Part shown: positions 1-64,000 of the stretch, piece after piece | How the letters are laid out: each line of letters starts with the position of its first letter | How positions within the stretch are numbered: the stretch's first letter is position 1 | Assembly (NCBI RefSeq): GCF_965363235.1 | Contig: NC_134849.1 | Coordinates: 58,175,122 to 58,239,121 of the forward strand | DNA length: 64,000 nt | Direction of reading: 5' to 3' | DNA from: Mytilus galloprovincialis | Lineage: Eukaryota; Mollusca; Bivalvia; Mytilida; Mytilidae | Made by a program: the position numbers and the translations under genes | The notes under the pieces: generated by a model | What the model was told of the DNA's origin: nothing | The model's input: only the letters and a program-made list of their open reading frames with translations | The model's database searches: none

Positions 1-128
1 AACTTATGAGTTATTACCAAAACAAAAATTCTACCATTGATTTATTTACACTTATACCATTGATAATAAGGTTATTTACATAAATTCGTATATATAATAA
101 GATGGACAGGAACATAAATATATCGTAC

Positions 129-306
129 TTTCTGCTTCATATCTTTGAACTGACTTGTCTAAGCTTTTTTTGTCTATTCCAATTGCAACGGACCCCACAA
201 TCATGCATCCAAGGCCTAAGAGCACCTGGATTGATCCAAATCCTTTGAAACTGGATCCCAGTCTCTCCTTCGCAGTACTGCTCTTTGGCTTGATTAAGTA
301 CTTCAT
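129..306 (-). CDS. Possible first coding exon of an MS4A/CD20-like membrane protein
   Basis: An open stretch starts at the ATG at 306 and reads MKYLIKPKSSTAKERLGSS, then a hydrophobic run around residues 23-44 containing GFGSIQVLLGLGCMIVGSVA. The short charged N-terminus followed by a G-x-IQ-x-LLGL first membrane helix resembles the opening of MS4A (CD20-like, four-pass) proteins. A plausible splice donor (AAA/GTACGA on the minus strand) lies at 128/129; the frame runs on to about 76 without further resemblance. The other three helices are not visible and would lie left of the window edge. The family call rests on pattern memory of one helix; a chance open frame is possible. Confidence 0.35.
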
Positions 307-1600
307 CTTCTAAGACCTATGATTATGATAAGTAAATGGAGAGAGTTTAACAACGTCGAAATAGTTTTATAGTTACATTTTATTGCTGTTAATGATCTTA
401 AAGCACATTTATAATCTTTTTATATATAAAATCTGAAGAAAAAGATCTCCGTTGTATATACTTGCAAATACCGAAGATTCCACTATTCTTAATGGTTGTA
501 AAACATATATTTTATGAGATATAAAAGTATATTTCTGAAAGCATTATATATACCTGCAATAATTCCGAAAATCGGAATTGAGCATGTTTTGTACATAAGT
601 GCATTGATCTCATCATAAAATGCACGATATCATTTCTGAAGATGATTTTAAGAAGAAGGTTTTAGAATTAAAGTGCCAATTAGGAAGCAGCCAAACAAAA
701 TAAACTATACAGTCAAACAATACGGGTTTGATGATAAATATGACAATCATAATCCGTTAATTCTTTCATTTTTTTTTGTATATATTTATTTAATATATAT
801 TTATTATTATTTTGTTCTGATAATTTTATAATGTTTTAAGCATAAGAAAATTCCTTCATATTCGATTTATAAAAAATTCAGAACTTCCTATTATAAAATA
901 AATAGAAAACTTGCCTGATCTTATCCTAAGATTTAACTACTGGTCTCAACGTGCAATGCAGCATGTGATTTTCAAACCTAAACATATTCATAATGTGTTT
1001 CCTTTTTATACCGCTGAATCAAATTTCAATAAATAAACGTGACCATGTCATGCATAACCAAAGTTATATAACGTTAAATTATACATTTACGTAAGGAATT
1101 CATATTGCTCTTGACCTTTCGTCGTTCACTTTATTGTAGCTTGTGACATTTTTAAAAAGGTTCTTATCAAGTTGTTATGAAGTATCATTTTGTATTTTAA
1201 TGAAACTTAGTGAATTTTGAAAATATATTAAGAACATTTAAAATCTCACAAAAGATAGTGGATTAATCGTCTATATCATTCGCAAATGCAACGCTCGAAT
1301 CTACTATGCATACACAATATCCATGTTAAAGCATAAACTATTATTTAATTTATACATTAGATTGCCAAAATTTTCAATAAAAAAGAAATACTAAATCTTT
1401 TAAGTCTAGCTTTACATTATTATTAAACCAATTGATATTAATCAAAATGGGATCTTAGATGTAATCATTTAGTTGCAACTGTACATTTGTAGCCTGTATA
1501 GACAAGTCTGTCAAAGCCATAAGAAAAGATCTGTAGATAATTATATGAATTGTTCTATAAATAATATTTTTACAAAACAAAGTGTGAAATACACAACTTT
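307..1600. other. AT-rich stretch with no recognisable gene
   Basis: Only short, low-complexity open frames are present. I see no splice-bounded exon, RNA gene or known repeat until the element fragment that starts near 1620. Confidence 0.5.
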
Positions 1601-1619
1601 CATTAAAAATCCTACAAGT

Positions 1620-1850
1620 TTTATCGTTAAGGGAAAATCACAACGTTTGCCACTTTCGGAGCAGGATCTGCTTACAACTCTGAAACATTTAAAATCGTCC
1701 ATGGTTTTTGGTGGAGTGTGTGTTTCTCAGTCTCTAGTTTTCTATGTTGTGTTCTGGGAACGGCTGTTTGTCTTTTTGTCCTATTTTGTTTTTATGTCAA
1801 GGCATTGCCATCTTATTTCCTGTTATGCGTTGGAATATCCGTTTGTTAAC
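1620..1850 (+). mobile_element. Fragment of the 3' tail of a Penelope-like RT element
   Basis: This stretch matches the non-coding 3' tails seen at 9790-10020 and 21050-21350: a 'gagcaggatctgcttac' block, then 'tttttggtggagtgtgtg', 'agttttctatgttgtgtt' and a degenerate end. No reverse-transcriptase coding part is attached. It is an old, broken fragment. Confidence 0.6.
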
Positions 1851-2044
1851 TTTAACCTTCATTACTAGTATCATACTTCCACATGACATGTTTTTAGATT
1901 TATTGCATTTTGTAGACTTTAAATCCAATTTATGAAATCTCTATTCATTAATACGGGGTAGAAATGTACTATGATCATTGAAATTTGAGACGTTTTAGCA
2001 AATATGCACGAATCAATTAAATTAGGAAGTATCTACTGTATAGG

Positions 2045-2232
2045 CAGTAATATAGATAAAGGCAACAGTAGTATACCGCTGTTCGAAATTCATAAATCGA
2101 TAGAGGAAAAAGAAATCCGGGGTACAAACTAAAACTGAGGGAAACGTATCAAATATAAGAGAACTACGATACAACAGAAACACAACATTAAAATGTAACA
2201 CACACAGAAACGAACTATAATATAAAAATGGT
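2045..2232 (+). repeat. Dispersed repeat A (mussel-type), partial copy
   Basis: Begins 'ggcaacagtagtataccgct' and continues with 'aaactgagggaaacgtatca' and 'aaatgtaacacacacagaaa'. The same blocks in the same order occur at 37510-37680, 54655-55000 and 56795-56960, with shorter pieces at 43020-43130, 58065-58100 and 63840-63960. No coding capacity is seen; the family is not named here. Confidence 0.7.
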
Positions 2233-2276
2233 CATTTTCCTGACTTGCATTGGTGCAGGGCATTTTATACAAATAT

Positions 2277-2404
2277 ATCATGCTTACAAGGGGTATTTGC
2301 CAAAAATACCGGTTGAGAGGTACAAATTTCCAGAGCCGTTAGGCGAGGAAAATTTGATTACCTCGAAACCGGTATTTTTGGCAAATACCCCTTGTAAGCA
2401 TGAT
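2277..2404. repeat. 128 bp palindrome, GGGGTATTTGCC family
   Basis: Two arms of about 38 bp are exact reverse complements: 'atcatgcttacaaggggt' followed by 'atttgccaaaaataccggtt', mirrored at 2367-2404. The stem continues imperfectly inward. Each arm also contains its own smaller inverted pair (GGTATTT...AAATACC). The overall form is that of a foldback element or hairpin MITE. No open frame is conserved and no clear target-site duplication is seen. Confidence 0.8.
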
Positions 2405-2892
2405 GTAATTGTTTAATTCCACCGAATGTTCCACCTCAGAAAGTTTATTTTAATCAGGTATCATATGAAATTTCAACTTGAATGTATATTTTTTGTATAC
2501 ACTGCAGCTGTGCTATTTGCGCAATCAAATTGCATTGACCGTCATTTCTTATCATTTTTTTTATGTACAGTCACTGACTGTATATATACCTCCCTTTTTG
2601 TGATAATAAGCTTGTTCTCGGCTGACTACTACACTTTGTTCATCAGTTTCAGTGAAGCGTAATACAAGTGGATTCCAGTTTTATGTGACCGGTTGACAAT
2701 TCGTTTCCGTTGAGTTTTATTTATGACGTCATTCCCGGAATTTTTACGTCATTCGCTCCAAATTTAATAATGATGCAAATAATGATGCATTTTATTCTAA
2801 ATATCTCATCTGGAACCATATATTTAGAATGACCATGATTTTGTCATATTAGAATAGAAATAATTCATTGAGTTATTTTAAGACATAGTATT

Positions 2893-2996
2893 CCCCATCT
2901 GCCATGGTATTTGCTAGGGTATTTCCCATCTGTCATGGTATTTGCTAGCAAATACCCCGACACATGGAATTCCCTAATGGCAAATACCCCGGCAGA
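2893..2996. repeat. Degenerate relative of the GGGGTATTTGCC palindrome
   Basis: 'CCCATCTGYCATGGTATTTG' occurs twice directly (2895 and 2927) and is met by the inverted forms 'gctagcaaataccccg' and 'ggcaaataccccggcag'. It shares the GGGGTATTTGC word and inverted layout of 2277-2404 and 52953-53082 but is rearranged. Confidence 0.5.
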
Positions 2997-3084
2997 GAAA
3001 AGAAAATCTCAATACATAGAAATTGGTGAAAAATACCATGTCTCTCATCCAATCAAAATACAGCATTATTACATAAGGTGGAAT

Positions 3085-3150
3085 TATAAGAAAAAAATGG
3101 TGGGTCGAACCTGGTTTTATGGCATGCCAAACCTCCCGTTTTAATGGCAA
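3085..3150 (+). repeat. Short dispersed-repeat fragment
   Basis: The words 'aaaaaatggtgggtcgaacc' and 'ttatggcatgccaaacctcc' match the middle of the composite repeat at 57000-57070. Isolated fragment without the flanking blocks. Confidence 0.55.
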
Positions 3151-3469
3151 AGTTAATTACAGAAAAGAATATGAATGTACGAAAGGAAAAATAACCGCTT
3201 TCTGCAATCTTTTCATTTAAAAGAAATCTATTATAATTTCGGTAAACTAGTAGTCTCTTCCATAAAAAGCAAAACAAAAAACCAAAATAAAAGTTGATGA
3301 CAAGGCAATGTTTTTTTTAAACATTTGAACAGCAACATATCAAATCATCGAAATAAAAACAATTGCACAACAACAGAAGTGTCAAAGGGCAACATATCAG
3401 AGTGCAATATATAGTTCATATTTGGTTTTGCATTTCATATCGGAATGTTCTTCCTATAGACCCATACTT

Positions 3470-3705
3470 CCCTACATGAAAACTTTGACATTGCAAAACC
3501 ACTAAATATTTAAGGAATGACTGTAATATTTTTTCTGTCTATTCGAAATAACATAAAAAAATTGGTGCACACTGAATAACGCGCGTAGCGGGTTATTTAA
3601 CAGTGTGAACCACATTTTTCATGTTATTTCGAATAGACAGAAAAAATATTACAGTCATTCCTTAAATATTTAGTGGTTGTGCAATGTCAAAGTTTTCATG
3701 TAGGG
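3470..3705. repeat. 236 bp near-perfect palindrome (foldback/MITE-like)
   Basis: The left arm starts 'ccctacatgaaaactttgac' and the right arm ends with its reverse complement at 3686-3705. Arms of about 115 bp pair with only a handful of mismatches. The centre holds a small 'cgcgcgtagcggg' palindrome. A partial direct repeat of the arm ('aaatattacagtcatt') follows at 3706. There is no coding potential. Confidence 0.85.
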
Positions 3706-4273
3706 AAAATATTACAGTCATTTCTTATAATTTAATTCTAAATTCCATTTTAAACCGTAGAAAACCATGAAAAAACGTTGATGACGTCACGGTCACATGA
3801 CTAAATTATGTCTATGGGGTGATAACAAAATAACGTCAGCCAATAAGAAGACGCGTTACATCCAAAATTAAATTATTTAGAAATATCAAAAGAAAATAAA
3901 AACACATAACGTAACAACACGATGAAAAGAAAAAAATATGTTCTGAATTTTGTTCTAGGATGTTCATATCGACAATAGTAAATTGTACAATAAAATACGC
4001 GCCTATCAACCGAAAAATTAAATATAAGATATGCGTATTTGTAGCTCTAAAAGATAACATTCTGTAGATATAGTTATAATTGTAAAACACGCACACAATT
4101 GAAACCACTTTGAACAGTTTATCTTACATTCAATTAAAGACTCAATGGTATCAAGAAAATCTGGCGGAGAGCAAGTAGAAAACATAGTTATTTGAAGGAC
4201 TATGATTAAATGAAAACGAAGTACAAGTACGACAATTTATATGTTTGTACATGATAATGTTGTCTTTTTGCAT

Positions 4274-4695
4274 TAATAAAATTAACGGTACCAATTTTCT
4301 TGCAACAGATGCGCATTTCGACAATACATGTCTCTTCAGTGATGCTCGTGGCCAAAATATTTGAAATCCAAAGCTTATATAAAAGATGAAGAGCTATTAT
4401 CCAAAAGGTCCAAAAAGTATAGCCAAATCCGTGAAAGGAATCAGAGCTTTGCATGAGGGAGATACATTCCTTAATTTATAATAATTTCTATCATTTTGTA
4501 ACAGCAAATTTTAATAAGACAAAAAATCCGTATTTTCATGCCAGTACTGAAGTACTGGCTACTGGGCTGGTGATACCCTCGGGGACTAGTAGTCCACCAG
4601 CAGAGGTATCGAGCCAGTGGTAGTAATAAAATTATCGGTACCAATTTTCTTGTACCAGATGCGCATTTCGACAATACATGTCTCTTCAGTGATGT
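4274..4695 (+). repeat. 350 bp tandem repeat, 1.2 copies
   Basis: 'taataaaattaacggtacca' at 4274 recurs as 'taataaaattatcggtacca' at 4624, both followed by the same ~60 bp ('gatgcgcatttcgacaatac', 'atgtctcttcagtgatg'). The period is 350 bp. The unit also contains a 'ccagtactgaagtactgg' palindrome near 4541. This is a dispersed mussel-type repeat with satellite-like head-to-tail structure. Confidence 0.75.
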
Positions 4696-5274
4696 CATTA
4701 ACATTCAGTATGAACATTATATTATATAGTTGATTTTATATTCTGTTAAGTATTTCTAAATTGAGGAATACATTTACTATTATTCTAAAGTCAATTATTT
4801 AACATTTTTGGTTTATATTTTCTGATAAAACGGTAAATTAAAAAATCCATGTTTTAACATAAGGGAATGTGTCACTTTTGCTTGAATAACCTAATTAGAC
4901 TCTAGTATACACAGTACAACACATGTATACGGAGATATTTTTGAATTTTGGATTCTTAATGTACTTCAACTTCTTAATTGATTTGTCCTCTTAACTTTCT
5001 TGATTCGAGCATACCTGTTGAGTGTTTTGTAAACGGAACGCGCTTCTGAATTACAAAATTATGAGCCTGGTCTGTTTTATGAGTTTGTTTTATATATAAG
5101 TAGAGTGGAAAATGTAGTCCTATAATGATAAGCATAAAAGCATAAAATACCAAAACGATAAAAATCTATCCGCAATATCAATCATTCAAGCAGTACATAA
5201 GAATATTGATAGTAGAATATACATAGATAACAAATTTGATATAAAGAAAATATCAGTAAATAAACTCATCATAG

Positions 5275-5560
5275 ATACCAGGATTGAAATTTAGCATTTG
5301 CACTAGATGTGCGTTTCGTCTTCAAAAGACTCATGAGTGACGCTCAAATCTACAAAAAAGTTAACAAGGCCAAATAGAATACGAAGTTGAAGAGCACTGT
5401 GGACCAGACATTCCTAAAAGTTTTACCAAATATAAATATTATCTATTCCTGAGGTAGAAAAGCTTTAAAATTTGAAAAATTTAAAGTTTTGGAAACAGTG
5501 GATTTATGATTATGACCATATAAATGATATACCAATCCAAACAGAAAATTGCTAGTAGAT
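5275..5560 (+). repeat. Dispersed repeat D, partial copy
   Basis: Blocks 'gatgtgcgtttcgtcttcaa', 'gactcatgagtgacgctcaa' and 'gaagttgaagagcactgtgg' are shared with 57200-57480 (plus) and 37240-37435 (minus), with a shorter piece at 15230-15315. Non-coding. Confidence 0.65.
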
Positions 5561-5800
5561 GATTGTCCAAAGTATTTAAAGATAACTGTTGTTTTTGAAT
5601 TAAATAATTTCTTAATTATGAAGAAAACCTTATCGAAACGACCACACAAGGCAAATAACTTGCAACATTAGTTTCCTTATGATTATATATAGTAATTACA
5701 CGATTAGAAATAAAGATAAAAAGCAAGTGAAGCGAATAAATGTGTGCATCGACAAAATAAAATTCTTCTGAAATGCAGACATTTAAATATCATATGGTAA

Positions 5801-7250
5801 GGCTACACCAATTTAATTTCTTGTTCTACGGATTTTTGGACTCCAAAAATTGGAGCGAGCGAGCGATTTGAAAATTTTAATAAAAAAATATTTAATTTGC
5901 AAAAATTTGAGGCGAAGCTTAAAAAGTAAAGGCGAGCGATTATAATTTTTTTTGGTAAACATAAAATAGTAGGTTTTTACTATATCAGTATCAAAACTTG
6001 ATTTATCACTTGTACCTTGACATTTCTTTAATTTATGAAGTATTTTTCCCTGTTCAACAAGAAATAATTGATTAATTAAATCTGGTCTATGTATGTGTGA
6101 CTGGCAATGAGACAATTCTCCATCCAAATCATAATCAGGTTCAGAACAACCCCTTTATGTTATGAATATCCCTTTTATGAGGGGTCAATATAAGTTATAA
6201 TATATTTTTTTTGTAAAAACACTTTTAGTACAAAAGGGCTAATATTTTCCCAAAGAACTATAATATCTATATGGTATTAAATGGTCAAAACATGTCCAAG
6301 AATTTTTTAATATTCCTGGACTATAACCATGTTTACACATTTACTTTTAACAGTTTAATATTATTCAAAATAAGTGGACCCCTCTTTTAGAAAAGTTGTT
6401 TAAAATATAATGTATTTTTCCTCTTTTTAAGTAAAAAATTCTAAGTTTTCAAAGGTTTTGTATAATAGCACTATACACATCCTTAGTGTTTCTATTTTCT
6501 TTTCTACAACAGTAAACATGGTAAAATGACCCCTTCAAGGCCTTTGTCTGAGGGATACCCTGATAATAACAAACATAGGTCATAGTACGGCCTTTTACAC
6601 AGAGCTTTGATCCAGACCAAACATCAAGCTATAAGGGACCACAACTTAGTACTCTACACAATTCGAACAGGAAAACCAACGATCTAATTTATATTTCCAA
6701 ACGGGAAAATATCAATGAACCACATCAACAAACGATAACTGCTGAACGACAGGTCCCTGAATCAATCAGGACAGGTACACAAACCTGCAGCGGGTATGAC
6801 CGTCAGCATACATTATAATTGCAGTTGAAGGCAAATCCTTCAGAATTTCTTTGTACTTTATTTTAACAACGAACATTTTTTTATAGGGAATATAAGTCTG
6901 GGGGAAAGAAACCAATGTTTTGTTCTGTACAGGTATTTCCGCTGTTATATTTATATCGAAGCACTCCCTCTTGGAATAAATTGGTTTCATGCTGAAACAA
7001 ATATTCTCACAGATAGTTACAGTGTTGTGGGTTGCTTATATGTTAAAAATCGTTAAATAAAGGTTATACTGTGATTTTAAAAGCAAATGTTGAGATCTTT
7101 TTATAATAATTATAAAAAACGGTGCGGGAAATGGACATGATTACATTTCCGGATGCGGGAATCGGGAATATAATAAAAACAAAAAAATTCTGTTTTGAAA
7201 AAAATAGGTGCGGGCGGGTCCGTCGAACAAGGAATTAAATTGGTGTGGCC
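5801..7250. mobile_element. TIR-bounded DNA transposon remnant, PIF/Harbinger-like
   Basis: Ends are inverted repeats of about 32 bp: left GGCTACACCAATTTAATTTC plus TTGTTCTACGGA (5801-5832); the right end, read on the minus strand from 7250, is GGCCACACCAATTTAATTCC plus TTGTTCGACGGA. Flanking bases are TAA on both sides, fitting the 3 bp TWA target duplication and GG-start termini of PIF/Harbinger. The ~1.45 kb body is AT-rich. An open frame at 5813-6127 (minus, 104 residues) has no transposase motif I recognise, so the copy looks non-autonomous. Another dispersed repeat (6575-6795) sits inside, so this element is older than that insertion. The superfamily is inferred from termini only. Confidence 0.6.
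6575..6795 (+). repeat. Dispersed repeat E inserted in the TIR element
   Basis: Shares 'tacggccttttacacagagc', 'caagctataagggacc' and 'aaaaccaacgatctaattta' with 40310-40545 in the same order. Non-coding. Confidence 0.6.
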
Positions 7251-7254
7251 TAAT

Positions 7255-8110
7255 ATATTGTTTACTCTTGCGAATGATTTAATCTGATTTTTAGTATATT
7301 TATTGTTATAAGTGTTTTACAGATATTTAAAGTATCATAAAAATCCACTATCATTATCAAACGTCTTGTGACAAATGCGGTTAAGTTTTACGGTTCGTTT
7401 AAATTAAATATGCTTAGTGATATTGCATTTTTTCTCGGTCAATAGCTATGATATACACACATTGAGCATGTTAAGGGTTACTTGTAACTTTGTGCATGTA
7501 CATTGTATAAAGCAGGTTATATAATGTAGAGTTGAATTATGTAATCAGTATGTAGACGTCGGGGTACCTTAAGCTATTTTGGGTTAACCTACCATTGTTT
7601 GTATCGTGATGTATACAGATTATAGTTACAAAGTCTGGTTGCAGTGAAGCAGAGTTAATATTTTTTAAACAATATTCAAATTAATTTCCATATAAAGTTA
7701 TTAAAAAGTGACATGCTATTACTGCATATTTCCGTTCTTATAATATGAAGATGTAAGATCGTTAGGGCTTCTTTCTAGCCGATTTGATTACCAATATTGA
7801 TTGATGAAAGAAGATAAGAAAATTAGAAAAAAAAATTTGCCTTTTTGTCGCTTTTTTCCACTTCACTTGTCGTAGAAGGTGTTTCACTATTTAGGTAATA
7901 AGAGCGGTGTTTCATTAAAACTCTCGTTTTCCATTTGGAAAGTGAAACTTTATGAATACTGTACAGGTCCTGTTTCTGAACACAAAATAGCAATTTTTAT
8001 TTATAAAATTACCAATTCTGATTCACATCTTTATTATTGTTGCCTATTATATATGACTATAAAGATGTAAGAAAAAACGTCGTTGTTCAAAAACTGCACA
8101 CATAATCAAA
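7255..8110. other. No recognisable gene or repeat
   Basis: AT-rich sequence with scattered short open frames and no supported exon. Confidence 0.45.
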
Positions 8111-8119
8111 CGTCTATGA

Positions 8120-8430
8120 TAAGGCAAAAAGTTCAAATCTAACGACAGTAAGGATAATTACATCCCAGCTCCTTTGTTCTAACAGGGGTGATCTGAGCCC
8201 TACCAGATCACCCCAGTTTGAGTTTCTTAGTTTTGCATGCTTTCCTTTGTTCTGTAACATTTTTGCGGGAATGTCAAATCCACTATAATACTTATAATTA
8301 ATTATACGGTAAAGACTAACTATCAAAATTCACGTAGAAAAAATCCAGTGTATATGCTGGGATTCGAAACCAAGACCTTTAGCATATCAACCCACGACAC
8401 ATACCACTACACCAGGACGATTGGATACGA
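8120..8430 (-). mobile_element. tRNA-headed SINE-like element
   Basis: On the minus strand the head reads 'cctggtgtagtggtatgtgt' (A-box like) and about 45 bp later 'ggtttcgaatccc' (B-box: GGTTCGANNCC type). The acceptor arms do not pair, so it is not a working tRNA gene. A ~230 bp body follows, ending in an exact 11-12 bp stem hairpin (GGGGTGATCT...AGATCACCCC, 8185-8214). The head-body layout is that of a SINE. Confidence 0.5.
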
Positions 8431-8469
8431 ATTAACAGTAATTTAACATACTTAAAGGAAGCAAGATAT

Positions 8470-8675
8470 TTTTATAAGTGGGGCGAGTTGGCAGACCTTT
8501 ATTCAGTGGGGTTTAAACCTTTTTCGTTAATAAGTGAGTTGTCAAACTGATTGTTCAATTTGATTTTACACTTTTTAAAAAGTGGGGCGAGTCGGTAAAC
8601 AAGAGTGGGGCGATGTTTTTATAAAGTGGCGATATAGTGTGGACCGATTGGCAAGTGGGGCGAGTTGACATTGTT
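8470..8675. repeat. GTGGGGCGAGTYG motif cluster
   Basis: 'aagtggggcgagttggcag' at 8478, 'aagtggggcgagtcggtaaa' at 8580, 'gagtggggcgatg' at 8604 and 'caagtggggcgagttgacat' at 8652 form an irregular G-rich repeat in an otherwise AT-rich region. Function unknown. Confidence 0.6.
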
Positions 8676-8824
8676 TGATATCTACTTATCGTGTTCGAGG
8701 GTCATAAAGGGTATACATCATATAGTAATATATAAAGTATATTATAATGGTTGTGTGGCGTTCTAAACTAGATTTTATGAATTGTAAATGATTTTTCGTC
8801 TAATCTAAAACAGCCGGGATGTAA

Positions 8825-8932
8825 AATAGTTATCCCAATCGGACTTGGTGTGTCAGTGTTAGATCACCCTCTGGCCTCCGGCCATCGGGGTGATCTTACA
8901 CTCACACACCGCGTCCTTGTGGGATAACTATT
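8825..8932. repeat. 108 bp imperfect palindrome with GATCACCC stem
   Basis: 'aatagttatccca' at 8825 pairs with 'tgggataactatt' at 8920-8932. The stem continues through 'ggtgtgtcagtgttagatca' and its complement to a 'ctggcctccggccat' loop. Hairpin/MITE form without coding capacity. Confidence 0.75.
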
Positions 8933-9449
8933 AAAGAAATGAAATCCGTGTGCAACTATCTCGGCGGTAGATAGTTTCATAAACACCAGCTATCGACTTA
9001 TTTTATTCAACGATACATATTTGAACTTTAAACTAAAAATGAATCATTTGTTAAACAATTAAATCTATATTCATAAGTCAAATTAACAGTTTCAAGTGTT
9101 TCAAAATCAACTCAGTGATACTAAATATTTCATATGGAAAAATTAATTTTCACCAATTTCAAAATTGTTTAGACTCAGAAATAGTCTGAACGCGGCTTGA
9201 TGAGATATACTTTCTAGATCCGGCAACATTATTTAAATTCCGACTAATAGAAAATGACTTATGCACAAGGTATTTTTAAAGGAACTTTTGTTAAACTGTT
9301 AAAAAAAGTAAATCTACTAAATATAATAATCATTATAACATTGATAACTTCCATAGTTTACTTTACGCTTTCCTCATCAAACATGAAGTACAAATGCCAT
9401 TCATTTAAAAATTCACTTGATGTTTAATTATTTAAAGAATAAGATGTGT

Positions 9450-9513
9450 ATTGTATACCTGTAGAGGATGTTCGTTTAGTGTGATATTGCACGAACATAA
9501 CGTATACAATACC
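9450..9513. repeat. Short inverted repeat
   Basis: 'gtattgtatac...gatgttcgt' is mirrored by 'acgaacat...gtatacaatac' around a ~15 bp loop. Confidence 0.55.
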
Positions 9514-9584
9514 GGTAACTGAGATATGTAAACACCATTCGATGGGGCAGAACGTATGTTATTACTGAGAAACAGGAAATTGAT

Positions 9585-10022
9585 AATTGGGAAATTGATA
9601 TTGTCCCGTTTGTCGTGGGTCGGTTGAAAACAAAACTTTACGACAAAGAGATGATCTCAGCTTTCCAATTGCGAACTATCAATTTCTATGTACCAACATC
9701 CCAATTGATACCATATTTCCGTTGGTTGACTGACCGTTATGGAATAACCGTTTCTCGAAACTATAATCCCCTTCCCCTTCCCTTTTCATGAATGTGACCT
9801 GCCGAATTAGACAATTTACAGGGCTTGTAATAACACGAGCAACACAACAGGATGTGCTTACCCTTCTGTGGCACCTGAGATCACACACCCCACCAGTTTT
9901 TAGTGGTGTTCGTGTTGCTTATTTGTCTGTTGTCTTTTTCATTTTTAGCCAAGACGTTGTCAGTTTATTTCGATCTTTGAGTTTGACTGTCCCTCTGGTA
10001 TCTTTTGGCCTTCTTTTATAGA
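9585..10022 (+). mobile_element. Broken 3' part of a Penelope-like RT element
   Basis: The last part of the RT coding region and the 3' tail are recognisable by comparison with 20520-21410 ('gtcggttgaaaacaaaact', 'caatttacagggcttgtaat', 'ctgtccctctggtatctttt'). The copy is truncated and has several breaks; it is a fossil. Confidence 0.65.
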
Positions 10023-10129
10023 TATTCCAAATTGTTTCGTTCTTTGAGTTCGAAATTGACAGTTTAATTCTTTTTCAAACAGATGTTATTTATCTGATGA
10101 GATAAATATCAAGGAAAATTTAAAATCAC

Positions 10130-10345
10130 AAAAATACTGAACTCCGAGGAAAATTCAAAACAGAAAGGCCTTTATCAAATGGCAAAAGCAAATAATAAAA
10201 CACACCAAACGAATGGACAACAACTTGGTACAGGCATTTTCAAATGTAGAAAATGGTGGATTGAACCTGGGTTTATACTTTAAACCTATCACTTGTACGA
10301 CAGTCGCACCAAATTCAATCATATTGACATCGATGCGTGAACGAA
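10130..10345 (-). repeat. Dispersed repeat B, minus-strand copy
   Basis: Contains 'actgaactccgaggaaaatt', 'acacaccaaacgaatgga' and 'aaaatggtggattgaacctg', the reverse complement of repeat B seen at 58590-58960. Related copies lie at 14285-14445, 17520-17960 and 51610-51840. Confidence 0.7.
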
Positions 10346-10352
10346 ATATCAC

Positions 10353-10870
10353 TTCTTCTTCCGTTAGCACCCATATATCACAACCACTGATAATAATCAT
10401 AATAATAAATAACAAAAAAGAGTAAAGTGCAATACCACACGACAGAGCCGAGGGCTTGTTTAATAACAACCATTAAATGATATTTATTGTATACCAATTT
10501 CGAATCAGAACGAAAAGTCATCAATATATACTAGTATTTCAATACACAAAATCATTTGTAAATCAATCAATCTCTTAAAGCATGATTCAAAATATCAAAT
10601 AGCATGGATGTAAAAATTAACGTGACCTATCGAGTAGACCCTGTCGTGCCGAATGATTTAACCGCCAAATCACACAAAACACTTAACCTAAACGCCATCT
10701 ATGGGCAGACAATTCAGAAGAAACTAATTTCATTCTAATTCATAAATTCAACCGACTGAAATTATATTTCTTCTTCCGTTAGCACCCATATATCACAACC
10801 ACTGATAATAATCATACTAATAAATAACAAAAAAGAGTAACGTGCAATACCACACGACAGAACCGAGGGC
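10353..10870 (+). repeat. Pair of ~102 bp direct repeats 415 bp apart
   Basis: 'ttcttcttccgttagcaccc' to 'accacacgacagagccgagg' at about 10353-10454 recurs at about 10768-10870 with only a few differences. The sequence between them is AT-rich and has no recognised domain. This could be a local duplication or the footprint of an insertion. Confidence 0.7.
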
Positions 10871-10899
10871 CGAAAACACAAAGAACGGGAAATTTTTAA

Positions 10900-11900
10900 A
10901 GGTGATCTATATCATGCAATAAAAGTCTGAAAATAATGCAACAGAAATTATCTAAAGAATTCTTCACGATAATATCATTTGCCGTTTCGGAACACCATCT
11001 ACCGTGTCTCTTAAAATGAGTCTGGTAAACCTAAATTAGCACAAACACTAGCACCTTCAGACCTAAAACTGTGGAACCCATAACGATCAATTTCAAGAAT
11101 AAACGACTGAAAACTTCAATAAAGAGCACGCGCATCCTAAAGAATGACACTGATGTATTCTTTTACGTAAAACATCAACATCTAAACATTTGGTCAAATT
11201 TCGAAAAAATAATTAAATAAAAAAATAAACTCGTCAAAATTGCTAGAAATATCAGCCCAAAAAATAATTCCATGTTTTTCACTTGACACTTAAACGAATG
11301 TGTACGAACAATTAATACTGAATCGCCATCTCTCAATCTGTATACGTCCGTTTTGATATGTAAAATGACAATTGACATATAACGTTCTAGAATAACTTAA
11401 AATAATCACTTCGTCGAATATAAAGCAACTCAGAAACTCGAAAAAGCAATGAAACACATACAAATATTAAATACGCTGATTATACAATTCACCAAAAGAA
11501 AACAAAGCAACCCACATTTTATGCAGTAATTCTACCGAAACAGGCTCTTTTATATTCGTAGGAATAGCCAAGCTACGCTACACATCTTTTAGTAATTAAT
11601 TACTAAAGACGAATTCGTCGGTAAACACGATGATCCAATAAGAGAAGATATCCACTTTAAAGAGTAAAACGGTTGTTCAACTGGACTAATGCAATGTGTC
11701 AATGCATCTAAATATATAGCAACGTAAAAAGCTTTTGCTGGTACAATATAACCATATTCAATTCTGTTTGATGCAGGCCAATTATTCCATCGTAAAAAAG
11801 TCTGATAATATCCTTTTGTAGTAGAAACTGTTCGAGATTCCTACATTAGTTCTGAGAGAAAATTCACTTTCCTAACTGGCGAAGCAGGTAAATCCTGCAG
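10900..11900 (-). mobile_element. Fossil tyrosine-recombinase element (DIRS- or Crypton-like)
   Basis: A minus-strand stretch near 11018-11090 reads as GFHSFRSEGAS, matching the conserved H-x-x-R box of tyrosine recombinases carried by DIRS-like retroelements and Cryptons. Neighbouring minus-strand pieces up to about 11.85 kb resemble the N-terminal helical and middle parts of the same enzyme. The copy is clearly broken in several places and looks old. Which of the two families it came from cannot be decided because no RT or other element part is seen beside it. Confidence 0.55.
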
Positions 11901-12084
11901 TTCTTCCGGAGAGTGCTTGCAAAAATTTATTTGTAATTAAAATAAGAAACATAACTAATTAAAGCAATCTAAAATTATAACTATCAGCTTAGTACTATGC
12001 ATCTAATTATCCGCAAATTTCATATGAAATCCCAACTCAAAAACTAACTGAAATTCAAATTCTAGTAAAGCTAGTAATCTATAC

Positions 12085-12555
12085 CAAGAGATCAAGAGAG
12101 ATCTATCATATACATGCTCACATCAAGGTGATCTATAATACATGCTCACATCAAAGTGATATCTAATACATCAAGGTGATCTATAATACATCAAGGTGAT
12201 CTATATTACATGGTCCCATCAAAGTGATGTCTAATACATCAAGGTGATCTATAATACATCAAGGTGATCTATAATACATGCTCACATCAAAGTGATATCT
12301 AATACATCAAGGTGATCTATAATACATCAAGGTGATCTATGATACATGCTCACATCAAAGTGATATCTAATACATCAAGGTGATCTATAATACATGCTCA
12401 CATCAAAGTGATATCTAATACATCAAGGTGATCTATAATACATCAAGGTGATCTATAATACATCAAGGTGATCTATAATACATGCTCACATCAAAGTGAT
12501 ATATAATACATGCTCATATCAAAGTGATCTATAATACATGCTCACATTAAAGTGA
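12085..12555 (+). repeat. Minisatellite with two interleaved unit types
   Basis: Units of 20 bp (catcaaggtgatctataata) alternate with 28 bp units of the form catgctcacatcaaagtgat + atctaata. About 20 units are visible, ending with diverged forms ('catattaaagtgatctaca'). The shared core is TCAARGTGAT. It is not a CRISPR: the units abut without unique spacers. Confidence 0.85.
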
Positions 12556-12815
12556 TCTACAACTGGATGGAAAATCCATCAATCATTAATGCTAATATGC
12601 AAAATTAATGTTAAATCAACAATGCCAAATATGGCCTTTTTACTCTTACCAGCTATATAAGCATGTTTGTATTAAAGTAGAAATATCCATAAAATTTGTC
12701 ACTTCAGAAATGAAACCATCACCATATGGAAAAGGCTTTAGCCAAAAACCAGCAGAGAGCCAGTATAAAGTTAAAGTACCAACAGTTTAATTTATATCTA
12801 TAATACTAAAATTAC

Positions 12816-13412
12816 GATGTCCAATTTGTCAGCCGTCATCACGTAAAAACGACGAATCAAAGAATTCAGCTTTATATATAACTAATATAGTACAAAGGTG
12901 TAGATTAAAAATTACACCACTCCAGGCCCTTTTGTTTTCCACGTAATTAATATTGCCAATAATTAAGAGGTTCCGGGTCGAGTCCGATACCGATACCAAT
13001 AGTATATTCACCTGTTACCTATTACCTTATCTGTACGTTCCGCATCTAACAGGTGCACCACCAAACGGTGTATTTAGGATTATGCTATATACACGGCTCA
13101 TAATCACAGGGTTGACACTACTAAATTCAATCAGTGTCAAATTGTTTCCTATTGTAGTATTTTAATCAGTAAGACTTTCTAAGATAACAATACGAATACT
13201 AAAAATCTGGACTGAAAATAAGGTGTACATGTATATAGGAACCGTTTTCAATTTGTTAGCGGGCATGACATAAAACAGTGAATCAAATAATTCAACTTTA
13301 TTTATAACTAACATAGGACAATGCTGTTGATTAAAAATTACTCCATTCCAGGACCTTTTGTTATCCAAATAATTAATATTACCAATAATTGATAAGTTCC
13401 AGTTCGACGGGT
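12816..13412 (+). repeat. Two ~165 bp diverged direct repeats, ~430 bp apart
   Basis: 'gtccaatttgtcagccgtca' through 'gccaataattaagaggttcc' (12818-12975) is paralleled by 'ttcaatttgttagcgggcat' through 'accaataattgataagttcc' (13248-13400). Similarity persists across the whole length with many substitutions, so the duplication is old. Open frames inside shadow each other. Confidence 0.65.
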
Positions 13413-13539
13413 TCAAACAGAAAGATTTGAAAGCAGAGAAAACTGTGTATCTTATTATCGGCATGACTTTATCAGATAAAAAATAATACTAAAATAAGGC
13501 TTGCGAATCTTGTCTCACACAATTGACTTTTGTGTCTTA

Positions 13540-14050
13540 ATTTCCATATCAGGTATGTGATACAGACTTGTTTTATGAGAACTTCAATTTTGTGATGACA
13601 AAATTCATTTTTGTGGACAAAATTCATTTTTGTAGACAAAATTCATTTTTGTCATGTCAAAAGTCAATTATGTCAAAAAGGTATGCAAATATAAACTTAT
13701 TTGCACTTTTTTGAGACAAAATTGACTTTTGTGGGACAAAACTCAATTTTGTGTGACAAAATTTAAATTTGTCAATTTTGTCTCACAAAAGTCAAGTTTG
13801 TCTCACAAATTTCGATTTTGTATGCAAATTAGTTCACAGAATCCAAACTAAACTAATTTGCATACAAAATTGACTTTTGTCGCCCAATTTTCAAATAAGG
13901 TAATAAAAGTCAAGTCTGTGATAAAAAAATGAATTTTGTCATGTAACTTTTGTCCACTGAAAGATAATTTTGTATGACAAAATTTTAAATTTGTAGTCTG
14001 ATACAAATTTTGTTAAACTGAACTCATTTTTGTTGAACAAAACTTACAAG
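13540..14050. repeat. Degenerate array of ACAAAATTGACTTTTGT quasi-palindromes
   Basis: About 20 words of the form ACAAAATTSACTTTTGT or GACAAAATTCATTTTTGT and their complements occur in ~500 bp, at irregular spacing and in both orientations. Each word is nearly self-complementary. A larger inverted pair ('atgcaaattagtt' / 'aactaatttgcat') sits at 13819-13867. No coding capacity. Confidence 0.75.
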
Positions 14051-14280
14051 AGTCCCATTCAGAGCCCCGTACGTTCAACATAGTCACCAAATTTTTAATC
14101 ATTTTGTGAGAGAACGTCATCTTTATAGCGGACAGTAAAGTTAAAGCATAATACTAACTTATTATCTTTTTCCTAAGAAGTTACTGTATTAAGTCAGCCT
14201 CCAAATAATAAAGAAACAAGTCGGCAAGAAGAGGTGCCCAATTGCTTCCCATGGTAAAGCCGCTACAAGTTAGAGGTTAA
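14050..14280 (-). mobile_element. RT fragment of the Penelope-like element
   Basis: 'acgttcaacatagtcaccaa' and 'aacaagtcggcaagaagagg' match the minus-strand copy at 15530-15700. This is a short broken piece. Confidence 0.55.
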
Positions 14281-14284
14281 GATA

Positions 14285-14445
14285 ACTTTATATTCAGGTT
14301 TAATCGACCCTTTCCTACATATGAAAATGCCTGTAATAAGACAGTTGTTATTCATTCGTTTGATATGTTTGAACTTTTAATTACGAACGTTCCATTTTGA
14401 ATTTTGCTCGGAGTTTGGTATTATTGTTATTTTACTTCTAACTAC
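14285..14445 (+). repeat. Dispersed repeat B, partial copy
   Basis: 'atatgaaaatgcctgtaata', 'ttcattcgtttgatatgttt' and 'ttccattttgaattttgctc' match repeat B at 58830-58950. Confidence 0.6.
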
Positions 14446-14769
14446 CTGTTGAACTAGTCAAAAGAATACAATATTTTGTATTCCCCAGTCATTTATTGGG
14501 GATCTGTTTGATCACGTAGGAAGCAGAATATCTGGGGATTTCATTTGTTCAGAAATGTATTGATTGCAGGATGTTACTGTATGTGTACATTTTCTGAACT
14601 CTCTGGCGTTATGCTTCTTTAGTCATGTTTTCGTGGGTTTGGCTTTTATCAAAATGTTTATCGTAAGTATATATTTTTGTTATCTAATTGTTCGTTTCTA
14701 TGAATGTTGTATTGCTGTTTGTTTTTTGTTGTGTACCTCTTATAGTTGATGTGTTTTCTCTAAATTGAT

Positions 14770-14815
14770 CAATGACTTTTGAACAGCGGTATACTACTGT
14801 TGCTTTTACTTATAC
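14770..14815 (-). repeat. Short fragment of dispersed repeat A
   Basis: 'cttttgaacagcggtatact' and 'actgttgcttttac' are the reverse complement of the start of repeat A. A similar fragment lies at 32048-32085. Confidence 0.5.
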
Positions 14816-14924
14816 TCTTCGCACAATTTTTTGTCTAGTATTGTTTGCATTTCAAATATCATTAAAAAGAAATCGAGATTCTATTAAACTGGACAAAATA
14901 CTTCAGCAGTGTTGTACTGATAAA

Positions 14925-15121
14925 TACTGTAAATTCATAAATTATTGCGAAGTTTTTATTACTGGGAAAAAATGCGACGAGGCTGTAATCGCAATAATTT
15001 GAAAGTTGTACATGAATTAAACAGGGATTTTTCTCAATAAAGCAAAAATTAAAATCGCACCAAAGTCTAAAATGACAAAGTCGCAAAAATAAATGCACGC
15101 AATAATATCTGAATTTACATA
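14925..15121. mobile_element. MITE-like element with ~25 bp terminal inverted repeats
   Basis: Left end TACTGTAAATTCATAAATTA plus TTGCG; right end, reverse complemented, TATGTAAATTCAGATATTAT plus TGCG. The ~197 bp body has no coding capacity. A solo left end occurs at 18408-18455. Confidence 0.6.
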
Positions 15122-15229
15122 AATCAATACTAATTTTCATGGGTGTGATGATAATGAATTCAGCTCTAACAACACACGTGTACAACGCCAAGTTTAATAT
15201 GTTTGCCTGTTCCAAATAGACTCAAATGT

Positions 15230-15315
15230 TACCAAAATTAAATTTGTGTATACCAGACGCGTTTTGTCCTCAGCAGTGGCGCTCGAATACAAAGTTATAA
15301 GTCCAAAAAAGTGTC
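15230..15315 (+). repeat. Fragment of dispersed repeat D
   Basis: 'accagacgcgttttgtcctc' and 'agtggcgctcgaatacaaag' match the start of repeat D. Confidence 0.5.
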
Positions 15316-15464
15316 CACCTGAACTGTTTTTCTCAGAACTAAAGTATCAAATGTGGACATAATTTTATAGCAACATTTATGAAATAATTTCGTATCATAA
15401 TAAATAAAAAAATCAGCTATATAAAACAAATCTATTTTTTTATGTATCAAATTTAATTTCAAAT

Positions 15465-17310
15465 TGTAGTTTTATCGGTCAATGTTCACAAGCACCTGAT
15501 GCACAAACTCCTTTATCTCTAGTTCGATAGGATATATTCCTTCAAGATAGTCACTAAATATTGTATGATTTAGTGACAGAACATCATCTATATAGCGGAA
15601 CGTAAAGTTAAAGGATATTACTAACTTCTTATCTTTCTTCTTAAGAAGTTTCTGTATGAAGCCAGCCGCATAAACAAGTCGGCAAGAAGAGGGGACACAA
15701 TTGGTTCTCATTGGAATTCCGACAGTCTGTTAAAAAACACGTCCTCCAAACGTAACAAATATGTTGTCAATCAAGAAATCAAGCATCTTAATAATGTCAG
15801 TTTCAGAGAATTTTTTGTTTGAATCAGAGTGATTCTTTACAAAGTAGGATTTCTCCCTCGCAAATACAAAGGTACTTGTATCTACGTTCGCCATTCTTTT
15901 TAACGAAACAAAGTAATAGCATCTCTTTCAATTTGTTTTTAGTTTGGAATGGGGAATACTTGCGTTAAGTGTAGAAAGTCAAATGTTTTAATACTATTGC
16001 AAGATGAGAGAGTCTTAGGTTGTATGTTCTCTAAAAGATCTTTGAAATTATTTAGTATCCACATCTGATTCACGCCACCTCTAGAATAGGCAGTTTCACG
16101 ATAACTTTAGAGCCCGGCTTTGATTGATGATAAAACTGATGTTAATAATTTAGAAAGAGGTTTCGTGGAGCACTTGGAAGACCAAACAGTATACCGTTGT
16201 TTGTAAGGACACTTATGTAGTTTAGGTATCCAATACAGTGATGAAAGATCCAGTTCTTCATCTTTGATTGAAATTCTAAAGGAACATAGAACAGACCTAT
16301 GATTATCCAGGATTTCGTCTTTGGTAAGTGTCGTAAGTGTTCATGTTGAGTTTCCAAGTGAATTGTCAATACCTAATTCATGTATCGAGCAGTTTATGTA
16401 ATGATATTTACACACAAAAACGATGTTGTTTGGGGCTTTATCTTCGGGAACAACAACATATTTGTCATGAAGGTAGAACAAGTGTGTTGCAACATTTGAG
16501 TCTTTAAAGATTGATGTAGCATGAGTATTGATAGACCCATTTAGTTTCTTAACTCAGATTTGTATCAACGACCTCACAACCTTAATCCATTCGGAAAAAG
16601 TATCTTCGTCTTCTTTCTCGCGTTCAGTCCATTGCCTGGCATAATCCTCAACTGAATCTATCAGTATTTTGAAATTGTATTTCCAATTGATGGATTTCGG
16701 CTCACGACATTTCGAACATTTTGATAACAAATTTCGCAGGGAAGTGTTATTGACAATGTTGAGGTGTCCGTTACTTACGTGACCTTACGTAGCTACCCGG
16801 ATTATATGTGAATCGGGAACTAGTACAGGTTCAATCAGGAGGTTTAGACCTAAAGTCGCAATGTTGAGATCCTGCAAAACGAGTTTGTAATTGAAAATTT
16901 TAGGTGCAATTGGTTTGGTATAGGTATAAGAAATTATTGGTACAGACTGATCTTTAGGATAAGGAGGTATTTTCGACTGAGCTAATTTATGACGCAGGAT
17001 ATCGCATAAGTTGATGCCATCGAGACCTTTGTTGGCAAAGGAAAGTTTAAGAAAAGATCTTTCCTTTTGTTCATCTTTTCCAATGTGAACTGGTTTGAAA
17101 AGTCTGTTACTTGCAATATCCGGAATGATAGCTGTAAGTTTTTATTGGTTTGAATGAGGGTTTGAAACAGTGGTTTCCAAAAATAAATTGAATAGAGAAT
17201 GAAGTTTTGAAAAGGATAATGAAAAAAGTTTCGTGCGAATGTGATGAATACCTGAAATTTGCATTCCAAAGTGTTTTTTTTTAAATAGAAGAACAATTTA
17301 TAAGGCACTA
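15465..17310 (-). mobile_element. Broken Penelope-like reverse-transcriptase element, long copy
   Basis: Read on the minus strand, separate pieces resemble one reverse transcriptase: the catalytic FRYIDDVLSLNH stretch near 15560-15600, an IPKLHK-like region near 16180-16230, and upstream parts to about 17.3 kb. The YIDD box and the residues around it suggest a Penelope-like RT; no GIY-YIG endonuclease is seen. The copy carries many breaks and is a fossil. Family assignment is from motif memory. Confidence 0.6.
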
Positions 17311-17519
17311 CAACGGGAAACGATATTTTGGTCCGTTGGTGATGCTGGTATTTTCATTGAAGCAACATCATCAGTGTCAGTGCAGAAAATTGATGACTAA
17401 AATTAATGTCAAAACACGTCTCTTCATTTTTCTATGAACTCACCTTACATTATGCCAAGACCTTGTTGATAAATTTTCTGTATCAACTTCGCAAATAGTT
17501 AATGAGTGTCAAAAACAAT

Positions 17520-17960
17520 ATGTTCTAGGTGATGATGTTGTTTGTAATCTTAAATATGTGTTATATTATTCTTTTATTTATCTTTGTACTGTTTTTGGTA
17601 ATATACGTTAGGTGTGGCTCGTTACTCATGCATCTCACCAATATATTGTTGTGCTGTGATAATTTTTCATTTTCTTGTCTTCCTTTTTCGCTAAAATGGT
17701 TTATCTATAAGCCATTCCGTTTTTCTTTGTTGGCATATTTTAATGTTTTTATAGAGATAAAGAGTATAACACTATGTACACTGCTGTACACCATATTAAT
17801 AAAATGTGTACCTTTATTGTTGTCTGTTGTTATCACATATTCGACTATCATACATGTGAGAGGTTAAGCTAGTTATAAAACCAAGCTTCATCCACTATTT
17901 TCTTAGTTAGAAAATGACTGTACCAAGTCAAGAATATTACTATAAAATTTAATTAACAGA
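17520..17960 (+). repeat. Dispersed repeat B, long copy
   Basis: Contains 'cattccgtttttctttgttg', 'gactatcatacatgtgagag', 'gttaagctagttataaaacc' and 'gactgtaccaagtcaagaat', in the order expected for repeat B. The 112-residue frame here is hydrophobic only because of T-rich sequence; I do not support it as a gene. Confidence 0.65.
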
Positions 17961-18110
17961 AGGTACATTATTTCCATGAGTTATAAAGTATGTTAAAACT
18001 TTTTCAAATTACCGAGTTTGATTTAAAATGTATCTATGTTTATCGGTAATATAAGAAGAGACATATGTTATTCAAACTCGTGACAATCAGTAACAGTTAA
18101 GAATTTGAAT

Positions 18111-18215
18111 TTACTTATTTGTCATTTCTTATGGGCTGATGAAATTTACTTATTTGTCATTTCTTATGGGCTGATGAAATTTACTTATTTGTCATTTCTT
18201 ATGGGCTGATGAAAT
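18111..18215 (+). repeat. Tandem repeat, 3 x 35 bp
   Basis: Unit 'ttacttatttgtcatttctt' + 'atgggctgatgaaat' is repeated three times exactly (18111, 18146, 18181), then decays. Near identity of units suggests recent expansion. Confidence 0.95.
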
Positions 18216-18407
18216 TTATTGATTTATGTTAATTAATTGGCAACATCCAGTGTTTATATAAAGGTAAATACAAACGAGGAAGTGTTCATACTAAACAACC
18301 ATTATACATGTTATAATCAAGGTAAGCCTTTTAATCGTTTACATGTTTTATTACGACTTCTTTCAACATACAGAAAAAAACATTTATGTTATGAAGTTAC
18401 ACATAGT

Positions 18408-18455
18408 ACTGTAAATTCAGAAGTTATTGTGAGGTTTTTATTATTGTAAATAATA
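18408..18455 (+). repeat. Solo end of the 14925-15121 MITE family
   Basis: 'tactgtaaattcagaagtta' and 'gaggtttttattattg' match the left terminus of the MITE, without a partner end nearby. Confidence 0.5.
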
Positions 18456-18679
18456 TGACCGATCGGCGATCGCCAACATTTTAAATAATCTTCTTTCAAT
18501 CTCCCCTGAACATCTCCAATTGGTGATTGATTTGTCTCCCTTAAACCACCTGTGTTATCTTAATTTCATAAAGTTTGATTAATGTATCTATGTTTATCGG
18601 TAATAAACCAGTGACAATCAGTAACAATCATCAATAGAAATTAAGTTAAACTGTCCCTCTGGTATCTTTCGTCTCACTT

Positions 18680-20500
18680 TTGCTGGTAAGAGCCTCTAGT
18701 TTTTATTAAAATTTTAATTATACTCTAACATTCTTTTTGATGTCTCGTACTGTTTGTTTTAAATGTCTAATTGGAGGTCGTATCTCAATTTCAGGGCGGC
18801 GACAACATTGACAGGTTCTGTAGCGTAATTTGTAATGGGGTAAATTCAGTAAAAAATCTCTCATTAACTTTAATGTAAACCTACATGTTCAATAAAATTC
18901 ATAACTTTTTTACCTTTACAAATTAGAAGCTTTCATATTTCATTCATTAAAGTACAAATATAGCCCCATATTTTGCAACCATCAAAACATAGGGTCATGC
19001 GGCATTTTCGGGCCTTCCACATGGCTTTGTTTACAAACACTGTAGTTTCGCACTTAATTCCTACAATGACCCCATCACTTTTCAATCCTGTTTTAAAAAA
19101 AATTAAATCCATTCAGCATTATTTAATTAATTTTTTTAACCTCAGATTTGATCCATCTAATCAAAAATATATAATTGAAAAATTTATCTACCAATCATTG
19201 CAGCACAGGTCTTCATTTCTATACTAAAAGCTCTACCTTAAATGGGCGGTTCCTGATGACGTATATTTATATACTGAATGTACCCCTTTAGCATGAGTTT
19301 CATTTCGGCGTAAAGTGGTTGTTACTGGCTTTACTATTGGTTCCCTGTTTGTTTAGTGCTAGTAGTTGACTTTGGTGGTAGCGTTAGTTTAAACATATTT
19401 ATTTTCACAATGGTGAATTTAATTTTTTCTCAACTTAGCTTGTATGCATCAAAGGACTCAAAAGCCAAACCTGAATTACTCCAGTTCATAATGATTTAAT
19501 AAACTTTAATACTTCATTTGTTTTGCTTCGACGCTAAATACATAAATAAATTACCCAAACTGGACCTCGCTGTACGCTAACCTTCACGTAATCGAATAAT
19601 ACGTAAAATGTAAAAACAAATACAGGTAATATTAATTGATTATATCTCTATTAGAGAATTTGTATTATTCACGTATCAGGATACGTGCACGGATCGACGT
19701 ATACGTATCGAACAGATTTGTTTACAATAATGATTTTACCCCGATCTCAATTAAAATAAAATGCATTATATAAGATTTTCATCGGGACCAACTTGACTTT
19801 ATTTATCCTTTCCTCATATACGTGTTATACGATATGTCGATACGAATACGCCAGCAAATACTTGATTAATGCAAATGCTCTATTTAGCACATCATAACAA
19901 CGTCTCTACCAATTAAATTCCGCTTATTTGTCTTCTCATTTACAAAGTACTTCCTTACTACACACAAATGACCTCAAGTTAAGATTTCATTTTATCGCAT
20001 TTAAGATTTTAAATAAAAAATCCCACTGGCTTTGTTGAAATATAATTCTGTGTTTCAAATTTAATTAAATAGTTTGTGATAAGTTTAAACATTACGTATT
20101 AAATATCATGTTATTCAAATGTTTTTTTTTTCATTAACAAAAAAGTAAGAAATATGATTCTTTATATCCTGAGTAGAGTACCACGCTATCTTAAAATTGT
20201 GGTGATTTCTCATAAATGCAATTAATTTGTACACAAACAAACAAGTGTGTACTATGAAACATTGTGAAGTATAATTAAGTGATGATGATTTTTTTTAACA
20301 TTCTAAAGGAACTCTATTTCGTCATGAATGATTGATTGGAAGCTTAATAGCCAATGTCAAATAGTTCATGCATGACAAAACATGATGTCATAAATTGAAG
20401 GGAAAGGAAATGAGCCAATAATGTATAAATATTTTCATATTCTGAAAAATCTTTTAGTTTTTATTTTGAAATGAATAATAAAAAAATCACCTTCGATCTA
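18680..20500. other. No recognisable gene
   Basis: AT-rich sequence with small open frames (for example 18973-19227, 84 residues) that show no domain or splice support. Confidence 0.45.
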
Positions 20501-20519
20501 TTGGTAGTTGTTTTGTAAT

Positions 20520-21410
20520 GCATATGTGCAAAACTATCTGTGGGGACAAACTATCTATATGTTTCAAATTTATTATAATACAAGTTCAAAATTTGGTGAC
20601 TATGTGGAACGCATCTATCCAATCGAACTAGAGATAAAGGATACTACAGATACAGTTAAGTCGGCTTCATATCTTGACTTACATCTAGAAATTGACAATG
20701 AGGGTCGGTTGAAAACAAAAGTTTACGACAAAAGAGATGATTTCAGCTTTCCAATTGTGAACTTTCCATTTTTAAGTAGCAACATTCCAGCAGCACCTGC
20801 ATACGGGGTATATATCTCCCAATTGATACGATATTCCCGTGCTTGCATTTCCTATCATGATTTTCTTGATAGAGGTTTGCTGCTCACAAGGAAGCTATTA
20901 AACCAAGAGTTCCAAATGGTGAAGTTGAAATCATCCCTTCGCAAATTTTACGGACGCCATCACGAGTTTGTTGACCGTTATGTAATAACCGTTTCACAAA
21001 TGATATCGGATATGTTCCTTACGTTGTAATTACAATCCCCTTCCCTTTTATGAATATGACCTACCGAATTATACTATTTACCGGATTTGTAATCACATTA
21101 TCAACACGACGGGTGCCACATGTGGAGCAGGATCTGCCTACCCTTCCGGATCACCTGAGATCACCCCTAGTTTTTGGTGGGGTTCGTGTTGTTTATTCTT
21201 TAGTTTTCTATGTTGTGTCATGTGTACTATTGTTTTTCAGTTTGTCTTTTTCAGTTTTAGCCATGGCGTTGTCAGTTTGTTTTAGATTTATGAGTTTGAC
21301 TGTCCCTTTGGTATCTTTTGTCCCTCTTTTTGTACTGTGTAACTGAAAATTGTTTTCAAAGCAAATGAAGCTTCCACTGCAATGTAATTCCTGTCTGATT
21401 TTGGGCATTT
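20520..21410 (+). mobile_element. Penelope-like RT element, 3' half of RT plus 3' tail
   Basis: An open stretch of 173 residues (20508-21029) retains the C-terminal part of a reverse transcriptase: YPIELEIKDTTDT, SYLDLHLEIDNEG, YDKRDDFSFPIVNF and PAYGVYISQLIRYSRA are strongly element-like. It is followed by the T-rich 3' tail that also occurs at 1620, 9790 and 47255. The 5' half is missing, so the copy is truncated, though this part looks better preserved than the others in the window. Confidence 0.75.
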
Positions 21411-21545
21411 TTAGTCATCCTACCACGTTAAGAAGTGTAAGGTAACCTACATGTATACATGTAATTGTTAACTGTTATGTAATTTGGTTTCTGGTGGAGA
21501 GTTGTCTCATTGGAAATCATACCACATCTTCCTATGTTTATACAT
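21410..21545 (+). repeat. Dispersed tail repeat
   Basis: 'ttctggtggagagttgtctc' and 'attggaaatcataccacatc' form a block I recognise as widely dispersed in mussel DNA. It directly follows the RT element tail and may be part of it. Confidence 0.45.
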
Positions 21546-21984
21546 GTAGTAAAACCCCGCTTAATGTCAATATACATACTTACACAAGCAGCTACAATCT
21601 TTTCATCTGGAGCCATGGCCTTTTAAAATTACATATTTCACAATGATACTAGTGAGCAGATTAAGAAACAAAATAACTTCGTTAATGAACTCCTTTTTAC
21701 AAACAAAGTACTTAACCAATATAAATAATGATAAACCAAATAAAATATAAGTTTGAGCTGTAAATATGTGCTTAAATGGATAGTATATGAAAAGGTATAT
21801 CATTTAAAATAAAGAGTTCGGATTAAAACCCTAGCTCTTAATGGCATCGTCAATACCTTTTCATAGACTGACCGACACATATATATTGTTTCCAGATCCA
21901 ATTTACCAATACATAAGACGAGAATATAGTACACAGATGTCGAATTCGAACTATAATTTTCAATGAACCGTAAAATTGTTCAAA

Positions 21985-22185
21985 ACTCAAGTTTGACATT
22001 AAAATTCGAAAAATCATATCATAGGAAAATGTTTAAAGTTGATTGGATTTCAATCTCATCAAAAACTACCAAAAAAACAAAAAAACTTAAACCTGAAGCG
22101 GGACAGACCGACGGACGGACGAACGGTACAACAAAAGGACGGACTAAAATGCACAGACCGAAAAACATAATGTCTACGAATAGAA
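21985..22185 (+). repeat. GACGGAC-rich dispersed module
   Basis: 'aaaactaccaaaaaaac', 'cctgaagcgggacagaccga' and a run of GACGGAC/GAACG words, then 'gcacagaccgaaaaacataa'. A second GACGGAC-rich module occurs at 43285-43380. It abuts the start of the large array. Confidence 0.6.
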
Positions 22186-22193
22186 CATTTAAA

Positions 22194-22240
22194 CTAGATT
22201 TGCCATTGCAAGCAATAGCGGATGGCACCCTTCTCGTATT
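22194..22240 (+). repeat. Array unit head 1 (type B)
   Basis: CTAGATTTGCCATTGCAAGC then AATAGCGGATGGCACCC: a stem ATTGC/GCAAT around AA. First and most diverged head; the array starts here. Confidence 0.7.
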
Positions 22241-23050
22241 TCCAGGCGAGCGGCAGCAATCTAGAAGATTCCAATTTCAAGGAGTGTATCTACACATTCA
22301 AATTATCATTGTTGTAAAGTTTCATTAAGTTTGGAGCATTTTGAAATTTTGGATATTTTTGCTGTTTCCATGGTTACGGTGGCCATTTTGAAAATTCAAA
22401 CTTCAAAATGCACATCTTCCAATGTTGCTCATCATTACTGTGAAGTTTCATTAAGTTTGGAGCATTTTGAAATTTTGGATATTTTTGCTGTTTCCATGGT
22501 AACGGCGGCCATTTTAAAAATTCCAACTTCAAAAATCAACTCTGCTTATGCCAGTGACCATTTCAGTAAAGTTTCATCCAGTTTGCAGCATTCTTATCAT
22601 TTTTTGAAATTTTTGACTTTTTTGCATTGTTTCCATGGTAACAGGAGCTATTTAAATACCACATCTTCTAATATTGCTTATCGTAAGTGTGAAGTTTCAT
22701 GAAGTTTGGAGCATTTTGAGAATTTTGAAATTTTTGGTGTTGTTTCCATGGCAACATAGTAGTTCCAATGAGTGCCAAAATCATCCAACACCTGTAAATA
22801 GTGGGCACCTACATTATATTAAAATATAATTATTCTGAGTTAAAGCATATCCAAATGTTCGCCAAAACTGAAATTTTTCACATTTGTTCTGTTTCCATGG
22901 TAACGGTAGCCATCTTGAACCATTCCATGCTTCCTGCAACACTGCACATGGGGGTCCTTAATATGGTAAAGTTCCATCAACTTTGGTCCATTGGATTTCG
23001 AGAAATCGCGAGGACAAAATGTGTTGCAAGAAAAATAATAAGAAAAAAAA

Positions 23051-23100
23051 CTAGATTTGTAATTGCTAGCAATAACGGATGGCACCCTTCCCCCATTGCC
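23051..23100 (+). repeat. Array unit head 2 (type A)
   Basis: CTAGATTTGTAATTGCTAGC then AATAACGGATGGCACCC. ATTGCTAGCAAT is a perfect 12 bp palindrome. The same type recurs at 24822 and 26630. Confidence 0.75.
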
Positions 23101-24774
23101 AGGTGAGCGGTAGCCATTTTGAAAATTCCAAAGTCAAATAGTGCATCTACAGATGTCTAGTAACATTTTTGGAAAGTTGCATTAAGTTTGAAGCATTTTG
23201 AAATATTGGATAATTTTGCTGTTTCCATGGTAACGGCGGCCATTTTGAAAATTCCAAACTCAAAAGTCAAGTCTACATAAGCTAGGCAACATTTGTTATA
23301 AGTTTCCTTAAATTTGAAGCATTTTGAAGTTTTTCATATTTTTGCTGTTTCCATGGTAACGGCGGCCATTTTGAATATTCCAAAGTCAAACCCCCGCTGC
23401 AATTTTTTGCCCTCCATAAACATATACCATTTAATGTCTCTAGAATAAATTTAACATTGATGTTCTGGAATGTTCTGTGAAAATTCAAAGTTTTGACCTT
23501 TTTGCATTGTTTCCAAGGTAACAACAGATATTTTGGAAACTCCAACACCAAATTCCACATCTTCCAATGTTGCTCATCGTTACTGTGAAGTTTCCTGAAG
23601 TTTGGAGCATTTTGAGAATTTCGAAATTTTTGGTGTAGTTTCCATGGCAACATAGTAGTTCCAATGATCACCAAAATCATCCAACACCTGTATATAGTGG
23701 GCACCTACATTGTATTAAAATATAATGATTCTGAGATAAAGCATATCCAAACAGTTCACCAAAACAAAAAACTGGATTTTTTCACATTTGTTCTGTTTCC
23801 ATGGAAACGGTAGCCATCTTGAACCATTCCATGCTTCCTGCAACTCTGCACCTGGGGGTCCTTACTATAGTAGAGTTCCATCAACATTGGTCCATTGGAT
23901 TTCGAGAAATCACATGGACAAAATTTGTTGCAAGAAGAAAAATAATAATAACTAGATTTGCCATTGCAAGCAATAGCGGATGGCACCCTTTCCCCATTGC
24001 CAGGCCAGCGGCAGCCATTTAGAATATTTTTGCTGTTTCCATGGCAACGGCGGCCATTTTGAAAATTCGAAACTCAAAAGTTAAGTCTACATAAGCTAGG
24101 CAAAATGTGTTATAAGTTTCATTAAATTTAAAGCATTTTGAAGTTTTTCATAATTTTGCTGTTCCCATGATAACAGCGGCCATTTTGAATATTCCAAAAG
24201 TGCATTTTTTTCCCTCCATAATCATATATACCATCATATACCATTTAATGTCTCTAGAATAAATTTAACATTGATGTTCTGGAATGTTCTGTGAAAATTC
24301 AAAGTTTTGACCTTTTTGCATTATTTCCATGGTAACAACAGATATCTTAGAAATTCCAACACCAAATTCCACATCTTCCAATGTTGCTCATCGTTACTGT
24401 GAAGTTTCAAAACATTTGGAGCATTTCCATATTTTGGAAATATTTGGTGTAGTTTCCATGGCAACATAGTAGTTCCAATGAGTGCCAAAATCACCCAACA
24501 CCTGTATATAGTGGGCACCTCCATTGTATTCAAATATAATGATTCTGAGTTAAAGCATATCCAAACAGTTCACCAAAAACAAAAACTGGATTTTTTCACA
24601 TTTGTTCTGTTTCCATGGAAACGGCAGCCATCTTGAACCATTCCATGCTTCCTGCAACTCTGCACATGGGGGTCCTTAATATAGTAAAGTTCCATCAACT
24701 TTGGTACTTTAGATTTGGAGAAATCGCCTGGACAAAATGTGTTGCAAGAAAAATAATAATAAGAAAAAAAAGAA

Positions 24775-24821
24775 ACGTAGAATAACAATACGTCACCCCA
24801 ACTCCGTTGAGGGTGCCATAA
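24775..24821 (+). repeat. Hairpin module between array units
   Basis: 'aagaaacgtagaataacaat' followed by ACGTCACCCCAAC-TCC-GTTGAGGGTGCCAT, an imperfect stem-loop. It separates one unit tail from the next head. The same module occurs at 27410-27460 and 28610-28662, and twice in tandem at 30013-30120. Confidence 0.75.
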
Positions 24822-27800
24822 CTAGATTTGTAATTGCTAGCAATAACGGATGGCACCCTTCCCCTATTGCCAGGTGAGCGGCGGCCATTTAGAAAATTCC
24901 AAACTCAAAAGTCAAGTCTACATAAGCTAGGCAACATTTGTTATAAGTTTCCTTAAATTTGAAGCATTTTGAAGTTTTTCATATTTTTGCTGTTTCCATG
25001 GTAACGGCGGCCATTTTGAATATTCCAAAGTCAAACCCGTGCTGCATTTTTTGCCCTCCATAATAATATACCATTTAATGTCTCTAGAATAAATTTAACA
25101 TTGATGTTCTGGAATGTTCTGTGAAAATTCAAAGTTTTGACCTTTTTGCATTGTTTCCAAGGTAACAACAGATATTTTGGAAATTCCAACGCCCAATTCC
25201 ACATCTTCCAATGTTGCTCATCGTTACTGTGAAGTTTTCTGAAGTTTGGAGCATTTTCAGAATTTCGAAATTTTTGATGTAGTTTCCATGGCAACATAGT
25301 AGTTCCAATGATCACCAAAATCATCCAACACCTGTATATAGTGGGCACCTACATTGTATTAAAATATAATGATTCTGAGATAAAGCATATCCAAACAGTT
25401 CACCAAAACAAAAAACAGGATTTTTTCACATTTGTTCTGTTTCCATGGAAACGGTAGCCATCTTGAACCATTCCATGCTTCCTGCAACTCTGCACCTGGG
25501 GGTCCTTACTATAGTAGAGTTCCATCAACATTGGTCCATTGGATTTCGAGAAATCACCTGGACAAAATTTGTTGCAAGAAAAATAATAATAACTAGAATT
25601 GCTATTGCAAGCAATAGCGGATGTCACCCTTCCCCCTATTGCCACTAAGCGGCAGCCATTTCAAAATTGTTTAACAGTGAATGCACATATATACATGGCA
25701 ATACATCTTTCTGTAAATTTTCAGTACATTCAGAGCATTTTAGAAAATTTCACATTTTTGCTGTTTCCATGGCAACGGCAGCCATTTTGAAAATTCCAAA
25801 GTCAAAAGTCTCATCTATACATGCGAGTTAACAATAATATTAAGTTTCATAAAATTTGGAGCATTATGAGAATATTTGACAATTCTGCAGTTTCCATGGC
25901 AACGGTGCCCATTTTGGAAATTCCAACTTCAAAAGTTTCATGCAGACTTGACAGTCAACAATCATAGTAAGTTTCATTACTTTTTGAGCATTTTGAAATT
26001 TTTGAAATTTTTGACATTTTGGCTGGTTTCTATGGTTACACAGACCATTCCAAATTTCTAATGGCAGATACCACATTGGTACATGGGAAGGAGCATACCA
26101 TCAGAGTTTCAATGGATTTGACCTACCCTTTTAAGAAAGTAAATGCCACTTTTAGGTGTTTTTGGACCATTTTTACCATTTTTGCATTGTTTCCATGGAA
26201 ACGGCAGACATTTGGGAAATTCCAACGCCAAATTCCACATCTACCAATGTTGCTCATCGTTACTGTGAAGTTTCATTTAATTTGGAGCATTTCCATATTT
26301 TGGAAATTTTTGGTGTAGTATCCATGGCAACATAGCAGTTCCAATGATTGCCAAAATCATCCCAAAACCAGTGTATAGTGGGCACCTACATTGTATTAAA
26401 ATCTAAAGATTTTAAGCATAACCATTCTCAAATAATTGGCCGAACTCTAAAATTATATTTTTTCACTATTTTTCTGTTTCCATGGTGATGGCAGCCATTT
26501 TTTAGTTCCAAAGTTGCACTGCAACTGGAAAGTCAGGGTTCCTTGTTATAGTGCACCATCATTCAGATTGGTTCCTTTGGCTCCAAAAAAACTGCCGGAC
26601 AAAATTAGGTGGAAGAAAAATAATAATAACTAGATTTGTAATTGCTAGCAATAACGGATGGCACCCTTCCCCTATTGCCAGGTGAGCGGCGGCCATTTAG
26701 AAAATTCCAAACTCAAAAGTCAAGTCTACATAAGCTAGGCAACATTTGTTATAAGTTTCCTTAAATTTGAAGCATTTTGAAGTTTTTCATATTTTTGCTG
26801 TTTCCATGGTAACGGCGGCCATTTTGAATATTCCAAAGTCAAACCCGTGCTGCATTTTTTGCCCTCCATAATAATATACCAATGTCTCTATAATAAATTT
26901 AACATTGATGTTCTGGAATGTTCTGTGAAAATTCAAAGTTTTGACCTTTTTGCATTGTTTCCAAGGTAACAACAGATATTTTGGAAATTCCAACGCCAAA
27001 TTCCACATCTTCCAATGTTGCTCATCGTTACTGTGAAGTTTCCTGAAGTTTGGAGCATTTTGAGAATTTCGAAATTTTTGGTGTAGTTTCCATGGCAACA
27101 TAGTAGTTCCAATGATCACCAAAATCATCCAACACCTGTATATAGTGGGCACCTACATTGTATTAAAATATAATGATTCTGAGATAAAGCATATGCAAAC
27201 AGTTTACCAAAACAAAAAACTGGATTTTTTCACATTTGATGTGTTTCCATGGAAACGGTAGCCATCTTGAACCATTCCATGCTTCCTGCAACTCTGCACC
27301 TGGGGGTCCTTACTATAGTAGAGTTCCATCAACATTGGTCCATTGGATTTCGAGAAATCACCTGGACAAAATTTGTTGCAAGAAAAATAATAATAATAAT
27401 AAGAAAAAAAAGAAACGTAGAATAACAATACGTCACCCCAACTCCGTTGAGGGTGCCATAATAATAATAACTAGAATTGCCATTGCAAGCAATAGCGGAT
27501 GTCACCCTTCCCCCATTGCCACTAAGCAGCAGCCATTATAAAACAATTTAACAGTGAATGCAGATGTATGAATTGCGATATATCTTTCTATACATTTTCA
27601 GTTCATTTAGACCATTGTAAAAAGTTTCATATTTCTGCTGTTTCCATGGCAACGGCAGCCATTTTGCAAATTCCAAAGTAAAAAATCTCATCTTTACATG
27701 CCAGCTAACAATAATATTAAGTTTGGAGCATTTCGAAAATATTTGACATTTTTGCAGTTTCCATGGCAACGATGGCCATTTTGGAAATTCCAACTTCAAA

Positions 27801-28479
27801 AGTCTGATGCAGTCTTGACAGTCAACAATCATATTAAGTTTCATTAATTTTGGAGCATTTTGAAATTTTTGATCCTGTATCCATGGTAACATAGTAGTTC
27901 CAATGATTGTCAAAATCATTCAAAACCTGGATATAGTGGACAACTATATTGCATTAGAATTTCATGATTTTAAGTTCAAGCATACCAAAGTTATTCACCA
28001 AAGCCGGAAGTTTTTGGAGCATTTTGACCTTTTTGCATTGTTTCCATGGAAACGGCAGACATTTTGGAAATTCCAACGCCAAATTCCACATCTACTAAAG
28101 TTGCTCATCGTTATGCTAAAGTTTCAAAAAATTTGGACCATTTTCATAATTTTGAAATTTTTGGTGTAGTTTCCATGGCAACATAGTAGTTCCAATGATT
28201 GCCAAAATCATCCAAAACCAGTATATGGGTGGCACCTTCATTGTATCAAAATATAATGATTCTGAGTTTAAGCATCTCCAAATTATTCACAAAAACCAAA
28301 AAGTGGAATTTTTCACAATTGTTCCGTTTCCATGGAAATGGCAGCCATTTTTTATGGTCTTAGACCCTACTGCAACCTGGAATTTTGTGTTCCCTATTAT
28401 ACTTAACTATCATTAAGATTGGTTCCATTGGCTCCGAGAAAAGTGGCGGACAAAATAGTTGGAAGAATAATAATAATAA

Positions 28480-28662
28480 CAAAGAAACAGAGGAAAAGCA
28501 ATATGTCACCCGACATTGTCGATCGGGTGACATAATAATAGGGAAAAAGAAACAGAGGAAAAGCAATATGTCACCCGACTTTGTCGATCGGGTGACATAA
28601 TAAGAAAAAAAAGAAACGTAGAATAACAATACGTCACCCCAACTCCGTTGAGGGTGCCATAA
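28480..28662 (+). repeat. Three tandem hairpin modules
   Basis: Two modules carry a perfect 12 bp stem TATGTCACCCGA / TCGGGTGACATA with loops that differ by one base (28502 and 28568). They are followed by one of the imperfect ACGTCACCCC type. Each is preceded by an A-rich leader ('aaagaaacagaggaaaagca'). Confidence 0.85.
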
Positions 28663-28699
28663 TAAGAAAACTAGATTTGCCATTGCAAGCAATAGCTGA

Positions 28700-29330
28700 G
28701 GATGTCACCCCGTTCTGGACATTGTCACAGTAGCAGCAACCAGTTTGAGTGTACCAAAGTCAGATGACACGTCTAGTATACATGCCTTTGACTCCCCCCC
28801 TTTTTTTTCTTCTCGTAGACTAAGAGTGATGTCTATATATAGTTGGGGATGTCTTTAAAATCTTAAATTAGACACATGCGCGAGGAAGATAGGTGGTGTC
28901 ACGTGATACTGAAGTATATTATCGTGGACTTAGAACATTACTATTCTTTTTAGAGGGGACCTTGGACAGACAACATGTGTATATATTGACGGATCGGCAT
29001 ACTGACTGTTCATTTTATTCTTCAATTACTCGCGTATCACACGATACATGTATCTTGTACAATTTAATTACACGCTTATCGATTGATTTTTAGCTCATGT
29101 GTATATTGTAGCAGGTGTTCGATTAACGGATGTGTACTTTAGTGCAAGTGCAGAAATGTCACTTATGTGTACTCTTCGTGTTTCTCTCTCTCTCTCTCAG
29201 TGGCGATTCTCTCCTCAAAGCACGATTTATGTATAGAATAGAAGCACGTTAAATTCTATATAAGTTTTCTTCAAGCATATTCTAGAAGATGTTTTGCAGT
29301 ACAGATTTGTATTTGATCGTATGCACATAG
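28700..29330. other. Interruption in the array without X-box motifs
   Basis: Includes a poly-C/poly-T tract near 28793 and a (CT)n run at 29195-29209. No motif copies occur until 29389. It may be an insertion or decayed array sequence; I recognise no element in it. Confidence 0.5.
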
Positions 29331-29974
29331 TCATGATTACAGAATTTTGCCTGAAAGTTGCGATTTTTTTTTGATTTTTTTTTGGCTGTTTCCATGACAA
29401 CGACGGCCATTTTGAAAATTTCAAGGACAGATGACGTTTCAATAGCATTTTACCGGGAATGAGCTTAAAATTTGCAACAAATTGATACTTTGACGTTTTT
29501 TCCCATATGGGTCAATATTGCACTTTTAGCCTTTTCTCCATGGTAACAGCAGCAATCTCAAAAATTCCAACGGCAATGAATTCTACAGTTCATAGTCTTG
29601 TTACAAAGGGGGAGTATTAGAGGTCGTATCGGTAACGGTTGATTTACTATGAATTAATTAAGGAATTATTTTCGTTTTTTTCACGTTTGGACTGTTTCCA
29701 TGGCAACGGTAGCAATTTTGAAAGTTTTTAAGATGGATTTCACGCTTTCGCCTGACCAGTTACAATGTCTGAAAGTTTCGTTTATTTTGGACCATTTTTC
29801 GGTTTTTCACATTTTTGCCGTTTCCATGGTAACGGCGGCCATCTTGAAAATTCCAGACCCTAACTGCACATCTGCACATGGGGATTGTCATTATGGTACA
29901 GTTTTATTAATGTATGTCAAGTCATCTCCGAGAACTAAGCTGGACAAAAAGTGTGGAAGAATAATTCGGAACAA

Positions 29975-30120
29975 TAACAATATATCACCCCTATTTCCAT
30001 AGGGGTGACATAAAAAAGAAACGTAGAATAACAATATGCCACCCCAACTCCGTTGAGGGTGCCATAAAAAGAAACGTAGAATAACAATACGTCACCCCAA
30101 CTCAGTTGAGGGTGCCATAA
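29975..30120 (+). repeat. Terminal tandem hairpin modules closing the array
   Basis: TATCACCCCTATTTCCATAG then GGGTGACATA (29980-30012) is followed by two ~54 bp modules with ACCCCAACTC-CGTTGAGGGTGCCATA-type stems (30034 and 30088). The array ends at 30120. Confidence 0.8.
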
Positions 30121-33100
30121 TTAACTATCATTGTTGCATTGTGTTCTATACTGCTTGGATATTTCATAGATTATAGAAGTGTAAACGAGGTTTTGTTTTA
30201 ACAGGTGTGCATAGTTTTTCAATAACATCTTATACAAAACATAACACAATATTTAGTAACTACTAAAAAGATATACATTGTAATGTCAAATTTAAAATTT
30301 GAAACAACTACCGAGTATAACGTTTTAAAGGGCTTCTGGAATGCCTAAAATCCTTTTATAAATAATTTTATTAAATTGTCGTATCATACAAATATTCGGG
30401 TTGATGTTCGTCTAAGCGTACTGATTTTTTTTCAGATCAAATGAAAACTTGGTTTGCACAGATGTTATGAATTGTACTCAGGTTCCGCTAGGCTATATAA
30501 CATAAAAATAAAATTCGTCATTACAGTGTGTTATCTTTCGCCATTGTGCAGTATTGTAACTTGTTAAATGTCCAAGCGTTTTGTCAAAAGGCACGTGTCA
30601 TAGACATTAAACCACCACAAACATGTGTCAATACTGACGTTTAAATTAAATAAATGAAAATCGTAAAATGTTAATCTATTGAGGCAAACTGCAATTAATA
30701 CATAATGGACCGGGTTAAAGTAAAAAACCTTTCAATAATATTTGTTTGACAAGTTCAGTAGAGATGTTATTCGAATGACATACCTTTGATTGTTTTTGTA
30801 GTCTAGTTTAGAACACTATCTATCTAAGATTGTGGACGATTGTTTGTTGCCTTGTAGGTGAATAATGTTTATTTACATACAACCAATACTCTTTGCATAC
30901 ATACATACCCGTGTGCATGTCTTTGTTCCTGGCCTTGCTTAAAAATTTGACAAAGAATGCCATTGTTTTATAAAAAAAAAGGACTATAGATACATTAGAC
31001 ACTATTAATGATTATCTCTCGCTATCACTGTTATATCATATTGACAGAACCATTACAAAAACAAAAAAAAACAAAAAATACAAAAACTCAAAAATACAAA
31101 CTCAATGACAGAGTCAAAAACACTACCCCGACAAAGATTATGCAACATGAACCTAGATAAACTTGAGTGGGTGGGACGCATATGTCACAAAAATAGTGGT
31201 AACATTCGTGTTATTACTATTTTCGTCATGTAAGACGATAAAAAAACATTGTCCTCTTCTAGTTGATACCAAAAATAAAGACCATTTGTAGGCCGTAAAC
31301 GTCTTTTGGTTGTTAAAGTTATAGAGCTATCGTCACGGTACCCAAATTGCACATATTTTGACAATGTTTTCATCTACATTTATTTATGATCCAGACAAAA
31401 GTTTCCTTTCGGTGTTTATTTTGTTGATGTGTCATTATTTACTATATGGTTCCAACAATTTGATTTTGAATCCATTTCGAATCATAGAAAAATGGGTTTG
31501 AACCGACCTGCAAACGATCAAATATCCTGTAATGAGGAGAACCCAAATTGCATCCATGTTTAAATTCACAGCATTAAAAATCGAATAACAAATGTTTTGT
31601 TTTATTTCTTCAAATACTTAGAACAAGTTGACATAAGTCCATGCCTACTATTTTTTTTAGAAATGGATGCTTGTAACATATTTAATTTGCTCATTTTTTA
31701 AATATGACGTTTTGTGAACGTTGCATGGTTTTCGTAGACTTACTTTTTCCAGTGAATGCTTCGTCTGTTGATGTAGTCTGTGAACGTTTTGTGTATATTT
31801 GAATATATTTTCCTTTATTGTAAGACGTGGATAGTGTCAAATCATAAAAACAAAATTTAGTCTCAAATAAAACTTGTAAGATTTTCGCAGCATTTTTCGT
31901 TGAATAGGTGTAATTTTGGGTACTTGTTCCAATCTGTTTACTGTTACGATACTGTCATATCGCCATGTCCTTTAAAGTTGTAATGGTTTATGTTAATTAC
32001 CATGTGATTGTGGAATAACTAGTTTTTTTTTGTCCATGGATTTACGAGTTTTGAACAGCGGTATATTACTGTTGCCTTTATTTAGCATCGTTTGACAACG
32101 TGAAACACCACTGTCATATTCTTAACTAGGAATAAACATTTTCTAAAAATGATTTTAGGTTAAACCTGGTTTTATTGCTAGACAAACCTAACACTTGTAT
32201 ATCAGTTGTTAAATTTAGATATTAATTCATTTTTTAAAGTTATGGAATACCATAATGGTGATTTTTTTTTAAACAACACATTGTTAAGTTTACTGGATTG
32301 ATTTTTTGAAAAAAAACCAATCTTCCATGGATACAAATTTTATACCTACCTTGCTGACGAATTATTGTACATTGTACTAATATGAAGCAAAATATATACA
32401 CATCTTTTCTAGTTTATAATATCTATCAATGAAGAACCAAAAAATTATGAGTGCCTGAAATGAATATATCACAGTGATGTTGAAATATCAGACTTAGTAT
32501 TCCTTGTGAAGGTAAATCATCAAAACAGCTTCGGATGCATACAATTTATAATTCTAATACAATTTATTTGTAACGATAATGTTCATTCATAAGACGATGA
32601 CAAACATTTTGAAGGGTTAGAGTCGACATTATATCTAAAGAAAAGGCCAACAATTGTAATTCCGTATTTGTTTGGTATGTTTAAAGGAAAAAAAGTCACG
32701 ATTTGTGTCTCAATATTTTCTTTTAGTTAATATTCAAACCATTAACAAGAATTGATATGACTGTATTGTATTTCAAGTTTGACTTGCGTAGCTAGGTATC
32801 CGTGAATCCGTAAGTTAAACTTGAAAATGGAAATCGGGAATATGTCAAAGAGACAACAGCTCGACAAAAGAGCAGATAGCATATGCGTGCTGGTCGTCTA
32901 TCAAGAATTTAACTGCTTTGTCTTTTGTTGCATGAAATTTTTTTATATACTCAATCATTTTCTCTGAAAGTATGCACTCACGAGCGTTATTCGATTATGT
33001 TATTGTTTAGGTCATAGCCTTATACAAATGACATTTTAGGTACCTTCTCTTACTAAAATAAAGAACTTTGCATATGACGTCACAATTTACTGCGACCATT

Positions 33101-33130
33101 TCTTCAGAAATACACAAGTGTCATTCATTC
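30121..33130. other. No recognisable gene; small repeat fragments only
   Basis: AT-rich. Fragments seen: repeat A (minus) at 32048-32085, a 'ggttaaacctggttttattg' fragment of repeat B at 32158, and repeat C at 32820-32905 ('gggaatatgtcaaagagaca'). Open frames of about 60 residues have no support. Confidence 0.45.
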
Positions 33131-33279
33131 CAAAAGATAATTGGAAAGAACGTGTCATTTAGGAGGATATTGGTATGTGATGATCTTAAACATTTGCATT
33201 ATTGTCGTCCGTTATTTTTCCCATTGTAAGTACTCGGTTTCTTTTATTGATAGTGCGTTAAGATATCAATTTTGTATCA

Positions 33280-33655
33280 AAAGATTTGATCACTCGAACT
33301 TAAGACAACGGATACAATTAATTCTGCTTCATATACCAATTGACAATAAGGATCGATTGAAAACTAAACTTGACGACAAACGAGATAATGTCTGCATACC
33401 AATTGTAAAATTTCATTTTTCTATGTAACAACGTTCCAACAGCCCCTAAATACGAAGTATATATCTCACAGTTGATACAATATTCCTGGGCTTGTATTTC
33501 CTATCATGATTTCCTGAATATAGGGTTGCTGTTTAAAGAGTTCAAAGTGGTGAAGTTGAAATCACCGTTCCGTAAATTTTACGAACGCTATCACGGTTGA
33601 CCGTTTTGGAATATTTGTATGATATGTTCGGTAAATGTTTTCATTGGAAGGATGT
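33280..33655 (+). mobile_element. Highly decayed Penelope-like RT fragment
   Basis: Weak but ordered matches to 20680-21000 ('ttgacaataaggatcgattg', 'gtatatatctcacagttgat', 'tttcctatcatgatttcctg'). It is clearly older and more broken than the 20.5 kb copy. Confidence 0.6.
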
Positions 33656-33666
33656 TTGGATTACAG

Positions 33667-33925
33667 TAGTAGTACGACGCTAGATTAAAACTGACGTAGA
33701 AAGGTAACACCTGTCCACCGAAAGCTTCATTGTTATGAAGCCCCGGTGGCCGTGTGGTCTAGCGCGCCAGTTACAGTGTAGGTGATTTGGTGTAACGATA
33801 TCTCAGTAGCATGGGTTCGAATCCCGTCGAGGGAAGAAAAAACAATTTGTGAAAGCAAATTTACAGATCTAAAATTGTTGGGTTGATGTTTAGACGAGTT
33901 GTATATACAGAATGTACATAGCCAT
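33667..33925 (+). mobile_element. tRNA-Leu-like SINE, copy 1
   Basis: A leader 'gacgctagattaaaactgac' precedes a tRNA-like head (33738-33834). The head has A-box GGTGGCCGTGTGGTCTAGCG and B-box GGGTTCGAATCCC, resembling a class II (Leu) tRNA with its long variable arm. A tail follows ('aattgttgggttgatgttta' then 'gacgagttgtatatac'). The acceptor stem and anticodon arm do not form a proper tRNA. Two more copies lie at 38913 and 39355. Confidence 0.75.
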
Positions 33926-33929
33926 GTAT

Positions 33930-34075
33930 ATGTCGTGTACAAGTTGCAATTTTGTACAGGTTATAACATGTACAAAAATATTGTACATGTTATAATTTGT
34001 ACAATACCAAGATACAAGTTATAACGTGTACAAAAGTACCTCGTACATGTTATAACATGTACAAAATATTGCTTA
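33930..34075. repeat. Cluster of TTATAACATGTACAA inverted words
   Basis: Several words of the form TTGTACANGTTATAACNTGTACAA, direct and inverted, include a perfect 20 bp palindrome GTACATGTTATAACATGTAC at 34043-34062. They lie between the SINE at 33667 and its inverted tail at 34345. Confidence 0.75.
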
Positions 34076-34344
34076 AAAACGGGTTTAACAAAATTTAAAA
34101 ATAATAATAAAACAGAATATACATTCACAATTGAAATTTATCAAATATTAAAGAATAATAATCGAATGCAAAAGAAGGTGCATTATTTACAACGTGCATA
34201 AGATACTTCATTTTCATACATTTTAGAAACAAGTTTTTTATTATTTTTTGCAATAATCTTTGCTCCCCCCACTTAAGGATATCTTACGGACCATCTCTCT
34301 AACACTAATATCACTCATTGGGACTTCAGACACATTTAAACAAC

Positions 34345-34425
34345 TCGTCTAAACATCAACCCAACAATGTTAGATCTATAAATTTGCTTTCGCAAAATTT
34401 GTGTTCTTCCCTCGCCGGGATTTAT
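34345..34425 (-). repeat. Inverted copy of the SINE tail
   Basis: 'aactcgtctaaacatcaacc' and 'ttcttccctcgccgggat' are the reverse complement of the tail after the B-box of the SINE at 33667. With that copy it forms ~85 bp inverted arms around ~420 bp. Confidence 0.75.
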
Positions 34426-35242
34426 TGATTAATTATTATTATTATTGGTACAAATTAATGTTATTATCTTTTGTCGTGGTGTATATATATTCACGAAAGT
34501 CGCGGTATGTATATAATCTCGAAAATAAATCAAATCGAATTGAAACACAGTCTTTCAACTGAAATCTTGTTGTTCATCTATGTATGTAAATTGATCGTAC
34601 ATTGATAATATGACATGTTTATCAACCTGTTAATTAGTTAAATAGACAAACAAGATTATTGTCAGCAGGTGTCAAGTAGAAACTATTAAAAGATCAAAGA
34701 AACAATAATGACTCAAGATAAGTAGCAGTTGTTATCGATTGATTTACAAACATATATGTAGAGAATGAGACAATGTTTTTGAAGGATTAACTGTACTCGT
34801 TTAATTACAAACAAAAGTGACGCAACCATTTTAACCTTCTCTAGCGTAGATGGCTTACATTTTCTTGAACCTATCAACGTTTTAGCATATTGAAAATCAA
34901 ATGAAGAATGACAAACGATTAAATCAAAAATGAAATTCGTATATTAGCACCGTAAATCTTACAACTAACAATTTTACGCATTTACTTTTATCACAGTTGA
35001 CTAGATGGATATATGAATATACTTTCAAAACACTCTATATTAACACACTAGACACTAACTTAAGATAAAACAAAAACATTCGGAAAAAATATGTTTAATA
35101 AATACCTGCGAATTTGTTTGAAATACACGAAAATGAATTCCGGCGAAAATAATTACAATAACAGTACATAGTTTGTCAGTAATTTGCATAACACGTAACA
35201 ATTAAGATACCTTCTTTTTGCAATATTTCAGATTTTGTTTAA

Positions 35243-35406
35243 GAAATAATTCATGGAAGCCATAGATTTGTTGGAAATTTACACATGGCCTGGGCCGTGA
35301 TATTCGAATTTTATCCTGAGCGTTAGCGAGGGATAAAATTAACGAATATCACGGCGCAGGCCATGTGTAAATTTCCAACAAATCTATGGCTTCCATGAAT
35401 TATTTC
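35243..35406. repeat. 164 bp near-perfect palindrome
   Basis: 'gaaataattcatggaagcca' at 35243 is mirrored at 35387-35406. Arms of about 75 bp pair with few mismatches down to a 'tgagcgttagcga' loop. Foldback/MITE form; no coding capacity. Confidence 0.9.
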
Positions 35407-36764
35407 GATTCTAATAGGACAAATACGATCATTAAAAAACTGAAGCGATGATGGGTATACCGTGTGTGTGGCTGTTCTATTTTACCCACTGTTCGATAAA
35501 TGTAAAACAAATCTAATAAACCTGCATGAATGATTTCTTAACTAACCGCTAGAAAAAAATGTGATTACTTTTTTTACTTTTCAGTAAACCCAACATTTGC
35601 AATTTTAGATTTGCTTTTTTTATCGTAAGCTACCGTCAAATTCACTGTTGACATGTTGTAACCAAGGAGCCGCCATGTTGACTTGCTGAAATCCGTAAAT
35701 GTGCGAATATTGCAATAGAACAAAAAACAAGCAACACCTACCTCAATACTTTATTTTAATGCAATTGTATCCGAGTTTAGAAGGTAAACGCAATAGAAAA
35801 ACCTTCAGCTTTGACGTTTTCATTCGTATGACGTCATGTTTTGAAATGACGTTAATGCGCAAAAATCATTGCTGGAATTTCTCGGAATTTTAATTTGTTT
35901 TGTTTTTGTCCATTTTTCCGTTCTCTAATGTGTAAATTCTTTTTGTTATGCATCAGAATCAGAATAAATGTTCTGTAGGGTTTTATTCAATTGTAATTGT
36001 TAACACAGCGAAATCCACAACCGTTTACACATAGGTTACGATACATGTGGATTTACGTGGGAGGCATATTTAAACAGCCATTTGTGTACATCTTGGAGTC
36101 TGCGCTAAGTATAGATATATCGAGAATTTTATCACGGTGTTGTTTACAAAGCGAAAGAAGCACGTCATATTAGAATGACATTTAAGTTTGCATGTTATGA
36201 GAAAAGAAAGTAAAAACTATTTGATGACTGTGTCATGTCCAGCCGCTATTTGAATGCATATTAGGACGATATCGTAGTAAATTGATGTGAATACATTTGA
36301 TTCTTTCTTAACCAAATGTTTTAAAACAAATAGGTATATCAGAACGATCATGACAAAACAAACAGAAGTAGTAAATACACAATGAAATAACAATACATAT
36401 AGTAAAATATGATTCCATATAGCAAATATATGTTACAAATGAAATACAAATGAAATACAAATCAAATTAGAAACAGGGTTCGAAATATATATTTTCCTCA
36501 GTTGCATACAATCTTTTATATTAGTAGCGCGTAAATCTACAGCTTACTAAACACTTAATTCAAAAAATACCTAATAGTCCTTTACTTCTTGAATACATGA
36601 TGAAAATGACGTAAAAAGAATTGTAAAACCCTTAAAAAGACATTAATTTTATTTGTGTTCCCAACTTTTTAATTAAAGCTATAGAATGTACTATATAGCT
36701 AATTTCGCGCCAGATGCTTAGTTTGATAATTATATATGTTTCGATAGTAGGTCAATAAAATTGA

Positions 36765-37085
36765 GCATAAACATGGGGGATATGTCAAAGGGACAACAAC
36801 CCGACCAAAGAGCAGACAACAGGTTAAAGCCACCAATGGGTCTTCAACACAGCGATAACATTCCGCTACCAAAGGTGGTCCTCATCTGGCCCCTTAAAAA
36901 AATTGTGGATAAGTTCAGTGAAAATGGATGTCACACTAATACAAACTAAAAAAAAAACAAAAAAAACAAGACTAACAAAGACAAGAGGCTTTTGACCTAG
37001 AACGAGCGCAAAAAAGAGGCGGTGTTAAACATGTTTTGTGAGATATATACCCTCCCCTATACCTTAAACCAATGTATGATAACGA
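36765..37085 (+). repeat. Dispersed repeat C
   Basis: 'gggggatatgtcaaagggac', 'cgaccaaagagcagacaaca' and 'caccaatgggtcttcaacac' recur inverted at 59430-59605. The 62-residue frame in it (36761-36949) is repeat-derived. Confidence 0.7.
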
Positions 37086-37239
37086 ATCACATAGCACAGT
37101 TAAACTCAAAGTCCGAGTCCGATGTTAGAAGGTATTACCAGCACAGTAGTCAGCACTTGACATGAATATCAATTATATGGTCATTTTTTTTTTAAATTTC
37201 CTTTTACAAAACTTTGAATTTTCGAAAAACACAGGATTT

Positions 37240-37435
37240 TCTTATCCCAGGAATATATTACCTTAGGCGTATTTGGCACAACCTTTTGGAACTTTGGATC
37301 CTCAATGCTCTTTAACTTTGTACTTGTTTGGCTTTATAACTATTTTGATCTGAGCGTCACTAATGAGTCTTATGTAGACGAAACGCGTGTCTGGCGCAAA
37401 AATATAAATCCTGGTACCTTTGATAACTAATTACA
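37240..37435 (-). repeat. Dispersed repeat D, minus-strand copy
   Basis: 'cgtcactaatgagtcttatg' and 'tagacgaaacgcgtgtctgg' are the reverse complement of the D core. Confidence 0.65.
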
Positions 37436-37509
37436 ATAGATAACAAATGAAACTAAGCAAAATGACAATGATATATAAATTAACAAAGGACATAAATAGG
37501 CCATAATGA

Positions 37510-37680
37510 TAATGTTTATAAATAAAGGCAACAGTAGTCTACTGCTGTTCGAAAGTCATAAATCGATTGAGGGAAAACAGATTTAACTAAAACTATGGGA
37601 AACACATCAAATATAAGAGGAAAACAACGAATCAACAGAAACACTAAAGTGCAACAATAAAGTGTAATATGCATAGCTAT
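37510..37680 (+). repeat. Dispersed repeat A
   Basis: 'aaaggcaacagtagtctact' then 'aaactatgggaaacacatca', as in the other A copies. Confidence 0.65.
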
Positions 37681-38912
37681 ATATCTTCTATTTCTAAAGG
37701 GTTTATTTAAAGAAGTTATGATTAATCGGGGTTAATTTAATCAATTAATCAATATGTCAACTGGTTATTTCAAAATATAAGCATAATGAATAGATATGAT
37801 AAACATTATTCCGTTTCATGTACATAAAGGTAGGTCAAGAAATTTCTTATTTCTTTTAAATTGAAAGTTGTTTAATAGCATGTATATAACTTTTGCCCAA
37901 TCTTGAAATTTTTTTATGAATATATCTGACTATTTTCTATTTTCATTTAACAATTCTGAAATGACATGTGTTCGGGTTTACAACGTTGCTATAAACAAAA
38001 AAAAATATCAAATTAGTTATAATCTAGAATCAAAAATTAATCAATAAGTGCTGCATGTTGCATCAATTACTAACATATAATTGTTTCGTTATCTTTACGT
38101 TATTTCTACGAAATGTGTCTTTAATGAAAAAGAAAGTCGGTGAATCCCTTTGAATACATATATATGTTGTGATCGTATTTCGGTACTTGATCGTTGTCCT
38201 GTATTTAGATAAACCCCGATGTTTTGAAATATCCTTTCTTGAATGGTAAATATTTCATGAATAAAACCGGTTAAATGTTTGTTCACTGTTGATTAAATAT
38301 TGTATGATAAATGATGAATTGATAACGTTAGCCTGTGTATTATTTTAATATTTCTAAATTGGGGATTCATTTAGATCTAGTATTTAATTATCGGAACCTT
38401 ATTTAAGTACGTATTTGTATTTTATTTACAGATTTCCAGTAAGTATTTCATCATAAAACGGTGAAATACGTGACTGATTTTTTCTGGAGTCTGAGTCAAT
38501 GTTGTTTTAAACTAGTGGGTTTCCACATTTATAATTGGCAATCTATTGATATGCTATTTATATTCATTACTATTAAAGCGTACTTAACGCAGATTAACTG
38601 ATTATTTAACTATTGTATTGAGATTGATTGTTATTCTCTGTTTTCATAAAAGTCTGACGAAATAATAACAATTTAGAAATACGCTCTTGACTTTTTATTT
38701 GCATTTTGAATAGTTTTGACAAACCGCTCGCAAAACGCATACATACAAAATATATATATGTTGTCACTGGCTCAGACTAACTTACAAATATAATTATTTT
38801 CTGTGACTGTATCTTACATTAATTTGTAGGCTCCTTTTTGTAGGCTCCTTTACTATAGATAATTTAGCTGATCTGTAAGAATAACATCTCTATGCCTATA
38901 TATCATGTACTA

Positions 38913-39165
38913 TAGTATGACGCTAGATTAAAACTGACGTGGAAAGGTTACAACCGGATACCGAAAGCTTCATTTTTATGAAGCCCAGGTGGTCGTGTGG
39001 TCTAGCGGGACGGATACAGTGCAGGCTATTTGGTGTCACGATATCTCAGTAACATGGGTTCGAATCCCGGCGATGGAAGAACAAAACATTTGCGAAAGCT
39101 AATTTACAGATCTGAAATTGTTTGGTTGATGTTGAGACGAGTTGTATATACATAATGTACACAGC
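38913..39165 (+). mobile_element. tRNA-Leu-like SINE, copy 2
   Basis: Same leader, A-box (ggtggtcgtgtggtctagcg), B-box (gggttcgaatccc) and tail as the 33667 copy. Confidence 0.7.
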
Positions 39166-39354
39166 CATGTACCACCATCACTGCTGGTGATGCGATGGAT
39201 AAATCTGTTGTAGAGTTGTCACTGGCTCAGACGTACTTATAAATATAATTATTTTCTGTGACTGTATCTTACATTAATTTGTAGGATCCTTTACTATAGA
39301 TAATTTAGCTGATCTGTAAAAATAACATCTCCATGCCTTATACATCATGTACTG

Positions 39355-39590
39355 TAGTACGACGCTAGATTAAATTTGACGTGGAAAGGTAACACCCGGC
39401 CACCGGAAGCTTCATTTTTATGAAGCCCAGGTGGTCGTGTGGTCTAGCGGGACGGCTACAGTGCAGGCGATTTGGTGTCAGATATCTCAGTAACATGGGT
39501 TTGAATCCCGGCTAGGGAAGAACAAAAAATTTGCTAAAGCAAATTTAAAGATCTAACATTGTTGGGTTGATGTTTAGACGAGTTGTATAT
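39355..39590 (+). mobile_element. tRNA-Leu-like SINE, copy 3
   Basis: Same layout; the B-box is altered to GGGTTTGAATCCC. Confidence 0.7.
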
Positions 39591-40309
39591 ATATATACGT
39601 ACTTATATATATCCTCAAGATAATTTGATGATCAATGTAAATGTGGATTTGATAACTTACAGGTTATATATTGATTAAATCTTATTAAACAGCATTTTCA
39701 CTAAGTCATTCAGTACATTTCTGAACCAGTGTAAACCTTTTATTCGTACGTATTCTATGGAACACATTCGAACGTCTCAAGTATCCCCATGGTTACTTGC
39801 ATAGGTTAATTATGTACCGGGCCTTCATTTTGATAGCAATATGTTGGTTGATGCTTATCCTTATAACCTGTGTAGTTGCCGTGGTGCACACGTTTTATAA
39901 AAACTATGATCAGTAAGTAAATGATTAATAAAAGTGATCCAACGTCCATCTTTGTCTGAAACTATGAGATAAAAAAGAAAAAAACCATTTTGTTGTTTTT
40001 CTAATTGATATTTATCAGAATATATTCTGAATACCTCAGCAGGCATAACATTAGTAAATAGATATATAAAACAAAGAAAGCATAGAATGAACTTCTGCTA
40101 ATAAAATCCTTCGAAATGCAAAATGTATTATAATCAATGAGCATTCATATACAAACTTATTGAACACAAATCTCATAATGATAACCATGAAAGATAATTC
40201 TTAAAAAACTGTTCAATTAAAACAATGATCCCTTTTCAAATTTCAAGTTTAAAGACATATCATATCATATGATTTAAATGCAGTGTTGATTTGATAAATA
40301 AAGTAATAG

Positions 40310-40545
40310 TCTACAGGTCTACGGCCTTCAACACGGAGCTTTGGCTTACACCAAACAGCAAGCTATAAAGAGCCCCAAAAATCACTAGTGTAAAACCATT
40401 CAAACGGGAAAACCAACGGTCTAATCTATATGAAAACGAGAAACGATAAACACGTATGAACTATATAAACAGATGACAGCTACTGTACATAGGATTCCTG
40501 ACTGAGGACAAGTGCAAACATTTGCAGCGGGATTAAATGTTTTAA
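40310..40545 (+). repeat. Dispersed repeat E, second copy
   Basis: 'acggccttcaacacggagct', 'caagctataaagagcc' and 'gggaaaaccaacggtctaat' match 6575-6795. Confidence 0.65.
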
Positions 40546-40638
40546 TGGTACCAAACCGTGTCCCTTTCTGAAACAATAAATCTATATTAAAACCATATAA
40601 CCGCAAATATTCAAATATCAAATCACGTAACTATGTAA

Positions 40639-40878
40639 TTGAACCTCTGTTTCAATATCTGCCTCGCTTATAACAATCAAGTAAACATCGTGATCCAAAC
40701 AGTAATCAAATCAGCATTATATCCAGCATATGTAGACGCCGCTGGAACTGTGGTACATATAAATGGAAAACCAAAACAAGGAAGATGTAATCATCCCTTT
40801 AATGTCAACGTTTCTTATACGGATGTAACAAAAGATGTTACTTGGTCTGTGGTACTTTTTATTTCAAGTCCAATTTAA
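40639..40878 (+). CDS. Unrecognised open frame
   Basis: 79 residues, with a soluble-looking stretch (DAAGTVVHINGKPKQGRC, then NVNVSYTDVTKDVTW). Composition is less AT-biased than most chance frames here, but I recognise no family and see no convincing splice sites. It could be an exon of an unseen gene or chance. Confidence 0.15.
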   Translation: MNLCFNICLAYNNQVNIVIQTVIKSALYPAYVDAAGTVVHINGKPKQGRCNHPFNVNVSYTDVTKDVTWSVVLFISSPI

Positions 40879-41367
40879 CAGACGGGTTCAGTATTGTTAT
40901 ATCTTATTCATGTTCATGTTCATGTTCAGGTTTGGTTATATTCATTATTTAAAGATATCATAAATATGGTTTAATACCGGCATTAAGCTTGAAACATACT
41001 CATAGAAGAGAAGAATTTATCACTCAGTTCGTGAAGATGTTTAGTCTCTATTGATTGAAGTCCTTGCTACTAAATTACCAAATATTTAACAGTATTTTCA
41101 AACAAACGACTGACATCACAACTTTTAAAAGTTTACATTGATCACATTGTACTTTACTATATCTTTTTATTGTGATAATGTACATTCATTGAATATATTT
41201 GATATACCTTCGATAAAAAAACTTCAAGTAAACGATATAAAATATATGACGTGTCTTTGCGATCGTTAAAGGTTTTACTGCGTTTGAAGAGAAAAACAGA
41301 TTTATATTTCAAAATTTAAAATCACAAACATAGCATAGTCTGTAGTATTATTTTATTTCGTTTTTAG

Positions 41368-41443
41368 ATGAATGAAGTATCCGCTGAATCATTTTTAGAT
41401 TATACATTCGAAGCAATAACGCAACAAACAAGGCATATAGAAG
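41368..41443 (+). CDS. Possible small internal exon
   Basis: A T-rich tract ending TTTTTAG is followed by 76 open bases reading MNEVSAESFLDYTFEAITQQ then TRHIE, and a consensus donor GAAG/GTAAGT. The splice sites are good and only one frame is open. No partner exon with matching phase was found nearby and the product is unknown. Confidence 0.25.
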
Positions 41444-41474
41444 GTAAGTAATTTGTTTAAAATGATTTAAAAGT

Positions 41475-42460
41475 TATTTATCGAAGAGAAGACAAAGAGT
41501 TATCCTAGGAGGACAGACCTCTGATGTGTATAGCATTAAAGCAGGTGTACCCCAGGGCTCAATTTAAATCCCTGCATTATTTTTATTATTCATAAACGAT
41601 ATTGTATGTGACATGTAATGCAACATAAGACTTTTTGCTGACGATACATCATTATATATAGTTGTTTAAGTTATCGCGTAATATTCTACAAGTTATATAT
41701 ATTCATCAGGCCTATTCTCGAATATGCGGATACTGTGTGGGATAACATACAAATTTATTTAAAGGACAAACTAGAGAGCATTCAAATAGAAGCGGCTCGT
41801 ATAGTCACAGGTGCCACTAAGCTTTGCTCTAGATCTAATCTTTATAATGATACTGGGTGGGTATCTCTGAGTGAAAGACGATCCAGACATAAAATTATTA
41901 AGTTCACGAGGGAATGTTTAATGATCAAGCTTCTAATTATCTTTGTAGTCTCGTACCTCAACAACTTTATCAAATCTATAACTATAATACTAGAAGTGCA
42001 TTTAACGTTCAAAATATGAACTGCAGAACTACCTTTTCTCAAAATTCTTTCCTACCATCTGTTATTCGTGATTAGAACAGGCTTCCACAAGATGCTAGAT
42101 GCAATCCTTCAAAATTTACACTTAAGAATTATATAAATCGAGATACAAAGAAAGTCCCTACATATTATAATGCTGGTTTTAGAAAAGGCCAAATACTTCA
42201 CGCCAAACTCTGGTTGAACTGCAGTGGCTTAAATGAACACCTTTCCAGAAAAATATTGTTCTTTCCAGCCTCTGTATATTTGGGCAAGTTGAGAACAGCA
42301 CACACTATTTGATGTCATTATTATAGACTCATCAGGACACAAACCATTTATACTCTACCAATATATAATATACAAGCATTATTATCAGGTAGTGATCTTA
42401 TCAGTGATAAAGAAAACGAAAATATTTTTAAAGTTGTATAAAGATTTATTTTAGAAACAG
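41475..42460 (+). mobile_element. Decayed non-LTR retrotransposon (LINE), Jockey/CR1-like 3' part
   Basis: Plus-strand frames show the RT signature AGVPQGS near 41541 and LFADDTSLYI near 41630. After a gap, the C-terminal region follows (RPILEYADTVWDN... and RIVTGATKL..., 41705-41840), then further tail pieces to about 42460. The segment between the FADD box and the C-terminal region is deleted, and the frame is broken by stops (the RT core runs into a stop after the GS of AGVPQGS). The order and spacing suit a Jockey/CR1-type LINE truncated at its 5' end. Confidence 0.75.
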
Positions 42461-43019
42461 GGAGATTTGGTCCATAATAATTATTATTATGTCGATGTCG
42501 ATTAAGATGTTGAAACGTTATTTAAAGTAACCTTATTTTCGAAACATTTACATGTTTCTCAGCTACATGGACCATAATTATAGAAAAAATTAGTTGATCA
42601 CATTTTCGATCAAACTGACTTCTGAGTAACGGCCAAACCACAGAATTCTTATATATATAAACATGTTAAATAAGAATTGAAAATTATAATATACGAGTTT
42701 CTTATACAATGTTCCTCATTTTGTCATTTTGTTTTTTAAAGGGAGACGGATTTATATAAGTTTTTCTTGTTTCCGAATCCCTGTATTTATATTGTTTAAT
42801 TATGTTTCGTGCACTTTTTAAAAATAAAATATTGTTTAAACTAAGTAATTTGTTCCCTAATATGCATAAAGGTTTTGATTGAAATTTGTGGACATTTGAA
42901 ACCAGAATACCATTTTTTTTTGAAATTGTTTTTGTTCGGAAACAGGTTATAAGCAACAAACCTATCTTGCAACAAATGTATATTGAATAAAAAATGAAAT
43001 TCAAATAAAGACAAAAGTA

Positions 43020-43130
43020 TACCGTTGTATTATAGCCAGGAAATAACAGAAACTAAAACTAGGGGAAAACATCTATAAAAGGAAAAAAAAAACGGAACAA
43101 CAGAAACACAAAATTCTAACAAATACAATC
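43020..43130 (+). repeat. Fragment of dispersed repeat A
   Basis: 'acagaaactaaaactagggg' and 'cggaacaacagaaacacaaa' match the middle of repeat A. Confidence 0.45.
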
Positions 43131-43284
43131 AATAGCAGCGCCAAGAGCGCATACTACGCTCGTCGTCTTTTGAAAAAACATAATAATTGTTTTTTGGAAT
43201 ATCACGGGGGTTGTTCAGGAAGTCATGCTAAATATATCCTGGATCATTCGTTATTCCTGCTCAATAGGAAGTTTATATAAGAGA

Positions 43285-43380
43285 CGCCGGATGGACAGAC
43301 AGACGGACAAACGGACGGACAAACGGACGTCAGACATTTATATACCATAATGCGTCCCGTTAATATTTTGACGGGCGTAT
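43285..43380 (+). repeat. GACGGAC module ending in a hairpin
   Basis: 'gatggacagacagacggaca' and further GACGGACAAAC words, then ATAATGCGTCCCGT-TAATATTTTG-ACGGGCGTATAA, a stem of 7-8 bp. The design (simple repeat, ATAATG, hairpin, A-rich) parallels the hairpin modules at 28.5 and 30 kb. Confidence 0.6.
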
Positions 43381-44786
43381 AAAAACGAACATACATAAAA
43401 ACAGACTATGTGATGATAAAAATATCCCAGTATTATATATGTTGTACATCTAAGCTGATCCAAGCTCGAGGTAACATTTTCGGTGTAGATAAATATTAAA
43501 AATCATGATGTTAAACAAAATAAAAAATGTCTTTTGGTAATCTGAATTATGTTCCTTGATATCATTGTTTATGTCCTCATCGGCATTCCCATTGTGGTCA
43601 AACCTCAAACAGGACGTCTTTAAAGAAAATGCACGAAAAAATCAAAAGTAGATCCGGGGACTTAATAAGGTATTTCAAAATCTTTATTCAATAAAAATTT
43701 TCAAAAGACATGTGAGTATAAATGGGTAGAACATGGAAAGATGAAAGCAAAATATCATAGTATTTTTAAAATAAATGCATAATAAATATGTTTAACTTCG
43801 AGGGAATAAAACCTAAAAGCAACTAAAATTTAGCATCATGTAAGTCCCATTTTATAAATGCGTTTGTCGCTCCAGTATTTACTCAGTATTAATCATCTCG
43901 AAGACTCTTGGGAATCAAGCTGTATAATCAATTTCCTTTCATTATAGCCAGAAGAATGTTGTTTTGAAATTTGATATAGGGAAGGAAACTAGCAACGGTA
44001 AGTCATGTTTTGTTATTTTGTAAATCTAAGATTGAATTGTTGACATATTAGCCTACGTAAGTTTTGTAATTATCTATATTTTGGAGATTATTATTCGTTA
44101 ATTCAAAACAATAATACAGTCTGATGTCTCTCAAATTATTAGTAATGACCCTATATTTATTGTACAAACTTTATTAATAACCAGTCCGCTCCTTGAATGT
44201 ATCAACAAATTGATATTCAATAATCGCATACATTTGAAGTACTAACAAACTTTTCGAGTGCTGATCTTTCAAAATTACGAAGTTTAATATTTCATCAGAG
44301 AATTTAAAGTATGGTGCGAAGGATTTCGAAAATGCATAATATGTATTTAAAAAAAACATTCCAGGACCAAGTTGCAGTATGTTTAAAAAACTGATGCGAT
44401 AGATAGTAAAGGGACAATTAAACTCATAAGTCGAAACTAAACTAACAACACCATAGCAAAAACGTAAAGTATCAAAGGCAAAACACTATAGAAAAGTCGA
44501 CATGAAAAACGAAAGTCTGGTAAAAACGAAACTTAGTTTTAGTTTAGTGTTTAAAGTTTATTTATAAGACACTACAGTTTTTGAGATTAAACGTTGAAAG
44601 ATGTGTAGTTTGAATTTGTTTTAATATGTATCTTACAGTTAAATCATCCTACAAAACACACTATTCTGAATCCGATCCGACCAGTCTTTTTAACTTCTAC
44701 AAAAGAGAAAAGCTAATACAATCAATTTTAGATGTATTTCATTGATGTCTATTTCACTAAGAATTCATGATCCTTTAGACATGTTT

Positions 44787-45194
44787 TCATAATTTTATAT
44801 GTGCAACATCGATATTTTTGTTGAAAAGGAAAGATGATAGGAGATATGGCATTTCTATCCTGTTAACAATTGTCGTAAGCAAGGAGGGCCACAATGAGTT
44901 CTTCAGTAAAACGTTCAAAATGTTTGCCAAAGTTTGCAAATAGTCAGGTTTCACGAACTTCACCCATATTGATGACGCCACAAGTTCATCACTTATGAAG
45001 CAATTTCTAAAAATCTGTTTAAACTGATTTAATTGAACATTAGAACATGTTTTCATAAAATAATTCATATTAATTTCTGGGGTTAAAATCATGCGTGACT
45101 TTTTGCCAAATTTGGCAAACTTTTTGAAAGTTTTTCTGAAGAAAAATAATAACAGAACAGAAATACTATATGTCCTATTACCTTTCCTTTTCAT
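44787..45194 (-). CDS. Unrecognised 135-residue open frame
   Basis: The frame from ATG 45194 is Lys/Asn/Leu-rich with no motif I know. It is one of the longer ATG-initiated frames outside elements and arrays, but AT-rich DNA gives such frames by chance. Low support as a gene. Confidence 0.15.
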   Translation of the reverse strand: MKRKGNRTYSISVLLLFFFRKTFKKFAKFGKKSRMILTPEINMNYFMKTCSNVQLNQFKQIFRNCFISDELVASSIWVKFVKPDYLQTLANILNVLLKNSLWPSLLTTIVNRIEMPYLLSSFLFNKNIDVAHIKL

Positions 45195-46005
45195 GTAGGT
45201 TAATATTGTTTATAAACTTTAATTATTGTTTATTTTAGTATAGCACGAATGTGCATTTTTAAACCAAAAAGACCACGCAGATATCAGACGAAGATAATAA
45301 GGTAAACAAATTAAATGTATAAGTCATTATTGCTCTGTTGTATTTTGTATTTATATTTTTCGTTTTTCGTAGTTTTTCGTTTTCTGTTTGTTTCGTATTT
45401 GGTAAGGTTACTTAATGGTATTTAATTCATTGTATTACATTAGCTTTGACATCTATTCAACTTTTCTTATTTATCAATGAACGGAGTTTTGTATATAATC
45501 ATTCGCCTTGACACAACTATAGATGTTTATGTACAGATTTCAACTAATTTTCTTCTGACTTTACGACTCATTCATATATTCGAAGAAAAAAAGGTTAAGA
45601 AAGCAATAAAGCCAAGAGATGGTCATTTAGTCATTTAGTAGATTGTTGAAACGATTAAAACTTTTTTAAAAAATACTGTGTAGAAATGCATGAGTAAATC
45701 GATGTTTTTGTTCGTGAATTTGTATAAAGAAAATTAAACATATTCTCTCCACCAATTCGTGTAAATGTATGCTATTAGACCTATCTCCTAACCTGTTTGT
45801 TTCTGTTTGAAGTTAATGCGATCTCCATTTTTTTACACGCCACTTATACACTCGGGTATATTGAATTAAGTGAACATATTTTACCTACATTTTGATATCA
45901 CATGAACAAAATCGGTTGGAAGAATAGGTCGTTTTTATAACTTTTCTATTTTCATACTTCTTTTAACTATTATGAATATAAAGAGGACAACATAATGTTT
46001 CATAC

Positions 46006-46063
46006 TGGATAACATTGTTTTTCCTGCTGATATCTGTATTTGGATCACATGCTCAGGATTCAG
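46006..46063 (+). CDS. Signal-peptide exon of the first Ig gene
   Basis: Reads WITLFFLLISVFGSHAQDS in phase 1 to the donor CAG/GTAAGT. The hydrophobic core and the small residues before AQDS fit a cleavable signal peptide. The nearest ATG (45995) is in another frame and meets a stop within six codons; the signal frame is itself closed by a TAA just upstream. The 5' border is therefore unknown. Confidence 0.5.
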
Positions 46064-49000
46064 GTAAGTATTGTTATTACATTACGTTTAATGAAATCTA
46101 AACCGCGATAATAATACATTGACGTTTCTCGACATTTGCTCATGAATTTCAGTTTACTGTTTTACCAATTTATATTATAAGTGGAACATTTCGCAAATAT
46201 ATGATCATACAAACACTGACACGGGTTTTATTAAGACAAAAGTGCGAAAAGAACTTTAGATTTGTTTTGTTTTATCAAATACACGTTTCTTTTAAACGGA
46301 CGTTTTTTTTTCGAAAAGCAGCACAAGTTCATGCAACAAAAATGTGTTGCGTTTTACACAAGAATCAGCAGTACACGAATTCTACCCCTCTCCCCAAAAA
46401 ACACCATACGAAGCATTAAATATCAAACAGTTGATTTAATTTGTTCAAAAATTTATAACTTGTGTTACATGAAATTAACTTTAATCAGCAAGGAAATAAA
46501 TAAAAGAAAATAAAACGGCAGCCACAACGCTTCATAGTTAAAGAAGTTTTCATTGTAATATTGATTTATACCAATTCGATCTTTTTATACCTTTACCCGA
46601 ACCTACGTCTTATTCTCTAATGATATTTCGTTTTGCTCAGTCTTTAATCGTCTTTAAAGTTGTTTTGTAGAATGTTGTTTTCGTCCTGGTGTTGATTGTA
46701 TCTTGTACAAGTTTTGATTGTGCCTCCGATGTCGTTCACCTCTTTTTGAAAATTTCGGAGAATATATATATACACTATTCTTACGAATATGCATGGAGTA
46801 TTTTGAAAACAATGAATTAAATAACATATTCTGCATTCATTTAATGTTACATATTAAATTTTTTATATCTTAAGTAACAGCAGCAATACTGACAGAACCA
46901 ATTGTTTTTGGAGAAGATGTGACATTTCAATGCCTGTTTAATGGTTTCAAGTCTTCACAACCAATAACAAGCATAATGTGGATAAAAGAACCAAACAAAG
47001 TGCCGATTGCAAACGGAGACATAAATGTATCGACAAACAAAACAAAATATACACCAACTTTGTACAAGGAGGGTACACTATATATGTATATGCTCACGTT
47101 ACACAATTTCGACTTCACAGATCTTAGTACATATATATGTGAATTTGACTTTGAAGACGCTCTCATAACGTTTGAAATGGACAAAACCTTATCGTTTGTG
47201 TGTAAGTATAAGAGATACGAAAAAATATTAAAAAAGGCTTATACAGCAGAATATACTCACAATGTCGGAGTACGCCAGTTTTAAGTGGAGTGCGCTAATT
47301 TTCTATGTTGTGTTTTGTGTACTGATAATCTTTTTATTGTGTAGCCATGGCATTGTCAGTTTAATTTGACATATTAACTCCTTTTTGTCCCTATTTTTTT
47401 TATTATACTATAGCTAACAGCAATTCATCAAAACACGTATAGGAGTAGGCATTTTAAAGATTGTATACTTTACTTCTGGAACAAGTTCCACTTGTATTGC
47501 TTAAATTGGTAAGAGCATCAAACACAAAATTACGAAATATATGCGTTGACTTTTTATTTTATGTTTAATCTTTATAAATTGTTAATTAAAGATATTCCTA
47601 ATCAGAGTGATGTGATTTTTAACCAGACTTCATTCGAGCCTACTCAACTTTATATTTGGATACAGAAGATATATCCACAACCTAATTGCACCGTGTACTA
47701 CAAAGTATGTATATTTAATGTTCAGGCAGTTATTTTAAAATTTTATTTTTTTTCAAACATTTTCAAAAAAATTATCAGATGTCTTATAATTGCAATTACA
47801 ACAACTATATATCATTAACAGATATAATTTGCAAACGAACATTCTATCTTAACCTATGGAAAGCCCTTTTCTTTACGAAGACTAATATAAAGTTATTTTA
47901 ATAGCTCAAATATATAGCCTTTTCGGACCTGTTTGACCAGTTGTATGAAGAGGAGTAAAACGTCATGTTCATAGCCCGATTGCTTTTTATATGAATTTCT
48001 GCAATTTCAAGCATTCATGGCAATTTTTTGAAGTTCAAATAAAGTAGCAGTCATTTTTTGTCAAAACTATACCTTAACCTTACTTGTGCTGAAGAAGTAA
48101 ACATACTTTTAATTGCTTATGAGAGTGCATGTTAGTATTCTAGAAGTACAAAACAGGAACTTTGATCGGAATAACAGGGCAAATATGTCTATCTTAATGG
48201 CATATATCTTTGTACTATTATGAAGAAACTTTCAGCAAGGGTTCTTCAATGATCCCGTGTCCTTGAGCTTCTTATTCATACAAAAATTACCAAAATAGTA
48301 TACTATTGACAACGTTACAGTTGCGTCGGAACTTTTTTTGTTTAAATATGTTTTATTTACTTGCATGTTTGTCCAGACCAGGTTCGAATTAGAGGTTCTA
48401 TACCAAAAAGGAAATATCTCTTATAAGGAGTTTAGTTTTTAATATTGTGCGAATTGAAATACAATGTCTAGTATCATTGATATCAGAACCATGACAAATA
48501 CATCATTAATGATGTATTTTCTGCAAGTCGACATCTATTGGAAAGACTGAGAAAATACAAAATACATTAGATTTAGATAACATAAGTTTCCAGCATCGGT
48601 TTTTGAAGAATGTCAATCTACAGTCAATAAATGAAGATCCAATGTAATGATTGATAAACGACGAATAAAACGGATAATAAAATAAATGAAAAAAGACCAT
48701 CAAGTCTTTTGAAAGAAAGACATTGGCGTTGTTTCGTATGTTTGTTAGCTTTCAAACCTTTTATTCAATAAATGTATTGTGAAAAATAGGCGAAAAATAC
48801 CGATTGGACATTCAAACACAAAAGTGAAAAATAAATTGACAACGATATGGCTAATAAAGAAAAAAGGAAAACAGACAAACAAAAGTACATAAAACATTAC
48901 ATAGAAAACTAAAGATTGAACAAAACAAACTGCATCAATAACTAGGGTGATATTAGGTGCTCCAAAACGATAAGCTGATCCTGCTCCACATGTGGCACCC

Positions 49001-52000
49001 GGTGTGTTGCTCGTGTTAATTCTAAACCGGTAGTAAGTCTCATTTGGTAGGTAATATCAGGAAAACGAGGGGGATCGTCGTTTCGACAATATCTGCCATC
49101 AACCGTTAAACGGATATGCATAATGGTCAACCAACTCGTGATGGCGTCTGTAAAATGTACGAAGGAATTACTTTTTTTATTACACCTCTAGGAACACTTG
49201 TTTTGATCTCTTCTTTGTGATCAGCAACACTCTATCAAAGAAATCAAGATAGAAAATAAGAGCCCTTGAATATTGTATCAACTGGAAGATATGTACTACA
49301 TATGCAGGCGCTGCTAGAATGTTGCTTCATAAAAATTGAAAACTAATAAATTAGAAGTTGAGATCAGCCATCTTGACCGAAAATCATCGTCAATTGCTAG
49401 ATTTAAGTCAGGCTATGAGGCAAATTTAAATGTATCTGTTGTACCTTTTATTAAATTCAATGGGATATATGCGTTCAACATAGTCACCAAATTTTGAATT
49501 ATTTAGTAAGAGCACATCAATTATTTATATAAAGTAAAAGAATACTTCGAACTTTTTTTCTTCTTTCATAAGATGTTGGAAAAGTTTGAAAGTTGAGAAA
49601 TAACACTAAACGAGATTAAACAGTAAAAAATCAGTCGAAAAGAGCTGATCTCATTAGATCTGCGATAATTATTTTTCATTAAGTAAACAGCCTATTTTTA
49701 ATTTAAAGACACGTAGTGTAAAACAATATGGTCTTCTGTGATAAAAACACCATTTTAAGCTTAAAGCAACAGTTTTGTTGAATACTTATGTACAACATTA
49801 AAAATGAAATCAAACAAATCGTAGTATATAGAATTCTAACTTAAGGACCTGCACAACATTTAGAAAAAAAAGAATATTTAATGATCAAATTATAGATTCA
49901 ACGTACATCAGATTTTCATTGTTTAAGAATAAGCTGTTCATAATGTTATAATGATGAAAATGAAATAAACTGATTTGAAAAACAAATCCTGAGGCTGCAA
50001 TATCTGTGGTAAACATGGTAAAGGAATAGTGTAGTCAATTGTTGTTTATGTATGTGCAATTTATCAAATGCTTGTGTTGCAATAGTTCAAGCCCCTGTTA
50101 TTATAACAAACATAATTCTAGTTAAATTTAAGACACCAGTATTTAATTGTAGCGAACTAATTGATTTCTATTTTGAAAGGGCGATGACATTACTAGAACA
50201 ATCAAGTATGCTGTTGAACTTGGAATTACTTTATACTCAGTAAAAATGGAAATTGTGTTGAATGAGTGTATTGGGAGTTTAAATATTTCTTGTCTTATTG
50301 GTTCTAGACATTTTACTGTTTCTAATTACATTCAGCAATGTTGCAAAGGTATGTTCATTTATTTTAACGTATGACAAGAGTAAGATATATAAAACACGAA
50401 TCGCAACTTCAACCTGAATGGTTTTGTATATTTTTTAACTTCTCGAGTTTGTTTTATATACTTGAGACTTCAATATATTTGTTGATGTTTCATAATAGAA
50501 AAATAGTAGGTGAACAACATAATAATTTATTAAACATGTTAAAAAAATGAGATTGCAACAATCACTCTTAATAAGAGATTTAAATGGACTTTCGGATAAA
50601 AAATGGGTAACTCAATAATAAAACTACTGCAAAATCAATTGCAAAGTAAGGAATCTCTACAAATATGTCTGCCAAAGAATATAGCACAATAAGAACAACA
50701 TTGTTTATGAGTTCTTCCGCTGACGATAATAAAGGATAAGTTGAACTTTTATAAAGGGTTTAGTAATCCAACTACTGTAGCACTAGCCTAAACACTATAA
50801 AGATTGTCAGTTCGAATGCTTAACGTGGAATTTGCGTTCTTACCTTAATAGACTCAGAGGATCAGTTGTTCTACCAAAGGTCAGTGGATTGATCAATGCG
50901 CTCTGGATTCCTTCGCCAATAAAAAGTGACCGCTACAATCGTTTAAAAAACCGATATCATAAGATAATGTGTCTTGTACTGATTGAAAATGTAATGAGTT
51001 CTTTTCTCTAAAACCAGGTATATGTTCACCTACATCTAGTTTAAAAAGTAACTTCCTGTGTCAATTCATAGATTACGTTTTACTGACCATAGCAATAAAT
51101 ATTTTTCTATGCATTTCCTTTTGAAATAGGGAAGATAATTAGATACATTCGTATTTAACATAAGTCACTTCAATGTCAAATGAAAGTCTACATAACAGTG
51201 ATACAAAAATGTTCCTTTTACATCGGCTTGAAAGTAGGGACACTAGATGATGTTTTACAACCGGCTTACAAAGTTTAAATTCCACTTAGTTTCATCAATT
51301 ACTTCTCACTGAGTCTAAAAAGGGTAAATATGGTTCATTCATGTGTAAATACTGTCAGATACTTTCAAACCTAATGCAAAATATCCAATGGTTAACCAGT
51401 ATGGAGTTGAGGCATATACAAAAATCGAGTACTTCAAATTGACGTTTGACATTGTCATCAATTCCAATGTCCTAGATTATTATTTGGAATGTTTGGTTGA
51501 TAAGTGCGAAGTAGATTTCGAAATACAATAGTATAACAAAACAACATACAGACTGAGGAATACAAACAGCGGAGAACTAAATCAGAAATAGGTCATGAAT
51601 CCGAAAAGGTTTATTATTTTGCTTTTTTTCTTTTGGTGGTGGTTGCCATTTCTAAAAAGTAAAATCACAAACATACTGAACTTCGAGGAAAATTCAATCG
51701 AAAAGTCCCTAATCACATTGCAAAATCAAATGACGAAACACATCAAACGAAGGGACGACAACTGTCATATTCCTGACTAGATACAGGCATTTTCAAATGT
51801 AGAAAATGGTGGATTGAACCTGGTTTTATAGAGCTAAACTCTCACTTCTTGGATGTTCTACAGAGTGTGCAAATAAGAAGAAAGCAATGATATCTAAAAC
51901 TTGAAAAAAAAATTAGATGATATAATGAAATCTGCGAAAAAGTGTATCATGTGAGGAAAAAAGTTAACATTCTTTGACTATATTATTTAGTAACGTTTAT

Positions 52001-53700
52001 CTCTAAGCCGTTAGTATTAGCTTTTGCTTTTTCAAATGTGTAGGCCTCGAGTATTGCCGAAGGGACATACATTGTAAAAACCGCATATATACACTCTAGT
52101 ATCGTTAAATAGTTAAAGGTATTATGTTATCAATATAGCCGAATAGTTTACCATTGAAGGTTAAACCATTATAACATGTAATGTATAAAGCTTTTTCCAA
52201 TATTGTGTATATTATCTATCATTTTCGGATTTCACACAAGACTAGGTGAGGACAGAGATCAAAGTGCTGAAATTATTTTAAATAATCAACGCATAACAAT
52301 ATATATATATATATATCAGGTTTTTGTTAATACTGTGACAACTTATTACGAATTGAAAACTAATTCAGGGACACTTTTAATTCGTAATTTTTTTTATCAT
52401 TTGTATAAGGAAACAGAGTGTTTTGTGTCTTTTTTAGGAAATGAATGTAGCACTACAGAGATAATAAATGCTCCAGATATTACATTATGCTTATTACTTG
52501 TAGCAGTTATGATATTAGTAATGCTATGCCTATTCTGGAAGGGTCGTAAATGTGAGGTTTTTTTTCGCTGGTAATGTATACAATTTAACATTTGTACCTA
52601 ATCTTTCACAATAGATCAATTCCGTATTACCGATTTTAGACTTTGGAGATTATGATTTTCGACAGTCTATACTAGGTAATTAATTATTCGGTCAAGAACA
52701 AGCAACTGAAATAAATAAACTTAAGCCTACAATCTAGCTGAATATTACATATTTACTGATGATTTTTTTTTATAGTTGCTCTAACCATGCTTACCAGACC
52801 AAATACAAGAATAACCTACCATAGAGTTCTTAATCTATCGAAAAAGTATAAAATCCGGAGTTAAAAGTCGTTTGAATAAAAAAAGTTTATTTTGCATTAT
52901 TGCAGCTCATTTGTGTACAGAGAGTTTCAATCAAAATATATTATGTGTAATTAAACAGATGTATCATGTTATGTTGGGGTATTTGCAAAAAATACCAAGC
53001 ACCGGACTATGAAATTTGCTGAGCAAATTCCAGAGACTGGTATTTGCCGCAAATACCCATCCATGCCATGATACATCTGTTTAAATTTGATACGAATCGA
53101 GATCGACAACTTAACTAAATAAAATTCTATTTTTTTTGGTAGGAAAAGTCAATGGTCAATAAAGACTATTCAACTTTTTCTAAATCCCAAACAGTGCTCT
53201 TAAAATATTTTGTCCATGAATTAAACGACGTTAAGCAAATGTGTAAATATGCTGTTTACTGATGAATTTAAGCAAAATTATTACAATGCTGTCCAGAAAT
53301 CGATTAAGCGAAAACAAAATCCGAAAATATCTTTTAAATGATACAATGTATCAAGTTTATCATTAGCTAGTAATGCTACTACTAAAAGACCTTTTTAACA
53401 TTCTTCAACACCAACTAATGACACCTACAGTTTATATGTGATATGACGTGGTCGTATCAACGATAATAATGATTCCATTAAAAATAATATCAAAGGAGCC
53501 GATAGTCGATTTAACGCCATCATTTTTAAAAAGAACTAATATTGAGTAAATACCTATTGAAATGTCTTTTTTTTCTCGATCTCATATAATACTTTAAGAA
53601 ATTGTATCTAAGGAAATACTGATGAACCAACTTAAACATTTTATTTTCAGTCTCATATGCAGGTCATCATCGAGAAAACAGTTGCCAACGGGATGAATAA
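46006..53700 (+). CDS. Ig-superfamily type I membrane receptor-like gene, six proposed exons
   Basis: Proposed exons: signal peptide (..46063), Ig domain (46875-47201), two halves of a second extracellular domain (47592-47704, 50180-50348), transmembrane (52438-52551) and a short cytoplasmic end (53651-53700, stop TAA). Phases match at every junction (1-1, 1-1, 0-0, 1-1, 1-1), which is unlikely by chance. The product would be a small single-pass surface protein of about 260 residues with several N-glycosylation sites, probably for adhesion or immune recognition; the ligand is unknown. The tail shows no ITAM or ITIM. Introns contain repeat fragments (47255, 48940-49570, 51610-51840). The signal exon has no in-frame ATG, so the start lies in an unseen exon or the gene is damaged. 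A second Ig gene follows 6.5 kb downstream. Confidence 0.6.
46875..47201 (+). CDS. Immunoglobulin domain exon (V/I-set like)
   Basis: Phase 1-1 exon of 109 codons. Canonical landmarks: VTFQC (first Cys), IMWIKE (core Trp) and DLSTYICEF (D-x-x-x-Y-x-C with the second Cys). Sequons NVS and NKT are present. The length and the 'LTLHNFDFTDLSTYIC' strand F region are typical of a V/I-set domain. Clean donor GTG-T/GTAAGT. Confidence 0.8.
47255..47395 (+). mobile_element. 3' tail fragment of the Penelope-like element in the intron
   Basis: 'gtcggagtacgccagtttta', 'ttttctatgttgtgttttgt' and 'tagccatggcattgtcagtt' match the tail at 21150-21280. It starts about 50 bp after the Ig exon donor. Confidence 0.6.
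47592..47704 (+). CDS. Exon: first half of a second extracellular domain
   Basis: Enters in phase 1 and leaves in phase 0 (TAC AAA/GTATGT). Reads YIPNQSDVIFNQTSFEPTQL, then YIWIQKIYPQPNCTVYYK, with sequons NQT and NCT. The alternating hydrophobic pattern suggests beta strands (fibronectin III- or Ig-like). The acceptor tract is weak. Confidence 0.5.
48940..49570 (-). mobile_element. Broken Penelope-like RT copy inside the Ig gene intron
   Basis: The tail ('gatcctgctccacatgtggc') and C-terminal RT pieces ('ttgaatattgtatcaactgg', 'gcaggcgctgctagaatgtt', 'caacatagtcaccaaatttt') are recognisable in order on the minus strand. Antisense to the host gene; old, with several breaks. Confidence 0.65.
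50180..50348 (+). CDS. Exon: second half of the split extracellular domain
   Basis: Phase 0 entry after TTTTGAAAG, phase 1 exit (AAA-G/GTATGT). Reads GDDITRTIKYAVELGITLYS, then VKMEIVLNECIGSLNISCLI and GSRHFTVSNYIQQCCK. Joined by phase to the previous exon it gives a domain of about 95 residues containing a Cys pair (ECIGSLNISC) and a sequon NIS. The family is not named. Confidence 0.5.
51610..51840 (-). repeat. Dispersed repeat B in the Ig gene intron
   Basis: 'atactgaacttcgaggaaaa', 'cacatcaaacgaagggacga' and 'aaaatggtggattgaacctg': reverse complement of the B core. Confidence 0.7.
52438..52551 (+). CDS. Transmembrane exon of the first Ig gene
   Basis: Acceptor CTTTTTTAG, phase 1-1, donor AAA-T/GTGAGG. 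Reads GNECSTTEIINAPDI, then the membrane helix TLCLLLVAVMILVMLCLFW, then the stop-transfer KGRK. The orientation (charged side after the helix) fits a type I protein. Confidence 0.7.
52953..53082. repeat. 130 bp palindrome, GGGGTATTTGC family, second copy
   Basis: 'aaacagatgtatcatg' is mirrored by 'catgatacatctgttt' at 53067-53082. Inner blocks GGGGTATTTGCAAAAAATACC and GGTATTTGCCGCAAATACCC match the 2277-2404 element in size and design but not in outer arms. It lies in the last intron of the first Ig gene. Confidence 0.7.
53651..53700 (+). CDS. Possible terminal (cytoplasmic) exon of the first Ig gene
   Basis: Strong acceptor ATTTTCAG. In the required phase it reads FSYAGHHRENSCQRDE followed by TAA. 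It gives a very short cytoplasmic tail; other 3' exons or alternative splicing cannot be excluded. Confidence 0.4.
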
Positions 53701-54654
53701 ATGTTAAACATTGAATCAAGACATCTACTACCAAGTAATCTCTCGAGATGACTCTTGTTTTTAATATATTAGAAATAATGCGGTAAAACTTTTTGTTCAA
53801 AAGATGATTATTTTTCCTTTTTCTAAATAAACTTTTTATAGTTTGATGTTATGGACGAATGTTAAGAATAACTCAACATGCGTGCTAGTTCTTTTAAATT
53901 ATTTTGTTAAAGGAAATATAAAACAAAATGATTTTAATGAGGTATGCACGTTGTTATAAAGGGTCGCAAACGTGCTCTTCAATATTTATTCTGCTATATA
54001 TTTTGAATAGAATAATTATCGCATCTAATGATTAAAAATGTGAAACTGTGTCATTAATATATGTTGATTAGAGAGGTTATTCCAATTTATATTTATATAT
54101 TTAATGTTGTTATATATAACAATAAACTTATTTCTTTTTTGTTCCGTATAATGTTACGTTATATCCGATACATTCATTGTCTTGTCCAAGGAAGACAAAT
54201 TTCATTTAGGTCTGAAATTAATCTACTGATGACGAACAACACTTTACACATGACACGCTCATTTGTTTCATACTAGTAATCAAGGAATTGATGGATGGCG
54301 AAATGTAGGTTTATTTAAAGAATTAAGACTTTTTAAACGATTTTGTTTTGATGATTTAAATCTACAATTTGAAAAAATGAGAATGATAAAGAAAGAAGAT
54401 ACTCATATCATTTCCCTAAAATACGGTTGCTTATCCATTTTCTGACTATTTTCGACTGCTAACGAATTTCGTACTTAATCGACCTAAATTTAGCTGTAAA
54501 TTATACAGATTTTGAACCATTCTGTAAAAAGAGGCTGAAACTACCAAACTGTTAAAATGGAAACTTAATATTAAGTAACACATACCAAGCTTTTAAACCA
54601 AGGGTTCTCTAGTGTGCTCCGAAAGGGTAGGTTGTTCTTGCTCATATGCGCCAT

Positions 54655-55000
54655 CCGTGAGGTGAAATAAAGGTAACAGTAGTATACCGCTGTTCAAAAC
54701 TCATCAATCCATGGACAAAAAACAAAATTGGGGTAACAAACTAAAACTGAGGGAAATGCATTAAATATAAGAAGAGAACAACGACACAACATGAAAATGT
54801 AACATACACAGAAACGGACTAAGCATTAGCCAAAATCCTATGAGAATAACAAATATAACATCAAAACCAAATACATGAATTTGGGATAGATAAATACCGT
54901 GACACGTCTTATAGTAATGTGAATGAATACTCTGGATTGTATTAGAACATTTAAAAGTACCATCCAGGATAGTCCTTGTACAAATCATTCCATTTACACT
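54655..55000 (+). repeat. Dispersed repeat A, longest copy
   Basis: 'aaaggtaacagtagtatacc' through 'ggtaacaaactaaaactgag', 'agcattagccaaaatcctat' and 'ataaataccgtgacacgtct'. Extends about 200 bp further than the other A copies. Confidence 0.7.
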
Positions 55001-55099
55001 AGTAGATATTGGAATTCAGATTTGCACTGGATTTGTATAAGTATAAACCAGATTTTCAATTTCTACTAGTTGATATTAGAATTACAATTTGTACAACGA

Positions 55100-56790
55100 T
55101 GATTCTAGACTCTATTACAATGCATTTTGTATTGTAGCATATATATTATCGATGACAGAAAATGGCTTAATCTTAAAACGTTTGAATAACACTATACATT
55201 GAATAGTGTTGAAGAAAAAGGGTACCTATTGGTCAGATGTAACATGTGTAATATGAAGGGTTTCATCTGTATTTTCACTGGTAATTGTCAAATGATACTT
55301 GAATAACCTATATGAGTTCTTAATATAAGAAGATGTGTCAGAATTTTAAAAATACCAATGATTAATTGCAATTTTCTAGGTGATTTCCCTAATAGATACA
55401 AATATTTAAAAAAAAATGTATGATTGTAACCAGGAGTAACACCTATTTAATTGTTATTTAAACTGGATCTTCTTTGCCAATGATTTTATATATTTTTCGT
55501 GCAATCATGTACAGTTCCTTCTAAGCAATTTTAGTTAATATCATTCTCATTAAATAAATGGTTTAGATACGTTGTACACAATATGAGATTACTGATTTCG
55601 CTGATTGTTTTTTTTTTTCAAAACAAAGTAACTTAGTGGATAAGGAAGGAAACGGATAAATATATATATAAGAAATTTACGTGAATAATGGGATGAACAA
55701 GGGAAATGAGTAGATAATCGTATCTGCACAAAAAAAGAGTTATACGACAATTAATATGGAGTACTAATAGTGAAACAGGGATTGCTTACTTATTCAGAGC
55801 AGTTCGGTTCATCCCAATTTTTTCGGATCTATCTTACTAATTGCCTTTGTGGAATATATATTAACGCTCCTTCAGATCAAGACATCAATGTGTGTCCTCC
55901 ATCATATTTAGAACAATTTCACTTTTTAATTTTTAAAATACTATATATCTCCAAAGCGTCTAAAAATGTGTATTCAGTTTAACATTTCAAACCAACTGCA
56001 TATGAATGCAATGGTATTGGTTTTTATATTCAAAAGGAAGTTCATGAGGAAAGTATACGATTATCTATGTCCGGTTATTAATTAGTTCATATTCAAGCAA
56101 CAATTATATATATACATGATATATAATTACGCGGACACATTAATTTAAATTTAGTTTGTCGACACTTTACTGCAGGTATGTATATAAGTTATGGAATTGC
56201 ATGACTAAAAGTACAGTTGAATAGATGCGTACATTTGATTAACAATAATTTTATATTCTAACAAGGATTAACTTCAATTTGGACAAAATAATGGTTTTTT
56301 TTCACATATTCATACCAGAGGAGTTTTGAGATAATATTTGTCAGTCAGTTTGGTCAAGTTTTGACCTTCAAGTTGACCAGGAGATTACGCATGGGTTTAT
56401 TCTGTTTTGTTATAAAAAAGAAAAGAAAATATCCATAAATGTGTCTTAAGGTTGTTTAGGGGTATAGAAAAAAATGACAGAACTTTTTTATGCGTTGCAA
56501 AAATGAAAAAAAATCTATGCTTTTTCAAAAAAACGTTAAAAGTATGGGTCACCGCGTTATTTATCAAGATACGAGTCGTTAAAAATTGCCAAAATTTGTT
56601 TAGATTGTTTAACAAAAAACACATGTTTGTGCATAAAAAGAAATCTATAAAACAGAGTATTGAAATAAAATATGAAGAGATAGGTTTTACAATATTTATT
56701 TTTAGAATATAAAAGAAAAAAAGTTGTCAACGAACTTGTTTTCTTGTTACAAGTAAAAAATGAAAATTCCCTATATGTCAATTATAAATG
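55100..56790. other. No recognisable gene
   Basis: AT-rich intergenic sequence. Overlapping open frames on both strands at 56397-56781 are driven by A/T runs. Confidence 0.45.
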
Positions 56791-56794
56791 TTAT

Positions 56795-57480
56795 ACTAAA
56801 AGATAAAGGCAACATTAGTTTACCGCTGTTCCAAATTCATAAAACGATAGAGAGAAAACAAATCCGGGTTACAAACTAAAATGAGGGAAACGTATCAAAT
56901 ATAAGAGAACTACGACACAGCAGAGACACAACACCGAAATGTAACACACACACAAACGAACTATAATGTAACAATGGACATATTCCTGACTTGGTACAGG
57001 CATTTTATGAAAAAATGGTGGGTTGAACCTGGTTTTGTGGCATGCCAAACGTCCTGCTTAACTGGCAGTGTTAATTATAACATTAAAATGACAACATTAC
57101 ACGACAGGGTTACAATAGATAAACAGATAAATTGGAGAAACTATAGGACAGATAAACAAACGAATAATAGCCATCAAAAGGTAACAGGTTAAAAAATATT
57201 TTCATACGCCAGACGCGGGCTACGTCCATAAAAAACTATGTTCAGATGTAAAAAGTTTGAAAGCCATAACAACTACAAAGTTGAAGATCGCCGAGGACCA
57301 AATGTTTCAAAAAGTTGTGAGGCCAGGGTTATCCGCCTGGGACAAAAACATCATTATTATCAAGAAAAATACACAGTTTTGCAAACAGTAAATTTTATAA
57401 AATGACTATATAATAGATATACATGATAAACCTGAAGTGGTGACTAGCTATAGAATTGAAACGAGTACATCACAAAATCA
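56795..57480 (+). repeat. Composite dispersed element: repeat A + central block + repeat D
   Basis: Starts as repeat A ('aaggcaacattagtttaccg'), continues with 'aaaaaatggtgggttgaacc' and 'tggcatgccaaacgtcctgc', then repeat D ('gccagacgcgggctacgtcc', 'acaaagttgaagatcgccga'). Pieces found singly elsewhere in the window are contiguous here, suggesting they derive from one longer element. Confidence 0.65.
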
Positions 57481-58064
57481 CAGCCCTGTTAACAAAAAGA
57501 GTTTTTTTCTCCTTAAACATGTTAAATGGTTTATTTACAAAATTAAATTTTAAAACACAAATATTTGGTTTTTGATAAAACATTTTCGATAATGCAATGA
57601 AGGTTTCTTTATTGAAAAAACCCCGATGTAACAAAATAATTGCAAATCTATCTATAAATTTGCAGATTTGGGCAAAGAACTAGACAGATCATTATTGATC
57701 AATTCATGAATGAATCGATATGCATGTAAAATTAAATATAATTAATCAACTAGTTTATTTAAAAGAGTTCTTAGTTTGAAGCGATTTAATCCATAGCATT
57801 TATTTGTCTTAATATTTTTAGATTTTGAAGAAAAACCGACTAGGTGTAAAAATACAAATGAGTTCTAATATCCTTGTGATGGTTAGCCATGTTAGAAAAT
57901 ACATCAAATAACACCATGATTACAAAAATTATCCAAATAAAGTTTCCTTACGTCTTTAACTCTTGTTTGCAATTCACAGGTTCTGCTAAGTATGCAAAAC
58001 TTACAAATGAACTGTACAAATGAACTGTAAAATTGAAACTGATGAAAATACTTAAATAAAGTAA

Positions 58065-58100
58065 CTAGAAGTATACCGGTGTTCGAAATTCATAAATCGT
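58065..58100 (+). repeat. Short fragment of dispersed repeat A
   Basis: 'agtataccggtgttcgaaat' plus 'tcataaatcg' match the start of repeat A only. Confidence 0.5.
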
Positions 58101-58589
58101 AAGCTACGGGTTGATTACCTTTAAGCAAAAGAAGCCAATCTAAATTGTTCTGAACAGGAGTCAGATTTTTCAATATGTGTATGTCAGGTTATTAAAATAT
58201 GCTGTCACAGTACTCATAAATACAGACAAATTATTTTTGCAAATATTTAGATCCAGTTTTGAATGATGTATATAATGAATAATAAAAAAAAAGTCTGTTA
58301 TGCAATTCCATGACAACCCAACTTTTAGAATGAGTATTAGCGTCTGAATCAGTTTCAAAAATTTTCACGTTAGATCTTTTACACAAATATACTCTTAATA
58401 AAAGGAAAACTAAGAAGCTATTATCTGGAGAATCCAATTCAGAAAAAATGGTGTGACATAAAATGTGCATAAACATTTGAAATGCTATAGAATTTGAAGA
58501 ATGACTATTAATGACAAACAAAATTGTTTGGATATTTTGAAATGAATGAGTTTTAACTAGTCATTTCAACAGAACAATTTATCAGTAGA

Positions 58590-58960
58590 CACAACAATTC
58601 TCGACACAAAAGTTTGCATTCAACTGTTGTGCTTTTTTGATTGATGTGTTATATGTCTGCCATATATACGTCGAAATTGTTTCGAATCGGACATTTCTCG
58701 ACTCTCTGTTTGTTTTGTTCACACATCGTTGACAATATAATCAATTGTGTGCGGCTGTCATACAAGTGATAGGTAAACTAGATATAAAACAAGATTTAAC
58801 CAATAATATTTTACATACGAAAATCCCTGTACCAAGTCAAGAGTATGACAGTCGATATCAATTCGTTTGATGTGTTTTGGCTTTTGATTTTGCCATTTGA
58901 TTAGGGACTTTACGTTTTTAATTTTCCTCGGAGTTCAGTGTTTTTGTTACTTTACTATTT
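58590..58960 (+). repeat. Dispersed repeat B, reference copy
   Basis: 'gtgtgcggctgtcatacaag', 'ccctgtaccaagtcaagagt', 'attcgtttgatgtgttttgg' and 'gccatttgattagggacttt'. It has the fullest order of B blocks in the window. Confidence 0.7.
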
Positions 58961-59429
58961 CCTTATTCAGTTAATGGGGAGTTGGTACAATAATCGTACT
59001 GACACGTTTATATATTTAGTCATTTAGTTTCATTTCCGCATTGTCCTACTTGTAAGCACTCCGAGAAATTCTAAATTCATTCCGGATTTCTATAATGTAA
59101 AAGATATGCAGCGACGAGAACCGTTTGATCCGGAATTTCCCAAAACAATTGACATAGATTAATCATGACAAACTGAAAAACAATTGTTGAATCGTTGAAA
59201 ACCATGAAAATAAATGAGTTTTTGAGCATTGTAAATATTTTTTTAATATTTCCTCATCCAAACTAGACGTAATATTCGTCGATACATCTTCTATAAAGAT
59301 GATAAATCTTGGAGGTATGAAAAAGACCGCATTGCTACTGAATATGTTAACATTTCAAGGAAGTTGACTCGTCAATTTCAAGAAGCACTAAGACGCACTT
59401 GATTTATTGTATAGTGGCCGAAAAAACCT

Positions 59430-59605
59430 ACATGTTCATGGCAGCAGAAATAAGTTCAATGCCAGCTGAAGGACACCTACGGTTACGGGAATTCTCGCTA
59501 CATTGAAGACCCATTGGTGGTCTTCGGCTGTTGTCTGCTCTATGGTCGGGTTGTTGTCGCTTTGACACATTCCCCATTTCCTTTCTCAATTTTATTCTAT
59601 TGACA
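59430..59605 (-). repeat. Dispersed repeat C, minus-strand copy
   Basis: 'gacccattggtggtcttcgg' and 'tctatggtcgggttgttgtc' are the reverse complement of repeat C at 36765. The 64-residue minus frame here is repeat-derived. Confidence 0.7.
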
Positions 59606-60267
59606 TGTTTCTCATCACTCATACTTTCTGTTTTAAGAATCCGTCATTTATAAGCAACGGAAAGTGCTGCGAGCATATGTTAGCTGCTACCAAATGTGTA
59701 CGATCTGCTTCTCATTCCAGATAAGTCTGTCATATGGTTTATGGAATTGATATGAATTAAACAATTTGCGAGGTGTGCATCATAAAGACAAAACTACAGG
59801 AAAAAGCAAAAATAAACAGGCATCATTGAACCCTTTTGATTTTTGATAATGTATTTTTTTTACATCTTTTACGGACCGACTCTAACAGACGATGTTCGTA
59901 ATTATAACCTACGTGGCGATTTGGACGACATTTTAAAACCATTTCATCCTTAAAAAAACTCGATGCCTCCATTGTGTACCTGCCATTTTAAAGATACTTT
60001 TAACATATTTTCGTTTATGTTTCATGAGTTATTAGCTACTATCTGTCTAATTATAATAAGGAAATGCAAGTACGAAGCCAAAGGTTTGATTGACATTAAG
60101 CAAAAGGATTTTTAATATTGATATATTATAAGACAATTCTGAATACTTTTCTATTTACATATGGTTTCTTTTCGTTTGTCTATAACAGTGATTAGGAAAA
60201 CAGTTATTCCGAAACAAAGCTAAGAAGATGCTAATGAAACTAAGTCGACACAGTAGATATTAAGTGT

Positions 60268-60370
60268 ATGCCTGCAACGTATGCGATGGCAATAGATGCA
60301 ATGAATAGTACTTGGTGTATTATTTTCCTTGCTGTATCATACTTTAATCATAAATCCAGCACACTAGCAG
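60268..60370 (+). CDS. Signal-peptide exon of the second Ig gene
   Basis: Three in-frame Met codons (residues 1, 7, 12) precede the hydrophobic core NSTWCIIFLAVSY and NHKSSTLA. The third Met gives the most typical signal peptide. Donor GCA-G/GTTTGT is acceptable but not consensus. Confidence 0.65.
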
Positions 60371-63108
60371 GTTTGTAATGACATATGCATCATTTTAAAA
60401 TATTTTTATAACGTAAATATTTGAACTGAATTTCAATTACCTGTGAAATTAATACAATGTCATGATTAATAAAAAATATTAAGATCAAATTACGGAATAG
60501 AATTGCAAAGACAAGACATTATTTTTTTTTTTGAACCAACACATTTGATATCATAGATTGATTTTTTTTAACAATAATGAGGCCGCGGAGACCGATTGGT
60601 GTAAGTAAATACTACTGTAATCGCTATCAAGTCAACACTAAGGTTCTGAGTTCGAACCCCGCTCGTATTGGTGCAACCTAATTGACTAGAATTGTTAGTT
60701 TTCCTATCGGAGGCCAAAGGTTTTCTTTACACACTCTAGCTTTTTCTTCCAATAAATACAGGGCGCCACGAAATAGCACAAAAATGGTTCTTAAAAGTGG
60801 CTTTAAAATACAGAAAATCGAAAATCAAATCAAACATTATTTTATTACAATAGACACCTGCAATTGAATCGTCACATAGTCTTAAACTCATATAAATTTA
60901 TAAAACATGGCGATGAAAGTTGATATATTTTCATTTCATTTTATTAGCACTTACACCAAGTGAAAAAAAAACAACAATGATTACTATTTTTTGCCATACA
61001 TTTCACTTTGGTGATACCAGTAGTTATTTTCAGTAAAACAGACAGTCTTTGTTGAAGAAGGTTTAACAGTTGATCTCAGCTGTCCATTTCAAGCAGTTAC
61101 GAACCCAATTATCTGGCGAGGTCCACCAAATCTAAAACGTTACAGCATTGACAACAAAATCAATATCTATATAGGCAAGCTCGATAAAATTAGTGTGAAT
61201 GGGAATTTGACAACGCAAATGTACAACTTATCTATTTCAAATTTCACAACAACTGATGCAGGACTTTATAGATGTGAAACTATACTTAATCAAACTTCAA
61301 AGAGACATGAAATTGAAGTTTATTTGGCAGGTAATAAAAAGCATTTTATTCATTATTGATCTGGTTCAGCTAAGCTTGAATCGCATGTAACATGTGTAAG
61401 ATAACGTAGAACACTGTAAATATATAATTAACGAACTGTTTTCATCAGTGGTGTCACTTGTTGTGCAAATAAGCTCTCATTGGTGTACCTGTTGGACCTG
61501 TTGTTGATGAAGCAAACACAGACACTCTAATTCATTAATTTTTATTTGAACAATATGCAAATGATCATATTCAATATTGATGTCAGTTATTATTCAATAG
61601 TCACTTATTATCATTAAGAAGGTAATTTTGTTTATCCAAATCATAACAAGCAGCAGATAAAAGAAGATAGAAAATAACATAAAAATTAAATGAACAAATC
61701 AATTATTTCATCACGGATAATTGTTATTGGGTAAAGCACTATGAACATTTAAAAAATATTAATTAAACATTAATAATAAAGAGACAGAATATTTAGTAAC
61801 GATATTCTGAATTATTCAGAAACAGGAAAGAGTCGGTTATTTCATGATCGTCTATTTTCGTTACCCTGAGTAGTTTTAATACAATTATTTTCTGTAAAAA
61901 AAATCAGCTAAACAAAGATACTTAAAGATATATGATGTCTACATCATGCACATGGCCTATACTATACTACTTTTTTTGACATAATCACTAAAATCTTAAG
62001 AAACAAAACAAACCACAAATGAAATATCTAGTTTATTACAAACACATGAAATTTAAATGAGCTTAGTTTATTGCTTAGAAGAGATGAAGCTAAAAAAAAA
62101 CAGTGGTTTAATGTAGACATCCTTTAAAAGTACAAACATGTTTTTAAAAACAAAGTAGAATTACAATAAGTCATTTTTTAACCGTAATCCCTTATTTGCT
62201 CATACTTTTATACAGTATCCCCAGTAGTTCGTGTAAATGTTGAACCATCATCAGTAGTAGAAGAAGGGCATAATTTCACCCTTACCTGTTTATATGATTC
62301 CAATACTAACGACAGTGTCATCCGCTGGAAACGAAACGACAGAATACTTCTTAATACACAGAACAGTACCTTGTCAGTTATAAACGTTTCTAGGGAGGAC
62401 GCAGGGAAATATTGTTGTGAAGTTGAAAATCGGATTGGTATTGGCACTGATATGATCAACATCACAGTGTTGTGTAAGTATATATTACTGTATATCCTGT
62501 TAATGTCCCTCAATTTAAAATTCATAACATTGTCCTAAATGATTGTCATAACGATATCATTGAGACATAATGCCAAAAGTTTGAGTTTAAATGTCCTTTC
62601 TTTTAAGATTGACAACTCAAGTTTTGATATAAAAACTTGGGAAGCATTGTATTAAGCCAAATTATGCGTGGTCCGTTTCATCAATAACATCAGAAATGTC
62701 ACATACTGTATCATGAAAATTTAAATATTTTTCAATATTTGCTATTTGTTTTCATCTTTAACTTCATACCTAACCGCGACGTATCATTATTCTTTTACAT
62801 AAACTAGCTAATAAATTTTATTGTAGACAAGCCTAGAGTGATGAGCCATTCAAACACATTAGAAATAGAATCAGACTTTGAGAAACCTTCGTTTATATCA
62901 TTTACCATAGCCAGTGGAACAAAACCCAATATTTCTTGGACAATTTTTCGTGGTGGAAAAATAGGATATTGGAATGTTCAAGATATTGGCGAAGAAATAT
63001 TCAATGTGTCATCAACAATATTTCCTTTAGAAAAATCTCATTTAGGACAGTACTCTGTGCGGGTTCGAAATAAAATCGGTGGTATCGATCTGAATATTGA
63101 ACTTGTAG
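60268..63108 (+). CDS. Multi-Ig-domain secreted or membrane protein, 5' part (four exons; continues beyond the window)
   Basis: Exons 60268-60370 (signal peptide), 61034-61330, 62216-62473 and 62827-63108 (Ig domains 1-3). All junctions are phase 1 and every internal exon is a multiple of three, the one-domain-per-exon pattern of Ig-superfamily genes. An in-frame TAA 27 bp before the first ATG supports the start. Ten or so N-glycosylation sites predict a heavily glycosylated extracellular protein. The last exon ends on a donor, so more domains or a membrane anchor must lie to the right. Adhesion or immune recognition is the likely role by family; no ligand motif is seen. It may be a paralogue of the 46-53.7 kb gene, from which it differs in domain content. 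Confidence 0.75.
60585..60840 (+). mobile_element. tRNA-derived SINE in intron 1 of the second Ig gene
   Basis: Head 'gaggccgcggagaccgattg' with B-box GAGTTCGAACCCC about 60 bp later, then a body with 'ctttttcttccaataaa' and 'gcgccacgaaatagcacaaa'. I recognise that body block from other molluscan SINEs. It is a different family from the tRNA-Leu-like SINEs at 33.7 and 39 kb. Confidence 0.65.
61034..61330 (+). CDS. Ig domain 1 of the second Ig gene
   Basis: Acceptor TTTTCAG, donor GCA-G/GTAATA. Landmarks: VEEGLTVDLSC (first Cys), IIWRGP (Trp), TTTDAGLYRCE (D-x-G-x-Y-x-C). Sequons NLT, NFT and NQT. A full-length domain of 99 codons. Confidence 0.85.
62216..62473 (+). CDS. Ig domain 2 of the second Ig gene
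   Basis: Acceptor TTATACAG, donor TTG-T/GTAAGT. Landmarks: VEEGHNFTLTC, VIRWKRN, SREDAGKYCCEVENRIG. The N-R-I-G turn after the second Cys is typical of I/C2-set domains. Sequons NFT, NDS, NST, NVS and NIT. Confidence 0.85.
62827..63108 (+). CDS. Ig-like domain 3, lacking the canonical cysteines
   Basis: Acceptor TTATTGTAG, donor GTA-G/GTAAGA, phase 1-1. The core Trp (NISWTIFRGG) and the F-strand region (LGQYSVRVRNKIGG) are clear, but the two disulphide positions are replaced: FISFTIA where strand B Cys is expected and Y-S-V instead of Y-x-C. The reading frame is intact, so loss of the disulphide looks like divergence rather than decay. Confidence 0.75.
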
Positions 63109-63839
63109 GTAAGATTTCCATATCTTATAGTGCTTCTTCAAACGATTTCATTAGTTATCAAAGGTATATTTACCAGGCTTATGATTTAAAACGACAGACA
63201 CGTGATTTGTCAACGTTCACAAATATGAATAATTTCAAATAAAATAATTTACTTCGAAAACAAGGATGTTCATGTAGCTTTGACCTTTTTAGTCGTCGTA
63301 CTGTTTGTTCTATCATGTTATAGATAAACACAAAATGCATGACGATTCACGGTATTAGTCAAGATCTAACCTTAATTGTGTTTATAAAGTTTTCTTTGAA
63401 AACGTAAATGAAAAGCAACAATAGCATTTATGTATTGGAGACCAGTCGGAGTAAATACGAAACAAATATTTAGAACACATATTATCTTGTTTCAAAATTA
63501 TTGTTAAAAAAATTGATTACAAAGTCATCTCACCGTTCCATAAACTTGATATGAAGTTGTTAAGAGTTTATTTACTATATATGCGAAATAAAAAAAAGAA
63601 TCAAAATTATGAAATCTGTTTGATTCGAATTATTTATCGAATCTGGATCGTCTAAATCAATGAAATATAAGGTAGTTGAAAGTTCGATGATAAGGTATGT
63701 TTTATTATATCTAACTTTCCAAAGGTAAACCTGATTAGATGTCTCCAACTTTAAAAAAAAAAGTGTTAGAAGGAAGGTTATAATAACAACAGCGAACATA
63801 CTGTAGATTCATTTATCAAATTTACTAAACAGTAACACC

Positions 63840-63960
63840 ATAGAAATAAAGACAACAGTAATTTACTGGTGTTAAAAAGTCATTAATCGATTAAGAAAAA
63901 ACCGGGCTACAAACTAAACGGATGGACACATCAACTATATTCTAAACCTAAGTCAGGAAT
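63840..63960 (+). repeat. Fragment of dispersed repeat A
   Basis: 'taaagacaacagtaatttac' and 'ccgggctacaaactaaa', as in other A copies, with more divergence. Confidence 0.5.
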
Positions 63961-64000
63961 CTGATGTACAGTAGTTGTCGTTTGTTTATGTAATTTATAC

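Follow-up and report, generated by a model that had tools for sequence, protein, structure and literature searches.

Nearly 8 kb of the window, by which we mean the whole 64-kb stretch of DNA analyzed here, is occupied by a block of eight related non-autonomous Helitron/HINE-like elements nested in one another on the minus strand. The initial annotation had placed the limits of this block at 22194-30120, which are precisely the outer ends of the structure, and had named a nucleosome-phasing satellite among its possible roles, a reading displaced, like that of a plain tandem array, by the paired ends of eight nested mobile elements. No Rfam family is found in the window at gathering score. The parts of the nest are as follows:

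22192-30120, minus strand: whole nest of eight Helitron/HINE-like elements, with eight 3' ends and eight 5' hairpins, balanced
22194-23048, minus strand: element 1, outermost, 3' end (CTAG) and body, five X-box-like words, G type (GGCACC / GGTGCC at both ends)
30089-30120, minus strand: 5' hairpin of element 1
23051-23949, minus strand: element 2, 3' end and body, five words, G type
30036-30067, minus strand: 5' hairpin of element 2
23952-24821, minus strand: element 3, complete, five words, G type, hairpin at 24790-24821
24822-25590, minus strand: element 4, 3' end and body, four words, G type
28631-28662, minus strand: 5' hairpin of element 4
25593-26627, minus strand: element 5, 3' end and body, six words, B type (GTCACC / GGTGAC)
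28568-28600, minus strand: 5' hairpin of element 5
26630-27461, minus strand: element 6, complete, four words, G type, hairpin at 27430-27461
27471-28535, minus strand: element 7, complete, six words, B type, hairpin at 28503-28535
28671-30013, minus strand: element 8, complete, four words, 3' end GTCACC and hairpin GGTGAC, hairpin at 29982-30013

With each 3' end written as an opening bracket and each 5' hairpin as a closing one, the window reads ((()((()()))())), a balanced word of eight openers and eight closers in which the type of the subterminal repeat agrees in 8 of 8 end pairs. Satellite DNA, in the sense of tandem units of one kind produced by amplification, was rejected on the mixed subfamilies, the complete ends and the bracket structure.

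The most conspicuous sequence within these elements is GTTTCCATGGYAAC, which resembles the X-box bound by RFX factors. There are 39 near-copies (up to three mismatches), 20 of them exact, where about 38 had been estimated; all lie on the plus strand, at these positions:

22364-29833, plus strand: 39 X-box-like words (match scan, up to 3 mismatches)
Words 1-10, plus strand, starts: 22364, 22490, 22629, 22742, 22891, 23221, 23347, 23509, 23638, 23795
Words 11-20, plus strand, starts: 24035, 24161, 24323, 24452, 24609, 24992, 25153, 25282, 25439, 25763
Words 21-30, plus strand, starts: 25890, 26026, 26189, 26318, 26476, 26800, 26957, 27086, 27243, 27640
Words 31-39, plus strand, starts: 27757, 27877, 28040, 28169, 28326, 29388, 29534, 29694, 29820

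Outside the array, the remainder of the 64 kb contains five plus-strand matches to GTTTCCATGGYAAC, every one with three mismatches. A second motif, RYYNYYWTRRNRAC, is similarly confined, with all 29 of its plus-strand matches and 33 of its 35 minus-strand matches in the 64-kb window falling within the array. The core of the YY1 site is AAnATGGC, or GCCATnTT in reverse, and 21 of the 39 window units carry this core at constant spacing: a YY1-like CCAT[TC]TT starts exactly 5 nt past the X-box-like word (21/39), in agreement with the initial annotation, which had described a YY1-type site 5 bp on in many copies.

Read in their own sense, the elements open with a TTATGG-CACC hairpin on the 5' side, followed by a (TTA)n spacer rich in A/T and by three to six diverged sub-repeats of about 115-165 bp with one X-box-like word apiece; a subterminal inverted repeat, a palindrome of 18 nt and CTAG complete the 3' side. 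The ends of the family can be written TTATGGCACC...CTAG, and its 3' end pattern has 4433 matches in the genome (2023+2410) as opposed to none for the reversed pattern. Canonical Helitrons begin with 5' TC and end with 3' CTRR, and carry a palindrome of 16-20 nt some 11 nt upstream of the 3' terminus. The aligned 3' ends conform to this pattern in terminating with CTAG, whereas the 5' terminus is TTATGG rather than TC. The palindrome of the main family (18 nt, imperfect) sits 8 nt from the 3' end; it shows a single compensatory change, C-G to T-A, when subfamilies are compared, and its folding energy is ordinary (z -1.0 and 0.17). The 5' hairpins are stable (z -4.1 and -5.6). Affinity to HINEs is evident in the 3' stem-loop and in the subterminal inverted repeats ATGGCACCCT / AGGGTGCCAT, which lie 2 nt in from the 5' end and no more than about 38 nt from the 3' end. 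A second end family with 3' CTTG also populates the arrays; its ends are quite different, its words are the same, and its 18-nt palindrome lies exactly 11 nt from the end.

The target site is equally well defined. One insertion (L011) splits an ORF that resembles those of retrotransposons, and at four paralogs lacking the element (L081-L084) the sequence continues uninterrupted across the junction; comparison of filled and empty sites indicates insertion between A and T without target-site duplication, with the shared 2-nt TT being indistinguishable from a 2-bp duplication. Furthermore, 66 of 67 3' ends adjoin AA on the plus strand, which is ^TT in the sense of the element. Under the rule applied here, 10 of 56 later junctions fall neither in the (TTA)n spacer nor at the 5' terminus. 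No autonomous partner with the same ends was found at the 3' sides of 15 Rep loci, taken from 138 PF14214 matches. One of these 15 loci, L080, bears a textbook CTAG Helitron end belonging to another family.

The bracket structure of the window recurs elsewhere in the genome. We examined seven loci on C1, drawn from the first 100 of the 4433 3'-end matches (all of them on C1), together with the window on C12, and in these eight loci jointly adjacent pairs agree in type in 46 of 46 cases and nested pairs in 35 of 39, the remaining 4 disagreeing. Shuffling the labels gives a mean of 22.7/39 for nested pairs, and 0 of 20,000 shuffles did as well; unmatched brackets number 7 compared to 31.5 expected by shuffle. 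L092, whose second closing hairpin is a false match, was excluded from the joint test, and a partial array at 27.43 Mb from the test of unmatched brackets. The CTTG family (six pairs, all agreeing) was added once the points at which an initial parse of the 40-kb array broke down were known; before its addition, 32 of 36 nested pairs agreed (p=0.00045). In the multi-copy stretches examined, 62 of 62 elements share the direction of their own array. Arrays reach at least 43 elements and a depth of at least 11 among the matches listed. A test of whether enclosing elements are older than those they enclose gave no signal (32 vs. 31 of 63 pairs), using best identity to any other copy as a crude proxy for age.

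Such head-to-tail orientation throughout would also be expected if, in place of successive insertions, tandem amplification had built a genuine satellite or read-through of the 3' termination signal had produced a rolling-circle concatemer. There is precedent in the tandem Helitron arrays attributed to missed termination in bat and silkworm (PMC4067079) and in plant arrays with many 5' ends and one 3' end (PMC12628747). We nevertheless judge this origin quite unlikely: adjacent units of the arrays belong to different subfamilies, 3' ends and 5' hairpins balance (8/8 in the window), and hairpins form stacks of up to eight in which the types appear as a mirror image of the body order (at C1:22.17 Mb, C G G followed by G G C). 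Balanced brackets and paired end types imply that the arrays expand as elements insert into one another, at A^TT sites and always in one orientation.

Within this nested framework the word is far better conserved than its flanks. Across 19 non-redundant sub-units, drawn from 43 whose source was subfamily consensus sequences plus two single copies, pairwise identity averages 0.845 in the word, 0.370 in the preceding 40 nt and 0.464 in the following 40 nt, bearing out the earlier impression that flanks are more diverged than the core. Several sub-unit sets, including those behind this 19-unit identity and the 390-instance counts given below, were found by allowing the word up to three mismatches; part of the variant counts in subfamily S4a and a word-masked profile serve as checks on that ascertainment. 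Sub-units found by the masked profile retain the word within two mismatches in 255 of 259 cases. Among 26 S4a copies, shared variants occur at 0 of 70 word sites and at 144 of 661 other sites, with private variants in 7 of 1799 word cells and 209 of 17001 other cells; the YY1-like site has 1 shared variant at 40 sites, against the same 144 at 661. Fifteen of these 26 copies came from a query ending before the first word, and most of the others were grouped by word positions; 6 of 32 were dropped as truncated, mosaic or more than 10% diverged (L064, L065, L066, L068, L074 and C1_5122040m1500). Base-matched non-CpG private variants in the word number 6 against 20.3 expected in S4a; across six other subfamilies there are 13, with 46.8 expected. 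Elsewhere in the analysis, comparisons by subfamily used the 39 of 67 elements that belong to one of seven subfamilies, the other 28 falling in none of these. The identity, the S4a variants and the masked profile all contradict the possibility, raised at the outset, that motif columns are no more conserved than their neighbors.

Conservation of this kind can be explained in more than one way. Mosaic copies (L066, L068 and L074) switch subfamily between words, indicating that recombination among units happens, and the word could in principle be a mutation-cold or gene-conversion-homogenized stretch that binds no protein. This we regard as very unlikely, since the flanks are near-random (0.37) while the word is held in common, and the one freely varying column of the word is an N of the X-box consensus. 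The depletion of private variants would also suit a predicted role in which the host uses the arrays as enhancer, insulator or factor sink and host-level selection keeps the words. We find that prediction unlikely, as the depletion of shared variants is the stronger, which is expected for selection on spreading lineages, and variants that appear private among 26 copies can still be old lineage variants.

How closely the word matches an RFX site is a separate question. The RFX1 consensus is GTNRCC N0-3 RGYAAC (PMC3414849). The earlier proposal that the word fits the X-box holds for the right half-site, an exact GG[CT]AAC in 226 of 390 instances, but fails for the left, which is GTTTCC in 343 of 390 and GTT[AG]CC in 0 of 390; some lineages have also fixed changes outside the consensus (e.g., GTTTCCATGGTTAC and GTTTCCAAGGTAAC). 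The X-box described in PMC3414849 thus shares GGYAAC and a CCATGG center with the word and differs in its left half, GTNRCC rather than fixed GTTTCC, and natural X-boxes in that account commonly have one strong half-site, as here. Judged by its half-sites, the RFX reading of this putative site is partly supported. RFX DNA-binding domains give 7 matches in the genome, at about 6 places.

Genome-wide, GTTTCCATGGYAAC has 10,932 exact copies (5134+5798), compared to 17 (10+7) for the reversed word and 15 for a version with the central AT turned to TA. Of seven exact GTTTCC-type sites sampled outside recognized 3' ends, two belong to the family, one to another repeat and four are unrelated to anything compared. 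Sites of the perfect palindrome GTTRCCATGGYAAC number 1180, and those of its reversed word 4. A host X-box regulon was considered from these counts and rejected: of five sampled sites, three lie in copies of a single dispersed repeat and another is related to a repeat around L097, and sites so often repeat-borne do not demonstrate a regulon.

The un-RFX-like left half raises the alternative of a signal encoded by the element or serving its replication, iteron-like and recognized by Rep/helicase or another element protein, with the X-box likeness of the word coincidental. Words that are multiple, same-oriented and internal would fit such a signal, as would their presence in the CTTG family, which bears them in the same arrays despite its quite different ends. 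Conversely, the known Helitron determinants described in PMC4778049 sit at the ends, the four unrelated sites among the seven sampled lie outside the family, and a YY1-like site at constant spacing is left unexplained. We consider a signal of the element's own doubtful, albeit a serious contender.

The explanation that we regard as probable, taken whole, is that of nested rolling-circle transposons that insert into themselves at A^TT and whose X-box/YY1-like composite is selected for predicted protein binding. What we observe directly is the two termini, insertion at A^TT, the bracket grammar and the agreement in type between paired ends, and we infer that a Rep/helicase supplied in trans moves the elements. 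An element would insert between A and TT; every insertion would recreate an A^TT at the 5' terminus of the new copy, and further A^TT sites come with its (TTA)n spacer, where they occur in one orientation only, so that later copies would land in the same direction. These copies would come to lie inside an older one, between hairpin and body, or flush with its 5' end, and repetition may yield directional nests of at least 43 elements at the largest. Purifying selection appears to maintain the composite in the lineages that propagate; the simplest account is that a protein binding it would aid mobilization or expression of the element. Among named candidates for that role a host RFX-family factor comes first, predicted rather than demonstrated. 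The conserved, putative docking word suggests that the elements may depend on a host gene-control protein, and recruitment of host factors by the units may, as first proposed, have driven the spread of the repeat. The boldest version, in which a Helitron-type family adopted a host RFX/YY1-like word for its life cycle and spreads by directed self-nesting, is a tentative idea that we think has the lesser chance of being right.

Were this so, the word could keep elements open or expressed in cells building cilia or sperm tails, where new copies would be inherited, and the arrays would be clusters that enlarge themselves and hold from dozens to more than a hundred putative factor sites. The second end family, and the dispersed repeats with perfect X-boxes, could then be convergent or shuffled users of the word. 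More generally, the bracket structure offers a checkable grammar for "satellite-like" Helitron arrays, in which insertions regenerate and re-use an oriented target inside the element, without slippage or concatemers, and every array is a record of its own insertion order. Likewise, more than ten thousand near-identical X-box-like sites, in families with unlike ends, offer a natural means of testing whether selection preserves host-factor sites in transposons. In the literature that was text-searched, whose coverage leaves most subscription journals outside, neither GTTTCCATGGYAAC itself nor this array grammar nor X-box retention in Helitrons is described; among six related words searched, the RFX palindrome does occur, in two papers.

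Several known systems share parts of this organization. The HINEs, or DINE-1-like non-autonomous Helentrons (PMC4067079), have in common a palindromic 5' subterminal inverted repeat set some 2 nt in from the terminus, its inverted-repeat partner near the 3' end, a 3' stem-loop, a simple-sequence spacer, central tandem repeats, and T-rich insertion sites with no duplication beyond a shared TT. In contrast to HINEs as characterized there, the elements described here end in CTAG like canonical Helitrons, target A^TT, contain a conserved X-box/YY1-like composite in their central repeats, and have yielded no partner at 15 of 138 Rep matches. Cg_HINE of Crassostrea gigas (PMC7492417) is likewise a bivalve-type HINE with satellite-like central repeats, flanks and repeats in one orientation and no target duplication; it is described as dispersed at T-rich insertion sites, the description drawn on here features neither an X-box nor balanced nests, and "transcription factor" has 0 occurrences in its text. 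Canonical Helitrons and Helraiser (PMC4778049, PMC5876387) share the CTAG 3' end, insertion between A and T, a palindrome near the 3' end and the capacity for precise head-to-tail junctions, and differ from our elements in having 5' TC; here the 5' terminus is TT, the 5' hairpin is strong and arrays arise by nesting. Finally, the tandem arrays of bat, silkworm and plants (PMC4067079, PMC12628747) are head-to-tail, as here, and are ascribed in those reports to missed termination or rolling-circle amplification, whereas in the present arrays nearly every element has both of its ends, paired like brackets.

Much as the initial annotation had described it, the 8-kb array is packed with an RFX-like word, here the X-box-like motif repeated in the sub-units of each element, of which 39 copies with at most three mismatches (20 of them exact) lie on a single strand; the rest of the 64-kb window holds only five weak matches. 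Repeats of the window include the following.

About 22192-30120, minus strand: array of eight Helitron/HINE-like elements
22364-29833, single strand: the 39 word copies
12091-12559: tandem array, basic unit 20 bp (ACATCAAGGTGATCTATAAT), higher-order period 68
33948-34071: repeat of 29-bp period with AACATGT-type palindromes

The window occupies C12:58175122-58239121. Across the genome searched (1.385 Gb, 331 contigs), the exact word occurs 10,932 times, against 17 occurrences of a reversed and 15 of a centre-swapped control. Array units begin on the plus strand with CTAGATTTGCCATTGCAAGCAATAGCGGATGGCACCC or close variants, a start found at 4433 genomic places (reversed control, 0), and a hairpin module, for example GTCACCCCAACTCCGTTGAGGGTGCCATAA, closes some of them, not all. 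On the minus strand, the unit has the anatomy of a Helitron-type element, ordered 5' to 3' as TT, hairpin, A/T-rich (TTA)n spacer, body, subterminal partner, 18-nt palindrome and CTAG terminus; a 10-nt 5' subterminal repeat lies inside the strong hairpin, and its partner copy between the body and the 3' palindrome. In stability the 5' hairpins lie far above shuffled sequence (z -4.1, -5.6). The main family's 3' palindrome does not stand out in this way (z -1.0, 0.17), although one of its pairs shows a compensatory change between subfamilies. An isolated copy (L011) splits the ORF of a retrotransposon-like element that is uninterrupted at the same point in four paralogs, and comparison with these shows that the copy entered at A^TT and that nothing besides the common TT is duplicated.

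The array is a nest of elements. A satellite, one of the readings first offered for it, was rejected because adjacent units, each with three to six words, come from different subfamilies and their ends are balanced and paired by type. Orientation is uniform within each array examined (62 of 62 elements), the 5' hairpin is absent from many units, and elsewhere several hairpins of unlike type are stacked. With 3' ends scored as opening and 5' hairpins as closing brackets, the window reads ((()((()()))())), in which eight openings and eight closings never run negative and finish at zero, and all pairs agree in type (GGCACC with GGTGCC, GTCACC with GGTGAC). For a 40-kb array at C1:11.83-11.87 Mb, 31 of 33 pairs were type-concordant in a first parse; inclusion of a second end family gave 43 openings, 39 closings and a depth of 11, the final two closings being mismatched and of the type of the two outermost unpaired openings. 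Tested jointly over eight loci (the window and seven on contig C1), adjacent pairs were concordant in 46 of 46 cases and non-adjacent pairs in 35 of 39, against 22.7 in label shuffles, none of 20,000 being as good (32 of 36 without the second family, p=0.00045); complete loci left 7 brackets unmatched, against 31.5 in shuffles. Whether enclosing elements are older than enclosed ones gave no signal (32 v 31), a point against nesting, though the age proxy is weak.

The second family has six copies in the C1:11.83-11.87 Mb array (joined from L039, L040, L093 and L094), and the gaps of the first parse are its elements. It ends 3' in CTTG and has an 18-nt palindrome that lies 11 nt before this terminus; its 15-nt subterminal repeats, AAGTCACCAAAACGG, are unlike the main-family ends, and it carries the same X-box sub-repeats. 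A canonical-looking Helitron (L039:4507-5564; 5' TCTATACTATTAAACG, 3' CCCGCGATTTCGCGGGTGTGTTCTAG then T) lies inverted relative to an array element whose (TTA)n spacer it occupies, and a 3' end of the same kind adjoins a Rep ORF at L080. At L018:2595-2623 a complete element is followed by an outer hairpin of different type (AAGTCTCC...GGAGACTT), probably that of a further end family, and three mosaic copies (L066, L068, L074) switch subfamily between two X-boxes.

The junctions are consistent with nesting. Of 56 later insertions, our own rule of assignment places 23 flush with the 5' terminus of another element, another 23 within the (TTA)n spacer and the remaining 10 at other positions. AA, which is ^TT in the element sense, adjoins 66 of the full set of 67 element ends. 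The (TTA)n spacer presents A^TT in a single direction only, and each inserted copy regenerates the site at its 5' terminus; together these are enough to yield same-direction growth with no extra assumptions.

The word itself appears, from its pattern of variation, to be under selection. As initially proposed, its columns are better kept than their neighbours, mean identity among diverged sub-units being 0.845 for the word and 0.370 for the upstream flank. In 26 copies of subfamily S4a, 15 of them retrieved by a query ending before the first word, variants common to at least two copies number 0 at 70 word sites vs 144 at 661 other sites, and private variants 7 in 1799 word cells vs 209 in 17,001 others; the YY1-like octamers show one shared variant at 40 sites. 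Base-matched, non-CpG private word variants amount to 6 against 20.3 expected in S4a; in six further subfamilies taken together there are 13, where 46.8 are expected. A word-masked profile found 259 sub-units, 255 of which hold the word within two mismatches. Among the diverged sub-units, only position 11 of the word varies freely, and it corresponds to an N of RYYNYYWTRRNRAC.

RFX, with seven domain matches in the genome, is the best named candidate for binding the word, albeit with an imperfect match: the proposed X-box stands in its right half-site, GG[CT]AAC (exact in 226 of 390 instances), and fails in its left, which is GTTTCC in 343 of 390 and GTTRCC in none. X-boxes with a single strong half-site are described as common among real RFX targets (PMC3414849). 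Neutral drift towards RFX would sometimes yield GTTRCC; that this form is absent suggests a role for GTTTCC itself, perhaps in serving a partner protein or another factor. X-box words are also found in other repeats of the genome: the perfect RFX palindrome occurs at 1180 genomic sites, and five of these, taken as a sample, place it in two or more additional dispersed repeats. One dispersed repeat (L100, L102, L103) carries it as GTTACCATGGCAAC in a common context, its flank giving 490 first-look candidates; L097 and L101, which hold two different X-box variants in opposite orientation and whose flanks are 77.6% alike across 107 nt, are possibly a third repeat family.

With respect to known systems, the elements share most of the HINE features quoted from PMC4067079. 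They follow the canonical Helitron 3' CTRR and A^T insertion rules but depart from the 5' TC rule, beginning with TT. The genome holds 138 Helitron Rep-domain (PF14214) matches. Several of them lie in frames that stay open for about 3000 codons (longest 3163), so the genome seems to retain intact autonomous Helitrons or Helentrons; none of the 15 matches examined belongs to an autonomous partner with the same ends. Helitron clusters are already known and have been attributed to missed termination or neighbouring insertions (PMC4067079, PMC12628747); a balanced, type-paired, orientation-locked nest is not described in the literature extracts and listings examined.
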